A model generated the notes under the pieces. It was not told where the DNA came from, searched no databases, and worked only from the letters and a program-made list of their open reading frames with translations. The position numbers and the translations under genes are program-made. A DNA stretch of 64,000 nt from Alphaproteobacteria bacterium (GTDB lineage Bacteria; Pseudomonadota; Alphaproteobacteria; SHVR01): contig SHVR01000011.1 of assembly GCA_009694185.1 (NCBI GenBank), positions 1 through 64,000 on the forward strand, given 5' to 3'. Positions 1 to 64,000 of this stretch are shown piece after piece. Position 1 is the first letter of the stretch. Each line of letters begins with the position of its first letter.

Positions 1-222
1 CTCGAAACGCTCGATACGGTGCCATGGCCGTGCGAAACCTACCGCATGTGGCAAATCGGACTCACTCTCGGCCCGCCGCTTCGTGCCCACCGGCCCGCCA
101 AGCGCCGCAGCCGCTTTAGAATGCGACTCATCCGCATTGAGAACCGCTGGTAGCCACCCGCTGGGGGCGGCGGAACCCCCGCCCCATGCTATCGTTAGGC
201 AAACTTCGGAAGGAGAAGCACC

Positions 223-1464
223 ATGCGGAACCTCACGGTCAATGGCGAGCGGCTATGGCGGAACCTCATGGAGATGGGTGAGATCGGCGCGACGCCCGAC
301 GGCGGCTCCCGGCGCCTCGCTCTCGATGCCGAAGACGGCAAGGCCCGCGACCGGTTCGTCCTCTGGGCGCGCCGGGCGGGCCTCACGGTCGCCGTCGACC
401 GCATGGGCAATATCTTCGCGCGCCGCAAGGGTGCGCGCGACGACCTGCCGCCCGTGCTCATGGGCAGCCATCTGGATACGGTGCCCACGGGCGGCAAGTT
501 CGACGGCCCCCTGGGCGTGCTCGCCGCCCTCGAAGTGGTCCACACCTTGAACGATGCCGGCGTCGTCACGGATGCACCCCTGGAGGTCGTCAATTGGACC
601 AATGAAGAAGGCTCGCGCTTCTCGCCCTACACGCTGGGCTCGCTTGCCTTCGCCGGGAAGATTTCTCTCGACTTCGCCCTCTCCCGCCAGGACCCGGACG
701 GGATCACGGTTGCGCGCGCGCTCCAGGATATCGGCTATGCGGGCGAGGCGGCGGTGGGTGGTCGCAAGATTGGCGCCTATTTCGAGCTGCATATCGAGCA
801 GGGGCCTGTGCTGGAGGCAAGCGGCGACGAGATCGGCATCGTCACCGGCTCGTTCCTCGCGCGCTACTATGTGGTGACCGTGACCGGCTTTGCCGCCCAT
901 GTGGGTCCCACTCCCATGAAAGGCCGCAGGGACGCGCTGGTGGGTGCCGCGCGCGTCATCATCGAGGTCAACCGCATTGGCAACGCCCATGGGGTCGATG
1001 CCCGCTCCAACGCCCCCTATCTCGAAATCTTCCCGCATGTGCGCGGCGTGATCCCGTCGGAAGTGAAGGTGAGCTGCGACCTCCGCCATCCCGACCGCGC
1101 GACCCTCATCGCCATGGAGCGTGAACTTGAAGCGGCGATCGAGAATCTCAAGGGCGAACTCGCCATGGGGATCGCCATGGAGCGTTATTTCGAATTCGGC
1201 CCGATTGCGTTTACGCCCGAAACGGCGAGCCTCATCCGTGAGACCGCCAAGGATCGGGGCTATAAACAGCGCGACGTGCTGACCATCGCCGGCCATGACG
1301 CGGTGGCGATGCTGGACCTCTGTCCCTCGGGCATGATCTTCGTCCCCAGCCGGGGCGGCCTCAGCCATAACGCGGCCGAATGGAGCGAGCCGGCCCATGT
1401 CGCCGCCGGCGCCAATGTGCTGCTGCATGCGGTCCTCGCGAAAGCCGGCGTGGCGACAGGGTGA
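223..1464 (+). CDS. M20-family zinc amidohydrolase (N-carbamoyl-L-amino-acid hydrolase or allantoate amidohydrolase type)
   Basis: Predicted cytosolic binuclear-zinc hydrolase of 413 residues that removes a carbamoyl (ureido) group from an amino-acid-like substrate, as in hydantoin or purine breakdown. The M20 metal ligands appear in order: H83 in GSHLDTV, D94 in GKFDG, E128-E129 in TNEEG, H190 in ELHIEQG and H382 in GGLSHN. The ATG is preceded by GGAAGGAGA at a normal distance. Its stop overlaps the GTG start of the next gene (GTGA), so the two are probably cotranscribed. N-carbamoyl-amino-acid, allantoate and ureidoglycolate enzymes share these motifs, so the substrate stays open. Confidence 0.9.
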   Translation: MRNLTVNGERLWRNLMEMGEIGATPDGGSRRLALDAEDGKARDRFVLWARRAGLTVAVDRMGNIFARRKGARDDLPPVLMGSHLDTVPTGGKFDGPLGVLAALEVVHTLNDAGVVTDAPLEVVNWTNEEGSRFSPYTLGSLAFAGKISLDFALSRQDPDGITVARALQDIGYAGEAAVGGRKIGAYFELHIEQGPVLEASGDEIGIVTGSFLARYYVVTVTGFAAHVGPTPMKGRRDALVGAARVIIEVNRIGNAHGVDARSNAPYLEIFPHVRGVIPSEVKVSCDLRHPDRATLIAMERELEAAIENLKGELAMGIAMERYFEFGPIAFTPETASLIRETAKDRGYKQRDVLTIAGHDAVAMLDLCPSGMIFVPSRGGLSHNAAEWSEPAHVAAGANVLLHAVLAKAGVATG

Positions 1465-4142
1465 CGGTGGCACCCAACCCGTCGCCCGCGACGCTGCGCG
1501 ATCTCGTCACGGGCCTGGCCCAAGCGGGCGATCGCCCGGCCCTGATGGCCGTCGATGGCGACCGGGCGACGACGCTTGCCTACGCGCCGCTCGCCGACCG
1601 GGCCTTGCGCCTCGCGACCGGCATGGCGCGCGCCGGCATCAAGCCCGGCGATCCGGTGCTCCTATTCGGGCCGAACAGTATCGACTGGATCGTCGTGCGC
1701 CTTGCCCTGGGGGCACTCGGCACCGTTGCCGTGGCGCTCGACGAGCTCTCGAGCGACGGCGAAGTCGCGACGCTCGTCCCGGACAGCGGGGCCGGCGTGG
1801 CCTTCCTGGCGACCGGCCATGTCGAGCGCGCGCGCGCGGCCCCCGGCGGCGATCGGATCGCCCTCTATCGCCTCGATGGCCCGGAGGCGGAGGGCTCGAC
1901 GCCGCACTATGGGTGCCTTATCGCGCCCACGCCGGGCAGCCTGCCGGCGATCCGCCCCGATGATCCGATGATGCTGGTCTACACCTCGGGCACGACGGGC
2001 ACGCCCAAGGGCTTTTATCTGACCCACGCCAATGTATTGCACAATGTCGGCGCGATCGTCGCCCAACGGGTGCTGAAGCCCGATGATCGGGCCTTGCTGC
2101 CCTTGCCCCTGCATCATGTCTATCCCCAGACGGTCGGGCTCTTCAGCGTGCTCGCGACCGGCGCGTTGCTGGTGTTGCCCGAGGCGGTGAGCGGACCCGA
2201 GATCGTGCGCGCGCTCAAAATCGGCCGCGTGAGCGCCATGATCGCCGTGCCGCGGCTCTATGCGGCCATGGTCTCGGGCCTCGAGGGGCGCGTCCGGGCC
2301 AAGGGCCGGCTGGCCTGGCGGCTCTTCCGCGCCTTGCAGGCGCTCGCCCTCGCCGCCAAGCGGCGCTTCGGCTGGAATCTGGGTCGCCTCCTGTTCGGCG
2401 CCTTGCACCGCCAGCTCGCGCCCGACCTCTGGCTCATGGTGTCGGGCGGCGCGCGCTTCGAGGCGGACCTGATCTGGCGCTTGGAAGCGCTCGGCTGGGA
2501 TGTGCGCAGCGGCTGGGGCCTCGCCGAGACGTCGTCGATCCTCACCAACCAGCAGGGAGGCCCGGCAAAGCGCATCGGCGGCGAAGGGCCGCCGCTTGCC
2601 GGCATGGCGCTCCGGGTCGCGATGCCGGACGAGACCGGCGTCGGCGAACTTGAGTGCCGTGGGCCGTCACTCTTCCAGGGCTATCGCAACGATCCCGTCG
2701 CGACCCAGGCGGCCTTCACGGCGGACGGCTGGTTTCGCACCGGCGATCGGGGCTTTCTCGACGACGCCGGCCGCGTCTATATCACCGGTCGCGCCAAGGA
2801 GATGATCGTCCTCGGCGGCGGCAAGAACATCTATCCCGAGGAACTGGAGAAGGTGTATGCCGCCTCGCCGTTCTTCGCCGAGATGGCGGTGCTGGAGGAA
2901 AATGGCGCGCTGGTCGCATTGGTCGTCCCCGATATGGCCGTGATTGGTGGGAGTGGCAATCTCCGGATCGACGATGTGGTGCGGGTCGCCCTCGCCGAGC
3001 GCGCGCAAGGCCTGCCATCGTTTCAGCGCCTCGCCGGCTACGCCATCAGCCGCGAACCGCTGCCGCGCACCCGGCTCGGCAAGTATCAGCGCTTTCGCTT
3101 GGCCGACATCTATCGCCAGGCCAGGGCCGGGCTCACACCCGTCCGATCGGCGCCACTCGGCGAGGCCGACCGGGCGCTGCTTGCCGGCTCGCCCGCGGCC
3201 GAGCTCTGGCAATGGTTGGGCGAGCGCTATCCCGGCAAGCAACTCCACCCCGACCTATCGCCCCAGCTCGATCTCGGCATCGACTCTCTCGAATGGGTTG
3301 GCATGACCATGGAAATGGCCGAACGCTTCGACATCCACTTCACCGAGGAAGACGCGGCCGGCATCCTCTCGCTCCGCGATCTGTTGCGCCTTGGCGGCCA
3401 GCGCCGCGCCGCCGCCCCACCGGTAGAGGGCGGGCCCGGCGCGCCACGCGAACGCGGGCCGATCGACACATTGACGCCAGACGAGGCCCGGTGGCTCGCG
3501 CCCGCCGGCGCCGGCCATCGCCGGCTTGGGCGCGTGCTGATGGGCTGTAATCGCCGGCTCGTGCGCTGGCTCTTCCAACTGCGCGTCGAGGGCTTGGAGA
3601 ACCTGCCGCGATCGGGGCCGCTGGTGATTGCCTGTAATCATCTGAGCGACATCGATCCGGCGGTGGTCGCGGCCGCGATCGATGCCGACCGCCTGCAACG
3701 GGTCTGGTGGGGCGCCGAAGCGAGCCGACTGTTCACGACTGGGGCGGGCCGCGCGCTCGCCCGCGCCGGCCGCGTGTTTCCCGTCCAGGAAAAGCGGCCG
3801 GCCGCCTCACTTGCCTTCGCCGCTACCGTCTTGGCGCAAGGGGACATGCTGGTCTGGTTCCCGGAAAGCTGGCGCTCGCCCGATGGGCGCCTGCAACGTT
3901 TCTTTCCCGGCGTCGGCCATCTCGTGCACCAAACGGGCGCCAGGGTCGTGCCGGCCCGCATTACCGGCACCTTCGAGGCGATGCCGCGTGGTCGCCGCGT
4001 GCCCCGACTGGTGCCGGTCAAGATCGCCTTTGGGCCGGCCCTAGAGGCGGACGCGCTGGCCGAACAAGGAACCGGCGCGACACCGGCCGAGCGCATCGTC
4101 GACGCGCTCCATACTGCTGTGGCAAGCTTGGCCGAGGTGTGA
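1461..4142 (+). CDS. Three-domain protein: acyl-AMP ligase, acyl carrier protein, PlsC-type acyltransferase
   Basis: A fusion of about 893 residues that could activate a fatty acid, hold it on its own carrier domain and pass it to a lipid acceptor. The N-terminal AMP-binding domain (about 20-540) has the P-loop YTSGTTGTPKG starting at Y174. A carrier domain follows, with LGIDSLEW and the likely phosphopantetheine serine at S609. The C-terminal acyltransferase has the HX4D motif at H727-D732 and FPES at about 800-803, where most family members have FPEG. I place the start at the GTG that overlaps the upstream stop; a longer upstream reading has no ribosome site and overlaps the previous gene. 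The arrangement recalls the LplT-Aas and AAS-type lysophospholipid acylation enzymes, but the built-in ACP is less usual. Confidence 0.85.
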   Translation: MTVAPNPSPATLRDLVTGLAQAGDRPALMAVDGDRATTLAYAPLADRALRLATGMARAGIKPGDPVLLFGPNSIDWIVVRLALGALGTVAVALDELSSDGEVATLVPDSGAGVAFLATGHVERARAAPGGDRIALYRLDGPEAEGSTPHYGCLIAPTPGSLPAIRPDDPMMLVYTSGTTGTPKGFYLTHANVLHNVGAIVAQRVLKPDDRALLPLPLHHVYPQTVGLFSVLATGALLVLPEAVSGPEIVRALKIGRVSAMIAVPRLYAAMVSGLEGRVRAKGRLAWRLFRALQALALAAKRRFGWNLGRLLFGALHRQLAPDLWLMVSGGARFEADLIWRLEALGWDVRSGWGLAETSSILTNQQGGPAKRIGGEGPPLAGMALRVAMPDETGVGELECRGPSLFQGYRNDPVATQAAFTADGWFRTGDRGFLDDAGRVYITGRAKEMIVLGGGKNIYPEELEKVYAASPFFAEMAVLEENGALVALVVPDMAVIGGSGNLRIDDVVRVALAERAQGLPSFQRLAGYAISREPLPRTRLGKYQRFRLADIYRQARAGLTPVRSAPLGEADRALLAGSPAAELWQWLGERYPGKQLHPDLSPQLDLGIDSLEWVGMTMEMAERFDIHFTEEDAAGILSLRDLLRLGGQRRAAAPPVEGGPGAPRERGPIDTLTPDEARWLAPAGAGHRRLGRVLMGCNRRLVRWLFQLRVEGLENLPRSGPLVIACNHLSDIDPAVVAAAIDADRLQRVWWGAEASRLFTTGAGRALARAGRVFPVQEKRPAASLAFAATVLAQGDMLVWFPESWRSPDGRLQRFFPGVGHLVHQTGARVVPARITGTFEAMPRGRRVPRLVPVKIAFGPALEADALAEQGTGATPAERIVDALHTAVASLAEV

Positions 4143-4164
4143 TCGTGTGGTTGGGAGACGGGCG

Positions 4165-5637
4165 ATGGGATTGAGGCACGGGCTGGCAGTGTGGCTGGGA
4201 GCAGGGTTGCTGGTCATCGCCGGGGCGGCACCCGCCGGCGCGGCACCGGTGCGCGACCCGGCCATTCCCTGGCAAGCCTGGAGCGATGCCGTCTTCGAGC
4301 GGGCGCGCCAAGAGAACCGCTTCGTCCTCCTCAGCCTGCAATCCTGGTGGTGCCCCTGGTGTCACACCATGAACGAGGTCACCTACGCCGATCCGTCGGT
4401 GCGGGCCTATCTCGACCGGCACTACATCATGGTGCGGGTCGACCAGGACAGCCGGCCCGACATCGCCAATCGCTATGAGCGCTGGGGCTGGCCTGCCACG
4501 GTCCTCTTTGGCCCGGACGGGGGCGAGATCGTCAAGCTGCGCGGCTTCTACTCGCCCGAATTCTTCCTGCCGATCCTCGAAGAGACGGTGCAGGACCCGA
4601 CCCCGGTCGACTATGGCGCACCGGGCGGTCCGGAGCGGGGGCCAAGCCGCGTCAAGCATTTGAGCGAAGCCGAGCGCGCCGAAATTTTGGCCTTTATGGA
4701 CAAGGTCTGGGACGAGGAGAATGCCGGCTGGGGCAAGTCTAAATTCGTCGACCAGCCGACCTTCATCCACGCGCTCGAGCGGGCCAAGGCCGGCGACCGG
4801 GCGATGGCCGTCAAGGCTCGGCGGACGATCACCCAGCTCCGCCGCCTGATCGACCCGGAGACCGGCGCCATGTCGCAGATCTCGACCAAGCCGGACTGGT
4901 CGGAGCCCAAGCGGGAATTCCCTATGTTCGCCCAGGAAGCGGCGCTCAAGACCTTCAGTCAGGCTTATGCCTTGTGGGGCGATCCGGCCGACCGGGAGGC
5001 GGCCGAGCGGGTCTATCGCTTCCTCAGCCAGCGCATGATCGGTCCGGGCGGCGGGTTCTATTCGAGCTTCGGCATGGAGTTGGGCGAGCCGGGCGTCGAT
5101 CGCAGCCAATATGCGCGGGAGAACGGCCAGGCGGTGGCCGGCCTCGCCGCCTATGCCATGGCGACGGGCAACGAGGCGGCGCTCGGCCACGCGATCCGGG
5201 CGGCGGGCTGGGTACTGGCGAACCGCGCCTTGGCCGGCGGCGGCTTCCGTCACGGGCCGAGCGATCCGGCCGGCCCCTATCTCGGCGATACGCTCGCCAT
5301 GGGCCAGGCCTTCCTCCTCCTCTATCAGGCGACGGCCGATCGACGCTGGCTCGACCATGCCGTCCTCGCCGCCGAGTTTATCGCCCGGACGTTCATCGAC
5401 CCGGCGACGGGCGGCTTCGCCACCACGGCGAGGCCGGCGGCGCGCCACCTCCAGGATGCCGTGAAACAGAAGGATGAAAATGTCGCGGCAACGCGATTTT
5501 TCAACCTGCTCGCCCAGCATGTGAGCAGCGCAGAATTCCGGACCATCGCCGAAACCGGCATGGGTTACCTCGCCTCGCTGCCGATCCTGGACGCGTATGG
5601 CTTTTTGCCCGATGTGTTGCGGCCGAGACCGAGCTGA
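4165..5637 (+). CDS. Exported thioredoxin-like (DUF255/YyaL-type) protein, C-terminus displaced by a frameshift
   Basis: The 490-residue reading frame starts with a signal peptide (hydrophobic 6-20, AGAAP near 24-28). A thioredoxin-like domain follows with W62-C-P-W-C66-H, then a region resembling the alpha/alpha six-hairpin domain of the family (FMDKVW, GAYLGDT-like elements). The frame ends prematurely in LRPRPS just after GFLPDVL. The next frame continues with recognisable family sequence to 5906, so one base appears to have been lost near 5617-5621. I chose the ATG at 4165, which begins the signal peptide; a GTG at 4147 would add six residues. Known relatives are poorly characterised; a redox role is inferred from the CxxC motif. 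Confidence 0.75.
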   Translation: MGLRHGLAVWLGAGLLVIAGAAPAGAAPVRDPAIPWQAWSDAVFERARQENRFVLLSLQSWWCPWCHTMNEVTYADPSVRAYLDRHYIMVRVDQDSRPDIANRYERWGWPATVLFGPDGGEIVKLRGFYSPEFFLPILEETVQDPTPVDYGAPGGPERGPSRVKHLSEAERAEILAFMDKVWDEENAGWGKSKFVDQPTFIHALERAKAGDRAMAVKARRTITQLRRLIDPETGAMSQISTKPDWSEPKREFPMFAQEAALKTFSQAYALWGDPADREAAERVYRFLSQRMIGPGGGFYSSFGMELGEPGVDRSQYARENGQAVAGLAAYAMATGNEAALGHAIRAAGWVLANRALAGGGFRHGPSDPAGPYLGDTLAMGQAFLLLYQATADRRWLDHAVLAAEFIARTFIDPATGGFATTARPAARHLQDAVKQKDENVAATRFFNLLAQHVSSAEFRTIAETGMGYLASLPILDAYGFLPDVLRPRPS

Positions 5638-5906
5638 CCCATGAGCCCGTCAGGGTCACCATCGTCGGTGCCAAGGGCGACCCCGCCGCCGCCTTGTTCC
5701 GCGCGGCCCAGGCATATCCCTCCACCTATAAGCAGGTGGAATGGTGGGACCGCGCCGAGCCGAAGCTCGCCAGTTCGGCGATCGACTATCCCGACTATCC
5801 GGGTGCCGCTGCCTTCGCCTGCACCAGCAGCTTCTGCTCGCTGCCGGTGACGTCGCCGGGGGATGTGGCAACCGCCATGGATCGGTTGGAGCGGGTCATC
5901 AAGTGA
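5619..5906 (+). pseudogene. Out-of-frame C-terminal part of the DUF255/thioredoxin-like protein
   Basis: This stretch continues the protein above in the -1 frame and has no start of its own. Read through the junction it gives AAETELTHEPVRVTIVGAKG, then [12 protein letters not shown] and a CTSSFCSLP cysteine pair near the end, features I associate with the C-terminus of this family. A single-base deletion near 5617-5621 would explain both halves. Whether it is a real mutation or an assembly error cannot be told from one sequence. The following gene starts 23 bases after this stop. Confidence 0.65.
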
Positions 5907-5929
5907 TGGCGGGCGAAGGAGGGAGTGCT

Positions 5930-7624
5930 ATGACGGACCGGGCGTTGAGTTACGTGCATGGCGGGTCGACGACGCCCTTGATCGGCGCCACCATCGGCAC
6001 TTTCTTCGACCGGGCGGTGGCGCGCTGGCAGGACCGCGAGGCTCTGGTGGTGCGCCATCAGGACGTGCGCTGGAGCTATGGCGAGCTTGGGCGGCGGGTC
6101 GACGATCTGGCGGCGGGTCTGCTCGCGGCCGGGCTCGAGCCGGGCGATCGGGTCGGCATCTGGGCGCAGAATTGCGCCGAGTGGGTGCTGTCCCAATTCG
6201 CCACCGCCAAGGCCGGGCTGATCCTCGTCAACATCAACCCCGCCTATCGCCGGACCGAACTCGACTACGCACTGAACAAGGTGGGGTGCCGGGCGCTCAT
6301 CACTTCGCCCCGCTTCAAGTCCTCCGATTATCTGGCGATCCTTCGCGATCTGGCACCCGAGCTCGACCATTGCCCGCCCGGCGCGCTCGATGCCAGGGGC
6401 GTGCCGGCGCTCAAGCTCGTGGTCAGGTTGGGCGGCGAAGCGACGGCCGGCATGATGAATTTCGCCGACCTCACCCGCCAGGGTGGTAACGCCGAGCAGG
6501 AGCGGCTGGCCGAGCTGGCGCGCACGCTGCAATTCGACGATGCGATCAACATCCAATTCACCTCGGGCACCACCGGCTACCCCAAGGGCACCACCCTCAG
6601 TCACCACAACATCCTGAACAATGGCCATTTCGTGGGCGAGGCGTTGCGCCTGACGGAGCGGGACCGGCTCTGCATTCCAGTGCCGCTCTATCACTGCTTC
6701 GGCATGGTGATGGCCAATCTCGGCTGTCTTACCCATGGCGCCACCATGGTGTTCCCCGACGAAGCGTTCGACCCGAAGACGGTGCTGGCGACCCTCGCGG
6801 CCGAACGCTGCACCGCCATGTATGGCGTGCCCACCATGTTCATTGCCACACTCGACCATCCCGACTTCAAGGCGACCGACTTGACGAGCTTGCGCACCGG
6901 CATCATGGCGGGCGCGCCCTGCCCGATCGAGGTGATGAAGCGGGTGGTGAGCGAAATGCACATGCCCGAAATCACCATCGCCTATGGCATGACCGAAACT
7001 TCGCCCGTGAGCTTCCATAGCTCGATCGAGGACCCATTGGAGCGGCGAGTTTCCACCGTCGGCCGCATCCAGCCCCATATCGAAGTGAAGATCGTCGACG
7101 GCGAGGGCCGCATCCTGCCCCGTGGCGAAGCGGGCGAGCTCTGCACGCGCGGCTATTCGGTCATGCTCGGCTATTGGGGCGACGAGGCCAAGACGGCCGA
7201 GTCCATCGATGCCGCCGGCTGGATGCACACCGGCGACATCGCCACCCTCGACGCCCATGGTTATTGCAACATTGTGGGGCGCATCAAGGACATGGTGATC
7301 CGGGGCGGCGAGAACGTCTACCCGCGCGAGATCGAGGAATTCCTCTATCGCCATCCCAAGGTTCAGGACGTGCAGGTGATCGGCGTCGCCGATGCCAAAT
7401 ATGGCGAGGAGATCTGCGCCTGGATCAAGCTCCGGCCGGGCATGGAGGCAACCGAAGAGGAAATCCGCGCCTTCTGCCGGGGCCAGATCGCCCACTACAA
7501 GGTGCCGCGCCATGTGCGCTTCGTCGAGGGCTTTCCCATGACGATTACCGGCAAGGTCCAGAAGTTCGTCATGCGCGAGGCGATGGCGAAGGAACTGGGT
7601 GCCATGGCGGCGAAAACCGCGTGA
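5930..7624 (+). CDS. Fatty-acyl-CoA synthetase (AMP-binding, ANL superfamily)
   Basis: A 564-residue ATP-dependent acyl-CoA ligase, predicted to activate medium- or long-chain acids with AMP release. The ANL core motifs are present: [11 protein letters not shown] at about 209-219, YGMTETSP near 350, the hinge region [20 protein letters not shown], and the C-terminal lysine motif ITGKVQKF. The ATG follows a strong AAGGAGGGA site, which rules out the longer upstream reading. It has its own ribosome site after the broken thioredoxin-like gene. The chain length preferred cannot be read from the sequence. Confidence 0.9.
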
Positions 7625-7691
7625 TGCCTATTCCTGTCCGATTTCCGGCTCATCTCCGTTCGACGGTCGCGGCAAGACGAGGTGACGGTTT

Positions 7692-7928
7692 ATGAAAGCC
7701 AAGACATTTGATCGAAAATTCGATGCGGGTGAAAAGGTCACGGGCCAGCTTGATCTAGGTCGGGCTCGGCGGGTCGGCACCGACGCCAAACGCGTCAACG
7801 TCGATTTTCCCGCTTGGATGGTGGCGTCCCTCGACCAGGAGGCGCGCCGAATGGGTGTCACGCGCCAATCGCTCATCAAGCTCTGGCTTGCCGATAAGCT
7901 GGGGCAACGGAGTCCCGGTAAGCAATAA
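7692..7928 (+). CDS. brnA: BrnA-type CopG/RHH antitoxin without an adjacent BrnT toxin
   Basis: A 78-residue protein of the BrnA family. The N-terminus KTFDRKFDAGEKV and the C-terminal ribbon-helix-helix part RVNVDFPAWMVASLDQEARR, then GVTRQSLIKLWLADKL, are close to typical BrnA sequences. BrnA normally represses the brnTA promoter and neutralises the BrnT ribonuclease encoded just upstream. Here only 67 bases separate it from the acyl-CoA ligase stop, too little for a brnT gene, and I see none downstream. It is therefore an orphan antitoxin or a leftover of a lost module. Confidence 0.75.
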   Translation: MKAKTFDRKFDAGEKVTGQLDLGRARRVGTDAKRVNVDFPAWMVASLDQEARRMGVTRQSLIKLWLADKLGQRSPGKQ

Positions 7929-8035
7929 ATCGGACCAAGGTGACCGTCCCTATCCGACGCCATTTTCGGGGAGCGGATTGCGAAGGAACCGGGCGGCGCG
8001 GCGGCGCAGACCGCCTGTTGCCTACCTGGATTGCG

Positions 8036-8353
8036 TCAGCGCGCACCCGCGGCGTCTTTCGCGGTTTCCGCCCATGGCCCGGTCTTCACCAAAGTCTTCG
8101 CGAGTGCCCGCTTCGCGACTTCGGTGTCGTAGTCGGCTTGCAGGCGCAACTACCAGTCATCGGAAAGCCCGAAGAACCGGCACAGCCGCAAATCGGTATC
8201 GGCTGTCACGGCCCGCCGGCCAGCCAGAATCTCGCCGATGCGCCGCGCCGGCACGCCGATCTCCGCGACCTGGCCGAACTTCACCGGATCGCTGCCGGCA
8301 AGCGGCTGCGCCGTGAACTCCACCGCGAGGGCGACCTCTGCGAGGGGATGGAC
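8036..8353 (-). pseudogene. higA: higA-like antitoxin (HTH XRE) with an in-frame TAG stop
   Basis: Read on the minus strand, the frame gives VHPLAEVALAVEF, GVPARRIGEILAGRRAVTAD, LRLCRFFGLSDDW, a TAG stop at 8150-8152, then LRLQADYDTEVAKRALAK to a TGA at 8036. This is the HigA helix-turn-helix antitoxin pattern (GVPxRRINEI, ITADTALRLARYFG, WLxLQADYD). One TAG sits where the family has an aromatic residue, so TGG to TAG is a simple explanation. The N-terminus runs into unrelated sequence near 8355. No intact higB lies beside it. Confidence 0.65.
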
Positions 8354-8354
8354 G

Positions 8355-8435
8355 TCGCTGCGGGTCCGTCTCTTCTTCGAGAAAGGACAGAGCGAGGCGG
8401 CAGTCGTCGAGAACTTCACGAGCCTTATAGGTCAC
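8355..8435 (-). pseudogene. N-terminal fragment of a small protein fused out of frame to the higA relic
   Basis: From a GTG at 8435 the frame reads VTYKAREVLDDC, then LALSFLEEETDPQR, and then loses sense exactly where the higA relic begins in another frame. The first 27 residues look like a genuine protein start (charged helix, plausible codon use) and remind me of small hypothetical proteins whose next residues would be RVHW. I do not know their function. Only the start survives. Confidence 0.3.
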
Positions 8436-8476
8436 GACAAGGGGTCCTCATCCTGCCGCTCCGTCCGCACACCCCA

Positions 8477-10326
8477 TCACGCAATCCTGCCCCGCAAGCT
8501 GTCCGCGAGCACCGAAAGGGCGTCGGCAAGCCGTCTCGCCGTTTCCGGTGGCGGCAGCGGCATCTTGAGGTTTTGCGCGCCGGTGGCCGGATCGCGCTCG
8601 ATCCATGGATGCGCCGGAGCGTTGGGATCGTTGGCAGCCGCCAGAGCGGCAACGAACTGCGCGCCAACCCGTGCCAAGGCTTGCCACGGATCGGCGCCTG
8701 TATCGGGCGGTGATGGCCCCGACCCATCGGGCCGCGCGATCGCCGTCTCGCTCGCGCCAATTCTTGCATCCGCATTTACATCGTCCATGGACCCGGCGTC
8801 ATCGGCGGTGACGAGGTTCCCCGCCTCCTCGCCCGGTGTCACAGCCTCACCCTCACCCATGCGCCCCGTGACGTTTCCCGCGTCCTTCATGAAGCGGGTG
8901 AGGCGCGAACCGCCGAGTGCTATCTCGCCACTGCCGCCATCGAGAATTCCCGCCGACAAGGAGCGTTTGAACGCCAGCACCGAAAGCATGCCCTCCTCGA
9001 TGGTGCCCTTTGCCACGAAATTGATCACCTGCACCGGCCGTTTCTGGCCCATGCGGTGGATGCGCGCGATGCGCTGCTCGAGGATCGCCGGGTTCCACGG
9101 CAAGTCCATGTTGATCAGGGTCGACGCATGTTGCAAATTGAGGCCCGTGCTACCGGCGTCGGTGGAGAGGAACACGCGGCAGGCGGGGTCGACGCGAAAC
9201 CGCTCGACCAGCGCCGGCCGCCTTTCGGATGGCACGCCACCGTGGAAACTGACGTAGCCCAGCCTGCGCGCGTCGAGGCGGCGGATGACGATGTCATGGG
9301 TTCGCCTCCACTGCGAAAACACCACCGCCTTGGCCTCGGGCTCGGCGAACAGGTCGTCGAACAGTGCCGCCATTTCGTCGGCCTTGACGCCATGGTCGGT
9401 TTCCTGGTCGAGCAGATAAGTGCTGTTGCACGACATGCGCATATTCTGCAAAGCACAGGTCAGCCGCCGCTGACGCGCGCCGCGTTGTCGCCCCGCCGCC
9501 CCGAGAACCGCTTGATCTCGCTCTGCCATTGGTATTTGAACGAGGTCGGGCAGATCACCAGCACTTTCGAGACGCTGAAATATTTGGCCAATATCTCGGC
9601 CGCGGCAATGGCCTGGATGGTCTTGCCCAAACCCATATCGTCGCCGATCAGCGCACGTCCCGCCCGCAGCGCAAACAGCGTGCCCTCGGCCTGATAGAGA
9701 TAGAGCGGAACCTTGAGAAGGTTCGTCAGCTTGGGATCGGCGGCACCCAGCGGGAACAATTTGTCGAGCTTGAGTGCCCGCCGTTCCGCGTCGCGCCGAG
9801 TGGCGATGACGTCGAGCGCATCGTCATAGGCGCGCAACTCATGGCCACTCTTCGACACCCGAGCAACAAACTGCTCCAGTTCGCCAAACCGTTCATCCGG
9901 CAGCATGCCGTTGCGGCCCACGTCGAACAACTGGGCGGCGGCATCGCGTAACGCCGGTGGGCAATCCGTGCCGGCGCGAAAATACACGCCACGCCTGCCG
10001 TCATAACGCAAATACAGCTCGGAAAACGCCGCCCGATAGCCACGCGCGAATGCCGTCTTGGCGCCGCGCTTTTTCGTAAGCCGGGCGAGCGTGAATTCGA
10101 CGTGCTTACAGGTGCCGAGCTCGCTGGTGGCGTAATCGGGGCATGTGCAGAAATTATCGCCCGGATGCAAGCCGCGTATTGCCACGCGATAGCTGGATTT
10201 CGAAATCGGATTGCTGACGCGAAACTCGGAGAAGAAGGGCTCATCGCTCAAGTTTTCGAGCCCGAAATCCTGCTCGCGGCCGAACTGCCGGCGTAAAACC
10301 CGTTGCCAGTCCACCGGGCGAAACAC
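8477..10326 (-). pseudogene. SWIM-SNF2 DEAD/DEAH helicase with internal deletion
   Basis: Two frames hold the two ends of one helicase. The first (GTG 10326 to about 9475) has a SWIM zinc motif, CTCPDY...GTCKH, and then the helicase P-loop GDDMGLGKTIQAI and VLVICPTSFKYQWQSEIKRF. The second (about 9465 to 8477) resumes with LTCALQNMRMSCNSTYLLD and has motif IV to VI features: VVFSQWRRTHDI, STDAGSTGLNLQHAS, DLPWNPAILEQRIARIHRMG. Everything between motif Ia and motif IV is missing, including the DEAQ/DEAH Walker B, and the junction also shifts frame. It cannot be an active translocase. Intact relatives are roughly 800 to 1000 residues. Confidence 0.75.
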
Positions 10327-10503
10327 CGGCAGGCGGATGGCCGCGCGAGGGCTTCGGCTCCTTGTCCGGCTTGGCGGCGGATTTGTGGTTTCGGCGCTTG
10401 GGTGTCATCGAAATACATTCCGTTCGGCAAAAGTTTCTCGCGAGATATTGGTCTGGCATCCTACGCCAGAGCCGCTAAAAGTATCCAAAAAGCGCCGCCC
10501 CCC

Positions 10504-10682
10504 CTACTCCCACTCTATGGTGCGGGCCACTCTATGGTGCGGGGTGGCTTCGAGGCGATGTCGTCGGTCACCCGGTTGATGCCGCGCGCTTCGTTGATGA
10601 TGCGGGCCTTGACCCGGCCGAGAAAGCCACGATCGAAGGGGTAATAGTCGGCGGTCATGCCGTCGGTGGAGGTCACCGCGCG
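10504..10682 (-). pseudogene. guaA: 3'-terminal fragment of guaA (GMP synthase C-terminus)
   Basis: The minus strand reads [38 protein letters not shown] and SKPPRTIEW, the conserved C-terminal end of GMP synthase, about 58 codons long. No upstream guaA sequence (ATP-pyrophosphatase or amidotransferase domains) precedes it. The native ending EW-E-stop is at 10504-10509, but a 17-bp duplication just before it shifts the frame to a TAG at 10515. The fragment is presumably a copy, with the functional guaA elsewhere. The 3' end of guaA is a known target of genomic-island integrases. Confidence 0.75.
10510..10543. repeat. Perfect 17-bp tandem duplication at the guaA terminus
   Basis: CCACTCTATGGTGCGGG occurs twice with no gap, at 10510-10526 and 10527-10543. 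It covers the last codons of the guaA fragment. With one copy the protein would end RTIEWE-stop, as in intact GMP synthases. Two copies give RTIEWPAP-stop. Confidence 0.9.
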
Positions 10683-10752
10683 TGGCGCGCCGGCAAGATC
10701 GGGCGCCTTAAGGAGGTCGGAGCCCGAGTGCCCCGAACCTCGCTTTGCTTCC

Positions 10753-10880
10753 TCAAAGCACGCCTTCGATATCGGTTTTCGAGAAATCATCGCCGACATA
10801 CAGCAGGCGGCAGGCATGTTCCTTCGCCACCTCATAGGCGTAGCAATCCCCGAATTAGACCGTCTTATGGTCCAAATCAA
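10753..10880 (-). pseudogene. C-terminal relic of a VapC-type PIN-domain toxin
   Basis: After an in-frame TAA at 10855-10857 the minus strand reads [20 protein letters not shown], then [13 protein letters not shown] and a TGA at 10753. This matches the end of PIN-domain toxins (NFGDCFAYALAK..., GNDFxxTDI), including the conserved GD acidic pair. The preceding HKTV before the TAA may also belong to it. The catalytic N-terminus and any VapB partner are missing. Confidence 0.6.
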
Positions 10881-11055
10881 CGACCCCCAGAGGGGAATAT
10901 CTCCCTACTCCCGCTCGCGTTTCCCGATGACGTTGCCATGGCCCCGAGGCGGGGATATTAGGCCTTCGAAATAATCGCAAAACGCGCGCCGTCATAGGCG
11001 CATCCGCGAAGACGGGTTCGGGGGCGATGCCGGTACGCATGCTGAGCCTGAGGGA

Positions 11056-11988
11056 CTACCGCGCCGGCGCGTATTTACCGGTCAATTGCGGGGTCGGCGT
11101 ATCGAAGCCCTTGTTCTGGCGATCGAGACGGGTCTCCCTGGACCAGGTGCGCTTGAGCTCGTCCTTCACATTGAAGGCGAACCGGCCGCACCCCTCGACC
11201 TCGAGCTCCACCTTGTCGCCATCCTGGAACGAACTCAGCCCGCGATGGTTGGTGCCGGTCGCCAATATGTCGCCCGGCTCAAGCGTGTGGATCGACGTCG
11301 CCCACTCGATGCAGCGCGGGATCTGGTGCGCCATGTCGCTGGTATTGAAGTTCTGCTTGAGCTCGCCATTGACCCAGAGGCGGACGGAAAGACGATGGGG
11401 ATCGGCGATCTCGTCGGCCGTCACCAGATAGGGGCCGATCGGCGCGAAGGTGTCGCGCGACTTCATCTGGAAGAAGCTGTTGTTGGCGGGCACCAGGCCG
11501 CGCGCCGAGCCGTCGATGAAATTCACATAGCCGAACACATAGCTCATGGCGTCTTTGGCGGCAACCCGGCTCGCGCGCTTGCCGATCACCACGGCAAGCT
11601 CGGCCTCGCCCTCGAAGATCGTGGCGGGCACATCGGGCAGCACCATGGTATCGCCCGGTCCGATCACCGCGCCGGGTAGCTTGTGAAAGCCGTTGATCGG
11701 TGCCGGCGCCGAACGGGTACCGTCCTCCATGTAATTGACCGCCATGCAATCGATGGTGCCGGGGCGCGGCAGCGGCGGGCGCAAGCGGACACTGGCAAGC
11801 GGCACACCCGCGCCATCGGTCACCGCCTTCTCCAGGCGGCCGCGATAAGTGGCGAAGCGCTCGATCAGGCCGCCGATCAGATTGCCGGGCCCGGTATGCG
11901 GAATGTCGCCGACCACGGCCATGACATCGACGACCGCGTCGCCCTTCAGCACGCCCAATCGGAAATCGTTGAAATAGACCAGCTTCAT
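11056..11988 (-). CDS. Fumarylacetoacetate hydrolase (FAH) family protein
   Basis: A 310-residue member of the FAH superfamily, whose members hydrolyse C-C bonds or hydrate or isomerise acyl-pyruvate-like compounds with a divalent metal. The C-terminal catalytic part has the metal-binding EGEAELAVVIG, and later FIDGSARG, MKSRDTFAPIGPYLVT, GDILATGTNHRGL. The start at 11988 has AAGGGGAAC at the right distance; a longer reading would run back over the next gene. It is divergent from the SDR gene, with 103 bases between. The substrate is unknown. Confidence 0.85.
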   Translation of the reverse strand: MKLVYFNDFRLGVLKGDAVVDVMAVVGDIPHTGPGNLIGGLIERFATYRGRLEKAVTDGAGVPLASVRLRPPLPRPGTIDCMAVNYMEDGTRSAPAPINGFHKLPGAVIGPGDTMVLPDVPATIFEGEAELAVVIGKRASRVAAKDAMSYVFGYVNFIDGSARGLVPANNSFFQMKSRDTFAPIGPYLVTADEIADPHRLSVRLWVNGELKQNFNTSDMAHQIPRCIEWATSIHTLEPGDILATGTNHRGLSSFQDGDKVELEVEGCGRFAFNVKDELKRTWSRETRLDRQNKGFDTPTPQLTGKYAPAR

Positions 11989-12003
11989 GGCGTTCCCCTT
12001 GTA

Positions 12004-12032
12004 TCGTCCAACCGGACGAGCGGCACTATACA
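12004..12032. promoter_or_regulatory. Inverted repeat and possible -10 box between the FAH and SDR genes
   Basis: TCGTCC and GGACGA form six-base arms around a four-base loop at 12004-12019, and TATACA follows at 12027-12032. This lies in the 103-bp divergent region and could be an operator with a -10 element for the plus-strand SDR gene. No clear -35 is visible. Confidence 0.25.
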
Positions 12033-12091
12033 GCCCCCCGCGCCGGCCGCAGAATAGGTGCCCGGAACACCCAAGACGAGGGGGAAATGCC

Positions 12092-12856
12092 ATGCGCTTC
12101 CAGGACAAGATTGCCGTCATCACCGCCGTAGCCAGCGGCATCGGCCGCGCGAGCGCCGACATCATGGCGAGCGAGGGCGCCATCATCATCGGCATCGACA
12201 ATGACAAAACGCGCCTCGACCGGGCGGTGGCCCAGATCAAGGCCGCCGGCGGGCGCGCCGAAGGCCGGATCGTCGATGCCCTCAATGGGGCGCTAGTGGA
12301 CGCGGCCGTGGCGGACATCGCCGGCACCCATGGCCGCATCGACATCCTGCTCAACGCGGTCGGCGGCAGCACGATCATCGCCAAGCCGGCGGCCATCGTC
12401 GAGGAATTGACGCTCGGCGATTGGCAGCGGCTGATTCAGTTCAACCTGGATGGCACGTTCAATTTCTGCCATGCGGTGACGCCGATCATGAAACGCCAGG
12501 GGAGTGGCAAAATCGTCAACATCTCGTCGATCGCCGGCCGCGGCCTCAGCCCATCGAGCAGCACCGCCTATGCCGCCGCCAAGGGCGGCATCATCGCCTT
12601 TACCCGCAAGCTCGCCTACGAGCTCGGACCATCAGGCATCAACGTCAACGCCATCGCGCCGAGCCTGACGCTCTCCGAGCGCTTGCAGCCGCGCTGGCAG
12701 CAGCAGTCGCCCGACGACCAGGCTGCCGCCATTGCCCAGGTGCCGCTCCGGCGCATCGCCGAGCCGGCCGACCAGGCGCGCGTGATCTGCTTCCTCGCCT
12801 CATCCGACGCCGATTTCGTGACCGGCCTCACCATCGACGTCACGGGCGGAAATTAG
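12092..12856 (+). CDS. Short-chain dehydrogenase/reductase (SDR)
   Basis: A 254-residue classical SDR predicted to oxidise or reduce an alcohol/carbonyl with NAD(P). The cofactor motif reads TAVASGIG at 11-18, with Ala12 in place of the first glycine of TGxxxGxG. NAVGG stands where NNAG is usual. The catalytic residues S145-146, Y160 and K164 (AYAAAK) are present. The ATG has GGGGGAAA upstream. Its 3' end overlaps the convergent amidase by 17 bases. The reaction cannot be named. Confidence 0.85.
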   Translation: MRFQDKIAVITAVASGIGRASADIMASEGAIIIGIDNDKTRLDRAVAQIKAAGGRAEGRIVDALNGALVDAAVADIAGTHGRIDILLNAVGGSTIIAKPAAIVEELTLGDWQRLIQFNLDGTFNFCHAVTPIMKRQGSGKIVNISSIAGRGLSPSSSTAYAAAKGGIIAFTRKLAYELGPSGINVNAIAPSLTLSERLQPRWQQQSPDDQAAAIAQVPLRRIAEPADQARVICFLASSDADFVTGLTIDVTGGN

Positions 12857-14237
12857 GGGCGACCGGCGCAGCCACGACGCCGTGACGTTCGAGCTCGGCG
12901 GCCACCTGGATCAGTGCCGCTTCGCCCCAGGGCCGGCCGACGAGCTGAACGCCAAACGGCAGGCCCGGGCCCTCGATCGGCACCGAGAGCACCGGCAGGC
13001 CGATGAAGGACAAGGGCTGGGTGTAGATGCCGATATTGGGCCGGATCATGACTTCTTGACCCGCCAGCGTCATCGTCTCCTGGCCGAGTTCGGGCGCCGG
13101 GAAGGGTGTGGCGGGTGCCAACAATAGGTCCCAATCCGCCATCGCCCGGGCGACTTCGTCCCGATACCAGCGGCGGAAGCGCTGCGCCTGGAGGTACCAG
13201 CTTGCCGGTATCAGGGCGCCCGCCAAGAACCGGTCGCGGGTCATGGGATCGAAGTCGCCGGCCCGGACCTTGAGGTCGGCCAAGTGAAGGTTGGCGCCCT
13301 CGCTCGCGGTGATCAGCATGGCGGCGGCGCGCGCCCGCTCGGGCTCCGGCAAGATGACCCTCTGCCGGGCGCCGAGCGCCGCCGCCACTCGGGCCACCGC
13401 GGCATGCGCCGCCGCCTCGCCATGTTCGGCAAAATGGCCACCCGCGATGGCGATGCGGAGCCCACCGATGCCGCGCTCGAGCAACGGCAGGCTCGGCTCC
13501 GCCGGCCGCGCGGTCACGCCGGCATCGAGCGGATCGGCGCCTTGCAGCAGGTCGTAGACCTGGCCGATGTCGGCGACCGAGCGGGCGAGCACGCCCGCAT
13601 GGTCGAGGCTCGCCGCGAACAGCATCATGCCGACGCGCGACAGGCGGCCATAGCTGGGCTTCAAGCCATAAACGCCGCAAAAACTTGCCGGCACCCGTAC
13701 CGAGCCGTTGGTGTCGGAGCCAAGCGCCAACGGCACCAGGCCGGCCGCGACCGCGGCACCCGAGCCGCCCGACGAGCCGCCTGCGGTGCGGCTCAGGTCA
13801 TGCGGATTACGGGTCGGGCCGTAATGGCTGTTCTCGGTGGTGAAGCCATAGGCATATTCGTCCATGTTGAGGGCGCCCATCGGCACGGCGCCCGCCGCCA
13901 CCAGACGCCGGACGGCCGTGGCATCGCCGGCGGCTGGCGGCCGGTCGGCATGGATGCGCGAGCCCGCAAATGTCGTCACGCCCGCGATATCGAAGAGGTT
14001 CTTGACCGCGAAGGGCACGCCCGCCAAGGGACCCGGATCGCCGCCCACCGCCACCATGCGGTCGATCGCCTGAGCGGTGGCGCGGGCGCGCTCGGCTGTC
14101 ACGACCGTAAAGGCATTGATGGCACCATTGTGGAGGGCGATGCGGGCGAGTGCTGCTTCCGTCACCGCGCCCGCGGTGAGCCGACCACGGCGGACCGCCG
14201 CGCCAATTTCGACCGCGGTTGCGGCGGCTCCGGTCAT
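12840..14237 (-). CDS. atzE: AtzE-family amidase (1-carboxybiuret hydrolase subunit-like)
   Basis: A 465-residue amidase-signature enzyme. The catalytic triad is visible as K79 (FAVKN), S155 in TAGGSSGGSG and S179 in SDTNGSVRVP. With the small AtzG-like protein encoded immediately upstream it should form the AtzEG hydrolase, which cleaves 1-carboxybiuret in the cyanuric acid pathway. No other cyanuric acid genes (AtzD, AtzH) are in the window, so the substrate may be another carboxylated urea. The start ATG overlaps the AtzG stop (ATGA). The 3' end overlaps the SDR gene. Confidence 0.85.
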   Translation of the reverse strand: MTGAAATAVEIGAAVRRGRLTAGAVTEAALARIALHNGAINAFTVVTAERARATAQAIDRMVAVGGDPGPLAGVPFAVKNLFDIAGVTTFAGSRIHADRPPAAGDATAVRRLVAAGAVPMGALNMDEYAYGFTTENSHYGPTRNPHDLSRTAGGSSGGSGAAVAAGLVPLALGSDTNGSVRVPASFCGVYGLKPSYGRLSRVGMMLFAASLDHAGVLARSVADIGQVYDLLQGADPLDAGVTARPAEPSLPLLERGIGGLRIAIAGGHFAEHGEAAAHAAVARVAAALGARQRVILPEPERARAAAMLITASEGANLHLADLKVRAGDFDPMTRDRFLAGALIPASWYLQAQRFRRWYRDEVARAMADWDLLLAPATPFPAPELGQETMTLAGQEVMIRPNIGIYTQPLSFIGLPVLSVPIEGPGLPFGVQLVGRPWGEAALIQVAAELERHGVVAAPVAPNFRP

Positions 14238-14422
14238 GGCTCGAAATCGGGCGCCGGGGTGAGCGCCTCGGCCAAGGGAAAGTCCGCGAGCCGGCCATGC
14301 ACGCTCTCCAGGAACCGCACATAGCGAATAACGCCCGGCCGATGGGCCGGGTCGATTGCAAGACCGACGGCTGCCGCCATGGCATCGACATGCGCCTCGG
14401 CATCGAACGGCTTGTTCGTCAT
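14234..14422 (-). CDS. atzG: AtzG-like small subunit (DUF4089)
   Basis: A 62-residue all-helical protein of the DUF4089/AtzG type. The pattern FDAEAHVDAMAAAVGLAI followed by HRPGVIRYVRF and ADFPL is characteristic. In known systems AtzG binds AtzE and is needed for its folding and activity. I chose the ATG at 14422 (MTNKPF), with a weak GGAG upstream; an in-frame start ten codons earlier is possible. Translational coupling to atzE through an ATGA overlap supports a joint role. Confidence 0.85.
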   Translation of the reverse strand: MTNKPFDAEAHVDAMAAAVGLAIDPAHRPGVIRYVRFLESVHGRLADFPLAEALTPAPDFEP

Positions 14423-14550
14423 GGCCTGCTCCGAACTTCGCAACGCGACCAAGCTTAGACCAGCGGGCTCACCCTGCGCTACGCGGTATTGACAGAGTGG
14501 CCAGGTGCGAAAATAACAACGGGCGATGATTCCGTGAGGGGAAGAAGATC

Positions 14551-16143
14551 ATGTGGTGGACAGTGGTGCTGGTGACGGTTACCGCATTGGGCATGAGTGC
14601 CCCGGCGTCGTCTCACGATCTGACAAGACTCGGCAAGGTCGACTTCAAGGTCGAGTGCAATGGGGCGGCACAGCCGGAATTCCACCGCGCCGTGGCGCTC
14701 TACCATTCATTCGCCTGGCCGGCGGCGACCGCCGCTTTCGAGGCCATCGCCAAGGCGGACCCCGCCTGCGGCATGGCCCATTGGGGCCGCGCCATGGTCA
14801 TGCTGGACAACCCGTTCGTCTGGCCCGCCAACCTGCCGCCCCAGAAGCTCAATGACATCGATACCGCGCTCAAGGCCGCCGAGACGGCCGGGCTCAAAAG
14901 CCAGCGCGAGAAGGACTATGTGGCGGCGGTACGGGTGTTCGTGGCTGATCACGACAAGCTCAATCACCGCACCCACCTGCAATCCTTCGAGGACGCGCTG
15001 GGCAAGCTCGCCGCCGGCCACCCCGACGACAAGGAAGCCGCGATCCTGCATGCGCTGGTGACGTCCGCCAATTTCAATCCGGCCGACAAGGAATATTCCA
15101 ACCAGCTCAAGGCGGCGCGTATCCTGGAGCCGATTTTCAAGGCCCACCCCGATCATCCGGGGGCCGCGCACTACATCATCCACAGCTACGACTATCCGCC
15201 GATCGCCAAGCATGGTGTGGCGGCGGCCAAGCAATATGCCGCCATCGCGCCGGACGCGCCCCATGCCCAGCACATGCCGTCGCACATTTTCACGCGCCTC
15301 GGCCTTTGGGAAGACTCGATCCAGGCGAACCGGGCGGCGGCCAAGTCGGCGGGTGACGCCGTGTTCGACGGGCATCATGCGCGCGACTATATGGTTTATG
15401 GACATTTGCAACTGGCGCGGGATCGGGCGGCGCGGCAGTCGACGGATGATTCCCGAGCCATGAAGGCCATCGATCATTTCGCCGCCTCCTATGCTTATGC
15501 CGCCATGCCGGCACGCCTCGCGCTCGAGCGCGACGACTGGAAAGCGGCGGCGGCGCTGCCGCTCCAGCCCGCAGCCGATAGCTATGCGGGGGAAAAATAT
15601 CCGCAGTCGGAAGCCGTCAATGCCTTGGCGCGCGGCATCGACGCGGCGAAGAGCGGCGATGCCGGCGCCGCGCGCGAGCAGGTGACCAGGCTGTTGGCCC
15701 TTAGAGATACCGCCAAGGAAGCCAAGCTTTCGTACTGGGCCGACCAGATCGAGATCCAGGCGGCGGTTGTCGATGCGCTCGCGCTTTGCGCCGAAGGCAA
15801 GTCGAGTGAATGCGGCGCGGCGTTCGGCCAAACGGCGGCGCGCGAGGATGCGACCGAGAAGCATGTGGTGAGCCCCGGACCGATCCTCCCCGCCCGCGAG
15901 CTCTATGCCGATATGCTGCTCGAAGCCGGCAAGCACGGCGAGGCGCTCAAGGAATATGAGGCGGTTCTCGCCAAGGAGCCGAACCGCTACCGGGCGATCG
16001 CCGGCGCCATGCAGGCAGCCGATCGGGCCGGTGATCAGGCGAAGGCTCGAAAGTTCGCCGCCGATCTCGTTAAACAGGCGTCTGGCGCCGACAGCGAGCG
16101 CCCGTCCTTGACCCAGGCAAAGCAGCTTGCCGCAGCCAAGTGA
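14551..16143 (+). CDS. Exported tetratricopeptide-repeat protein
   Basis: A 530-residue protein with an N-terminal signal peptide (hydrophobic 3-18, cleavage near ASS-HD) and helical TPR-like repeats through most of its length. Conserved-looking blocks are GMAHWGRAMVMLDNP, HPGAAHYIIHSYDYPPIA and HAQHMPSHIFTRLGLWEDSI, which recur in a family of uncharacterised bacterial TPR proteins. The ATG has GAGGGGAAG upstream. The His-rich blocks could bind metal or a partner, but I cannot assign a function. A smaller TPR gene follows after four bases. Confidence 0.8.
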   Translation: MWWTVVLVTVTALGMSAPASSHDLTRLGKVDFKVECNGAAQPEFHRAVALYHSFAWPAATAAFEAIAKADPACGMAHWGRAMVMLDNPFVWPANLPPQKLNDIDTALKAAETAGLKSQREKDYVAAVRVFVADHDKLNHRTHLQSFEDALGKLAAGHPDDKEAAILHALVTSANFNPADKEYSNQLKAARILEPIFKAHPDHPGAAHYIIHSYDYPPIAKHGVAAAKQYAAIAPDAPHAQHMPSHIFTRLGLWEDSIQANRAAAKSAGDAVFDGHHARDYMVYGHLQLARDRAARQSTDDSRAMKAIDHFAASYAYAAMPARLALERDDWKAAAALPLQPAADSYAGEKYPQSEAVNALARGIDAAKSGDAGAAREQVTRLLALRDTAKEAKLSYWADQIEIQAAVVDALALCAEGKSSECGAAFGQTAAREDATEKHVVSPGPILPARELYADMLLEAGKHGEALKEYEAVLAKEPNRYRAIAGAMQAADRAGDQAKARKFAADLVKQASGADSERPSLTQAKQLAAAK

Positions 16144-16147
16144 AACC

Positions 16148-16687
16148 ATGGGCGGCCGGCGCGGGCAACCGCTCCGGCCGCTCACTCGCCGCCTGTTGCA
16201 TGCCGCTCTGTTAAGCGGCCTCCTGGTTCTCGCGGCGGCGGCACAGGGGGTGGAAAGCGATCCGATTGCCGTGCCGAAGGGCGGGTCGCGTGAGCGGGCC
16301 GTCACCCTCTATAATCTGGGCGTGAAGCTGATGGTCGAGCGGCGGTTCGCCCAAGCCCAGGAACAGTTCGAAGCCGCCTTGGCGGCCGACGAGCGGCTTG
16401 CCGAGGCGCACAACAATCTGGCGTTTAGCTTGCGCGTCCAGGGCGCGCAGAACTTCGAGCGCGCGCTCGGGCATTATAACCGCGCGTTGGAGTTACAGCC
16501 GCGCCTGGCCCGGGCCTATATGTATCGCGGCGTCCTCTATGTGCAAATGGGCGATCCGGCGCGTGCCCAGGCCGACCATGGGCGCCTCCTCGAACTCGAC
16601 CCGGCGCTCGCCCGCACGCTCTTGGACGCCATTGAAGGGACCATGGCGGGCGACGGCTATGGCGGCCTGGCGCCGCAATTCGACTAA
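16148..16687 (+). CDS. Small exported TPR protein
   Basis: A 179-residue protein with a signal sequence (LLHAALLSGLLVLAAAAQG, near residues 12-30) and about three TPR units (AVTLYNLGVKLMVERRFAQA, LAEAHNNLAF, ARAYMYRGVLYVQMGD). It lies four bases after the larger TPR gene and is probably cotranscribed. I start it at the ATG at 16148; an in-frame reading from 16127 would overlap the upstream gene. TPR domains bind proteins; the partner is unknown. Confidence 0.75.
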   Translation: MGGRRGQPLRPLTRRLLHAALLSGLLVLAAAAQGVESDPIAVPKGGSRERAVTLYNLGVKLMVERRFAQAQEQFEAALAADERLAEAHNNLAFSLRVQGAQNFERALGHYNRALELQPRLARAYMYRGVLYVQMGDPARAQADHGRLLELDPALARTLLDAIEGTMAGDGYGGLAPQFD

Positions 16688-16732
16688 TACTCAATCTCGC
16701 CGATATTGACCCCTACCGCCGCGCGGACTTGG

Positions 16733-16738
16733 TATAAC
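16733..16738 (+). promoter_or_regulatory. Possible -10 box (TATAAC) just before the DUF1116 start
   Basis: TATAAC ends nine bases before the ATG at 16747, and the region before the ATG lacks any Shine-Dalgarno sequence. If it is a real -10, transcription would start at or very near the ATG, giving a leaderless message. TTGAC at 16706 is too far upstream for a standard -35. Confidence 0.25.
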
Positions 16739-16746
16739 GGCGCCGC

Positions 16747-18171
16747 ATGACCGACAAGATCGACAGCCTTTTGCGTGGCCCGGCCCGGGTCGTCAATGTG
16801 GGCTTGCGCGGCTTCGCCGACGACCTTCATCGGCGCGGCGTTGCCGTCGTCGATGTCGACTGGGCGCCGCCGGCCGCGGGCGATCCCAAATTAGCCCGCC
16901 TCCTCGCCCGCCTCGATGGCGACGCGCGCATCGAACGCGCCAATCTGGAGGCTCTGGACCGGCTAATCGGTGGTGATCCGGTGCTTGTGGATGTCGTGCC
17001 CGCCGGCACGGTGATCCCGGGGCTCGGGGAACGTATGCTGCTGCATGCGGGCCCGCCCATCGACTGGCCGCGGCTTTGCGGTCCCATGCGCGGCGCGATC
17101 GCCGGCGCCGTCCTGCTGGAAGGTTGGGCGGGCGATCTTTCGACCGCGGAGCGGCTCGCCGCTGGGGGCGGCGTCCGGCTCGCCCCCAACCACGATCACG
17201 GTGCCGTCGGCCCCATGACCGGCATTATCACGCCGAGCATGCCGGTCTTCGTGGTGGAAAACCGGGCCTTCGGCAACCGCGCCTATTGTACGCTCAACGA
17301 GGGGCTCGGCCGGGTGATGCGCTTCGGCGGCAACGATGCGGGCGTGCTCGCCCGCCTCCGTTGGCTCGCCGATAGCCTGGGGCCGGCGCTCGGCAAGGCA
17401 TTGCGTGCCTCGGGCGGCCTCCCGCTCAAGGGCCTGGTTGCGCGTGGCCTGGTCATGGGCGACGAGATGCACCAGCGCAACGCCGCCTGTACCAGCCTGT
17501 TCCTGCGCGAGCTGGCGCCGGCCCTGGCGCGCGCCGTGCCGGACGGCGAACATTTGGCAAGCCTGTTCGCCTTCATGGCCGGCAACGATCAGTTCTTCCT
17601 CAATATCGCCATGGCGATGGCCAAGGCGATCACCGATCCTATTCGCGGCCTGGCGCATTCGACCATCGTCTCTTGCCTCTGCCGTAACGGCACCGATTTC
17701 GCCATTCGCGTGGCGGGCACCGGCGACCAATGGTTCACGGCGCCGGCCGCCATGGCGAAGGGCCTGTATTTCCCGGGCTTCGCTGAAGGCGACGCCAACC
17801 CCGACATGGGTGATTCGGCGATCGTGGAAACGATCGGCCTTGGCGGCTTCGCCATGGCGGCCTCGCCGGCGGTCGCCGGATTCGTCGGCGCCGGTTCGGC
17901 CGCCGATGCCATCGCCTGCACCCGCCGCATGGGCGAGATCACCCACGGCCAGCATCGGGAATGGACCATTCCCAACTTCGATTTCGCGGGCGTTCCGCTC
18001 GGCATCGACATCCGCCGCGTGGTCGAGACGCGCATCCAGCCGGTCATCAACACCGGCATCGCTCACCGGGAGCCCGGCGTCGGACAAGTGGGTGCTGGCG
18101 TGGTGCTGGCACCGCTCGCCTGTTTCGACCAGGCGCTCCGGGCCTTTGGCGCGCGGGACTGGCCGGCATGA
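16747..18171 (+). CDS. DUF1116 protein (YlbE/AllG-like), oxamate-carbamoyltransferase-type component
   Basis: A 474-residue DUF1116 protein, the family of E. coli YlbE. In E. coli, FdrA, YlbE and YlbF (AllF, AllG, AllH) have been reported to form an oxamate carbamoyltransferase in anaerobic allantoin use. Recognisable stretches are APNHDHGAVGPMTGIITPSM, RFGGNDAGVLARLRWL and MGDEMHQRNAA. Its stop overlaps the ATG of the FdrA gene (ATGA), so the proteins are made together. No carbamate kinase gene is in the window. The real substrate in this organism is unproven. Confidence 0.85.
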   Translation: MTDKIDSLLRGPARVVNVGLRGFADDLHRRGVAVVDVDWAPPAAGDPKLARLLARLDGDARIERANLEALDRLIGGDPVLVDVVPAGTVIPGLGERMLLHAGPPIDWPRLCGPMRGAIAGAVLLEGWAGDLSTAERLAAGGGVRLAPNHDHGAVGPMTGIITPSMPVFVVENRAFGNRAYCTLNEGLGRVMRFGGNDAGVLARLRWLADSLGPALGKALRASGGLPLKGLVARGLVMGDEMHQRNAACTSLFLRELAPALARAVPDGEHLASLFAFMAGNDQFFLNIAMAMAKAITDPIRGLAHSTIVSCLCRNGTDFAIRVAGTGDQWFTAPAAMAKGLYFPGFAEGDANPDMGDSAIVETIGLGGFAMAASPAVAGFVGAGSAADAIACTRRMGEITHGQHREWTIPNFDFAGVPLGIDIRRVVETRIQPVINTGIAHREPGVGQVGAGVVLAPLACFDQALRAFGARDWPA

Positions 18172-19640
18172 GTGACTTCGTCCCCCGGAATAGGGTGCGG
18201 CGCGGCCATTATGTCGACTCGGTGACGCTGATGCGGCTCTCGCGTGCGGCCGAGGCCATGGATGGCGTTCAGCGGGCGGCGCTCATGATCGGCAGCGCGG
18301 CGAACCGAGAGTTGCTGAGGGCGGCCGGCCTCTTGACCGGCGACGGCATGGCGGCCGGCCCGAACGATGTGATCGTCGCCGTTCTGGCACGCGATCGGGA
18401 GTCCGGCGAGGCGGCGCTACAGGCGGCCATGGCGCTGTTGGAGGCACCCGCCATGGCACGGTCCGGCGCCGGACCATGGCAGCCGCGCAGCCTGGCCGCG
18501 GCGAGCGAAGGCCTGGCGGGCGCCAATCTCGCCCTCATCTCGGTGCCGGGGGCCTTTGCGGCCGAGGAGGCGTGGAAGGCGCTCCGGCGCGATCTCAACG
18601 TCCTGCTGTTCAGTGACAATGTGCCGCTTGCCGACGAGCGCGCCTTGAAGGTGGAAGCGGACCGGTGCGGCCTCCTGGTCATGGGACCGGATTGCGGCAC
18701 AGCCTTCATCGCAGGCACACCGCTCGGCTTTGCCAATGCGGTCGCCCTGGGAGGGATCGGCATCGTCGCCGCCTCGGGAACCGGCCTGCAGGAAGTCGCC
18801 ACGCTGATCGACCGGCATGGCGGCGGTCTTTCCCATGGCATCGGCGTCGGCGGTCGCGACCTCGACGCCGCCATCGGCGGTATTGCGACGCTCGCCGCCA
18901 TCGCCGCCCTCGATCGCGATCCGGGAACCATGCGCGGCATGCTGATTGCCAAGCCGTCGGCACCCGCCGTCGTCCAGCGCGTCGTCGAACGCCTAGCCCG
19001 AAGTCCGAAACCCTGGACCTTCTGTTGCATCGGCTCCGACCCATGGCCGATGCCTGCCCACGTTCGCCAAGCGACGACGCTGGTCGCGGCGGCGGAAGAC
19101 GCGCTTGGCGGCATCGCCATCGGCACCGATTTCGACATGGCCCTGGAGGCGATGGCACTCGCCGCCAGGCTCGATACGGACCGGCGCCGGATCAGGGGCC
19201 TCTATGCGGGCGGCACGCTGGCCGCCGAGGCGCGCCTGATCATCGACGCGGATGGCGGGCCGGATGCGAGCCGGCACAGGCTCACCGACCTCGGCGACGA
19301 TGCCTTCACACTCGGGCGCCCCCATCCGATGCTCGATCCCTGGGTGCGCCGCCAACCTATGGGCGAGGCGCTCGGCGATCCAACGACGGCCGTCCTGCTG
19401 CTCGATGTCATCTTGGGCTATGGCTCTCCCGATGATCCCGTGGCGCCGATCCTGGACGCCGTGGCCGGCGCCGATTCGTCCCGGCCCGTCGTCATCGCCT
19501 CGGTGTGCGGCACCGAACGGGACCCGCAGGTCCGCTCGGTTCAGGTGGCGCGCCTGGCGGCAGCCGGCGTTACCGTCGCGCCATCCAATGCCCACGCCGC
19601 CAATCTGGCGGTCAGGGTGGTGTCAGGCCGTGCCGCATAA
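18168..19640 (+). CDS. fdrA: FdrA-family acyl-CoA-synthetase-like protein (AllF-like)
   Basis: A 490-residue protein resembling succinyl-CoA ligase folds (CoA-binding and ligase-like domains), in the FdrA family. Diagnostic stretches are MGPDCGTAFIAGTPLGFAN, ASGTGLQEVATLIDRHGGG and SHGIGVGGRDL. In E. coli FdrA is a subunit of the oxamate carbamoyltransferase complex. The ATG overlaps the DUF1116 stop. Its 3' end overlaps by 18 bases the convergent DUF2877 gene, so the third component is not in the same transcript, unlike the usual arrangement. Confidence 0.85.
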   Translation: MSDFVPRNRVRRGHYVDSVTLMRLSRAAEAMDGVQRAALMIGSAANRELLRAAGLLTGDGMAAGPNDVIVAVLARDRESGEAALQAAMALLEAPAMARSGAGPWQPRSLAAASEGLAGANLALISVPGAFAAEEAWKALRRDLNVLLFSDNVPLADERALKVEADRCGLLVMGPDCGTAFIAGTPLGFANAVALGGIGIVAASGTGLQEVATLIDRHGGGLSHGIGVGGRDLDAAIGGIATLAAIAALDRDPGTMRGMLIAKPSAPAVVQRVVERLARSPKPWTFCCIGSDPWPMPAHVRQATTLVAAAEDALGGIAIGTDFDMALEAMALAARLDTDRRRIRGLYAGGTLAAEARLIIDADGGPDASRHRLTDLGDDAFTLGRPHPMLDPWVRRQPMGEALGDPTTAVLLLDVILGYGSPDDPVAPILDAVAGADSSRPVVIASVCGTERDPQVRSVQVARLAAAGVTVAPSNAHAANLAVRVVSGRAA

Positions 19641-20564
19641 GGCTCTGGCGACACACACCATGCCCGCCAAGCCATCCCAGCCGGACGTATGGCCGATCGC
19701 ATCGAGGGCGGCTAGAGCGACCTCCAGGTCGGGTGTACCCGGCGTCACCAGCGTGGCCAGCATGTCGTGCAGCGCCGCCGCCCCTTCACCCTGGGTGGCG
19801 GCTTGGAGAAAGGCGAGACTGATACGGCCCGTTCCATGGGCCGCGAGCGGCAGCAACCAATCGGCGACATCGTCCGCGGCCCGTGGGTGGCCCAACGCCC
19901 GAAGCGCGATCAGGGCGCCCGCCAGCGCATCGTCGCCCGAAGGCGTCAGCCCGGGGCCGAGCCCGATCAGCCCGGCGGCCGCGGCATCGACGGCGAACGC
20001 CAGGCCCGTAAGCTGCCGGGTGATGGCAAGCGAGAGCGCAGCGAGGCCGACCCGCGCGGCGCGGCGGCAAGCCGCGTCGAACCCCCGCTTGCCGGCAAGC
20101 GGCCGGGCAACCCAGAATCCCAGGCCCTCGGCCGGCGCGGCACCGGCCGCGCGGCCGGCGAGTGCGGCGAGGCCCGCCGCTAAATCGCCTCGCGACCAGG
20201 CTGGCAACGTGGTGGGCCGCCAGGGCAGGGCGTTGGCGAGGTCGATCGGAGCGGCGCCGGCGATCAGGAGCCGATCGCCGGCCACACGATAGGCTGCGCC
20301 CGGCCCGATGTCCTGGCGATCCCAGGGCGGACATGCATCGACGAGAATGTTGAGCGGCCCATGCCCGAGCGCCGCCGGACCGATGCACGCCAGCCCGCCA
20401 TTGCCGGCGGCCAGATAAAGGCTGCGCTCGAAGACGGCGAGGACGCTGCCGCCGCCGGCCCCGGCGAGCGCGTGCCGGGCGGCGGTGCCGATGGCGAGGG
20501 CGTTGAGAGGGGTGACCGTCACGCGATGCAGTCCATTGCCATTGCCGGAACAGGCACCTAGCAT
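19623..20564 (-). CDS. DUF2877 protein (YlbF/AllH-like)
   Basis: About 313 residues. The family hallmark LGPGLTPSGDDALAG and the C-terminal IGHTSGWDGLAGM match YlbF/AllH, the third part of the oxamate-carbamoyltransferase set. It runs opposite to fdrA. The start is uncertain: ATG 20564 lacks a ribosome site and would leave only 37 bases before the divergent TPP gene, while GTG 20522 gives a protein 14 residues shorter and leaves room for promoters. Confidence 0.8.
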   Translation of the reverse strand: MLGACSGNGNGLHRVTVTPLNALAIGTAARHALAGAGGGSVLAVFERSLYLAAGNGGLACIGPAALGHGPLNILVDACPPWDRQDIGPGAAYRVAGDRLLIAGAAPIDLANALPWRPTTLPAWSRGDLAAGLAALAGRAAGAAPAEGLGFWVARPLAGKRGFDAACRRAARVGLAALSLAITRQLTGLAFAVDAAAAGLIGLGPGLTPSGDDALAGALIALRALGHPRAADDVADWLLPLAAHGTGRISLAFLQAATQGEGAAALHDMLATLVTPGTPDLEVALAALDAIGHTSGWDGLAGMVCVARALCGTA

Positions 20565-20601
20565 GCCCGATGCAACAACCGAAATCCCGGGAGGAGAAGC
20601 G

Positions 20602-21159
20602 ATGAGCCGAATGGCCGTCAAGCGCGCCGGCAAGACCGAACCCAAACCGGACGGGCAGCCATGGGCGCACGATCTTTACGACTATTTGCGCAGCCAGAAC
20701 GTCACCCAGTTCTCCTATGTGCCGGATGCGGGCCATCGGGTGATGATCGACCGGTCGCTGGCCGATCCCGACGCCTATTCGGTGCCGTTGGCGACCGAAG
20801 AAGAAGGTGTAGCACTCGCGGCCGGCGCCTGGCTTGGCGGTGGACGCAGCGTCGTCATGATGCAGTCGAGCGGGGTCGGCAATTGCATCAATTTCCTATC
20901 GCTCGTCAAGGGTGGCCGGTTCCCCTTCCTGATGTTCATCTCCATGCGCGGCGATTTCGGCGAAGGCAATCCGTGGCAGATGCCCATGGGCCAGGCCGTC
21001 GAGCCGATTCTTGCAGCCATGGGCGTGCTGTGTGTGCGCATCGACCGGCCGGAAGATGTGCTGCCGACGGCCAGCGCCGCCTTGACCATGGCCTATCAAT
21101 CGGGCCAGGCGGTCGCCGTGCTGCTGACCCAGAAGCTCCTCGGCGCCAAGCAATTCTAA
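20602..21159 (+). CDS. TPP-binding decarboxylase, alpha subunit (sulfopyruvate/phosphonopyruvate decarboxylase-like)
   Basis: A 185-residue protein equal to the pyrimidine-binding (N-terminal) half of TPP decarboxylases such as sulfopyruvate decarboxylase ComD. It has ATEEEGVALAAGAWLGG with the conserved glutamate that activates TPP, and SSGVGNCINFLSL. The ATG has a strong GGGAGGAG site. It is followed after 14 bases by the beta-subunit gene. Together they should decarboxylate a 2-oxo acid; the substrate is unknown. Confidence 0.85.
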   Translation: MSRMAVKRAGKTEPKPDGQPWAHDLYDYLRSQNVTQFSYVPDAGHRVMIDRSLADPDAYSVPLATEEEGVALAAGAWLGGGRSVVMMQSSGVGNCINFLSLVKGGRFPFLMFISMRGDFGEGNPWQMPMGQAVEPILAAMGVLCVRIDRPEDVLPTASAALTMAYQSGQAVAVLLTQKLLGAKQF

Positions 21160-21173
21160 GGAGGGCCGGAACC

Positions 21174-21794
21174 ATGGCACGCAAGACCGACGCACATGAG
21201 AAGCCGCCCCCGAGCAAAGACTTCACTCTCGATAGGCGGAAAGCGTTCCCGGCCCTGATCGGCGATCCGTCGGACGTCCTCTTCATCGCCGGCCTCGCCG
21301 GCACGGCCAAGGACGTGGCCGATATTTGCGGCAAGCGGAACAATTATTTTGCGCTCGCGGGCGTCATGGGTGGGGCCGTTTCCATGGGGCTCGGCCTGGC
21401 GCTTGCCCAGCCCAAGCGCCGCGTCATCGTGGCGACCGGCGACGGCGAACTCATCATGAATGTGGGCTCGCTCGCCGTTTGCGGCGTGATGAACCCGCCC
21501 AACCTCGCCATCGTCTGCGTCGACAACGGCCATTATGGCGAGACCGGCTATCAGAAGAGCCACACCAGCCAGGGCGTCGATCTGGAGCAGATCGCCATGG
21601 GCTCCGGCATCCGCATCACCCGCACCGTGAACAACGAGGGCCAGATCGTCGAAGCGGCGCGCCTCCTGCGTCAGTCGAACGGCGTGTCGTTCATCCTCTT
21701 GCGCGTGGCGCCGACGCCGCCGCCCTCGCTCAAGCGCGATCTCGACGCGGGCCGCGCCAAGGACGCTTTCCGCACTTCATTGCTGGGGGCGTGA
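21174..21794 (+). CDS. TPP-binding decarboxylase, beta subunit
   Basis: A 206-residue protein carrying the diphosphate-binding half of the enzyme. The TPP motif begins at GDGELIMN and ends at CVDNGHYGETG, the GDG-X24-27-N pattern. MGGAVSMGLGLALAQP is typical of these domains. AAGGAGGGC precedes the ATG. The flavoprotein gene starts eight bases after its stop, making a three-gene unit. Length and split match ComE-type subunits, but the lack of sulfonate genes argues against simple sulfopyruvate metabolism. Confidence 0.85.
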   Translation: MARKTDAHEKPPPSKDFTLDRRKAFPALIGDPSDVLFIAGLAGTAKDVADICGKRNNYFALAGVMGGAVSMGLGLALAQPKRRVIVATGDGELIMNVGSLAVCGVMNPPNLAIVCVDNGHYGETGYQKSHTSQGVDLEQIAMGSGIRITRTVNNEGQIVEAARLLRQSNGVSFILLRVAPTPPPSLKRDLDAGRAKDAFRTSLLGA

Positions 21795-21802
21795 CGGCTG
21801 CC

Positions 21803-23302
21803 ATGACCGAGACCGTTTATGACGTGGTGGTGGTGGGCGCCGGCAACGCGGCGCTCGCGGCGGCACTCGCCTCGCACGAGTTGGGCGCCAAGGTGCTGGT
21901 GCTGGAGAAGGCATCGGAAGCGGAGAAGGGTGGCAATTCATACTTCACCGCCGGCGGCTTCCGCTTCGCCCATGAGGGCCTGGCCGACGTCTCCCGGGAC
22001 ATATTGGTGGACCTCTCGCCCGAGGAGCGGGCGAAGATCATCTTGCCACCGCATGGCCGCCAGCATTTCTACGACGAGCTGATGAAGGTCACCCATCACC
22101 AGTCCGACGAGGACATGGCCTGGATGCTGATCGACCATTCCAGGCCGACCATGGGCTGGCTGCGCACCCATGGCGTCCGCTTTATCCCCATGTATGGCCG
22201 CCAGTCCTATCTGGTCGACGGCATGCATCATTTCTACGGCGGCGTGAACATCGAGGCGGTCGGCGGCGGCGCCGGGCTGGTGGAGGCGCTGATTGCCCGC
22301 GCCAGCCAGGTTGGCATCGAGATTCGCTACGATACCGGCGCCCACCGCCTATTGCAGAACCGGCGGGGCGCCGTCACCGGCCTCGAGATACGCACTCCCG
22401 AAGGCCATGGCGAAATCCAGGCGAAGACCGTGGTGCTCGCCTGCGGCGGCTTCGAGAGCAACCCCGAAATGCGCGTGCGCTATCTGGGCCAGGGCTGGGA
22501 CCTCTGCCGGGTGCGCGGTACGCGGCACAATACGGGCGACGGCATCCGCATGGCGCTCGACATCGGCGCGCTTGCCTTCGGCAACTGGTCGGGCTGCCAT
22601 TCCGTCGGCTGGGACATCAGCGCGCCGCCCTTCGGCGACCGTACCGTGCTCGACAATTTCCAGAAGCACTCCTACCCGCTTGGCATCATGGTCAACATCG
22701 AGGGCGAGCGCTTCGTCGACGAGGGCGAGGATTATCGCAACCTCACCTATGTGAAGTTCGGGCGCGCCATCATGGGCCAGCCGCGGCGGACGGCGATCCA
22801 GATCTTCGACCAGAAGACCATCGCCATGCTGCGCGGCGAATACCGCATCCGCCAGGTGACAAAGGTGGAAGCCGGCACCATCGAAGCCTTGGCCGAGGGC
22901 CTTGGCCTCAACCCCCAGGCGCTCGCTCGGACGGTCGCCGCGTACAACGCCGCTTGTCAGCCGGGCCAGTACAATCCGGCGATCCTGGACGGGGTCTCGA
23001 CCAAGGGCATCACGCCATCCAAGAGCAATTGGGCGTTGCCCATCGACCGGCCGCCCTACCAGGCGTTCGTGACGACGACCGGCATCACCTTCACCTTCGG
23101 GGGGCTGCGCATCAACCAGCAGAGCGAAGTGCAGGACACGACCGAGCGCAGCATTCCCGGCCTCTACGCGGCGGGCGAGCTGGTGGGTGGTCTCTTCTAC
23201 GAGAATTATCCCGGCGGCAGCGGCCTCATGGCCGGCGCCGTGTTCGGCCGGCTCGGCGGCCAGCAAGCCGCGCGCTACGCGCTCGGGCGCCGGAATATCT
23301 GA
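21803..23302 (+). CDS. tcuA: FAD-dependent dehydrogenase, tricarballylate dehydrogenase (TcuA)-like
   Basis: A 499-residue flavoprotein of the succinate dehydrogenase/fumarate reductase family. The FAD site is VVVGAGNAALAAALA near residues 9-23, followed by VLVLEKASEAEKGGNS. The C-terminal flavin contacts IPGLYAAGELVGG and NYPGGSGLMAG are present. TcuA oxidises tricarballylate to cis-aconitate, but relatives act on other carboxylic acids. Its place directly after a TPP decarboxylase suggests consecutive steps on one substrate. TcuB and TcuC are not in the window. Confidence 0.8.
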   Translation: MTETVYDVVVVGAGNAALAAALASHELGAKVLVLEKASEAEKGGNSYFTAGGFRFAHEGLADVSRDILVDLSPEERAKIILPPHGRQHFYDELMKVTHHQSDEDMAWMLIDHSRPTMGWLRTHGVRFIPMYGRQSYLVDGMHHFYGGVNIEAVGGGAGLVEALIARASQVGIEIRYDTGAHRLLQNRRGAVTGLEIRTPEGHGEIQAKTVVLACGGFESNPEMRVRYLGQGWDLCRVRGTRHNTGDGIRMALDIGALAFGNWSGCHSVGWDISAPPFGDRTVLDNFQKHSYPLGIMVNIEGERFVDEGEDYRNLTYVKFGRAIMGQPRRTAIQIFDQKTIAMLRGEYRIRQVTKVEAGTIEALAEGLGLNPQALARTVAAYNAACQPGQYNPAILDGVSTKGITPSKSNWALPIDRPPYQAFVTTTGITFTFGGLRINQQSEVQDTTERSIPGLYAAGELVGGLFYENYPGGSGLMAGAVFGRLGGQQAARYALGRRNI

Positions 23303-23309
23303 CCGCGCG

Positions 23310-23339
23310 GGCGCCGCCGGCCCTAGGGCCGGCGGCGCC
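23310..23339. terminator. 30-bp perfect palindrome between convergent genes
   Basis: The 30 bases between the tcuA-like stop and the ABC binding-protein stop form a perfect palindrome centred on CCCTAGGG, with GGCGCC at both ends. As RNA it would fold into a very stable GC hairpin on either strand. There is no T-tract, so it may act as a bidirectional pausing or terminator-like element. Confidence 0.5.
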
Positions 23340-23344
23340 TATCC

Positions 23345-24559
23345 TCAGCCCAGAATGTCGCCGAACGGCACCCACTTCTCGCCATCGAAACGGATGAGCT
23401 GCATCTGCTCGATGGGCGCGAAATCGTTTGGCCCCGTGTTGAGCAGAATGCCCTCCACCATCATTGGCAATTTCAGGTTCTTGATGCTCGCCGCCTGCTT
23501 GATCAGGTTTTCGCGCGTCAGATCGTCGCCGCACTGGCGCAGCACATGCTCCAGGGTCTTGGCACTCAGATAGGCATAGACGTTGAACGGCTCGTTCAGC
23601 GCGCCGTCCGGATAATACTTCTTCATGAAGGCGAGCCATTCCTTGAAGTCCGGATGGTTCTGAATCTCCGGCTCGGTCGGGTCGATGTAATAGCGGCTGG
23701 AGATGATGCCTTTCGACTTTTCGAGGCCGGCCGGCTGGAGGACCGAGCCGATCGAGTTGGAGACATTGTTCAGGAATTGGGTTGGCTTCCAGTCGATATC
23801 ATAGGCCTTGCGAACCGCTTGCGCCGCGAACTTCGGAATGGTGATGTTGAAGAAGGTATCGGCGCCGCTGCCCTTGAGGCTGATGATCTGGGAATCGACG
23901 GTCGCGTCGGTCACCTCGTAGGACACCTGCGCCACGACATATTGCTTCACCTTGTCGCCGAAGCCCGCCAGAAAGCCATGCAGATAGTCCTTGCCATAGT
24001 CATCGTTCTGATAGAGCACGCCGACCTTGGCGTTGGGATGGTTGCGCATGATGTAGCTGGCATAGATCGCCGCTTCGGTCTGATAATTGGGCTGCCAGCC
24101 GATGGTCCAGGGATGGTTCTTGGGGTCGTTCCATTTGGTGGCGCCGGTGGCAAGAAAGAGATGCGGCACCTTCTTGCCGTTGATGTATTTGTGGAAGGCG
24201 GTGTTGGTCGGCGTGCCTAGCGTCGCAAAGACGGCCAGCACCTGGTCCTGCTCGACGAGGCGGCGGACCTGCTCGACGGTCTTCGGCGGCGAGTAGCCGT
24301 CATCGAGCGTGATGAAGTTGACCTTGCGGCCGTTGATGCCGCCCTTTTCCTTGTTGAGCATCTCGAAATAGGCGGCCTGGGTCTTGCCGATCGTGCCGTA
24401 GGACGAAGCCGGGCCGCTATAGGGATTGGTGTTGCCGATCTTGATCTCGGTGTCGCTGGCGCCTGGCCCATATTTCTTTTGCGCGAGCGCCGGGTTGGCC
24501 CCGAGCGCGAGGCCCAGGACGGCGCCGAGCGCCAGCGAGGTTCGTCTGGTCAGCATCAT
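23345..24559 (-). CDS. ABC transporter periplasmic substrate-binding protein (branched-chain amino acid type)
   Basis: About 404 residues with a signal peptide (RRTSLALGAVLGLALGANP, AQ cleavage). It is a type I periplasmic binding protein of the LivJ/LivK group, with GNTNPYSGPASSYGTIGK at the mature N-terminus. It captures the ligand for LivH/M/G/F encoded in the same minus-strand operon. Two adjacent ATGs (24559 and 24556) follow GGGAGG; the second has the more usual spacing. The operon converges on the TPP/flavoprotein genes, which suggests that their substrate is imported here. Ligand class (amino acid, amide or carboxylate) is undetermined. Confidence 0.9.
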   Translation of the reverse strand: MMLTRRTSLALGAVLGLALGANPALAQKKYGPGASDTEIKIGNTNPYSGPASSYGTIGKTQAAYFEMLNKEKGGINGRKVNFITLDDGYSPPKTVEQVRRLVEQDQVLAVFATLGTPTNTAFHKYINGKKVPHLFLATGATKWNDPKNHPWTIGWQPNYQTEAAIYASYIMRNHPNAKVGVLYQNDDYGKDYLHGFLAGFGDKVKQYVVAQVSYEVTDATVDSQIISLKGSGADTFFNITIPKFAAQAVRKAYDIDWKPTQFLNNVSNSIGSVLQPAGLEKSKGIISSRYYIDPTEPEIQNHPDFKEWLAFMKKYYPDGALNEPFNVYAYLSAKTLEHVLRQCGDDLTRENLIKQAASIKNLKLPMMVEGILLNTGPNDFAPIEQMQLIRFDGEKWVPFGDILG

Positions 24560-24585
24560 GATTTCCTCCCGTTTCACCTATGCGA

Positions 24586-25563
24586 TCACCGGCCGTATCG
24601 GCGCCGCAGCCACGCCCATCCACCGCCCAGCGCGCCGGCGACGCCACTCGGCATAAGATACATGAAACCGATCAGGAAGATGCCGTAGATCGCCCAGGGC
24701 GCGGCCTTGGAGATACTGTCGGCGACGTTAGGCACGAACTGGATGAAGAGGCCGCCGAACACCGCGCCGCTCAACGACGCGAGACCGCCGACGACGATGC
24801 CAACCAGCAGGCTGATCGAGAGAAAAATGGTGAAGCTGTCGGGTGCGACGAATTGAACGACGATAGCGCCAAGCGCGCCCGCGATGCCGGTGTAGAGCGC
24901 GCTCACGCCGAAAGTCAGTGTCTTGTAGAGGGCCACGTTGATGCCCATGGTCGAGGCGGCAATGGGATGGTCGCGTATGGCGACGATAGCGCGGCCGGTA
25001 CGGCCACGCAGCAGGTTCCAGGCTATGACGAACATCCCCACCAGCACCGCCAAGGTGAAGTAGTAGAGCCATTGATCTTGGCTGACCGGCAGCCCGGCGG
25101 GTGGGTCGGGCTTGAAGATGACGATGCCTTGCACGCCGCCCGTCCACTGTTCCAGATGCTTGTATTTGAGAATCTGGGGCGCGGCGACGGCGAGCGCGAA
25201 CGTGGCGAGCGCCAGATACAGCCCCTCGAGCCGGAGCGCCGGCATGCCGAACAAAAAGCCGACACCAAAGCAGAGCACACCGGCGACGGGCAGTGTTGCC
25301 CAGTAAGGCACCCCGTAGCGATCCATCAGGATCGCCGCCGTATAGGCACCGACGGCGTAGAAGGCGCCGTGGCCCAGCGAGATCTGTCCATTATAGCCGG
25401 TCAGCATATTGAGGCCGATCAGCGCGATGGCATAGATCAGCGCCATGGTGAGCTGGAAGACCCGGAAATCGGTCAACAGCAGCGGCAGCACGCAGGCAAA
25501 TAGGAGTGCCGCCACGAGGCCGAGGCGCCGCCAGTGTCGTTGCTGGAGGGCGGCGGTCCTCAT
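24586..25563 (-). CDS. livM: ABC transporter permease LivM
   Basis: A 325-residue inner-membrane permease with about eight to ten hydrophobic segments. GLNMLTGYNGQISLGHGAFYA and later GRAIVAIRDHPIAASTMGIN are the conserved LivM segments that contact the ATPases. It starts two bases after the livH stop. The C-terminus is Arg-rich and cytoplasmic. It pairs with LivH to form the import channel. Confidence 0.92.
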   Translation of the reverse strand: MRTAALQQRHWRRLGLVAALLFACVLPLLLTDFRVFQLTMALIYAIALIGLNMLTGYNGQISLGHGAFYAVGAYTAAILMDRYGVPYWATLPVAGVLCFGVGFLFGMPALRLEGLYLALATFALAVAAPQILKYKHLEQWTGGVQGIVIFKPDPPAGLPVSQDQWLYYFTLAVLVGMFVIAWNLLRGRTGRAIVAIRDHPIAASTMGINVALYKTLTFGVSALYTGIAGALGAIVVQFVAPDSFTIFLSISLLVGIVVGGLASLSGAVFGGLFIQFVPNVADSISKAAPWAIYGIFLIGFMYLMPSGVAGALGGGWAWLRRRYGR

Positions 25564-25565
25564 TC

Positions 25566-26438
25566 CTAGACCCGGGTCACGAGCTTGTGGCCGAAGAGGC
25601 CGGTCGGTCGCACCACCAAGACACCGACAATCAATACCAAGGCAACCGTAAGCTTCAGCTCGGTGCCGATCACATAGGCCCCGACGATATTCTCCATGAC
25701 GCCGACCAGAAATCCGCCAACGACGGCGCCGCCCGGATTGTCGATCCCGCCGAGGAGCGCACCGGCAAATCCATAGAGCAAGATGCCAGCCATCATGTTG
25801 GGGTCGAGGAAGACGATCGGCGCCACCATGATCCCGGCAACCGCGCCTATTGCGGCCGCGAGGCCCCAGCCCAAGGCGCGCATCCAGCCGACGCGAATGC
25901 CAACCAGCCGGCTCGACGCCGGGTTCTGGGCGGCGGCGCGCATGGCAAGCCCGAGCGGGGTGAAGCGAAAGAATATGAACAGCAAGACCAGGACGACCAA
26001 GGTGACGGCGATGGCGCCGAGATCGTGCGAACCGATCAGCCGGTTGCCGAACGGCGGCTCGGCTGGGAACGGGCTCGGAAAGGTCTTGATGACATAGCTG
26101 AAGATCCAGCCAGCGACCGAGTTGAAAATCACCAGGAGGCCGACGAATACGATGACCGCGGCCAACACGTCGGCATCGTCGAACGGGCGGATGATCAGCC
26201 TCTCGATGACGATACCGCCGATAAAGGCAATCGCGAGGGTCAGGAAAAACGCCGGCCAGTAGGGAAGGCCGGCGTCCATGAGCGCCCAGGCGACATAAGT
26301 CGCGAACATCGCCATCTCGCCCTGGGCAAAGTTCACCAGATGGGTCGCCTGGTAGATCATGACGAGCGCAAGCGCCACGCTCGCATAGATCCCGCCGGTC
26401 GCAAGGCCGGAAAATACCTGGTGCGCGAGTTGTTCCAT
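25566..26438 (-). CDS. livH: ABC transporter permease LivH
   Basis: A 290-residue permease with multiple membrane segments and the LivH signature LVNFAQGEMAMFATYVAWAL, followed by GLAMRAAAQNPASSRLVGI, the loop that meets LivF/LivG. I start it at the ATG at 26438, ten bases after the livF stop; the longer reading overlaps livF. It forms the channel with LivM. Confidence 0.92.
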   Translation of the reverse strand: MEQLAHQVFSGLATGGIYASVALALVMIYQATHLVNFAQGEMAMFATYVAWALMDAGLPYWPAFFLTLAIAFIGGIVIERLIIRPFDDADVLAAVIVFVGLLVIFNSVAGWIFSYVIKTFPSPFPAEPPFGNRLIGSHDLGAIAVTLVVLVLLFIFFRFTPLGLAMRAAAQNPASSRLVGIRVGWMRALGWGLAAAIGAVAGIMVAPIVFLDPNMMAGILLYGFAGALLGGIDNPGGAVVGGFLVGVMENIVGAYVIGTELKLTVALVLIVGVLVVRPTGLFGHKLVTRV

Positions 26439-26448
26439 GGTGGTCCCG

Positions 26449-27161
<713 letters not shown>

Positions 27162-27162
<1 letters not shown>

Positions 27163-27938
27163 CAGGCGTCTGTCCCCAGATAGGCGCGGATCACGTCGGG
27201 ATCGCGCTGCACGTCGGCCGGCGAGCCGTCGGCGATCTTACGGCCGAAATCGAGCGCCACCACCTTGTCCGAGACGCGCATGACCAGGTTCATATGGTGC
27301 TCGACCAGGAGCACCGTCACCTTGAGCCGATCGCGAATCTCCGCAATCAAGGCGCGTAGCGCGTCGATTTCGTCGTGATTGAGGCCACCGGCGGGCTCGT
27401 CCAGTAAGAGTAATTTCGGCGCCGAGGACAGCGCGCGCGCGAGTTCGACGCGCTTACGTGTCCCAAAGGGCAAGTCCGCCACCCGCCGCTCGACGACATC
27501 CTCGAGCGAGAGGAAGGCGATCAGGTCGCGCACGCGCTCGGCCAGCGCCGCCTCTTCCCGGCCGACGGACGGCAGGTGCAAGGCATTGCCGAGGAAGCTG
27601 CTGGCGGTCTGGCTGTGGCCGCCGACCATGACGTTCTCCAGCACGGTCATGGTCTGGAATAGGGCCAAATTCTGAAACGTGCGGCCGATGCCCATGGTTG
27701 CTATCGCATGTCGGGAAGACCCCAAGATCGAGTGGCCCTGGAACCGGATGTCACCGGTGTCGCAGCGGTACAGCCGGCTCAAGCAGTTGAACAACGTGGT
27801 CTTGCCGGCGCCGTTCGGGCCGATCAGGCCGCAGATCTGGCCTTCCTGGACCTCGAACGATACTGTCTCCAGGGCGACGATACCGCCGAAGCGAACCGAA
27901 ACGCCGTCAACCGCCAAGAACGGGGCCGCTGCCGTCAT
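27162..27938 (-). CDS. livG: ABC transporter ATP-binding protein LivG
   Basis: A 258-residue ATPase and first gene of the minus-strand liv operon. Walker A is GPNGAGKT at 40-47, the signature is the LivG-specific LPFGTRKRVELARAL, and Walker B is LLLLDEPAGGLN. MGIGRTFQNLALF is the Q-loop region. I use the ATG at 27938, because the codons before it are Arg-rich and unlike a Liv N-terminus. The operon promoter should lie in 27939-28190. Confidence 0.92.
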
Positions 27939-28096
27939 TCGGCGGAGCCGCGGCCGGTCGCGCACCCTGTCGTCAATTCACATCCCTCCCCCAATCCGCC
28001 CCGCGCCGGGTAACCCCGGTCATCGTTGAAGATTAGTCGGATTTGGCTCCCCGAGGCAATTGCGACCGGCAGTGGAACCCGAGTCCGATTGGATAT

Positions 28097-28134
28097 TTGA
28101 AACACTTGTATCTTTTATGATAATATTTGATACA
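28097..28134 (+). promoter_or_regulatory. Promoter with overlapping inverted repeat upstream of the ChrB-domain gene
   Basis: TTGAAA at 28097-28102 and GATAAT at 28119-28124 are separated by 16 bases, a good sigma-70 match in a locally AT-rich stretch. TGTATC (28107-28112) and GATACA (28129-28134) form an inverted repeat across the -10 box, a plausible operator. The message would start near 28131, about 65 bases before the ATG. Confidence 0.45.
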
Positions 28135-28195
28135 CTTTTTCCCTGAATGGAGCGCGGCCGAGCCAAGCGAAACCCCGGGAGCGGAGGACAAATGG

Positions 28196-28636
28196 ATGCG
28201 GTGGGTAACACGCGAACGACCGAAGATCGACCGCATCGCCTGTCCATGGCTGGTGGCACGATTCATCGACCCGGAGGCGGAATTTCTCTATGTGCCGGCG
28301 GGTGACGTGGCGCGCGTGGCGGGGGAAACCGGCGCCATTCCGTTCGACATGCCCGGCGTTGAGTTGGGCCACCATGGCGCCGAGTGCAGCTTCGATGCCT
28401 TTCTCGCCAAGTACGGAGCGACCCATCGGCTCGATGATCCGGCCTTGCACGAGATGGCGATGATCGTGCGCGGCTCCGACACGGGCCGGCCCGAACTGGC
28501 GCCGGAAGCGGCCGGCCTGCTGGCCATTTCCCAGGGCCTCTCGCTGCTCTACCCGGACGACCATGCGATGCTGCGCCAGGGCATGCTGGTCTATGACGCC
28601 CTCTATGCCTGGTTCAAGCAGACAACGGCGCGCTAA
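28196..28636 (+). CDS. Stand-alone ChrB C-terminal domain protein (chromate-resistance type)
   Basis: A 146-residue protein matching the C-terminal domain of ChrB, with KIDRIACPWLVARFIDPEAE at the start and CSFDAFLAKY, LLAISQGLSLLYPDDHAML later. Full ChrB proteins have an N-terminal half that acts in regulating chrA; that half is missing here. No chrA transporter is in the window, so chromate resistance is only an annotation by family. The ATG at 28196 follows GGAGGAC; a nearby ATG at 28192 is out of frame. It is followed by a TauE-like gene. Confidence 0.8.
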   Translation: MRWVTRERPKIDRIACPWLVARFIDPEAEFLYVPAGDVARVAGETGAIPFDMPGVELGHHGAECSFDAFLAKYGATHRLDDPALHEMAMIVRGSDTGRPELAPEAAGLLAISQGLSLLYPDDHAMLRQGMLVYDALYAWFKQTTAR

Positions 28637-28654
28637 AGGACGGCGCGCTAAAGG
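28625..28654. repeat. 15-bp tandem duplication across the ChrB-domain stop codon
   Basis: ACGGCGCGCTAAAGG occurs twice head to tail, at 28625-28639 and 28640-28654. The first copy contains the TAA stop of the ChrB-domain gene. The second spaces it from the next gene and ends in the purine-rich bases just before its GTG start. Confidence 0.9.
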
Positions 28655-28657
28655 GGA

Positions 28658-29382
28658 GTGTCCGACTTGGCCATCGATTTCGCGGTCGCGCTGCCGTTCA
28701 TCCTGTTCGCGATCGCAACTTTCCTTGGCGCCGTCGTCGCCGTCGTTGCCGGGTTCGCCTTCGGCCTTGTGGCGGCCGGCATGTGGCTGCATGTGTGGAC
28801 GCCACTGCAATCGGCGACCCTGGTGGTCGGCTTCGGATTTTTGATCCAAGGGCTCGCGGTCTGGCGCCTGCGCCATGCCCTCGACCTCAAGCGGCTCTGG
28901 CCGTTCGTCCTGGGCGGCGCCTTGGGCGTGCCGCTTGGCGTCGAATTGCTGCGCTGGCTGCCGGCGGCTTCCTCGTCCTCTATAGCCTGTACAGCCTGGT
29001 GCGACCGAAGCTTGCGAGCGCTGCGGCGGCCGGCCGCTGGGCCGATGGCGGCATCGGCGTCGCCAGCGGCCTCATCGGCGGCAGCACGGGCTTCAGCGGC
29101 ATCCTGCCGACCATCTGGTCGGGGCTACGCGGTTGGAGCCGGGACGAGCAGCGGGCGGTCTTCCAGCCGGTCGCCGTCGCGATCCATGGTCTGGTGCTGG
29201 TCTGGGCCGGTGGCGTCGGCGCCATCGACCGCGCCACCAGCCAGCTTTTCCTGATCGGCCTGCCGGCCGCGATTCTCGGAACTTGGCTCGGGCTCAAGCT
29301 CTATGGCCGGCTCGACGAGGCTGGCTTCCGCAAAGTGGTGCTCGGCCTGCTGCTCGTCTCGGGCATCGCACTGGTCCTGTAG
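28658..29382 (+). pseudogene. TauE/SafE-family permease, frame broken in the middle
   Basis: The first frame (GTG 28658) gives three hydrophobic helices and GVPLGVELLRWLP, then becomes nonsense near 28965. A different frame resumes at about 28963 with GGFLVLYSLYSLVRP, GVASGLIGGSTGFSGILPTI and GTWLGLKLYGRL to the stop at 29382. These are the two halves of one TauE/SafE sulfite-exporter-family permease. The 725-base span is not a multiple of three, and the link between the halves seems short, suggesting a small deletion. It is inactive as read, unless this is a sequencing error. Confidence 0.65.
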
Positions 29383-29436
29383 CCCGGGTCCGGGTTAGAC
29401 TCGCCGCAACGCCAAGAACAGCCGAAGGATGCGCCC

Positions 29437-30459
29437 ATGCTTGCCATCGCGGACGCGCCGATCGCCGAGCCCTCAGCTTGGCTTGCACCGGAGATGGCCC
29501 GCGACAAGTCCTGGATCTGGACGATCCCGGAGGCGGGCGTCAAGGAGTTGGAGGCCGCCATGGGCGCCCTCAAGGCACGCGGTCTCTCGCCCGAACTAAC
29601 CGGCCGGGCGGATTTTCCGCTGCCCTCGATGGCCGGCGACTTGCGGCGCCTCGCCGAGGCCATCGAGGATGGTCGCGGCTTCCAAGTCATTCGCGGCATC
29701 CCCGTCGACCGCTACAGCGATGCGGAACTCAGGCTGCTCTATTGGGGTCTTGGCCTCTATTTCGGCACACCCGTCGTGCAGACCAAGGACGATGACTGGT
29801 TCATCGACGTGCGCGACGAGAGCAAGGCTTACGACAAGAATACCCGCGGCTATCACAGCCGCGATCGGTTGCGCTTTCATTCCGACGGCGCCAACATCGT
29901 CTCGCTGCTCTGTATCAACAAGGCCAAAGAGGGCGGCTTGAGCTCGATCGCCTGCTCGGCGGCCATCTACAATGAAGTGCTGGCGAACCATCCCGATATC
30001 CTGCCGATCCTCTATAAGGGCTTCCCGCATGATCGGCGTGGCGCCGAGCCCGAAGGCGAGCCCCGGCTCTCGCCCTGGAAACTGCCGATCTTTTCCTTCC
30101 CCAATGGCCGTTTCGCCTGCGTCTATGATCGGGGCTCGGCCGAGTGGGGGTGCGAGCGCTGGGGACGACCCATGGCGGCGGCGGAGCGCGCCGCCTTCGA
30201 CACCATGGACGGGTTCGCCAACGACCCACGCTTCCGCGTTGACATGGATCTGGAGCCGGGCGATATCCAGCTCCTCAATAATTTCCTGATATTGCATTCG
30301 AGGACTGCCTTCCTCGACCATGACGACCCGGCGCGCCGCCGGCACCTGTTGCGTCTCTGGATCACCGTGCCGGAGAGTAGGCGCAGCGCGCTCAACAAGC
30401 TGCACCTCTATACGCGGGCGCCCATTCCGACCGACATTCCCATCGAGCGCGTCGCTTAG
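29437..30459 (+). CDS. TauD/TfdA-family Fe(II)/2-oxoglutarate dioxygenase
   Basis: A 340-residue oxygenase. The iron ligands are H148 and D150 in FHSDGAN and H287 in ILHSRTAF, with a following RRHLLRLW that supplies the 2-oxoglutarate-binding arginine. Such enzymes hydroxylate substrates such as taurine, 2,4-D or carnitine-like compounds, giving succinate and CO2. It follows the broken TauE gene, but no other sulfonate genes are near, so taurine use is not implied. The start ATG has AGCCGAAGG upstream. Confidence 0.85.
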   Translation: MLAIADAPIAEPSAWLAPEMARDKSWIWTIPEAGVKELEAAMGALKARGLSPELTGRADFPLPSMAGDLRRLAEAIEDGRGFQVIRGIPVDRYSDAELRLLYWGLGLYFGTPVVQTKDDDWFIDVRDESKAYDKNTRGYHSRDRLRFHSDGANIVSLLCINKAKEGGLSSIACSAAIYNEVLANHPDILPILYKGFPHDRRGAEPEGEPRLSPWKLPIFSFPNGRFACVYDRGSAEWGCERWGRPMAAAERAAFDTMDGFANDPRFRVDMDLEPGDIQLLNNFLILHSRTAFLDHDDPARRRHLLRLWITVPESRRSALNKLHLYTRAPIPTDIPIERVA

Positions 30460-30462
30460 GGA

Positions 30463-31029
30463 TTAGAGTCTCGTCGACAACCAGATCGCGAGGCGCGAGG
30501 CGCCCTTGACCGCCTCGGTCAAGAGGGCGTGGGCCGGTGCGTCGCTGGCGCCATGGGCAAGCGCCGTGTCGCGGTGCGCCAGCTCATCGGCGCGGCACTC
30601 GGCGATGGTCTGGCGCAACGCCGCCTCGTCGTCGCCAAGCAGGGCGAGTTGCTCGCCATAATGGGCGTCGATCACTTCCTCGACGGCGACCGTGCAGGCC
30701 ATGGCCGCGTGCTCGCCCATGAGCGCGGTTGCCGCACCCAGCGCATAGCCGGCCACATGCCAGAGGGGCGAAAGGAGGGTCGGGCGCACGCGCCGGTCGG
30801 CCGCCAGCCGGTCGAAGGTCTGGCGGTGCGCCTGCTCCTGCGCCGCCATATGGCGGATGATTCCGGCAGTAGCGCTTCGGCCGAGTACGGCAAGCTGGCC
30901 CTCATAGATGCGCACCGCCCCCCGCTCGCCCGCCTGGTCGACACGGATCATGCCGTGGACGAGTGCGCGCGCCGTCGGGTCGCCGGGGAGACGCCCGGCG
31001 GCCGTCGCGCGTGCCACGCTCTCGTTCAT
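30463..31029 (-). CDS. coq7: Coq7-family 3-demethoxyubiquinol 3-hydroxylase
   Basis: A 188-residue di-iron carboxylate protein that catalyses the last hydroxylation of ubiquinone synthesis at the membrane surface. The ligand pattern is visible: E35 in RVDQAGERGA, E65 and H68 in QEQAHRQ, then AVEEVIDAHYGEQ and ADELAHRD. The ATG at 31029 overlaps the stop of the DsbB-like gene (ATGA) and has GGGAGAGAAG upstream, which fixes the start. This supports an aerobic, ubiquinone-using proteobacterium. Confidence 0.92.
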   Translation of the reverse strand: MNESVARATAAGRLPGDPTARALVHGMIRVDQAGERGAVRIYEGQLAVLGRSATAGIIRHMAAQEQAHRQTFDRLAADRRVRPTLLSPLWHVAGYALGAATALMGEHAAMACTVAVEEVIDAHYGEQLALLGDDEAALRQTIAECRADELAHRDTALAHGASDAPAHALLTEAVKGASRLAIWLSTRL

Positions 31030-31523
31030 GCTTCTCTCCCGCGCCACAACCGAGCCGCGCCGATCGCGCCGAGCACGGCCAGCACCACGGACGCCAGAAA
31101 GTTATACCCGGCCATGGAAACCCCGAACAGCGACCATGGCACGTCGTCGCAACGGGCGACCGGCCGGCCCATGATCTGGGCGCGTAATTCCTCGAGGGTG
31201 GCGGGTGTGCCGCCGCCAGCGCAGTGGGCGAGCCCCGGCCACCAATGCCGTTCGACGCCCACATGGAAGCCCGCGATACCGGTGCCCGCCAAGAGGACGA
31301 GGCCGGCCAAGCCCAGGGCGGCGGAAGCGAGCGCCGGCCGGCGGGCGCCAAGCACCCAGGCGAGGCACGCCAGCGGTGCCGCGAGCCCATGCGGATAACG
31401 CTGATAGAGGCAGAGTTCGCAGGGAGCCAGGCCGCCCGCATACTGAAAGAGCAGCGCCGCGCCAAGCAAGCCGAGGCTCGCCGCGCCGACAATGACGGCA
31501 ATGATGCGCGCGTCCCGCCCCAT
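31026..31523 (-). CDS. DsbB-family disulfide-bond formation protein
   Basis: A 165-residue membrane protein with four hydrophobic helices. The first periplasmic pair PCELCLYQRYPH carries the CxxC that passes electrons to quinone. The second pair is the cysteine in LAHCAGG with the one in PVARCDDVPW. It should reoxidise a DsbA-like partner, which is not encoded here. It is translationally coupled to coq7, joining quinone synthesis with a quinone-reducing enzyme. Confidence 0.88.
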   Translation of the reverse strand: MGRDARIIAVIVGAASLGLLGAALLFQYAGGLAPCELCLYQRYPHGLAAPLACLAWVLGARRPALASAALGLAGLVLLAGTGIAGFHVGVERHWWPGLAHCAGGGTPATLEELRAQIMGRPVARCDDVPWSLFGVSMAGYNFLASVVLAVLGAIGAARLWRGREA

Positions 31524-31555
31524 GGCATCGGTATAGCGCGGGCGGGCGGGCGCCG

Positions 31556-32161
31556 CTACAGCCAGCGGAGCACGACGAAGCCGCCCACCAGGGCCACCAG
31601 AAAAGCGGTCGCGACCCAGGTCATATAGCTTTTGATGAAATGGCGGATCGAGGGGCCAAAATATTTGAGCAACGCCGCCACCAGGAAAAACCGCCCGCCA
31701 CGGGTTGCAATCGAAGCCAGGCTGAACGCTAGCAGGTCGAATTTGGCGACGCCGGCCGCGATGGTCACGAGCTTATAGGGAATGGGCGTCAACCCCTTCA
31801 CCAGGATGACCCAGGTACCCCACTCGTCGAATTCCAGCTGGAAGCGGAGGAACGCCGCCTGATAGCCGTAACTCTCGACGATCAGCCGGCCGACGGTCTC
31901 GTAGAGGAAAAATCCAAGGGCGTAACCGGCAAAGCCGCCGAGCACCGAGGTGACGGTACAAACGAGCGCGATACGCCAGGCGCGGTCGGGCCGGGCAAGC
32001 ACCATGGGCACCAGCATCGCGTCGGGCGGAATCGGGAAGATCGAGCTTTCCAGGAAGCTGACGGTGCCGAGCGCCGCCAAGGCATGGCGATGGCCGGCGA
32101 GGCCCAAGGTCCAGTCGTACAGTCGTCGCAGCACGAGCCCCCGCCATCCGCCCCGGGACAT
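31556..32161 (-). CDS. YqaA-like DedA/VTT-family membrane protein
   Basis: A 201-residue inner-membrane protein with several helices. FLESSIFPIPPDAMLVPMVL and KGLTPIPYKLVTIAAGVAKF are the paired re-entrant-loop motifs of the YqaA/DedA group. Relatives act in lipid translocation or membrane homeostasis. It starts five bases after the transhydrogenase stop, so it is probably in the same operon. Confidence 0.85.
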   Translation of the reverse strand: MSRGGWRGLVLRRLYDWTLGLAGHRHALAALGTVSFLESSIFPIPPDAMLVPMVLARPDRAWRIALVCTVTSVLGGFAGYALGFFLYETVGRLIVESYGYQAAFLRFQLEFDEWGTWVILVKGLTPIPYKLVTIAAGVAKFDLLAFSLASIATRGGRFFLVAALLKYFGPSIRHFIKSYMTWVATAFLVALVGGFVVLRWL

Positions 32162-32166
32162 GCCGA

Positions 32167-33570
32167 TCAGCAGAGCCGATTGACGCCGTCGAAGGCGGCA
32201 GTCTTATAGCATTCGGCGAGGGTCGGATAGTTGAAGACCGTGTTGACGAAATAGTCGATCTTGCCACCCAGCGCCAGCACCGCCTGGCCGATATGCACCA
32301 GCTCGCTCGCCCCTTCGCCGAGGATGCTGACACCCAAGAGCTCGCGAGTTTCCATGTGGAAGATAAGCTTCAAGAGCCCGGTGGAATCGCCCAGGATCTG
32401 GCCGCGCGCGATCTCACGGTAGGCGGCCTTGCCGACCTCGTAGGGGATGCCGGCCTCGGTCAGCTCTTCTTCGCTGCGGCCGACGAACGAGATCTCGGGA
32501 ATGGTGTAAATGCCATAGGGAAAAAGCGCCGGGCTGCTATTGGTCTTGACGCCGAAGGCATGGCAGGCCGCGAGCCGCCCCTGTTCCATGGATGTCGAGG
32601 CAAGGCTTGGGAAGCCGACCACGTCGCCGACCGCGTAAATGTGCGGCACGCTGGTCTGGTAGTGCTCGTTGACATCGATGCCGCCGCGATTGTTGACGGC
32701 AACGCCAGCCGCGCCCAGGTCGAGCCACTCGGTGGCGCCGGTTCGGCCGGTGCAGCAGAGCACCGCGCCCATCATGATATGTTTGCCGCTCGCCAGCTTG
32801 ACGCGCACGCGCTCACCCTGATCCGTATCCAGGAGCTCGATCGAGGCCACTTCCTCGCCGAGACGGAGCGTCACGCGGTTCTGGCGCATATGGTAGGCCA
32901 GCGCATCGGTGATCTCGCCGTCGACGAAGGGCAGCAGGCGCGTCCGTTTGTCGATCACGGTGACGCGCACGCCGAGCGAAGCGAAGATGGTGGCATATTC
33001 GCAGCCGATGACGCCCGCGCCGATCACGGCAAGCGTGCGCGGCAGCGTGTCGAGCGCCAGGATGTCGTCGCTGGTGAAGACGCGCTGGCGGTCGAAGGGG
33101 ATGCCGCTCGGACAGTACGGCACCGTGCCGACCGAAATGACGGTACGATCCGTGGTCACTTCGCGAACGCCGCTGCCGTCGCTGAAGTCGAGGCGAACGG
33201 TATGGGGACCGGCGAAGGCCGCGCGCGCCGTTAGGAGGTCGACCTTGTTGCGCTGCAACTGATGGCGCGTCACGTCGATTTCGTTCTTGATGACGTAATC
33301 GGTGCGGTAATGCAGGTCCGCCATGGTGATCTTCTCTTTCACCGTGTAGGACGCGCCATAGACGCCTCGCTCCCGATAACCGGACAGATAAAGCGCCGCC
33401 TCGCGCAACGTCTTGCTGGGGATCGTGCCGGTGTTGATGCAGGCGCCGCCAACCACCGCCTTCTGCTCCGCGACGGCCACGCGTTTGCCGAGTTTCGCGG
33501 CCTGAATGGCCGCGCGTTGGCCGGCGGGTCCGGAACCGATCACGAACAGGTCGTAATCGTAGTCCGTCAT
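32167..33570 (-). CDS. sthA: Soluble (Si-specific) NAD(P)+ transhydrogenase
   Basis: A 467-residue flavoprotein that equilibrates NADPH and NAD. The FAD site GSGPAG is at 12-17. At the place of the redox disulfide of lipoamide dehydrogenases it has GGACINTGTIPSK: C44 is present and the second cysteine is T49, the mark of SthA rather than of a disulfide reductase. The second dinucleotide fold is GAGVIGCEYATIF. The C-terminus HxTxAE-type helper sequence reads NYPTLAECYK. I start at MTDYDYD, seven bases after GGAGA. Confidence 0.93.
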   Translation of the reverse strand: MTDYDYDLFVIGSGPAGQRAAIQAAKLGKRVAVAEQKAVVGGACINTGTIPSKTLREAALYLSGYRERGVYGASYTVKEKITMADLHYRTDYVIKNEIDVTRHQLQRNKVDLLTARAAFAGPHTVRLDFSDGSGVREVTTDRTVISVGTVPYCPSGIPFDRQRVFTSDDILALDTLPRTLAVIGAGVIGCEYATIFASLGVRVTVIDKRTRLLPFVDGEITDALAYHMRQNRVTLRLGEEVASIELLDTDQGERVRVKLASGKHIMMGAVLCCTGRTGATEWLDLGAAGVAVNNRGGIDVNEHYQTSVPHIYAVGDVVGFPSLASTSMEQGRLAACHAFGVKTNSSPALFPYGIYTIPEISFVGRSEEELTEAGIPYEVGKAAYREIARGQILGDSTGLLKLIFHMETRELLGVSILGEGASELVHIGQAVLALGGKIDYFVNTVFNYPTLAECYKTAAFDGVNRLC

Positions 33571-33686
33571 TGTGGTCTCCAATTGCCTGCGCCTTGATCT
33601 GTGTCGACGCCGGAAGCCTAGCCCTCGGTGATTGCGAAAGAATTAACTTGAACGGCGGGCGGCCCGTTTATCATTGCCGGGTGAAC

Positions 33687-35177
33687 ATGAAGGTTGGTGC
33701 CTTGGCGCGACCCAAATTCCTGGTGACCGTCTTCGATAGCCTGCGCCCGGACATGATCGGGCCGGAACTGATGCCGACGCTCGCGGCGTTCCTGGGCACG
33801 GGCTGCCGCTATCCTTCGGCACGCGCCGTTTTTCCCTCGGAGACCCGGGTCAACACCGCCACTATCGCCACGGGCGCCCATCCGGGCGGCCATGGCATCG
33901 TCGCCAACGTCTATCACGACCCCGCCCTTCCAGACGGGCTGCCATTCAATACCGCCAAGGCCGATCGGCTCGCCGCCGCGCTCAAGGCCCATGGCCCGAA
34001 CCTGGTATCGGTGCCGGCGCTCGGCGACCTGTTGGCGGGGTCGGGCCTTACCTTCGCGGCGATCAGCGCGGGTTCGCCCGGCAATGCCCGCTTCATCAAC
34101 CCTCGGGCCGAGGCGCTCGGCCAGGCGACCTACTCGGTGCATGGCGCGGGCGCGTCGAGCCCCGCAGCCCGGTATGACGACGTTGTGGCACGGTTCGGCC
34201 CACCACCCGCCGCCGCCATCCCGAACCTGGCGCGTTGCCGTTATGCGACCGACGTGCTGCTCGGCACCATCCTCAAGGAGCCCCTGCCCGATGTTGCGCT
34301 GATCTGGTACTCCGAGCCCGACATCAGCTACCACTATCGGGGCGTCGGTTCGCCGGAAAGCCAGGCCGCCATTACCGGCGTCGACCGGGAGCTCGCCCGC
34401 ATCCTGGATTGGTGGCGCGCCTCGCCCGAGCATGACCGTATCCAGATCGCCGTGCTGTCGGACCATGGCCAGGTGATGGCGCGCGAGCGTCTCGACGTGG
34501 TGGCGGCCATGCGCCAGGCGGGTTTCCGGGTGGGCGAGCGGCTCGAGCCCGATGTCGACTATGTGTGCGTGGCCGCCTCAAGCGGCAATGTGTTCGTGCG
34601 CGATGGCGCCCCCCGGCGCATCGCTCGCCTGGTTTACTGGCTCCAGGAGCGCCCTTGGTGCGGCCTCTTGTTCACAGCCGGCCGGAACGCGGTCGAGGGC
34701 GCGGTGCCGGGCAGCTTTGCCCATCGTTTGGTGCGGGCGACCCACGGCCGCGCGCCACATATTTTCTACACGCTGGCGGCGGACGATGCGGTCAATCCCT
34801 TTGGTCTCGATGGGACTTGCTTCTACTGGGCCGGCGACGTGCCCGAGGGCGGCGGCGTGCATGGCGGCTTGCACCGGCGCGAGCTGGCGGTGCTGATGGG
34901 GTTCGCGGGCTCCGGCTTCCATGTGGGCGCCGAACCGCCGGCACCCGCCGGCCTCGCCGATGTGGCACCCATGATCCTGCATGCTCTCGGCCTTGCCATC
35001 CCCGCTTCGATGACCGGCCGGGTGCTGAGGGAGGCATTTGTCGGCGGCAGCCAAGCTTCGGATATTTCGGCCGCGACACTCGAGGCCAGTCATGGCGCCT
35101 ATTGCCAGAGCCTCGCGACCAGTGCCGTGGCCGGGCAGATCTATCTCGACGGCGGCACGCGTTCGCCTACAAAGTGA
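33687..35177 (+). CDS. Alkaline-phosphatase-superfamily phosphodiesterase (nucleotide pyrophosphatase type)
   Basis: A 496-residue metal-dependent hydrolase. Features in order are the first metal ligand in VFDSLRPDMIGP, the nucleophile block FPSETRVNTATIATGAHPGG followed by HGI, YSEPDISYHYRG with metal ligands, and LSDHGQVMA. It is divergent from sthA and convergent with a second phosphodiesterase and phnF, so it may belong to phosphonate or phosphate-ester salvage. The ATG at 33687 follows a GTGAAC; no strong ribosome site. The substrate is unknown. Confidence 0.8.
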   Translation: MKVGALARPKFLVTVFDSLRPDMIGPELMPTLAAFLGTGCRYPSARAVFPSETRVNTATIATGAHPGGHGIVANVYHDPALPDGLPFNTAKADRLAAALKAHGPNLVSVPALGDLLAGSGLTFAAISAGSPGNARFINPRAEALGQATYSVHGAGASSPAARYDDVVARFGPPPAAAIPNLARCRYATDVLLGTILKEPLPDVALIWYSEPDISYHYRGVGSPESQAAITGVDRELARILDWWRASPEHDRIQIAVLSDHGQVMARERLDVVAAMRQAGFRVGERLEPDVDYVCVAASSGNVFVRDGAPRRIARLVYWLQERPWCGLLFTAGRNAVEGAVPGSFAHRLVRATHGRAPHIFYTLAADDAVNPFGLDGTCFYWAGDVPEGGGVHGGLHRRELAVLMGFAGSGFHVGAEPPAPAGLADVAPMILHALGLAIPASMTGRVLREAFVGGSQASDISAATLEASHGAYCQSLATSAVAGQIYLDGGTRSPTK

Positions 35178-35949
35178 AGGTCGCGGTCTGGTCCATAAAG
35201 TCGTGAAAATGGACGACGGTGCTGTCCTGATCCACCAGGACCACCGAATAACCGGCGGGCTCCAGGCTGCCCGGAACCTTGTCCACGATCTCCAAGTCGA
35301 GGGCGACCTGGTGGCTCGGCCCACGCACGCAACTGAACGGGATGCCGCGCCAGCTTCCGGCGAGCGGGCGATGCAGATGGCCGAAAAACATGTGCCGGAT
35401 ATTGTCATACGGGGCGAGCAGGGCCGCGAATTTCTCCGGTTCCTGCAAGGCCGACTGGTCCATGCGCTTGATGCCGACCGGCATCGGCGGATGATGCAGG
35501 AAGAGCAAGATGGGCATGTGCCCGGCCTCGGCGAGCCTGGCCGCCAGCCAGCCTCGCCTCGCCTCGCATAGGCGGCCATGGGGGAAGCCCTTGTCGTGAC
35601 TATCGAGCAGGATGCAACGGAACCCGTCCCGGTCGAAGACCGACTGAACGAAGCCGTTCTCATCCACCACCTGGCCGGGAAAAGCCTGGCGGAAATTGTC
35701 GCGGTCGTCGTGATTGCCGAGCATCAGCCGCCACGGCATGCGCAAGGCGCCAATCGCATCGCCGAAGGCGCGGAAGGCTTCCGGCGTACCGCGATGGGTG
35801 ATGTCGCCCGTCACGATGCAGAAGGCCGCATCGGCGTGGCGCGCATTGACGTCGGCGACGCACGCCTGCAACCGCGCCAGGGGATCGAGGCCGTAGAGCC
35901 GGGCACCCGGCTCGATCAGATGGCTGTCGGTGATCTGGATGAACTTCAT
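35167..35949 (-). CDS. Calcineurin-like metallophosphodiesterase (GpdQ/CpdA group) coupled to phnF
   Basis: A 260-residue cytosolic phosphodiesterase with the binuclear metal motifs ITDSHL (D8, H10), GDITHRG, LGNHDDR, FLHHPP and FGHLHRPL. Relatives hydrolyse cAMP or glycerophosphodiesters. Its ATG overlaps the phnF stop (ATGA), tying it to phosphonate control. The C-P lyase pathway needs a phosphodiesterase for the ribose cyclic phosphate (normally PhnP); PhnP is absent from this window, so this protein is a candidate substitute. That assignment is inference. Confidence 0.85.
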   Translation of the reverse strand: MKFIQITDSHLIEPGARLYGLDPLARLQACVADVNARHADAAFCIVTGDITHRGTPEAFRAFGDAIGALRMPWRLMLGNHDDRDNFRQAFPGQVVDENGFVQSVFDRDGFRCILLDSHDKGFPHGRLCEARRGWLAARLAEAGHMPILLFLHHPPMPVGIKRMDQSALQEPEKFAALLAPYDNIRHMFFGHLHRPLAGSWRGIPFSCVRGPSHQVALDLEIVDKVPGSLEPAGYSVVLVDQDSTVVHFHDFMDQTATFTL

Positions 35950-36683
35950 GACCCCTCCTCGACAACAAGCTGGACCCGGTCGCCGGCGAACCGCGCCACG
36001 CCATATTCGATGGGCGCTCCGGCGGCGTCGACATTGACCGCCTCGGTCACCAGCACCGGCCGATTGGCCGGCTGTTGCAGGATGCGCGCCTCGTCGGCCG
36101 ATGGCATGCGCACCGTAATACGCGTGAGCTTCCGCGTGTAGTCGGGGACGCCACAGGCGGCAAGCGCGCGGCTGATGGAGCGGCTCGCCTCGTAAGCCCG
36201 GATCAGACCCAGAAAACGCGCCGCCGGAAAATGATGGGCGCCAAGGCCGAGCGGCCTGCCGTCCGCCTCGCCCAGCGTCTCCAGCATGACGACCGGCGCG
36301 TTGGCTGCGATCGCTAGGGCCTCCGCCACCTCGGGACTTGCCGGCAGAGTCAAGGCGCGCAACAGCCGATCGCCCGGTGCCCGCTCGGCCCGCGCCACAT
36401 TCTCGCTGAAGCGGGTGCGCCGGCCGAGCGGGTAATCCACCATATGCTCTTGAACGAAGGTGCCGCGACCCTGCTCGACCCTGAGCAGGCCGCGCTCGGC
36501 GAGGCCCGCCATGGCGCGGCGAATGGTGTGCCGGTTGACGGAAAACCGTGTTGCTAAAGCCACTTCCGTCGGCAGGCGTGCGCCGGGTGGGTGTGCTCCC
36601 TGGGCGATCTCATCTTCGAGCACGGCCTCGATCTGGCGCCAGAGGGTGAAGCCGGCGCCGCGCTCCAGATTTAATCCAGCCAC
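35946..36683 (-). CDS. phnF: PhnF-type GntR-family transcriptional regulator
   Basis: A 245-residue regulator with a GntR winged helix at about 12-75 (LPTEVALATRFSVNRHTIRR, LLRVEQGRGTFV) and a UTRA effector domain after it. It is divergent from phnG with 142 bases between, where it probably binds to repress the C-P lyase operon. The gene directly downstream is a phosphodiesterase coupled by ATGA overlap. The family assignment is firm; the ligand is not known from sequence. Confidence 0.88.
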   Translation of the reverse strand: MAGLNLERGAGFTLWRQIEAVLEDEIAQGAHPPGARLPTEVALATRFSVNRHTIRRAMAGLAERGLLRVEQGRGTFVQEHMVDYPLGRRTRFSENVARAERAPGDRLLRALTLPASPEVAEALAIAANAPVVMLETLGEADGRPLGLGAHHFPAARFLGLIRAYEASRSISRALAACGVPDYTRKLTRITVRMPSADEARILQQPANRPVLVTEAVNVDAAGAPIEYGVARFAGDRVQLVVEEGS

Positions 36684-36711
36684 CGTGTCAGACCTTCCCC
36701 GCGGCTCCGCG

Positions 36712-36729
36712 CCGTCACAAGCATGTCGC
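36712..36729 (+). promoter_or_regulatory. Pho-box-like direct repeat upstream of phnG
   Basis: CCGTCAC and ATGTCGC are spaced 11 bases apart between phnF and phnG, a weak match to PhoB half sites (CTGTCA repeated every 11 bases). A role in phosphate-starvation control would make sense for a C-P lyase operon. The short imperfect repeat CGGAT-TAGAT-ATCCG near 36770-36785 is another possible site, for PhnF. Confidence 0.25.
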
Positions 36730-36825
36730 CCAAGCCTGCTTTACTTTTCGGCCGAGCTTCGGCACTCTATCGGATTAGATATCCGGATGTATAGATGAAT
36801 TCGAGCTTTTGTCTAGGGGGTATTC

Positions 36826-37305
36826 GTGACCATCGAGCAATCGAACGGCAATTCGGCCGCCGCCGAGACGGTCCTGCGGCAGCACTGGATATCCGTTCTT
36901 GCCAAAGCCAATGGGCGGGCGTTGGAATTGGCCTATGGGGACCTGGCCGAGCCACCGAGCCATGAACGCCTCAGAGGCCCCGAGACTGGCATGGTGATGG
37001 TGCGCGGCCGGGCCGGCGGCAGCGGCGACCCATTCAATCTCGGCGAGATGACCGTGACCCGCTGTACCGTTCGCCTGGCCGATGGGCAGGTGGGACATGG
37101 CTATGTCGCGGGTCGCGACAAGCGCCATGCCGAGTTGGCGGCACTCTTCGACGCCCTGCTCCAGGACCCGGCTAGGCGGCCGAGCCTGACGCGGAGCCTG
37201 ATCGAGCCGCTGCTCGCGACCCAAGCGGCCATTCTGGCCGAACGCGCCCGCAAGGCGGCCGCCACGAAGGTCGAATTCTTCACCATGGTCCGGGGCGAGA
37301 GCTGA
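36826..37305 (+). CDS. phnG: C-P lyase core subunit PhnG
   Basis: A 159-residue subunit of the PhnGHIJ core complex, which attaches the phosphonate to ribose 1-phosphate of ATP and then splits the C-P bond. RGRAGGSGDPFNLGEMTVTR and GHGYVAGRDKRHAELAALFD are PhnG family blocks. The GTG start follows GGGGGTA. It opens the operon and is one base from phnH. Confidence 0.92.
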   Translation: MTIEQSNGNSAAAETVLRQHWISVLAKANGRALELAYGDLAEPPSHERLRGPETGMVMVRGRAGGSGDPFNLGEMTVTRCTVRLADGQVGHGYVAGRDKRHAELAALFDALLQDPARRPSLTRSLIEPLLATQAAILAERARKAAATKVEFFTMVRGES

Positions 37306-37306
37306 C

Positions 37307-37894
37307 ATGGCGGTGACCGGTCCGAGGCCGGGCTTTACAGCCCCCGTTCTTGCCTGCCAGCAGACATTTCGGAGCCTGCTGACGGCCATCGCCCATCCGG
37401 GCCGGGTCATGGCGGTGGGGACGCCGCTCGATCCGCCTCTGCCGCTCGGGCTGGCAAGCGCCGCCATCCTGCTCACCCTCGCCGACATGGAAACGCCGAT
37501 CTGGCTCGGGGGCGCGGGTGAGGAAGCCGCCCAATTCCTCCAATTCCATTCGGGCGCGCCCATTGCGAAGGAGCGTGCCCAGGCGGTCTTTGCCTTTGTC
37601 GCACGCGCCTCGGACCTGCCGCCGCTCGTGCATTTCAACGCTGGCAGCGACGCCAGCCCCGAGCGGTCGGCGACGCTCATCATCGAGGTGGACGGTCTCG
37701 TCGCCGGCCAAGGCCGGCGGCTCGCCGGACCCGGCATAGAGGGCGAGACGCGCCTTGATGTGGCGGGTCTCGATGGCGGCTTCTGGGACGCCTGGCGCCG
37801 AAACGGTGCGCGCTTTCCCATGGGCGTCGATGTGATCTTCACCGCCGGCGACCGGCTGGCGGCCTTGCCGCGCACGACGATCGAGAGGAGTTGA
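37307..37894 (+). CDS. phnH: C-P lyase core subunit PhnH
   Basis: A 195-residue core subunit. FTAPVLACQQTFRSLLTAIA followed by HPGR is the PhnH N-terminal signature; LLTLADMETPIWL follows. PhnH resembles a PLP-enzyme fold without the cofactor and holds the complex together. It lies one base after phnG and three bases before phnI. Confidence 0.92.
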   Translation: MAVTGPRPGFTAPVLACQQTFRSLLTAIAHPGRVMAVGTPLDPPLPLGLASAAILLTLADMETPIWLGGAGEEAAQFLQFHSGAPIAKERAQAVFAFVARASDLPPLVHFNAGSDASPERSATLIIEVDGLVAGQGRRLAGPGIEGETRLDVAGLDGGFWDAWRRNGARFPMGVDVIFTAGDRLAALPRTTIERS

Positions 37895-37897
37895 GCC

Positions 37898-38986
37898 ATG
37901 TATGTCGCGGTCAAGGGCGGCGAGCGCGCCATCCTGAACAGCCACAAGCTCCTCGACGAAGAGCGGCGCGGCGATCCCAGGGTCCCCACCCTCGGCCTCA
38001 ATCAGATCGAACAGCAGCTCGGCCGCGCCGTCGACCGGGTCATGACCGAGGGCGCGCTCTACGACCGGCACTTGGCGGCGCTTGCCATCAAGCAGGCCCA
38101 GGGCGATCTAGTCGAAGCGATCTTCCTGTTGCGCGCCTATCGCACGACCTTGCCGCGCTTCGGCTATGGCGTGGCCATCGACACCGCCGCCATGGCCATA
38201 CGGCGGCGCATTTCGGCCACCTTCAAGGATTTGCCGGGCGGCCAGGTGCTGGGCGCCACCTTCGACTACACCCATCGCCTGCTGGATTTCAGCCTGGCGG
38301 GCGAGCATGACTCGCCGCCCGCCGCGGCCGTCGGACCGGCGCCCCTCGATGCGGCCATGCCGCGCGTCGTGGATTTGTTGAACCTGGAAGGGCTGATCGA
38401 AGAGGAGCGCCCCGACCCCGCCAAGGATAGGGTCAGCGACCTGACGCGAGAGCCGCTCGGCTTTCCGGCCCCCCGCGACATGCGCCTCCAGAATCTGGCG
38501 CGCGGCGACGAGGGCTTCCTGCTCGGCCTCGGCTATTCCACCCAGCGCGGCTATGGCCGCAACCATCCCTTCGCCGGCGAAATCCGCGTGGGCGAAGTGG
38601 CCGTGGCCTTCGTGCCCGAGGAGCTTGGCTTTGCCATCGAGATCGGCGAGGTCACCCTGACCGAATGCCAGATGATCAACCAGTTCAAGGGCTCGAAAAG
38701 CCATCCGCCGCAATTCACCCGGGGATACGGTCTCGCCTTCGGGCACTCGGAACGCAAGACCATGGCCATGGCCCTCGTCGACCGGGCGCTGCGCGGCCAA
38801 GAACTCGGCGAAGACGGAGAGGCACCCGCCCAGGACGCCGAATTCGTGCTCTATCATTCGGACAATGTGGAGGCATCGGGCTTCGTCCAGCATCTGAAGC
38901 TGCCGCATTATGTCGACTTCCAGTCCGAGCTGGTGATGGTGCGCGCCATGCGCGCGGCGCAAGGGGAAGCGGCGGCCGATGACTGA
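37898..38986 (+). CDS. phnI: C-P lyase core subunit PhnI (nucleosidase component)
   Basis: A 362-residue subunit that, with PhnG, H and L, exchanges adenine of ATP for the phosphonate. MYVAVKGGERAILNSHKLL is the conserved start, and LGYSTQRGYGRNHPFAGEIR is a family block further on. The ATG follows GAGAGGAG. Its end overlaps phnJ by eight bases. Confidence 0.93.
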   Translation: MYVAVKGGERAILNSHKLLDEERRGDPRVPTLGLNQIEQQLGRAVDRVMTEGALYDRHLAALAIKQAQGDLVEAIFLLRAYRTTLPRFGYGVAIDTAAMAIRRRISATFKDLPGGQVLGATFDYTHRLLDFSLAGEHDSPPAAAVGPAPLDAAMPRVVDLLNLEGLIEEERPDPAKDRVSDLTREPLGFPAPRDMRLQNLARGDEGFLLGLGYSTQRGYGRNHPFAGEIRVGEVAVAFVPEELGFAIEIGEVTLTECQMINQFKGSKSHPPQFTRGYGLAFGHSERKTMAMALVDRALRGQELGEDGEAPAQDAEFVLYHSDNVEASGFVQHLKLPHYVDFQSELVMVRAMRAAQGEAAADD

Positions 38987-39842
38987 CGAGAGCGATACGG
39001 CCGGCGAGAACGGCTACAATTTCGCCTATCTCGACGAGCAGACCAAACGCATGATCCGTCGCGCCATCCTGAAGGCGGTGGCGGTGCCCGGCTATCAGGT
39101 ACCGTTCGGCAGCCGCGAGATGCCGCTTCCCTATGGCTGGGGCACCGGCGGCATCCAGGTGACGGCCGCCCTGATTGGCCCCGACGATGTGCTCAAGGTG
39201 ATCGACCAGGGTGCCGACGACACCACCAACGCCGTCAGCATCCGGCGCTTCTTCGAGCGCACGGCCGCTATTGCCACCACGACGCGCACCGTCGAGGCGA
39301 CCATCATCCAGACCCGCCACCGCATCCCCGAGACGCCCCTCGCCCCGGGCCAGATCCTGGTCTACCAGGTGCCGCAGCCCGAGCCCTTGCGCCGCCTGGT
39401 GGCGAGCGAGGTGGAGACCCGGACCATGCATGCGCTTGAGGAATATGGCGTCATGCATGTCCGCCTCTATGAGGACATCGCCCGGCACGGCCGCATCGCC
39501 ACGGCCTATGATTATCCGGTCAAGGTGAACGGCCGCTATGTGATGGCGCCCTCGCCGATTCCGAAATTCGACAATCCGAAGATGGACCGGAACCCGGCGC
39601 TCCAGCTCTTCGGCGCCGGCCGCGAGAAGCGCATCTACGCCGTCCCGCCCCATACCAGCGTCAAGAGCCTGGACTTCGACGATCATCCCTTCGAGATCGA
39701 GCGCTGGAATGAAAGCTGCGCGCTCTGCGGCGCCACCGAGACCTTTCTCGATGAGGTGCTGACCGACGATGCGGGCGGGCGCCTATTTGTGTGCTCCGAC
39801 AGCGACTATTGCCACGAGCGGCGGGTGGTCGAGGATGATTGA
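38979..39842 (+). CDS. phnJ: C-P lyase radical SAM subunit PhnJ
   Basis: A 287-residue radical SAM protein that breaks the carbon-phosphorus bond. The cysteines that bind the iron-sulfur cluster and carry the catalytic thiyl radical are C247, C250, C272 and C278 (SCALCGATE and FVCSDSDYC), with the same spacing as C241, C244, C266 and C272 of the E. coli enzyme. GYNFAYLDEQTKRMIRRAIL is the usual N-terminus. All catalytic cysteines are kept, so the lyase should be active. Confidence 0.95.
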   Translation: MTDESDTAGENGYNFAYLDEQTKRMIRRAILKAVAVPGYQVPFGSREMPLPYGWGTGGIQVTAALIGPDDVLKVIDQGADDTTNAVSIRRFFERTAAIATTTRTVEATIIQTRHRIPETPLAPGQILVYQVPQPEPLRRLVASEVETRTMHALEEYGVMHVRLYEDIARHGRIATAYDYPVKVNGRYVMAPSPIPKFDNPKMDRNPALQLFGAGREKRIYAVPPHTSVKSLDFDDHPFEIERWNESCALCGATETFLDEVLTDDAGGRLFVCSDSDYCHERRVVEDD

Positions 39843-40614
39843 GGCAGCACCACTCCTCTCGGTCTCGGGGCTCGGCCACGATTACGACGGCATCATCGCC
39901 TGCCGCCATATCGCGTTCGATCTCTGGCCCGGCGAGGTCCTGGGCGTGGTCGGCGAGTCGGGCTCGGGCAAGACGACATTGCTCAACGCGCTCTCGGCGC
40001 GCCTGATACCCACGACCGGAACCGTCCGCTACCGGACCCGCGAGCAGGGCATGGTGGAGGTCTATCGCCTCTCCGAGGCCGAGCGCCGCATGCTGATGCG
40101 CACCGATTGGGGCTTCGTTCACCAGAACCCGCGCGAGGGTTTGCGCATGAGTGTCAGCGCCGGCGCCAATGTGGGCGAGCGCCTGATGGCGGTGGGCGCC
40201 CGTCATTATGGCGAGATCCGGGCCGAGGCGGTGCGTTGGCTCGAACAAGTGGAGATGGACACCGGCCGCATCGACGACAGCCCGCGGACATTTTCGGGCG
40301 GCATGCTGCAACGTCTCCAGATCGCCCGCAATCTGGTGACCAAGCCGCGCCTCGTCTTCATGGACGAGCCGACCGGCGGCCTCGACGTCTCCGTACAGGC
40401 GCGCCTCCTCGACCTGTTGCGCGGCCTCGTGGGCGATCTCGGCCTCTCGGCCATCATCGTGACCCACGATCTCGCCGTCGCCCGCATGCTGTCGCATCGC
40501 CTCCTGGTCATGTGGCGGGGCGAGGTGGTCGAGACCGGCTTGACCGATCAGGTGCTCGACGACCCCCAGCATCCATACAGCCAGCTCCTCGTCTCCTCGG
40601 TGCTGACGCCATGA
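39835..40614 (+). CDS. phnK: C-P lyase ABC-type protein PhnK
   Basis: A 259-residue ABC ATPase without a membrane partner, known to bind the PhnGHIJ core. Walker A is GESGSGKT at 40-47, the signature is FSGGMLQRLQIARNL, Walker B is LVFMDEPTGGLDVS. The ATG lies inside the end of phnJ (eight-base overlap). Its ATP use is thought to remodel the core complex. Confidence 0.93.
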   Translation: MIEAAPLLSVSGLGHDYDGIIACRHIAFDLWPGEVLGVVGESGSGKTTLLNALSARLIPTTGTVRYRTREQGMVEVYRLSEAERRMLMRTDWGFVHQNPREGLRMSVSAGANVGERLMAVGARHYGEIRAEAVRWLEQVEMDTGRIDDSPRTFSGGMLQRLQIARNLVTKPRLVFMDEPTGGLDVSVQARLLDLLRGLVGDLGLSAIIVTHDLAVARMLSHRLLVMWRGEVVETGLTDQVLDDPQHPYSQLLVSSVLTP

Positions 40615-41318
40615 CCGGCCGGCAAACCATGGCGGAAGCAACCGTGACGGTGCGCGGCCTCGCCAAGACATTCATCCTGCATCTGCAAGGCGGCATCCGG
40701 TTGCCGGTGCTCCAGGGCGTCGATCTCGACGTACAAGCCGGCGAGTGCGTTGCCCTCAACGGACCCTCGGGGGTTGGCAAGAGCACGCTGCTCCGCTGCC
40801 TCTATGGCAATTATCGCGCCGATGCCGGCCACATTACCCTCCGCGATGAAGGAATAGTGGTTGACATGGCGACAGCCGAGCCGCGCCATATCCTTGCCGT
40901 CAGGCGGCGGAGCCTCGGCTATGTCAGCCAGTTCCTCAGGGTGGTGCCGCGCGTGCCGGCCATCGACGTGGTGGCCGAACCCTTGCGCGCACTGGGTGTG
41001 AGTGAAGAGGCGGCGCGGGAGCGGGCGCGGGCACTACTCCAGCGCCTGCATATCCCGGAGCGCCTCTGGGCCTTGCCACCCGCCACCTTCTCGGGCGGCG
41101 AGCAGCAGCGCATCAACATCGCGCGCGGCTTCGCCCATTCCTTCCCGATCATGTTGCTCGACGAGCCGACGGCCGCCCTCGACGCCGATAACCAGGGTGC
41201 CGTCATCGACTTGATCCGGGACGCCCGCGAGCGCGGCACGGCCATGGTCGGCATCTTCCACGATCCCGCCGTTCGCCAGGCGCTTGCTACCCGCCTCTTC
41301 GACATGAAGCCGCCATGA
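40611..41318 (+). CDS. phnL: C-P lyase ABC-type protein PhnL
   Basis: A 235-residue ABC ATPase, the partner of PhnK on the lyase core. Walker A GPSGVGKS at 51-58, signature FSGGEQQRINIARGF, Walker B MLLDEPTAALDA. The ATG overlaps the phnK stop (ATGA). An internal ATG at residue 7 is an alternative start. Confidence 0.93.
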   Translation: MTGRQTMAEATVTVRGLAKTFILHLQGGIRLPVLQGVDLDVQAGECVALNGPSGVGKSTLLRCLYGNYRADAGHITLRDEGIVVDMATAEPRHILAVRRRSLGYVSQFLRVVPRVPAIDVVAEPLRALGVSEEAARERARALLQRLHIPERLWALPPATFSGGEQQRINIARGFAHSFPIMLLDEPTAALDADNQGAVIDLIRDARERGTAMVGIFHDPAVRQALATRLFDMKPP

Positions 41319-42481
41319 GCACCAGGCACCCGATGACACCTGAAACGATTTTCGCCAACGCCCGGATCGTCACACCCGACGCGGTGATCCGGGGCGGCGT
41401 CCGCGTGGCGGGCGCCATGATCGCTGGCGTCGACGCGGGACGCGGCGCAACCACCGCCGCCATCGATTTCGAGGGCGACTATCTGTTGCCGGGCCTCGTC
41501 GAACTGCACACCGACCATCTCGAACGGCATTTCACACCCAGACCCGGCGTGCGCTGGCCAAGCCGTGTGGCGGTCCTCGCCCATGACGCCCAGCTTGCCG
41601 CCGCCGGCATCACCACGGTCCTCGATGCCCTGCCGATCGCGGGCGACGCGACCGACACGACCGGCCGCGGTCGCGGCCTCCCCGACATGGTGGCGGGACT
41701 GCGCTGGGGCGAGGCAGCGGGCCTCTTTCGCGCCGAACATCATCTGCATCTTCGCTGCGAGGTGCCGTTCGCCACGGTGGTCGAGAGCGTCGAGCCCTTT
41801 GCCGGCGACCCGCTGCTTCGCCTCGTCTCGTTGATGGATCACACCCCCGGCCAGCGCCAGTTCGCCGCCATTGACAAGTACCGGCAATATTATCAAGGCC
41901 GCTTCGGCTTCTCGGACGCCAAGATGGCGGCCTATATCGCCGAGCAAAAGGCGACCCAGGCCCGTTATGGCGCCCCCAATCGGACGCGGCTGGTAGCCCT
42001 CTGCCAAACCCTCGGCGTGCCGCTCGCGAGCCATGACGACGCGACGCCCGAGCATATCGCCGAAGCCCAGGCGATCGGCGTTACCATCGCCGAGTTTCCG
42101 ACGACCGAAAGCGCCGCCCGGGCGGCGCGCGCGGCCGGGATCGCGGTGATGATGGGCGGCCCCAATCTGGTGCTGGGCGGCTCCCATTCGGGCAATGTGG
42201 CGGCCGCTACCTTGGCACGCCAGGGCCACCTTGACTTGCTGGCCTCGGATTATGTGCCGAGCAGCCTCTTGCACGGCGCCTTCTTGCTGACCGGCGAGGC
42301 GATCGCGATCGACCTGCCGACGGCGGTCGCAACCGTGACCTCCAGGCCCGCCGGCCTCGTCGGCATGACCGACCGGGGCGCGATCGTCGTGGGCAAGAAG
42401 GCCGACCTCATTCGGGTGCGGGTGACCGAAGGCGGGCCCATCGTGCGGGCCGTCTGGCGCGACGGCCGCCAGGTTGTTTAA
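41315..42481 (+). CDS. phnM: PhnM, ribosyl-triphosphonate diphosphatase
   Basis: A 388-residue amidohydrolase-superfamily enzyme that removes diphosphate from the ribose triphosphate-phosphonate intermediate. The metal motif HxD-like stretch is ELHTDHLERHFTPRPGV, with RCEVPF, LMDHTPGQRQF, SHDDATPEH and ASDYVPSSLLHGAF as further family blocks. Its ATG overlaps the phnL stop. After it there is a 67-base gap before phnD, the longest in the operon. Confidence 0.93.
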   Translation: MSTRHPMTPETIFANARIVTPDAVIRGGVRVAGAMIAGVDAGRGATTAAIDFEGDYLLPGLVELHTDHLERHFTPRPGVRWPSRVAVLAHDAQLAAAGITTVLDALPIAGDATDTTGRGRGLPDMVAGLRWGEAAGLFRAEHHLHLRCEVPFATVVESVEPFAGDPLLRLVSLMDHTPGQRQFAAIDKYRQYYQGRFGFSDAKMAAYIAEQKATQARYGAPNRTRLVALCQTLGVPLASHDDATPEHIAEAQAIGVTIAEFPTTESAARAARAAGIAVMMGGPNLVLGGSHSGNVAAATLARQGHLDLLASDYVPSSLLHGAFLLTGEAIAIDLPTAVATVTSRPAGLVGMTDRGAIVVGKKADLIRVRVTEGGPIVRAVWRDGRQVV

Positions 42482-42548
42482 GAGGCAGCGGACGGCGCAT
42501 TGCCCCGATATACTGGCGCCCTCGACCCGCTGCGGAGGATGGGACGCG

Positions 42549-43535
42549 ATGAACCGTGGATTGTCTGGATTCTTGTTCCTTGCTGTCGTCGCGCTGGCCG
42601 CCGCCATGGCGACGTCCGCGCTCGCCCAGACCGACTGCCCGCGCGGCACCCTGGATGTGCGCTTTTGCGATCGCAACGGCGACATGGTGGCGGACTTGCC
42701 GAGCGATGCCAAAGCGATCGTCAATCCTGGCACCCTGATTTTCGCCTATACGCCGGTCGAGGACCCGGAGGTCTATCGCAAGGTCTGGGATAGCTTCCTC
42801 AGGCACTTGGAAAAGGCGACGGGCAAGAAGGTGATGTTCTTTCCCGTGCAATCCAACGCCGCCCAGATCGAGGCGATGCGCGCCGGCCGGCTGCATGTGG
42901 CGGGCTTCAACACCGGCGCCAACCCGCTGGCGGTGAATTGCGCCGGTTTCGTGCCGTTCGCCATGGCGGCCTCCAAGGACAACGCCTATGGCTATGAGAT
43001 GGAGATCATTACCCATGCGGACTCGACGATCCGAAAAATCGAGGATTTGAAGGGCCGGCAACTGGCCTTCACCGATCCCAACTCCAACTCGGGATACAAG
43101 GCGCCGAGTGCCTTGCTCAAGGCCGAGTTCGGCCTCGAAGCCGAGCGCGACTACAAGACGGCCTTCTCGGGCAAGCACGATAATTCGGTCCTCGGCGTGC
43201 AGAACAAGGACTATGAGGCGGCAGCCATCGCCAATTCGGTGATGAAGCGCATGTTCGCGCGCAAGGTGGCGGATGCGGCGAAAATCCGCACCGTCTACAA
43301 ATCCCAGACCTTCCCCACCACCGGCTACGGTCATGCCCATAATCTCGATCCCGGCCTGGTGGCGAAGCTGCGCACGGCCTTTCTCGACTTCAACTGGGAA
43401 GGCACCGAGCTTCTGAAGGAGTTCTCGACGTCCGAGCCGCCGCAGGAAAAGTTCATGCCCATCTCCTACAAGGAGCATTGGGAGGTCGTCCGCCAGATCG
43501 ACAAGGCGATGGGCGTCTCCTACGCCTGCAAGTGA
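42549..43535 (+). CDS. phnD: Phosphonate ABC transporter periplasmic binding protein PhnD
   Basis: A 328-residue binding protein with a signal peptide of about 27 residues ending SALAQ. FFPVQSNAAQIEAMRAGRLH, VAGFNTGA and FTDPNSNSGYKAPSALL are PhnD ligand-pocket blocks. It captures phosphonates for PhnC-PhnE1-PhnE2. The length and the mature N-terminus DCPRGTLDVRFCDRNGD, with two cysteines, resemble PhnD variants of alphaproteobacteria. GGAGGATGGG lies upstream. Confidence 0.92.
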   Translation: MNRGLSGFLFLAVVALAAAMATSALAQTDCPRGTLDVRFCDRNGDMVADLPSDAKAIVNPGTLIFAYTPVEDPEVYRKVWDSFLRHLEKATGKKVMFFPVQSNAAQIEAMRAGRLHVAGFNTGANPLAVNCAGFVPFAMAASKDNAYGYEMEIITHADSTIRKIEDLKGRQLAFTDPNSNSGYKAPSALLKAEFGLEAERDYKTAFSGKHDNSVLGVQNKDYEAAAIANSVMKRMFARKVADAAKIRTVYKSQTFPTTGYGHAHNLDPGLVAKLRTAFLDFNWEGTELLKEFSTSEPPQEKFMPISYKEHWEVVRQIDKAMGVSYACK

Positions 43536-43547
43536 GGCGGGCGCCCC

Positions 43548-44411
43548 ATGCTCCTGATCGAGGGCCTGACCAAACAATACAAGACCGGCGATCGAGCACT
43601 GCGCGGGGTGGATCTGACGGTACCCCAGGGACAGGTGGCGGCGCTCATCGGCCCATCCGGCGCCGGCAAGAGCACGCTGCTGCGCTGCGTCAACCGGCTG
43701 GTGGAGCCGACGGCGGGCAAGATCGCCCTCGACGGCGTCGAGATCACCGGGCTCGGCCGCCGGGCACTCCGCCGGGCGCGCCGCCAGATGGGCATGATCT
43801 TCCAGGAATATGCCCTGGTCGAGCGCCTGACCGTCATGGAGAACGTGCTCTCCGGCCGACTCGGCTATGTGGGGTTCTGGCGGAGCTTTTTCCGGCGCTT
43901 TCCCGCGCCCGCCATCGACGAGGCGTTCCGCCTCTTGGATCGCGTCGGGCTGGCCGAGTTCGTCGACAAGCGGGCGGACGCGCTTTCGGGCGGCCAGCGC
44001 CAGCGGGTCGGCATCGCCCGCGCCCTCATCCAGGACCCGGCGATTCTCTTGATCGATGAGCCGACGGCGAGCCTCGATCCCAAGACCTCGCGCCAGATCA
44101 TGCGGCTGATCCGGGAACTCTGCGCCGAGCGGCGGCTCCCCGCCATCATCAATCTGCATGATGTGGGCCTGGCCATAAGCTTCGCGGAACGCATCATCGG
44201 CCTGCGCCAGGGCGTGATCGTCTTCGACGGACCACCCGAGCGCCTGACGCCCGCGGTCCTCACCGAAATCTATGGCGAGGAGGATTGGTCGGCCCTGATT
44301 CGGGCGGCCTCCGAGGATGGGGAAGCCGAAGGCGCGGGAGAGACGGCGGCCGCCGCCGGGCAACGCCAGACCGGCTTTCAGGGCAGCGATGCCCGGGCCC
44401 GGCTGACGTGA
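43548..44411 (+). CDS. phnC: Phosphonate ABC transporter ATPase PhnC
   Basis: A 287-residue ATPase with Walker A GPSGAGKS at 35-42, signature [15 protein letters not shown] and Walker [34 protein letters not shown] is the typical PhnC Q-loop region. The last 30 or so residues are an Ala/Gly/Glu-rich tail not needed for ATPase function. It follows phnD by 12 bases. Confidence 0.93.
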
Positions 44412-45217
44412 GCCCGGCCGTGGCAGCGGCCGGCCGGCGCTGGCGGGCGCCACCCTTGATCGCCAACCCGTGGCTCCGCTGGGCCATCGCGATCGGCGCC
44501 GTCATTTATCTGGCGCTGGCGCTCATGAGCCTCGAGGTCAAATGGAGCCGGGTCTGTGAGGGCCTCGACCGGGGCTGGACGTTCGTCGTCGCCTTTGCCC
44601 AACCCAATTTCATCTCCCGGTCCGAGGAGATCGTCGAGGGGATCGTCGAGAGCCTGACCATGACCGTGGTGGCGACGGTCTTCGGCATCTTGATCTCGAT
44701 TCCCATCGGCCTGGGTGCTGCCCGCAACATAGCACCCGTGCCGGTCTATCTCGTCTGCCGCGCCATCATCGCGGTCTCGCGCACATTTCAAGAAGTCATC
44801 GTCGCCATCCTCTTTGTGAAGATGTTCGGCTTCGGCCCACTCGCCGGCGCCGTCACCCTCGCCTTTGCCACCATCGGCTTCATGGGCAAGCTCTTGGCCG
44901 AAGACATCGAGGACATCGACCCGGCCCAGGCCGAGGCCATCCGGGCCACGGGTGCCTCCTGGCCGCAGCTCGTCAATTACGGCATCCAGCCCCAGGTGAT
45001 GCCGCGGCTCTTGGGCCTCTCGCTCTACCGCTTCGACATCAACTTCCGCGAATCCGCCGTCATCGGCATCGTCGGCGCGGGCGGCATTGGCGCCACGCTC
45101 AATACCGCCTTCGACCGCTACGAGTTCGATACGGCGGCGGCCATCCTGATCACCATCATCGCCATCGTCATGGCCACCGAGTATGGCTCGAGCCTGCTGC
45201 GCCGGAGGCTGCAATAA
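44408..45217 (+). CDS. phnE: Phosphonate ABC transporter permease PhnE (first copy)
   Basis: A 269-residue inner-membrane permease. The EAA-type coupling loop is [20 protein letters not shown], followed by [18 protein letters not shown], a PhnE hallmark. The GTG start overlaps the phnC stop (GTGA). Two different phnE genes follow each other, so the channel is probably a heterodimer. Confidence 0.92.
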
Positions 45218-46032
45218 TGCCCGTCACCATCGGGGACGGCAGGCGTGAGTGGCAGCTCCGCGATCGGCGGGGACAGATTGGCCTCTGGCTCATGTGGCTC
45301 GTCGGCACGGCCATTACGGTCGCCGCCATCGAGCAGATCTCGGGCGAGACCATCTGGGCCTTCGTCTGGGACGCGCCCGAGCAGGCGGCCGATCTCCTCA
45401 CCCGCATGGTGCCGCCACGCTGGAGCTATCTCGATAAGATCTGGTCGCCGCTTTGGGACACCATCAATATCGCGACACTCGGCACGCTTCTCGCCATCGT
45501 CCTAGGGACACCGCTCGGCTTTCTCGCCGCCCGCAACACGACGCCGAGTGTGGCACTCGTGCGCCCGCTGGCCTTGCTCATCATCGTCTCGTCGCGCTCG
45601 ATCAATTCGCTGATCTGGGCGCTGCTGCTGGTGGCGATCCTGGGGCCGGGCGTGCTCGCCGGCATCTTTGCCATAGCACTCCGCTCCATCGGTTTTGTTG
45701 GCAAGCTCTTGTACGAGGCGATCGAGGAGATCGACTTGAGCCAGGTTGAGGCCATCGACGCGACGGGTGCCAGCCCAGCCCAGACGCTTGCCTATGGCAT
45801 CGTGCCCCAGATCATGCCCGCCTTCGCCGGCATCTCGGTTTATCGCTGGGACATCAATATCCGCGAGTCGACGGTGGTCGGCCTCGTGGGCGCGGGCGGC
45901 ATCGGCCTCCAGCTCCAGTCGTCCATCAGCACGCTCGCCTGGCCGCAAGTGACCGTCATCTTCATCGCCATCTTCGTCACGGTGGTGGCGAGCGAATGGC
46001 TTTCCGCCCGCATCCGTCATGCGATTATCTAG
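45217..46032 (+). CDS. phnE: Phosphonate ABC transporter permease PhnE (second copy)
   Basis: A 271-residue permease related to the first. Its coupling loop is EEIDLSQVEAIDATGASPAQ, then INIRESTVVGLVGAGGIG. The ATG shares a base with the phnE1 stop (TAATG). The next gene, an EamA transporter, starts 14 bases before its stop. Confidence 0.92.
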   Translation: MPVTIGDGRREWQLRDRRGQIGLWLMWLVGTAITVAAIEQISGETIWAFVWDAPEQAADLLTRMVPPRWSYLDKIWSPLWDTINIATLGTLLAIVLGTPLGFLAARNTTPSVALVRPLALLIIVSSRSINSLIWALLLVAILGPGVLAGIFAIALRSIGFVGKLLYEAIEEIDLSQVEAIDATGASPAQTLAYGIVPQIMPAFAGISVYRWDINIRESTVVGLVGAGGIGLQLQSSISTLAWPQVTVIFIAIFVTVVASEWLSARIRHAII

Positions 46033-46909
46033 CGGGCCGGTGTCTGCGACACTCGCCGGCATGGGCTACATGCTAGCAACCACCCTTTGTTTTTCGATCA
46101 TGGCGGCGATGGCGCGCCATGTGGGCCAGGAACTGGAGCCGTTGGTGGCGGCGTTCTGGCGGAGCGTCTTCGGCATGGTGTTCATGGCACCGCTCCTGGT
46201 GAACCACGGCCTCGCCATGTTCCGCACCCGGAAGCTCGGCCTGCATATGTTGCGCAATCTCTTGCAGGCGCTCGACATGTTCGCCTATTTCATCGGCGTG
46301 GCGCTGTTGCCGCTCGCCGAGACGACGTCGCTCTCCTTCACCACGCCCTTGTTCGCCGTCCTCTTCGCCGTCGTCGTGCTCCGCGAGCGCATCAAGGCGC
46401 GGCGCATCGGGGCACTCATTGTCGGCTTCGCCGGGGTCATGGTGGTGATCCAGCCGGGCGCCGGTCCCCTTGCCCATGGCGACCTGATGATCCTGATCTC
46501 GTCGCTGTTCTGGGCGGCGGCGATCATCGTGATCAAACTCCTGGCGCGCACCGAGTCGAGCCTGACCCTCACCGCCTACATGTCGGTCCTGATGGTGCCC
46601 TTCGCCCTGGTGCCGGCGCTGTTCGTCTGGCAATGGCCGAGCTGGATGGACCTCGGCCTATGTGCCGCCATGGGCCTCATCGGCACCATCGGCCATCTCG
46701 CCTTCGCCCAGGCCTTTCGCCTCGCCGACAGCACGGCCGTCATGCCGCTCGACTTCACGCGCCTGGTGTGGGCGAGCCTGCTCGGTTACGTCCTGTTCGC
46801 CGAAGTGCCGAGCCTCGCCCACTGGCTGGGCGGCGCGCTGATCTTCTCCAGCACCCTCTACATCGCCTACCGGGAGGCACAGCACGCCCGCCGCGAACGC
46901 GCCAACTGA
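46019..46909 (+). CDS. EamA/DMT-superfamily transporter overlapping phnE
   Basis: A 296-residue membrane protein with about ten helices and two EamA repeats (each near 140 residues). The start lies inside the end of phnE2 in another frame, and no gap remains, so it belongs to the phn transcript. EamA proteins export metabolites such as amino acids or drugs. Its link to phosphonate use could be export of a C-P lyase by-product, but this is only contextual. Confidence 0.82.
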   Translation: MRLSSGPVSATLAGMGYMLATTLCFSIMAAMARHVGQELEPLVAAFWRSVFGMVFMAPLLVNHGLAMFRTRKLGLHMLRNLLQALDMFAYFIGVALLPLAETTSLSFTTPLFAVLFAVVVLRERIKARRIGALIVGFAGVMVVIQPGAGPLAHGDLMILISSLFWAAAIIVIKLLARTESSLTLTAYMSVLMVPFALVPALFVWQWPSWMDLGLCAAMGLIGTIGHLAFAQAFRLADSTAVMPLDFTRLVWASLLGYVLFAEVPSLAHWLGGALIFSSTLYIAYREAQHARRERAN

Positions 46910-46932
46910 CGGCGGCGAAGGGTTAAGCCGTC
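46908..46932. terminator. Weak hairpin between convergent EamA and crcB genes
   Basis: GACGGC at 46908-46913 and GCCGTC at 46927-46932 can pair around a 13-base loop. The stem spans both stop codons. There is no T-tract, so termination is only a possibility. Confidence 0.3.
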
Positions 46933-47285
46933 TTGGCGACACCCAGATAGCCAAGCCAGACGGCGGCGAGACAGGCGATGAGCGAGAGGGCGATATAGAG
47001 GCCGGCCTTCCCCCAGGCGCCGTCCTGCATGAGGGCGAGGGTCTCCAGGCTGAAGGCCGAGAAGGTGGTGTAGCCGCCGCAGAGGCCCACCATCACGAAG
47101 AGCCGGACATCGGCGCTTGTCGTCAGCCCCGCGACGAGGCCGATGACGAACGAGCCCAGAATGTTGACGATCAGCGTGCCCCAAGGGAAACCGCCACCGA
47201 AAAGCGCGAGCGCCCAGAGACCGCAGGCGTAACGCGCGACGCCGCCAAGGGCACTCCCCCCCGCGACCAGCAGCCAGGCCGTCAC
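46923..47285 (-). CDS. crcB: CrcB/Fluc-family fluoride channel
   Basis: A 120-residue membrane protein with four helices, of the Fluc family that exports fluoride as a dual-topology dimer. WGTLIVNILGSFVIGLV contains the conserved asparagine, and GLCGGYTTFSAFSLETLALM the phenylalanine box. The GTG start overlaps the MFS stop (GTGA). A fluoride riboswitch is not evident upstream, since the gene is the last of a four-gene operon. Confidence 0.9.
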   Translation of the reverse strand: MTAWLLVAGGSALGGVARYACGLWALALFGGGFPWGTLIVNILGSFVIGLVAGLTTSADVRLFVMVGLCGGYTTFSAFSLETLALMQDGAWGKAGLYIALSLIACLAAVWLGYLGVAKTA

Positions 47286-48493
47286 GGCAGCGCGCCCACA
47301 CGGGCGTGCCGGCCGACGCCGATCAAGCTCGCGAGGGCCACCGCCGTGAAGGCGGCACCCGCCAGGAAAGTGGCGCTGGGGCCGATCAGGTCCCAGAGCA
47401 GGCCGGCGATCGCGCTCGAGACCAGCAGCATGACCCCCGTCACCAGATTGAAGAGGCCGAAGGCGGTGCCCCTGAGATCGGCGGGTGCCGCGTCGGCGAC
47501 CAGCGCCGACAACAGGCTTTGGGTCAGGCCCATATGCAGGCCCCAGAGCAGGGCACCCGCCATCACGGCGGCAACGCCACTCGCGAAGGCCAGCACCAGA
47601 TCGGCGGCGATCAGCACCAGGAAACCGGCCGCCAACAGCCCGCGGCGCTCGATGCGGTCGGCCAAGCGGCCGGCGGGATAGGCGGAGAGCGCGAAACCGC
47701 CACTCATGACGATCATCGCCATCGGCACATAGGCGGTCGCAAGCCCGGTCGCCTCGGCGCGCAACAGCAGGAAGGCCTCGCTGAAACGCGCCAGCGTCAA
47801 GGCGGCGCCGATGCCCACCACCCACCAATAGGCAAACGTCAGCCGGCCCGCGTCGGCGAAACGGACCGGCGGCCGGGCGCCCGTCGCGTGATCCGGCCGC
47901 CGGTCCGTTTCGCCGACGCGGGCCGGCTCATGGACGGCGAAGCCCAGGATGGCGACGGCGATGATGGCCGGAATGACCGCGAACCAGAGCACGGTGCGGA
48001 TATCGTCGAAGATCAGCATCAAGATGACGGCCAGCAACGGCCCCAGCACGGCGCCGGTCGCATCGAGGGTCTGGCGGAGACCATAGGCGCTCCCCCGCAA
48101 TTCGGCGGGCGTGATGTCGGCGATCAGCGCGTCGCGCGGCGCCGAGCGGATGCCCTTGCCGATGCGATCGAAGAAGCGCGCCGCCAGCACCCAGGCGATG
48201 CTGTCGGCGAGTGGAAACAGCGGCTTGGTGAGGGTGGCGAGGCCATAACCCAAGAGCGTGAGGGGTTTGCGCCGGCCAACCCGATCGCTCCACCAGCCGG
48301 AGAAGACCTTGGTGACGGCGGCGGTCCCCTCGGCGATGCCCTCGATCAGGCCGACCGACAGCATGCTGGCCCCGAGCACGCCCACCAGGAACAAGGGCAG
48401 CAGGCTGTGGACCAGCTCCGACGACATGTCGGTAAAGAGGCTAACGAGGCCAAGGGCCACGACACCGCGCGGCATGGAAGCACCGGCATTCAC
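47282..48493 (-). CDS. MFS transporter with an inverted repeat in its central loop
   Basis: A 403-residue major facilitator protein with twelve predicted helices. The loop-2 motif is GWWSDRVGRRKPLTLLG and its second-half counterpart is GRLADRIERRGLLAAG. The substrate is unknown. The central cytosolic loop is encoded by a 36-bp perfect inverted repeat (47841-47928), so the loop reads RVGETDRRP on one side and PPVRFADAG on the other. The GTG start overlaps the stop of the PQQ-type dehydrogenase gene, showing translational coupling. Confidence 0.85.
   Translation of the reverse strand: MNAGASMPRGVVALGLVSLFTDMSSELVHSLLPLFLVGVLGASMLSVGLIEGIAEGTAAVTKVFSGWWSDRVGRRKPLTLLGYGLATLTKPLFPLADSIAWVLAARFFDRIGKGIRSAPRDALIADITPAELRGSAYGLRQTLDATGAVLGPLLAVILMLIFDDIRTVLWFAVIPAIIAVAILGFAVHEPARVGETDRRPDHATGARPPVRFADAGRLTFAYWWVVGIGAALTLARFSEAFLLLRAEATGLATAYVPMAMIVMSGGFALSAYPAGRLADRIERRGLLAAGFLVLIAADLVLAFASGVAAVMAGALLWGLHMGLTQSLLSALVADAAPADLRGTAFGLFNLVTGVMLLVSSAIAGLLWDLIGPSATFLAGAAFTAVALASLIGVGRHARVGALP
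47841..47928. repeat. 36-bp perfect inverted repeat with 16-base loop inside the MFS gene
   Basis: Arms at 47841-47876 and 47893-47928 are exact reverse complements over 36 bases; the 16-base loop is GCGCCCGTCGCGTGAT. It sits in the coding sequence for the central loop of the MFS protein and keeps the reading frame. Each arm begins or ends in AGCCGGCCCG or CGGGCCGGCT. Confidence 0.95.
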
Positions 48494-49623
48494 GGACGCG
48501 CCTCGATCCTGAGAATGCGATCGTCGCCCGTCCGCGGCGTGCCGCGGCCGTCGGTGTTGTTGGTGACGACATAGAGGGCGCCATCGGGACCCGTCACCGC
48601 GTCGCGCAGCCGGCCGAAACGCTCGGCGAACCAGCGCTCGATGCCGATGGTTCGATAGCTCCCGTCCCGCAGGGCGGCAAAACGGATACGAACCAGCGCC
48701 TCGCTGCGGAGCGTCGCCACATAAAGATCGCCCCGCCAGAATGCCATGCCCGATGGCGGCGTCGTCCTGGTGGGCCAGGCGACCAGCGGATCGACGAATT
48801 GCGGATCGCCCGGTGCCCCCACCACGCGCGGCCAGCCGAAATTACCGCCGCGCGCGCCCACATTAATCTCGTCATGGGCACGCAGGCCGAATTCGCCCGA
48901 GGGTCCATGCTCGGAGATGAAGAGCTGTCCATTGTCGGGGTGCCAGGCGAGGCCCTGAACGTTGCGGTGGCCGAGGCTGTAGACCGGCGAGCCGGAAAAT
49001 GGATTTTCCGCCGGCACCGCGCCCTCGGGTGTCAGCCGTAATATCTTGCCGCCCATGTCCTGGATATCCTGGGCGCGCTCCGCCTGGAAGATCTCGCCGG
49101 TGCCGATGTAAAGCAGGCCGTCGGGACCGAAGCCGATACGGCCGCCATTATGGAACCGGGCGGCGGCGATGCCCTGGAACACCACTCGGTCGAACGTCAG
49201 AGTCTCGCCGGCAAGACGGAGGCGGATAACCCGGTTCCGCCGTTCGCCAGCCACGTCGGCCGTGTGCATGGCATAGACGAAGGGTTCACTCTCAAAACGG
49301 GGATGCAGCGCCAGGCCCATCAGCCCGCCCTCGCCGCCCTGGACCGACTCGATGGCGGCAATGGGCGCCGCCCGCAACCGCCCGCGTTCGACGAGGCGGA
49401 CCAGGCCCGGCCGCTCGCTGACGAGCGCCCGGCCATCCGGCAGGAACACCAGCGACCAGGGGGCGTCCAGGCCGGTGACCCAGTCGCTGGCCGCGATGCC
49501 GGGTGGGTTGACGACCACAAGATCGTCCATCGCCTGGGGCCGGGGACCGCGCACCACGTCGGCCGCCGCGCTCGCAGTGGCGAGCGCGAGGAGTGCCGCG
49601 ACCAGGAAGGCCCATCGGGTCAA
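48490..49623 (-). CDS. PQQ-dependent sugar/aldose dehydrogenase-type beta-propeller, exported
   Basis: A 377-residue protein with a signal peptide (WAFLVAALLALATASAAA) and the six-bladed propeller of soluble glucose dehydrogenases. LDAPWSLVFLPDG, RFHNGGRIGFGPDGLLYIGT (histidine base region), SLGHRNVQGLAW and SEHGPSGEFG are family blocks that form the PQQ and calcium site. It starts at TTG 49623, overlapping the stop of the amine oxidase gene (TTGA). No pqq biosynthesis genes are in the window. Confidence 0.85.
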   Translation of the reverse strand: MTRWAFLVAALLALATASAAADVVRGPRPQAMDDLVVVNPPGIAASDWVTGLDAPWSLVFLPDGRALVSERPGLVRLVERGRLRAAPIAAIESVQGGEGGLMGLALHPRFESEPFVYAMHTADVAGERRNRVIRLRLAGETLTFDRVVFQGIAAARFHNGGRIGFGPDGLLYIGTGEIFQAERAQDIQDMGGKILRLTPEGAVPAENPFSGSPVYSLGHRNVQGLAWHPDNGQLFISEHGPSGEFGLRAHDEINVGARGGNFGWPRVVGAPGDPQFVDPLVAWPTRTTPPSGMAFWRGDLYVATLRSEALVRIRFAALRDGSYRTIGIERWFAERFGRLRDAVTGPDGALYVVTNNTDGRGTPRTGDDRILRIEARP

Positions 49624-50915
49624 GCCAGGTGCTCCCGGCTCGCCACCGCCGCGTTGAGCCGCGACAGGGACGCCAAGGCGGCCTCGGCCGCCGCGACACC
49701 GGAGAGATAAGCGCCATGGCCGGTCGAGAAGAAATCCGGCGACGCGGCCTCGCCCGCGAAGAAGAGCCGCCCGTCGATCGGCCGCGCCAAGTCGACGCGC
49801 CGATGCGCCTGGCCGGGCTTGGCGGAAGAATAGGCGCCCCTGATCCAGGGATCGCTCTCCCAGCTGGAGACCAGGCTGGCACCCACATGCCGGCGAATGT
49901 CACCGCCATAGACCGATTGCAGCGCCGCCAGGGCATGCTCCACCATGGCGGCCTCGCCCGCCCGTTCCAATTCGCCGCAAAAGGCGCCGCCCACATAGCC
50001 CGACGCCATGTTCCAGCCGAACGGCCTGATCTGGTAGGTCATGCCCCGGGGCGCGCCCGCGAGCAGGTTCATGCCGCCGGTATCGGCGCCATCGAAGACG
50101 TCCTTGGTAAACGCGATGCCGATCTTGTTGGCGCGACCCAGCGGCAACGCCTCGATCGCGGTCAATTTCCAATCGGGCAAGGGTGGATCGAAGCGGATCG
50201 TCTCGGCGGCGAGCACACCGGTCGACGCCGTGACGATGACGGCGCCCGCGCGGATGGTGCCGGCTTCGGTCATGACGGCGGGACGCGGCCGGTGCCAGTC
50301 GATACGGGTCACCGGTGTCGCGAGCCGGACGGCCAAGCCCTCCCCGAAGCGCGCCACCAGCGCGCCATAGCCCTCCTTGACCGGCCAGTTCTCCGCCGTA
50401 TCGCGGTAATTATAATGGTCGAGGGTGGAGAGTTCCTCGGCATCGACGCTCGACAAGGCCGCCATCCATTGCCGGAGCAACGGCGCCCATGGGCTCGTCT
50501 CGTCAATGAGATGGCTGGCGGCGAGGTCGAGGCCGGCCCGGCCGGCCGCCTCGATGGCGGCGAAACTCCGCTCGTAATAGAGCGCGCGCTCGGCCAACTC
50601 GTCCGGGCTTGCCCAGCGCGTCCCCAGCCAGGTCTGGCGCGGCACATAGCGGGGCGCCACCGTGAAACCCAAGCGCCGGGCGATGGCGACCCAGGGGTTG
50701 AGGCTCGCCGAATGCAGCCAATGGCAGCCATAATCGAACGGCACGCCGAGGCGCTGGCTGTCGGTCCAGGCACGGCCGCCGACCCGGTCCTTGGCTTCGA
50801 GCACGAGGGCGTCCAGGCCCGCCCGTCTGAGATGATCGGCGGCGGCCAGACCCGCGGCACCCGCACCTACGATGACGACATCGACCTCGCTCGCCACGCT
50901 CGCCTCATTTGCCAC
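49620..50915 (-). CDS. Flavin amine oxidase (FAD-dependent oxidoreductase)
   Basis: A 431-residue flavoprotein and first gene of the minus-strand operon. The FAD site is VVIVGAGAAGLAAADHLRRA, followed by EAKDRVGGRAWT. The C-terminal FAD contact is RLFFAGEAASPDFFSTGHGA. It is of the monoamine/polyamine oxidase family, so it should make an aldehyde, ammonia and H2O2 from an amine. The GTG start at 50915 is a choice; its ribosome site is weak. A decayed higBA lies just upstream. Confidence 0.85.
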   Translation of the reverse strand: MANEASVASEVDVVIVGAGAAGLAAADHLRRAGLDALVLEAKDRVGGRAWTDSQRLGVPFDYGCHWLHSASLNPWVAIARRLGFTVAPRYVPRQTWLGTRWASPDELAERALYYERSFAAIEAAGRAGLDLAASHLIDETSPWAPLLRQWMAALSSVDAEELSTLDHYNYRDTAENWPVKEGYGALVARFGEGLAVRLATPVTRIDWHRPRPAVMTEAGTIRAGAVIVTASTGVLAAETIRFDPPLPDWKLTAIEALPLGRANKIGIAFTKDVFDGADTGGMNLLAGAPRGMTYQIRPFGWNMASGYVGGAFCGELERAGEAAMVEHALAALQSVYGGDIRRHVGASLVSSWESDPWIRGAYSSAKPGQAHRRVDLARPIDGRLFFAGEAASPDFFSTGHGAYLSGVAAAEAALASLSRLNAAVASREHLA

Positions 50916-50984
50916 CGCTCGCGGCCAGCATACATCCGGCCGGGCTCAGCGCCCATCCGCCGTGGCGCTCGGCGACGCGGCGCG

Positions 50985-51270
50985 CTACGCCGCCGCTTCT
51001 CGCGGTTTCACTTCCCGCGCGATCTTCTTGCCTTGCTCGGCTGCCGTGCTCTTCAGATCGTAGCTGGCCTGAAGACGCACCCAGAGATCAGCCGTTGTAC
51101 CGAGATAACGGGCGAGACGCAGGGCCAAGTCCGATATCCATGAACAGGTCGCTCGCCTCGTTCAACAGCCGGGGTCTCCGCTGAGCCTGTCGCCGAAATG
51201 CCTGAAACCGACGGACGCGTCGCCCCCTGAACAACGCTTCGGTATCCTTATCGGCGAAACTGCGGATCAT
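50985..51270 (-). pseudogene. higBA deletion scar: higB 5' part joined to higA 3' part
   Basis: From ATG 51270 the first 42 codons are a HigB/RelE-type toxin start: MIRSFADKDTEALFRGRRVR, RFQAFRRQAQRR, LLNEASDL. After 51145 the toxin sequence stops. From 51131 another frame gives the end of a HigA antitoxin: DLALRLARYLGTTADLWVRL, QASYDLKSTAAEQGKKIARE, VKPREAAA and a stop at 50985. The end of higB and the start of higA are missing, so neither protein is made intact. Both sides of the junction carry a Asp-Leu codon pair (GACCTG and GACTTG). Confidence 0.75.
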
Positions 51271-51303
51271 TCCGGGCAGTCCGACCGGGTGCTGGTTCCG
51301 TCC

Positions 51304-52194
51304 TCATTCGTCGTCCGCCATGCGGGCGGCTGGATCGTCGAGCGCGAAATAGCGCGGCCGGCCGAGCGCCCAGGGATCGCCCCAGAGCTGCTGGCCGCCG
51401 TCGACGGTGAGCACTTCGCCGGTGACGAACTTGCCCGAGGCTGCGGCGAGATAGACCACCGCCTCGGCCACGTCCATGGCGTCGCCCGCATGCTTCAGGG
51501 GGTTCGACTGGCCATAGGTGGCGACGGCGGCCGGCGGGTAAAGCCCAAAAGCGGTTGTCTCGCAGCAGCCGGGCGCCACGCAATTCACCCGGATGGCGAG
51601 CGGCGCCCATTCCACCGCCACGGTCTTGGAGAGATAGATGACACCGGCCCGCGCCGCGGCGGTATGCGCCAGATGCGGCATGCCGCGCCAGATGTCGGCG
51701 ACGATATTGACGATGGCGCCACCCTCGTTCCGCGCCCGCCAGCGCCGGGCGGCCGTCTGCATCATGTACCAGGTGCCATTCAGATTGGTGTCGATGACCG
51801 CGTTCCAGCCCTTGACGGAAAAATCCAGCGCCGCCTGGGGAAACTGGCCGCCGCCGTTATTGACCAGGAGATCGAGGCGGCCATGGCGAGCGAGAACGCC
51901 ATCGATCGCGCTCTCGACCGCCACGGGATCGCGGATGGTCATGGGCTGGACATCGACCGCGATGCCTTGCGGGCGAAGCAGGCTACGAAGCGCATCCAGC
52001 TTCTCGGGTGTGCGGCCGCAAGCGACGATGGTGGCCCCTAACCGCCCGAGCAGTACGGCGATCGCCTTGCCGAGGCCGCTGCCCGCACCCGTCACCAGCG
52101 CCACTTGGCCCCGAAAGAGGTCGGCACGATAGACGGTCGGCCAAGCGAGCAGTTCGGCGTCGCTCAAGCCATAAGCCGAGGCGGTCTCATCCAT
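51304..52194 (-). CDS. SDR-family oxidoreductase (PECR/AtuB-like)
   Basis: A 296-residue SDR. TGAGSGLG at 35-42 binds the cofactor and NNGGGQFPQ is the variant of NNAG seen in enoyl-CoA-reductase-like SDRs. The catalytic tyrosine region reads AHTAAARAGVIYLSKTVAVE, lacking the usual YxxxK tyrosine, as in that subgroup. GGAGGACG precedes the ATG. It is divergent from an acyl-CoA dehydrogenase gene, suggesting a shared acyl-CoA pathway. Confidence 0.82.
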   Translation of the reverse strand: MDETASAYGLSDAELLAWPTVYRADLFRGQVALVTGAGSGLGKAIAVLLGRLGATIVACGRTPEKLDALRSLLRPQGIAVDVQPMTIRDPVAVESAIDGVLARHGRLDLLVNNGGGQFPQAALDFSVKGWNAVIDTNLNGTWYMMQTAARRWRARNEGGAIVNIVADIWRGMPHLAHTAAARAGVIYLSKTVAVEWAPLAIRVNCVAPGCCETTAFGLYPPAAVATYGQSNPLKHAGDAMDVAEAVVYLAAASGKFVTGEVLTVDGGQQLWGDPWALGRPRYFALDDPAARMADDE

Positions 52195-52288
52195 GGGCGT
52201 CCTCCCTCCGAAGCGGGGCGACACTATCGCGCGCCGCGCCCTTCCGCCATCATCTGGCCCGGACACGCCACCCAGCGGGAAGCACGCC

Positions 52289-53455
52289 ATGGACTTCGCC
52301 CTGACCGACGACCAGAAGCAGCTTCAAGAGGCGGCACGCCGCTTCGCCCACGAGCGGTTGCGGCCCGGCTATCGGCAGCGCGAACTCGATGGGCGCTTCG
52401 ACCGGGCGCTGGTTCGCGCCATGGGCGATTTGGGCCTGATTACGCCTGATTTGCCCGAAGAGTATGGCGGCATGGGCATCGACGGGCTGACCGCCGGCCT
52501 CATTATCGAGCAGGTGGGCTATGGCGACATCATCGTCGGCTATATCCCGATGCTGGGCTCGCTTTGCGGCCAGATTCTCGCCCGGCACGGCACCCCCGAC
52601 ATGGCCCGCGACGTGCTGCCCAAGATCGCCCGGGGCGAGACCCTGGTGGCTTTGGGCCTGACCGAGCCCAGGGGTGGCAGCGACGCGGCCCACCTCATCC
52701 TTCGCGCGAGACCCGACGGCAACGGCTATGTGCTCGACGGCGAGAAGGCGTCGATTTCCATGGCCAACCAGGCGGACAAGGTGCTGGTGGCGGCGCGCAC
52801 CGGCGCCGAGTCCGAGGGCGCCCATGGGGTCAGCATGTTCTTGGTCGACCTCACGGCCAAGGGCGTCACCCGCTCGGCCTATAACGACCTCGGCTCCAAG
52901 GCGGTGGGTCGCGGCTCGATCTGGTTCGATGGCGTGCGCGTCGAAGCCGAAGAGCGGGTCGGGCCCGAGGGCAAGGGCTTCACCCAGGTCATGCAGGGCT
53001 TCGACTATAGCCGCGCCATGATCGCGCTCAAATGCCTGGGCTCGGCGCAGGCCTCGCTCGACGAGACCTGGCCCTACACGGTGGAGCGCCAAGCCTTCGA
53101 TCGGCCGATCGCCCAATATCAGGGTGTCACCTTCCCGCTCGTTGAATTCGACACCCAGATCCAGGCGGCGCGCCTCTTGTGCTATCGGGCACTCTGGCTG
53201 CGCGACCGGGGCTTGCCCCACACGGCCGAGGCGGCGATGTGCAAATGGTGGGCGCCGCGCCTCGCCGTCGACACCATCCACCAATGCATTCTGACCCATG
53301 GCCATCTCGGCTACAGCATGGACCTGCCGCACCAGCAGCGCCTCCGCGATGTGATGGGCCTCGAAATCGGCGACGGCACCGCCCAGGTCTCGAAGATGAT
53401 CGTGGCGCGCGAGCGGGTCGGCCGCGTCTCGGTGCAATATGCCTGGAAGAAATAG
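52289..53455 (+). CDS. Acyl-CoA dehydrogenase-family protein with Asp at the catalytic-base position
   Basis: A 388-residue flavoprotein of the acyl-CoA dehydrogenase family. LGLTEPRGGSDAAHL and the C-terminal GLEIGDGTAQVSKMIVARER are conserved blocks. In most relatives the base lies in YEGT; here D362 replaces that glutamate (IGDGTAQ). Asp in this place is known in alicyclic acyl-CoA dehydrogenases, such as the cyclohexene-carboxyl-CoA enzymes. AGCGGGAAG lies upstream of the ATG. The divergent SDR may act on the same acyl chain. Confidence 0.85.
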   Translation: MDFALTDDQKQLQEAARRFAHERLRPGYRQRELDGRFDRALVRAMGDLGLITPDLPEEYGGMGIDGLTAGLIIEQVGYGDIIVGYIPMLGSLCGQILARHGTPDMARDVLPKIARGETLVALGLTEPRGGSDAAHLILRARPDGNGYVLDGEKASISMANQADKVLVAARTGAESEGAHGVSMFLVDLTAKGVTRSAYNDLGSKAVGRGSIWFDGVRVEAEERVGPEGKGFTQVMQGFDYSRAMIALKCLGSAQASLDETWPYTVERQAFDRPIAQYQGVTFPLVEFDTQIQAARLLCYRALWLRDRGLPHTAEAAMCKWWAPRLAVDTIHQCILTHGHLGYSMDLPHQQRLRDVMGLEIGDGTAQVSKMIVARERVGRVSVQYAWKK

Positions 53456-53591
53456 GGGCGGCTGTGGGGGGAATCCTTGCCGGGGTGGTCATTTGGGTGC
53501 AACCTTGATCGAAAGAACCCGCTACCCGGTGCCCGCTATCCGGCGCATGTGGGCTGGAATGCGCCGACGACGCCAGCGCCCGCGCGACCTT

Positions 53592-53640
53592 GCGGTGACG
53601 GGGAGGCCGGCGCGGTGACGGGGAGGCCGGCGCGGTGACC
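53592..53640. repeat. 20-bp tandem repeat, 2.5 copies, upstream of the cupin gene
   Basis: GCGGTGACGGGGAGGCCGGC occurs at 53592-53611 and 53612-53631, followed by the first nine bases or so of a third copy. The 222-base gap around it holds no gene that I recognise. The repeat lies 38 bases before the cupin ATG and could affect its leader. Confidence 0.85.
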
Positions 53641-53677
53641 GGTCGGAAGCCGGTTCGATGGATACAGGGAGGGTGTC

Positions 53678-54172
53678 ATGCCGCATGCGGCAATTCGTGG
53701 CCACGCTGTCGTAACGCAACCGGGCGAGGGCCCGTCCTATTGGCAGCCGTTGCCGGCCAACGGGCACGCCGATCCCGCCCTGTTTCCAGCCAACACCGGC
53801 TTCGACGGCCTGTCCCTGGGCTTCCAGACCGTGGCAGCCCGAAGCCGCATCCGCGAGCATTCCCACGGCGACCAGATCGAGCTGCAGATCTGTTTTCGCG
53901 GCCAGGGCCGGGTGATGGTTGACGGCGTTGCCCACAAGCTAGTCCCTGGCACTGCCTGCTTCCTCGGCTACGATGTCAAACATGAGATCATCAATGAGGG
54001 CGACGACGAGTTGGTCATGCTGTGGGTCATCTCGCCAGCCGGCCTGGAAGATTTCTTCCGCGCCATCGGTCGCGCGCGCGACGCGGGCGAGCCGGCACCG
54101 CCGCCCTTTTCGCGCCCCGCCGATGTCGTGGCGGTCGAGCGCAAGATGGGTATGAACGATACGGTGGCCTGA
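53678..54172 (+). CDS. Cupin-domain protein
   Basis: A 164-residue single-domain cupin. Motif 1 is REHSHGDQIELQICFRGQG, giving His and Glu metal ligands; motif 2 is VPGTACFLGYDVKHEIIN with the last histidine. Such proteins bind a metal ion and act as isomerases, dioxygenases or sensors. GGGAGGG lies upstream of the ATG. No partner gene points to a substrate. Confidence 0.8.
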   Translation: MPHAAIRGHAVVTQPGEGPSYWQPLPANGHADPALFPANTGFDGLSLGFQTVAARSRIREHSHGDQIELQICFRGQGRVMVDGVAHKLVPGTACFLGYDVKHEIINEGDDELVMLWVISPAGLEDFFRAIGRARDAGEPAPPPFSRPADVVAVERKMGMNDTVA

Positions 54173-54189
54173 CAGGCTGTCGGGGAGCC

Positions 54190-54408
54190 CTACCCCCCGA
54201 CCACCTGGCTCACTTCCGCGTCGCTCGGAAAGCGGCCCTCCTTGAGTTTGGAGAATTTGAGCACGCCGTCGACCGTGATCTCGAAGGCACCGTTCTTCGA
54301 TTTCACCAGTTTCACGTCGGCCTGGCCGACGCGCGCGATCAGGTCCCTCGCACGGAGGGCGCGCGGCTCATAGTTTCAAGACACGCAATAGGCGATATGA
54401 ACTTCCAT
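54190..54408 (-). CDS. SelW-like (SelT/SelW/SelH, Rdx family) selenoprotein with in-frame UGA
   Basis: A 72-residue thioredoxin-like redox protein read on the minus strand from ATG 54408, with GGAGAGAG upstream. Codon 11 is TGA (54376-54378). If it encodes selenocysteine, the start is MEVHIAYCVS-U-NYEPRALRA, with the family CxxU motif (C8, U11). After the UGA come LIARVGQADVKLVKSKNGAF, EITVDGVLKFSKLKEGRFPS and DAEVSQVVGG, then TAG. The sequence on both sides of the UGA fits the family, including the GxFEITVDG and SKxxGRFP blocks. Length is right for Rdx proteins. Standard gene calling stops at UGA and misses it. Confidence 0.88.
54332..54365 (-). promoter_or_regulatory. Candidate bacterial SECIS hairpin after the selenocysteine codon
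   Basis: Within the coding region just after the UGA, CCCTC and GAGGG form an upper stem with the loop CGTGC; a GC-rich lower stem (GCGCG with CGCGC) can form beyond a bulge. The apical loop begins 21 bases after the UGA, and its second base is G. Both fit the described bacterial SECIS rules (loop 16-37 bases from UGA, G in the first two loop positions). SelB would bind it. Confidence 0.6.
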
Positions 54409-54443
54409 GGCTCTCTCCGGTTGACCAAGTCCGACAGTATGCC

Positions 54444-55214
54444 TCACCGCCAGCCGCCGCCGCCATTCACATAGACCGTGTCGGCGGTCATATATTCCGC
54501 GGCATCGGAACACATGAACAGCACCAGTTCGCCGATCTCCTCGGGCCGGCCGAAGCGTTTCATCGGCACGTCGTTCTTGAACTGCTCCAGCAGCGCGGGT
54601 GGGGTGTTGGCGGCGGCCTGGAAAGGCGTCTCGATCGGACCCGGCGAGATCGAGAGACAGCGGATACCGCGATCGGCGAATTCGCGCGCCACACCCAGCG
54701 TCATGGTCAAGACCGCGCCCTTGGCGGCGGCATAGTGGATCGACGCACCCGGGCCGCCGCGCTTGTGCGACATGCTGGCCATGTTGACGATCACCCCCTT
54801 GCCGTTCGCCAGCATCAGGGGGACCACCGCCTGCATGGCATAGAAAGTGCCCTTGACGTTGAGGTCGAAGGTCTTGTCCATCAGCTCGTCGTCGATCTCG
54901 AGGAACTTGGCGCGCCGGAAGGCGGCACCCGCCGAGTTGAACAAAAAATCGACCCGCCCGAAGGCCGCCTGGGCGCGGCCGACCATGGCATCGACGGCGG
55001 CGCGGTCGGTCACGTCAACGCCAAGCGCCGCCGCCTTGCCGCCGTTCTGGGTGACCTGATTGGCCGTGCGCTCGGCGCCGGCGCCGTCCAGATCGGCTGA
55101 GAAGACGTTGGCGCCCTCGCGGGCGAAGATGAGGGCGGTCGCCCGGCCGATGCCGCTCGCGGCACCGGTGATGACGACCGTCTTGCCGACGAAATAGTCA
55201 GGGGTCTTGGGCAT
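54444..55214 (-). CDS. SDR-family oxidoreductase
   Basis: A 256-residue classical SDR. TGAASGIG at 16-23 binds NAD(P), NSAGA is the NNAG-type motif, and HYAAAKGA supplies the catalytic tyrosine and lysine. GRPEEIGELVLFMCSDAAEY and YVNGGGGW are at the C-terminus. The ATG at 55214 follows GCGAGGAA. The gene lies 35 bases upstream of the selenoprotein gene on the same strand, so they could share a transcript. The reaction is not assignable. Confidence 0.85.
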   Translation of the reverse strand: MPKTPDYFVGKTVVITGAASGIGRATALIFAREGANVFSADLDGAGAERTANQVTQNGGKAAALGVDVTDRAAVDAMVGRAQAAFGRVDFLFNSAGAAFRRAKFLEIDDELMDKTFDLNVKGTFYAMQAVVPLMLANGKGVIVNMASMSHKRGGPGASIHYAAAKGAVLTMTLGVAREFADRGIRCLSISPGPIETPFQAAANTPPALLEQFKNDVPMKRFGRPEEIGELVLFMCSDAAEYMTADTVYVNGGGGWR

Positions 55215-55295
55215 GATTCCTCGCTTCCGTGCCGCCCGACTGTAATCCACGGGACCGGCCCGCGTCAGCCCCCCTGCCTGGGATGCATCGACGTC

Positions 55296-55309
55296 TGTTC
55301 ATATGAACA
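55296..55309. promoter_or_regulatory. 14-bp perfect palindrome in an AT-rich region upstream of mntH
   Basis: TGTTCATATGAACA at 55296-55309 is a perfect palindrome. It starts a markedly AT-rich stretch of about 120 bases between the SDR gene and the Nramp gene, in an otherwise GC-rich window. The position suggests an operator for a manganese- or iron-responsive repressor, although it does not match a box that I can name. Confidence 0.4.
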
Positions 55310-55440
55310 TATGTATTCACATAATACAGATAACAAATATAGATGCTTTTCGATTTTAGAACTTCTTACATTATTTGTTTGCAATTATCCCTCGAAAAGT
55401 CGTTTCATCGCGACCTTGAAATGGACTGTGGGATCGAGCT

Positions 55441-56820
55441 GTGGACGACGGCGCGCGCACCAGCATGGCACCGGGCTGGCGAACCGATGTGGGCATGCCG
55501 AGCCTGCCCGAGGTCTATCGCACGGTGCATGTGGCGGCGACGGCGAGCGTTTGGCGGAAGCTGTTCGCCTTCGCGGGCCCTGGCTATCTCGTTGCGGTCG
55601 GCTATATGGACCCGGGCAATTGGGCGACCGACTTGGCCGGTGGTTCGGCCTTCGGCTATACGCTGCTCGCGGTCATTCTGCTCTCCAACCTCATGGCCAT
55701 CCTCTTGCAGGCGCTCAGCGCCAAGCTCGGAATCGTCACCGGCCGCGACCTGGCCCAGGCCTGCCGCGACCATTACCCGCGGCCGGTGGCGCTCGGGCTC
55801 TGGTTCCTCTGCGAGATCGCCATTTGCGCCTGCGATCTCGCCGAGGTCATCGGCACCGCGATCGCGCTCCAGCTCTTGTTCGGTATTCCGCTCCTCTGGG
55901 GCGTGGTGCTCACCGCCGCCGACGTGCTGCTCATTCTCTTGTTGCAGCAGCGGGGCTTCCGCTATCTCGAGGCGTTCGTTATCGCCCTCATCCTGGTCAT
56001 CGCCGGCTGCTTCCTGTTTGTGATCCTGGCGGCCCAGACCGATGTCGCCGCCATTCTCCGGGGCTTCGTGCCGAGTGCCGAGATCGTGCGCAATCCCGAG
56101 ATGCTCTATATCGCCATCGGCATCCTGGGCGCCACCGTGATGCCGCATAATCTCTATTTGCATTCCTCGATCGTCCAAACTCGGCGCTTCGAGGAAACCC
56201 CGAGCGGCAAGGCCGAGGCGATCAAATACGCCACCATCGACTCGACCATCGCGCTGATGTTCGCGCTGTTCATCAATGCCGCGATCCTGATTACGGCGGC
56301 GGCCACCTTCCATGTCCAGGGTGCCACCGAGGTGGCGGAGATTCAGGAAGCCCACCGGCTGTTGACGCCCATGCTCGGCGTGGGGCTGGCGAGCACATTG
56401 TTCGCGGTGGCCCTGTTGGCTTCCGGCCAAAACTCGACCATCACCGCCACGCTTGCCGGCCAGATCGTCATGGAAGGCTTCCTCCGGGTGCGCCTGCCGG
56501 CCTGGCTCCGGCGCCTGGTCACCCGCCTGATTGCCATCGTGCCGGCGATTATCGTCACGGCCCTTTATGGCGAGCGCGGCACCGCCCAGCTCTTGATCCT
56601 GAGCCAGGTGGTCTTGAGCATGCAGCTGCCCTTCGCGGTCATCCCGCTCGTCAAATTCACCAGCGATCCGGCCAAGATGGGCCGCTTCGTCAATGCCCGC
56701 TGGATCACCTGGCTCGCCTGGTTCGTGGCCGGGCTGATCGTCGCCCTCAACGTCAAGCTGTTGGCCGACGCGGCGGGCCTGACCGACCTGCTGCAGCGCC
56801 TGGCCGCCGCTGCGCATTGA
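55441..56820 (+). CDS. mntH: Nramp-family Mn(II)/Fe(II) transporter MntH
   Basis: A 459-residue membrane protein with eleven or so helices. The metal-binding motifs are DPGN at 57-60 in helix 1 and MPHN at 234-237 in helix 6. It should import manganese or ferrous iron with protons. The start is GTG 55441; a later in-frame ATG at residue 9 is possible. The AT-rich region with a palindrome upstream probably holds its promoter. The rpmH promoter begins within its stop codon. Confidence 0.9.
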
Positions 56821-56845
56821 CTTGACCGGGCCTAGCCCCTATACA
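56817..56845 (+). promoter_or_regulatory. Strong sigma-70-type promoter for rpmH
   Basis: TTGACT at 56817-56822, a 17-base spacer and TATACA at 56840-56845 closely match the sigma-70 consensus. The -35 box overlaps the mntH stop codon. Transcription would start near 56852, about 35 bases before the rpmH GTG. Confidence 0.7.
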
Positions 56846-56886
56846 CCGGGCCTCTTTTTCAGGTTCAGGCGCCATGGAGGCCAGCC

Positions 56887-57021
56887 GTGAAGCGGACCTA
56901 TCAGCCGAGCGTGCTCGTGCGCAAGCGCAGGCACGGCTTTCGTGCCCGTATGGCGACCGTGGGTGGGCGCTTGGTGATCAATCGCCGCCGAGCGCGGGGT
57001 CGCAAACGCCTTTCCGCATGA
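56887..57021 (+). CDS. rpmH: 50S ribosomal protein L34
   Basis: A 44-residue basic protein: [20 protein letters not shown], then [15 protein letters not shown]. These are the conserved L34 blocks. It starts with GTG, preceded by CATGGAGG. The order rpmH-rnpA-yidD-yidC is the conserved bacterial arrangement. It overlaps nothing and is one base from rnpA. Confidence 0.97.
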
Positions 57022-57022
57022 C

Positions 57023-57403
57023 ATGACGGCGCTGTTCGGCCGGTTGACTCGCCGGGCGGAGTTTCTGCGCACCGCCGCCGGGCGGCGCTCGGCCATGCCG
57101 GGTCTGGTGCTCCAGGTGCGGCGCCGCGACGATGGCGGGTCGGACCCGGCCGCCGTCAGGGTGGGCTATACCGTGACACGCAAGGTTGGCAACGCCGTGC
57201 AACGAAATCGAGTGCGACGCCGCCTGCGCGCCGTGGCGCGATTGATCATGCCGGATGGGGGCGTGCCGGGCCATGACTATGTCGTGGTGGGGCGGCTGGA
57301 AACGCTGGTCCGGCCGTTCGCGGACTTGACCCGGGATCTGCGGGCGGCGCTTGGCAAACTGGCGGGCGGGAGTGGGCACCTGGGAAACGCGCGGCCATCA
57401 TGA
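57023..57403 (+). CDS. rnpA: Ribonuclease P protein component
   Basis: A 126-residue basic protein of the RNase P holoenzyme, which binds the tRNA 5' leader. [20 protein letters not shown] contains the RNR motif, and HDYVVVGR follows. [14 protein letters not shown] is the usual N-terminus. The yidD ATG overlaps its stop (ATGA). Confidence 0.95.
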
Positions 57404-57657
57404 AGGGAATCGTTCAAGGAATATTGCGCGGCTTGATCCGCGCCTACCAGTTGACGTTGTCGCCCTGGCTTGGCATCCATTGCCGCTACCTGCCCACCTG
57501 CTCGCACTATGCGCTCGATGCGCTCGAACGCCATGGGCCGGCGCGCGGCATGTGGCTCGCGGCCGGGCGACTGTTGCGGTGCCACCCATGGGGTGGTTCG
57601 GGATACGATCCCGTGCCGGTCGGCACCCGCCGACGCCGGCCGGGCGACGCGCATTAG
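57400..57657 (+). CDS. yidD: Membrane protein insertion efficiency factor YidD
   Basis: An 85-residue protein with an amphipathic N-terminal helix ([17 protein letters not shown]) and conserved cysteines in [19 protein letters not shown], then [17 protein letters not shown]. It helps YidC-dependent insertion of proteins at the inner membrane. It overlaps rnpA by four bases. Confidence 0.95.
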
Positions 57658-57675
57658 GGGTATTGGGAAAGCGGC

Positions 57676-59394
57676 ATGGACCAACAGCGTAACCTGATTC
57701 TGGCCATCGCGCTCTCCGTCGCGATCATGCTCGGCTTCCAGTATTTCTACGAGCGGCCCAAGTTGCAGAAGCAGCAAGAACAGGCCGAGACCGAGAGGCT
57801 ATCCGACGACCGCCCGAAGCCCGCCCAAGGTGCCGCCCCAGGGTCGACGCCGGGCGTACCCGGCGTCGCAGCCCCCGCCGCGCCGGCGCCCGAAGCCGCG
57901 CGGGTCGCCATTGCCAGCCCTCGCCTCTCGGGCTCGATCTCGACCCGGGGTGCCCGCCTCGATGATCTGATCCTCGCCGACTACCGGGAAACGGTGGCGC
58001 GCGACAGCGCCAAGATCACGCTGCTCAACGGGCGCGCATCGACCAACCCCTATTATGCCGAGCTCGGCTGGGTGGCGGCCGGGCCGGGTGTGGCGGTACC
58101 GGACGGCGACACGGTCTGGCAGACGGCGGCCAAGCGCCTGACGCCCTCGGAGCCGGTGACCATGAGCTGGGAGAATGGCGCCGGCCTCAAATTCACCAAG
58201 ACATTCCAACTCGACGAGAACTACGTCTTCGCCGTCACTCAGACGGTCCAGAACAGCGGCGACCAGCCGGTGGCCTTGCATGCCTTCGGCCTCGTCGCGC
58301 GCTGGGGCACGCCCACGACCCTCGGTTTCTATATCCTGCATGAGGGTCCGGTCGGCGTGATCAACGGCACGCTCAAGGAATATTCCTACACGGACCTCAA
58401 GGAGAAGAACCGGATCGAGGACCAGTCGAAAGGCGGCTGGCTCGGGATTACCGACAAATATTGGCTGGTGGCGCTGGTTCCCGACCAGGCGAGCGACGTG
58501 AAGACGCGCTTCGGTCATGTGCTGCGCGACAATGTGGACCGCTACCAGGTGGACTATCTGGGGCCGAGCGTGAGTGTGCCGGCGGGCGGCCGCATCGAAG
58601 CCACCAATCGGATCTTCGCCGGGGCCAAGGAAGTTCGCCTGCTCGATGCCTATGAAGAAAAGCTCGGCGTCGCCCGGTTCGATCTCGCCGTGGATTTCGG
58701 CTGGTTCTACTTCCTGACCAAGCCGATCTTCTATGTGCTCGACTGGATGTTCCGCTGGCTCGGCAATTTCGGCCTCGCCATCATGCTGCTGACGGTGCTC
58801 ATCAAGCTGGTGTTCTTCCCGCTCGCCAACAAATCCTATGTGGCGATGAGCCGGATGAAGGACTTGCAGCCGGAGATGTTGAAGGTGCGGGAGCGCCATG
58901 AGAACGACCGCCAGCGCATGAACCAGGAGATGATGGCCCTCTACAAGCGCGAGAAAGTGAACCCGGCGGCGGGCTGCTTGCCGATCGTCATCCAGATCCC
59001 GGTGTTCTTCTCGCTCTACAAGGTGCTGTTCGTCACGATCGAGATGCGCCACGCGCCATTTTACGGCTGGATCAAGGATCTGTCGGTCGCGGACCCGACC
59101 CACCTTTTCAATTTGTTCGGCCTCATTCCCTGGACGCCGCCGGAATTCCTGCATATCGGCGTCTGGCCCCTGATCATGGGCGCCACGATGTTCCTGCAAA
59201 CCAAACTCAATCCCCAGCCAGCCGATCCCGTTCAGGCCAAGATTTTTCTGTTCATGCCGCTGATCTTCACTGTGATGCTGGCGGCGTTCCCGGCCGGATT
59301 GGTGATCTACTGGGCGTGGAACAATTTGCTGTCGATCGCCCAGCAATGGTTCATCATGCGGCAATCCAAGAAGAAAACGGCCGCGCCGGCGTGA
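57676..59394 (+). CDS. yidC: Membrane protein insertase YidC
   Basis: A 572-residue insertase of the proteobacterial type. An N-terminal helix (LILAIALSVAIMLGF) is followed by a Pro/Ala-rich linker and the large periplasmic beta domain. The conserved core begins around 335 with FLTKPIFYVLDW and has LVFFPLANKSYVAMSRMKDL, AGCLPIVIQIPVFFSLYKVL and VIYWAWNNLLSIAQQ. The positively charged end (QSKKKT) is typical. Confidence 0.96.
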   Translation: MDQQRNLILAIALSVAIMLGFQYFYERPKLQKQQEQAETERLSDDRPKPAQGAAPGSTPGVPGVAAPAAPAPEAARVAIASPRLSGSISTRGARLDDLILADYRETVARDSAKITLLNGRASTNPYYAELGWVAAGPGVAVPDGDTVWQTAAKRLTPSEPVTMSWENGAGLKFTKTFQLDENYVFAVTQTVQNSGDQPVALHAFGLVARWGTPTTLGFYILHEGPVGVINGTLKEYSYTDLKEKNRIEDQSKGGWLGITDKYWLVALVPDQASDVKTRFGHVLRDNVDRYQVDYLGPSVSVPAGGRIEATNRIFAGAKEVRLLDAYEEKLGVARFDLAVDFGWFYFLTKPIFYVLDWMFRWLGNFGLAIMLLTVLIKLVFFPLANKSYVAMSRMKDLQPEMLKVRERHENDRQRMNQEMMALYKREKVNPAAGCLPIVIQIPVFFSLYKVLFVTIEMRHAPFYGWIKDLSVADPTHLFNLFGLIPWTPPEFLHIGVWPLIMGATMFLQTKLNPQPADPVQAKIFLFMPLIFTVMLAAFPAGLVIYWAWNNLLSIAQQWFIMRQSKKKTAAPA

Positions 59395-60050
59395 ACGAGC
59401 CGAGGGTCGACCAGGACGCGCGGGCCGCCCTGGCGCTGGAACGGGGACGGCTCCTCTTCGCCGGTGAATGCCGGTTCGTCTGGGCCGCCACCTCGCTCGA
59501 CGTCTTGCCGCCGGCGGGCCTGCCGGAAGTGGCCTTCGCCGGCCGCTCGAATGTCGGCAAGTCGAGCCTGGTGAACGCGCTCACCGGTCAGAACAAGCTA
59601 GCCCGCACATCGCGCACGCCAGGCCGGACCCAGCAGATCAATTTCTTCGAGATGGACGGCCGCTTGCTGCTGGTGGACTTGCCCGGCTATGGCTATGCCG
59701 TGGCCGCCAAGGATCGCATTGCCGCCTGGACCACGCTCGTCGAGGATTACCTCAAGGGCCGGCCAACGCTCCGCCGGCTCTGTCTCCTGATCGATGCCCG
59801 CCATGGCCTCAAGGACGCCGACCGGCGGATCATGACCCTGCTCGACCGGGCGGCCGTGAGCTACATCATCGTGGCGACCAAATGCGATGCGCCGAAGCCG
59901 GCGGCGCTCGAAGCGTGCCTGGCGGCCATCGCGGCCGAGGCCGCCAACCACCCCGCCGCGCATCCGCTGATCCTTGCCACCAGCGCCGTTACGGGCGCGG
60001 GGATCGACCGGTTGCGAGCGGAGTTGGCAACCGTATCCATCGCCGCGTAA
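59391..60050 (+). CDS. engB: Ribosome biogenesis GTPase YihA/YsxC (EngB)
   Basis: A 219-residue GTPase needed for 50S subunit assembly. G1 is GRSNVGKS at 51-58, G2 RTPGRTQ, G3 [11 protein letters not shown]4 VATKCD and G5 near TSAVTGAG. The GTG start overlaps the yidC stop (GTGA). The place after yidC and before argB is the alphaproteobacterial arrangement. Confidence 0.95.
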
Positions 60051-60061
60051 AGTGCCGGCCC

Positions 60062-60967
60062 ATGAGCAAGCCCGCAGCCCAACTCAACGCCGACCTCGCC
60101 AAGGCCGCCACGCTCTCGGAGGCCTTGCCATATCTGCGCCGCTACGCCGGCGCCAACTTCGTCGTTAAGTATGGCGGCCACGCCATGGGCGAGGAAGCCC
60201 TGGCGGAGCAGTTCGCCCGCGACATCGTGCTGCTGAAGCAAGTCGGCATCCATCCGGTCGTCGTCCATGGCGGCGGACCCCAGATTGGCCGCATGCTGGA
60301 GCGCCTGTCGATCAAGAGCGAGTTCGTCGACGGCCTGCGCGTCACCGACGCGGCCACCGTCGAAATCGTGGAGATGGTGCTCGCCGGCAGCATCAACAAG
60401 CAGCTGGTCACGGCGATCAACCGGGCGGGCGGGCGGGCGGTCGGGATATCGGGCAAGGATGCGAACCTGGTGCGGGCGCGCAAGCTGACCCGCACGGTCC
60501 GCGATCCCGACTCCCAGATCGAAAAGGTGCTGGACCTCGGCTTCGTCGGCGAGCCGGAGCATGTCGATCCGACCGTCCTGGATCTGTTCGTTCGCTCGGA
60601 CTTGATCCCGGTGGTGGCACCGACCGGCGTTGGCCCCGCGGGCGAGACCTATAACATCAACGCCGACACGACCGCCGGCGCCATTGCCGCGGCGATGCGC
60701 GCCGCTCGCTTCCTGTTGCTGACCGACGTGGCGGGCGTCCTCGACAAGTCGGGTGGGCTCATCCCCTCGATGACGCGGGGGCGGGCCGAAGCCCTGATCG
60801 CGGACGGCACGATCAAGGGCGGCATGATCCCCAAGATCCAGACCTGCCTGGATGCGGTGGCCAATGGGGTCGAGGCGGCGGTGATCCTGGACGGCCGCGT
60901 GCCCCATGCCGTGCTGCTCGAAATCTTCACCGAGCATGGTGTGGGAACATTGATCCGGCGTGACTGA
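60062..60967 (+). CDS. argB: Acetylglutamate kinase
   Basis: A 301-residue kinase that phosphorylates N-acetylglutamate in arginine synthesis. [10 protein letters not shown] binds [16 protein letters not shown] the acetylglutamate, and [18 protein letters not shown] and [14 protein letters not shown] are further family blocks. [20 protein letters not shown] lies between. The start ATG lacks a clear ribosome site; translation may depend on engB. Confidence 0.96.
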
Positions 60968-61005
60968 CGACCCAACAAGCAAGAACAGCGACAGGCTCGA
61001 ACCCC

Positions 61006-61893
61006 GTGATGACCATCGACTTCTCCGCCGTGCCGCGCTTGGCCGACGGGCGCACCGGCGCCGAGCATATCGCCCTGATCGAGGCGCTGTCGGAGCGCCG
61101 CCGGACGGCCATGGGAAATGGCGGCCGGATGATGTGGCATATCTGGGGCGCCGGGTCGGGCCGGCCGGCGCTCCTCCTCTTTCACGGCGGCTCGGGGTCC
61201 TGGATCCACTGGATTCGCAACGTGATTCCGCTCTCCCGCCATTTCACCGTCTACGCCGCCGACATGCCGGGGCTTGGCGACAGCGACCCGCCGGACGATG
61301 TGCGCGACATCTGGTCGGTCGTCCATGGTGTGAAGCGAGGGGTGGAGGCGATCGTGCCGGCGGGCGAGCGTTACGCCATCGCCGGTTTTTCCTTCGGCGG
61401 CATGGTGGGCGGCCATGTGTCGACCCTGCTGGACGAGCGCCTCAGGAGTGTGACGCTGGTCGGGCCGGGTGGCCTCCGCCTGCCGCGAGAGCCACGGCCG
61501 CCACTGGTCCGCCTCAGCCGCGAGAGGACCGCCGAGGGGCTCGCCCAAGGGGCGCGGCGCAATCTCGAGATCTTGATGCTGCACGACCCCGCCAATGTCG
61601 ATGGGGTTGCAATCCACATGCAGATCCTGAACAGCACGCGGGCCAAGACACGCAGCGCCGACATGTCGGCCCAGGGCGTGTTGAGCGACTGTTTACCTAA
61701 GATAACGACCCGTCTCAACGCCATCTGGGGCGAGTTCGACTCGACCGCCTATCCGCACCTGGCCATGCGCGAGGCGCTGCTCAGGCGGCACCAGCCGGAT
61801 ATCGACTTTCGCGTCATACCCGGCGGCGGCCATTGGGTCGCCTTCGAGAAGGCGGATGAAGTCAACGCGGCGCTGATCGACCTGTTGGGGTAA
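61006..61893 (+). CDS. Alpha/beta hydrolase
   Basis: A 295-residue alpha/beta-fold hydrolase. The oxyanion loop LLFHGGSGSWIHW, the nucleophile elbow IAGFSFGGMVGG and the late GGGHWVAFE with the catalytic histidine are visible; the acid is probably in GEFDSTAYPH. It may be an esterase or lyase on a small acyl or C-C bond substrate. GTG 61006 or ATG 61009 can start it. It follows argB by 38 bases and converges on the DUF2336 gene. Confidence 0.82.
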   Translation: MMTIDFSAVPRLADGRTGAEHIALIEALSERRRTAMGNGGRMMWHIWGAGSGRPALLLFHGGSGSWIHWIRNVIPLSRHFTVYAADMPGLGDSDPPDDVRDIWSVVHGVKRGVEAIVPAGERYAIAGFSFGGMVGGHVSTLLDERLRSVTLVGPGGLRLPREPRPPLVRLSRERTAEGLAQGARRNLEILMLHDPANVDGVAIHMQILNSTRAKTRSADMSAQGVLSDCLPKITTRLNAIWGEFDSTAYPHLAMREALLRRHQPDIDFRVIPGGGHWVAFEKADEVNAALIDLLG

Positions 61894-61902
61894 TTGCCGC
61901 CG

Positions 61903-63207
61903 TCAGCCGCCGGCGCCGGCCCGCTGGCCGAGGCTCTCGAACAGTTCGAGCTGCCATTCGCATTCCTTCGGACTGAGCGGATATTCGGTGCCGTCACGCG
62001 CGACCAACATGTTGCGTGGCGGAATCCGCGCGAGCCGCATTTGGAGCTGCATGGCGAAGCGCATGCTGAGGTCGGCTTTCCAGGCCAGTGCCGTGACGCC
62101 CTTGGCGTTCTGCGCCTGGATGACGCGCCGGACCATGCCGCTCGGCAATTCCGATCTGAGGGTGAGACCCGCCTGGACGAATTCATGCTCGCCCTTGTCG
62201 AGGGCCATGGCGAGGCACGGCTCGTTCAGGCGTCCGGCGGCATGCAGGCGACCGGCCTTCGTCTCCGGGGTTTCGACAGGCGCTCCCGGCGCCTGGCGCG
62301 CACTCTCGCTCGCATCCTCGCTTGCCTCGCGCGCGAGGCGCGCCTCGACCGCCCCCAGCAACGCCGCGACGGTCTCGGCATCGAGATCGGTCCGCTTTTG
62401 CAGGACTGCCAGCAATCCGTTGGCGACGAAAGACGCGATCCGCCGAACCGCGCTCGTGGGCAACAGGGGACGCTCTACCAGCGGCGCATGCCAACGCTCG
62501 ACGGCGGGCGCGCGGTCGAGGATTCGGTCCAGGGTTTCTTCGCGAATCTGGGCGCTGTGGTTGGCGAGCAGCGCCGCGGTCGCCTCGATGTCATGCTGGG
62601 CGACGATCGCCTCGGCGAGACCGCCGCCGACACTCAAACGCCTGGCGATGGCGGCGTTGGCGCCGGGGGTCAGGCCGCGCTCGATCAGTCCGCACAGATC
62701 CTCTTCCGACAGCAATGGCGAATATTCGAGCACCGGTGCCGCGACCGCGAGCTCCACATCCTCGGCGAGGCGGCGGATGAGGGCGGGCGGTATGGTGGTG
62801 ATTTTCTTGAGGGCCTCCGAAAGGATGCGCCTCACCCGTACCATCTGGTCCGCGGCCAGTATGTCCAGCACCTGCCAAGTGAGCCGGCAGATGGCGTCGC
62901 GCTCGTCGCCACTCAGCTCCGGAGCCAGCCGGCCGATCTTCTCCGCGAGGTCGACGCGAACCCCGGTGTCGGCGTCGCGCGCGAGCAGCAAGTCGGCTTG
63001 GCGTGGCGTCGCTCGGTTGCCGGCAATTTCGCGGCGAACGTCTACCGACGGGTCGGCGGCCAGGTAGTAGAGCAGTTCGGGCCGCGTGTCGGTCCGCTTG
63101 GCAAGGCGCCGGCGCGCGCCCACATCCTCGGTTCGGGCTAAATCCTTGGCGGTTTCATAGTCGGGTGGCCGGCCATTGAACAGGCGCTTTACAAAGTCGG
63201 TCAGCAT
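61903..63207 (-). CDS. DUF2336-domain protein
   Basis: A 434-residue helical protein with the DUF2336 family pattern, common in alphaproteobacteria. LARTEDVGARRRLAKRTDTR, PELLYYLAADPSVDVRREIA and GNRATPRQADLLLARDADTG look like short HEAT-like repeats near the N-terminus. Ala/Arg-rich linkers follow. The function is unknown. The gene starts seven bases before the stop of the upstream GGDEF gene, suggesting a link to cyclic-di-GMP signalling. Confidence 0.85.
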   Translation of the reverse strand: MLTDFVKRLFNGRPPDYETAKDLARTEDVGARRRLAKRTDTRPELLYYLAADPSVDVRREIAGNRATPRQADLLLARDADTGVRVDLAEKIGRLAPELSGDERDAICRLTWQVLDILAADQMVRVRRILSEALKKITTIPPALIRRLAEDVELAVAAPVLEYSPLLSEEDLCGLIERGLTPGANAAIARRLSVGGGLAEAIVAQHDIEATAALLANHSAQIREETLDRILDRAPAVERWHAPLVERPLLPTSAVRRIASFVANGLLAVLQKRTDLDAETVAALLGAVEARLAREASEDASESARQAPGAPVETPETKAGRLHAAGRLNEPCLAMALDKGEHEFVQAGLTLRSELPSGMVRRVIQAQNAKGVTALAWKADLSMRFAMQLQMRLARIPPRNMLVARDGTEYPLSPKECEWQLELFESLGQRAGAGG

Positions 63208-64000
63208 ACGGCGTCATCCATCTGGGCGATCCGGTTCTTGCCGGCACGCTTGGCGCGATACATTGCGGCATCGCCACGCGCGATGAGCGAATCGAGCGTT
63301 TCCTCACCGCCTGGCGGCCTTACCGCCAACCCGATCGAGATACTGAGCGGCAGGTCGAGCGAAGCGGAGAGCGGACCCAGCGCGCTCGATACCGAAAGCA
63401 GGCGTTCGGCGCGCGCCAGCGCCGTTGTCCCGCCGGCGCCGGCCATCCAGAAGACGAATTCGTCACCGCCCAGGCGACCGACCAAATCGTCCCCCTCGGC
63501 CGCTTCGCGCAACCAGTCGCCGAGCGTTTGAAGCACGGCATCGCCCCGTTGATGGCCATGGCGATCGTTGACCGCCTTGAAATTGTCGAGGTCCACATAA
63601 ACGAGGCAGCCGCCCAGGCCGGCACGCGCTTGCAGCAGTTCGCGAAAGCGGCGCCGGTTGAGGAGGCCGGTCAGTCCGTCGGTGTCGGACAGGCGGCGCA
63701 TTTCCCGCTGGTGGCGATATTGTTGAATGGCCAGACCAAGATGGGCGGCGGTGGCGAGCAGCAAGGAATGTTCGTCGCTCGTCCAGGGCGGGGTGTCGGA
63801 CGGGACGGGTTCGCCGCGCCGCCAGGCGCCGACGAGGCCGTTGGGCTTGCCTTGGTGGTGCGTGAGGAGTGCCAGGCCGACATAACCGGGCGCGGCAATC
63901 GCGCGCGCGCCCTCGCCAGCCACGATCGGCTCCCTGATGTCGATGCCCGAGGCCGGCGTATCGCCGAACGTGGCGACCGCCTCGAAACCCTCGGCCGCCG
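63201..64000 (-). CDS. GGDEF-domain diguanylate cyclase, 5' end beyond the window
   Basis: Partial protein, at least 265 residues, open at the window end. The visible N-terminal part (GVGLALLTHHQGKPNGLVGA-like, LLLATAAHLGLAIQQYRHQR) looks like the end of a GAF sensor domain. The GGDEF domain starts near LSDTDGLTGLLNRRRF and has the active site GRLGGDEF. The inhibitory RxxD site is degenerate (EGDD precedes LVGRLGGDEF). So it should make cyclic-di-GMP with little product inhibition. Confidence 0.85.
   Translation of the reverse strand, partial: AAEGFEAVATFGDTPASGIDIREPIVAGEGARAIAAPGYVGLALLTHHQGKPNGLVGAWRRGEPVPSDTPPWTSDEHSLLLATAAHLGLAIQQYRHQREMRRLSDTDGLTGLLNRRRFRELLQARAGLGGCLVYVDLDNFKAVNDRHGHQRGDAVLQTLGDWLREAAEGDDLVGRLGGDEFVFWMAGAGGTTALARAERLLSVSSALGPLSASLDLPLSISIGLAVRPPGGEETLDSLIARGDAAMYRAKRAGKNRIAQMDDAVC

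Follow-up and report, generated by a model that had tools for sequence, protein, structure and literature searches.

A 64,000-nucleotide stretch of DNA from an alphaproteobacterial genome, referred to here as the window, carries a short gene on its minus strand (54190..54408) that very probably encodes a 72-residue SelW-like protein with a thioredoxin fold, in which the UGA at codon 11 is decoded as selenocysteine (Sec) through the bacterial SelB pathway. The observations behind this reading are the protein family, the UGA itself, its conservation among homologues, a constraint at the RNA level, and the linkage to Sec machinery across relatives. We infer that Sec is inserted in this organism and that its selA, selB and selC lie in the part of the genome missing from the assembly.

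The Gene and Its Protein Family

The SelW-like gene starts with an ATG at 54408 and ends with a TAG at 54190. Its 72 codons are interrupted solely by a TGA at codon 11 (54376..54378, minus strand), a predicted Sec codon that occupies the place of the second redox residue in a C8-x-x-U11 motif. When this codon is read as Sec, the translated product is MEVHIAYCVSUNYEPRALRARDLIARVGQADVKLVKSKNGAFEITVDGVLKFSKLKEGRFPSDAEVSQVVGG. A Shine–Dalgarno-like GGAGAG (54413..54418, minus strand) was found by direct reading of the sequence 4 bases upstream of the ATG. The coordinates given in an earlier sequence-only reading of this DNA were correct, and the strand, which was left unstated there, is the minus strand; the ATG with a ribosome site and the 72-codon frame with one internal TGA described in it were also borne out. 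Reading the plus strand of 54190-54408 yields an unrelated frame and was rejected. It had been further claimed that a gene call leaves this stretch empty. The ordinary list of open reading frames indeed contains no minus-strand frame over the gene, but the stretch is overlapped by an unrelated plus-strand frame at 54022-54474, which is the only listed frame to do so. Default annotation would overlook the SelW-like gene.

The upstream neighbour is a short-chain dehydrogenase/reductase gene (54444..55250, minus strand; PF13561, 1.3e-66) whose end lies 35 bases short of the SelW ATG. The two genes are possibly co-transcribed. Their pairing is not conserved, as no such dehydrogenase adjoins SelW in most relatives, and no promoter or terminator pattern was found near the SelW-like gene. 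On the other flank lies a cupin gene oriented towards SelW. Upstream of the cupin gene, at 53600-53639, direct reading revealed at least two perfect tandem copies of a 20-base unit, ggggaggccggcgcggtgac. Both neighbours end in ordinary TGA stops (54170-54172 for the cupin gene and 54446-54444, minus strand, for the dehydrogenase), which speaks against a genome-wide reassignment of UGA to tryptophan or cysteine. Nothing was found in favour of such a reassignment, the UGA occupies the redox site in a family in which Sec is known, and selA, selB and selC are retained in relatives that share this UGA. The probability that the genetic code has changed is vanishingly small.

Assignment to the SelW-like (Rdx) family is based on the translation, two profile matches and the alignment of homologues. 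With the TGA read as cysteine, the protein search proposed in the sequence-only reading matches Pfam Rdx (PF10262) at 3e-17, with 63 bits against a cut-off of 22.6. Since this match spans residues 2-70, on both sides of the TGA, the similarity extends through the codon. Chance cannot account for such a score, nor for the TGA shared by all close homologous loci (see below). The protein also exceeds the cut-off of TIGR02174 (57.8 bits vs. 34.2). It remains below that of NF041051 (76.1 bits vs. 88), the SelTWH_Campy (seleno)protein equivalog, so it is related to this group but is not filed there. The proposed SelW/Rdx membership and CxxU motif are thus supported.

A sequence search of solved structures matched SelW-related proteins and, weakly, mouse SelW. 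An AlphaFold2 model, built with cysteine substituted for Sec and with a 13-sequence alignment, reached a mean pLDDT of 90.6. In the model, a strand at residues 2-8 is followed by a helix at 14-28, and C8 and U11 would be placed between them. The best matches of the model in the PDB were 2fa8, 2obk, 2oka and 2p0g, then mouse SelW (2npb) and MIEN1, with E-values down to 1.7e-07. The predicted structure therefore has the SelW-type thioredoxin-like fold with CxxU after the first strand. The motif and the fold suggest a small redox protein with a thiol/selenol role, most likely exerted through the Cys8–Sec11 pair.

Conservation of the UGA Codon and the Predicted Hairpin Behind It

Homologous loci were collected by a scan with one genome per species, in which short conserved peptides served as search patterns and codon 11 was left uncovered. 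TGA was present at codon 11 in all 60 loci obtained, which come from MAGs or from genomes titled Alphaproteobacteria, Proteobacteria or “bacterium”, mostly alphaproteobacterial MAGs. Cultured relatives with this gene include Elioraea tepidiphila (L057) and Desertibaculum subflavum (L020). A genome of the same class (G052, locus L002) provides a further case, which raises the count to 61/61 close homologues; in an aligned sample these are 52–68% identical. Because the search needs short conserved peptides, the 60 loci represent close relatives of the NYEPRALRA type and not the whole family. Within this context, cysteine forms would have surfaced, as the patterns did not span the TGA codon, and none was found among the 60 scanned loci. 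The result agrees with the statement that cysteine forms of SelW-like proteins are few or lacking in organisms that contain Sec (PMC1794560).

The region behind the TGA is under purifying selection. Downstream of the codon, pN was lower than pS in 15 of 15 pairs (e.g., 0.01 vs. 0.24 and 0.07 vs. 0.56), although two close pairs show little difference. The conserved TGA together with this selection rules out, for the family, that the codon is misread in sequencing or simply ends the frame, and either is very unlikely for the copy in the window. The sequence-only reading had itself named homologues with an erroneous or plain-stop TGA as the outcome that would overturn it; the homologues examined display the opposite. 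That the TGA stands for a TGC or TGT misread in sequencing or assembly, and that the product is a plain cysteine protein, can draw on the existence of cysteine forms in the wider family, such as the CTQC form at L003. Nevertheless, this reading is refuted for the close homologues by 61 TGA codons from independent assemblies, and the hairpin of rare codons described below would be purposeless in a cysteine gene; it deserves hardly any credence. The L003 gene (1495-1770) has cysteine at the UGA column and belongs to a genome of the same class without selA. It lies directly behind a large open reading frame that, by eye, resembles a membrane transporter.

A putative bacterial SECIS hairpin follows the UGA at 54345..54359 (minus strand). 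Counted from the T of the TGA as base 0, bases 19-23 (CCCTC) can pair with bases 29-33 (GAGGG), so that a CCCUC/GAGGG stem encloses the loop CGUGC, which starts 21 bases after the UGA. Codons +7, +8 and +9 read CTC, CGT and GCG across 49 distinct sequences, with one exception, GTG at +9. The triplet run CTC-CGT-GCG (54349-54357, minus strand, and the same place in L014-L073) is identical at the DNA level in 48 of these 49 homologues, while nearby synonymous positions vary; the CGUGC loop is likewise identical in 48. The codons that are kept are rare ones: CGT makes up 4% of the arginine codons in the genes of the window, and AGG or AGA, found at codon +10 in 42/49 sequences, together make up 4.5%. 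The locking of these codons is not imposed by the search, because the arginine at +5 is written with all six of its codons across the same sequences.

The stem shows compensatory changes at one pair, 20-32, which occurs as C-G, T-A, G-C, G-T and T-G and is mismatched in 12 of the 49 distinct sequences. The observed pairing was reached by none of 10,000 shuffles, which ignore the relatedness of the sequences. In the RNA of the window, the hairpin is present in the minimum-energy fold with an energy that is ordinary in comparison with shuffles (z -0.56), so the case for it is one of conservation and not of stability. Rfam gave no SECIS match for the hairpin; a single weak match on the other strand was dismissed as chance. 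The predicted hairpin agrees in position and form with the bacterial SECIS elements described in the literature, which follow the UGA immediately and carry a G in a small loop (PMC1088965). In the proposed mechanism, SelB carrying Sec-tRNA-Sec would bind the hairpin that follows the UGA at a distance of 21 bases, Sec would be inserted at this codon, and translation would not end there. The strictly conserved CUC-CGU-GCG can serve as a compact DNA marker for this SelW clade and is a candidate recognition element for SelB.

Selenium Genes in the Relatives and in the Genome Itself

The UGA gene is closely accompanied by Sec machinery in the relatives. Among 35 genomes carrying the UGA SelW gene, selA was found over the cut-off in 32, selB in 27 and tRNA-Sec in 28. 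By comparison, selA occurs in 6 of 57 genomes of the same class without the UGA gene (Fisher p 2e-15 for the 35 carriers and 57 non-carriers, a test that treats related genomes as independent). It is absent from all three class members with a stop-free match, and the 58th genome of the class set, G052, has both selA and the UGA gene. Together with the homologues and the SECIS-like hairpin, this co-occurrence with selA, selB and tRNA-Sec supports the original proposal that the UGA codes for Sec.

The organism's own genome is represented by a 77%-complete MAG, whose 78 contigs add up to 2.81 Mb. The sequence-only reading had predicted selA, selB, selC and selD elsewhere in it. One SelD was found, whereas selA, selB and selC were not found in this incomplete assembly. 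The outcome that the sequence-only reading had named as fatal, their absence from a finished genome, does not apply to an assembly of this kind. All selB matches were below the cut-off and resemble other translation GTPases, and the tRNA-Sec candidates were rejected as tRNA-Ser and other ordinary tRNAs. The SelD domain, the only one over the cut-off in the assembly, is part of a pyridine nucleotide oxidoreductase–SelD fusion (L103, contig 75, 12678-14951, minus strand). The fusion adjoins SenA (10421-11707, minus strand; 500 bits) and SenB (11717-12694, plus strand; 399 bits) in a senABC-type selenoneine cluster. Given this location, the SelD cannot count as separate evidence that Sec is made, although the cluster makes it very probable that the organism uses selenium, and this single SelD may supply the selenoneine and the selenocysteine route alike. 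No selU, through which selenophosphate is also commonly used, was found in the assembly. Formate dehydrogenase is the usual selenoprotein of Alphaproteobacteria, and its Sec form is usual in those that decode Sec. The alpha subunit encoded on contig 54 (18840-20867, L112; 897 bits) has no in-frame stop, so formate dehydrogenase does not supply a second Sec gene.

These results raise the question of whether the gene is a relic, that is, a selenoprotein gene by descent in a lineage that has lost its Sec machinery, so that translation now ends at the UGA, ten residues in. The missing selA, selB and tRNA-Sec would agree with such a loss, and selenoneine synthesis accounts for the SelD. However, the assembly is only 77% complete, and a single gap could remove all three genes, because selA and selB are adjacent in many relatives, sometimes with selC beside them. 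Two relatives with smaller assemblies (G059 and G063) likewise lack selA, selB and tRNA-Sec, while all three are present in G062, G067 and G072, whose SelW genes are very similar; for this reason, little weight attaches to genes missing from a draft assembly. Moreover, the sequence has not decayed, as the frame, the start, the ribosome site and the hairpin are all intact. A relic is very unlikely. It is still less probable, and clearly so, that the organism is truly without selA, selB and selC, has kept its UGA SelW gene under selection, and decodes the UGA in another way. Decoding as Sec by SelB is by far the better account.

Relation to Known SelW-like Proteins

The gene has every testable defining feature of the bacterial SelW-like selenoproteins; its own selA, selB and selC were not found in an incomplete MAG. 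Bacterial SelW-like proteins with CxxU and a SECIS hairpin ranked first in abundance among the selenoprotein families of the Sargasso Sea, with 48 genes (PMC1088965), and SelW-like proteins did so again in the Global Ocean Sampling set, with 427 genes (PMC2398784). A 2022 review lists pfam10262 Rdx with CxxU (PMC9312934). The present gene shares with these marine proteins the Rdx family, the CxxU motif, the single UGA and a SECIS-type hairpin close behind it. No difference in kind was seen; the gene at hand is placed in a genome bin of the Alphaproteobacteria. In a survey from 2006, formate dehydrogenase was the only selenoprotein family counted for this class (PMC1794560), so the present lineages were unrepresented in it.

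Cysteine-containing relatives of known structure, 2fa8 (Atu0228), 2obk, 2oka and 2p0g, have the same fold, with 24–34% identity in the fold match. They differ in having CxxC in place of CxxU, longer chains of about 103–108 residues, and another sequence right after the motif. Mammalian selenoprotein W carries a CxxU motif, and the mouse structure (2npb) shares the fold with 25% identity. In the animal SelW gene, the SECIS does not adjoin the UGA but is located in the 3′ untranslated region (PMC1088965). That default gene calling passes over short selenoprotein genes is illustrated once more by the 60 loci of SelW type, each with its UGA, that came from one scan. The gene adds one more case to a known kind of SelW selenoprotein, and its mechanism holds nothing new in comparison with the bacterial systems already described.
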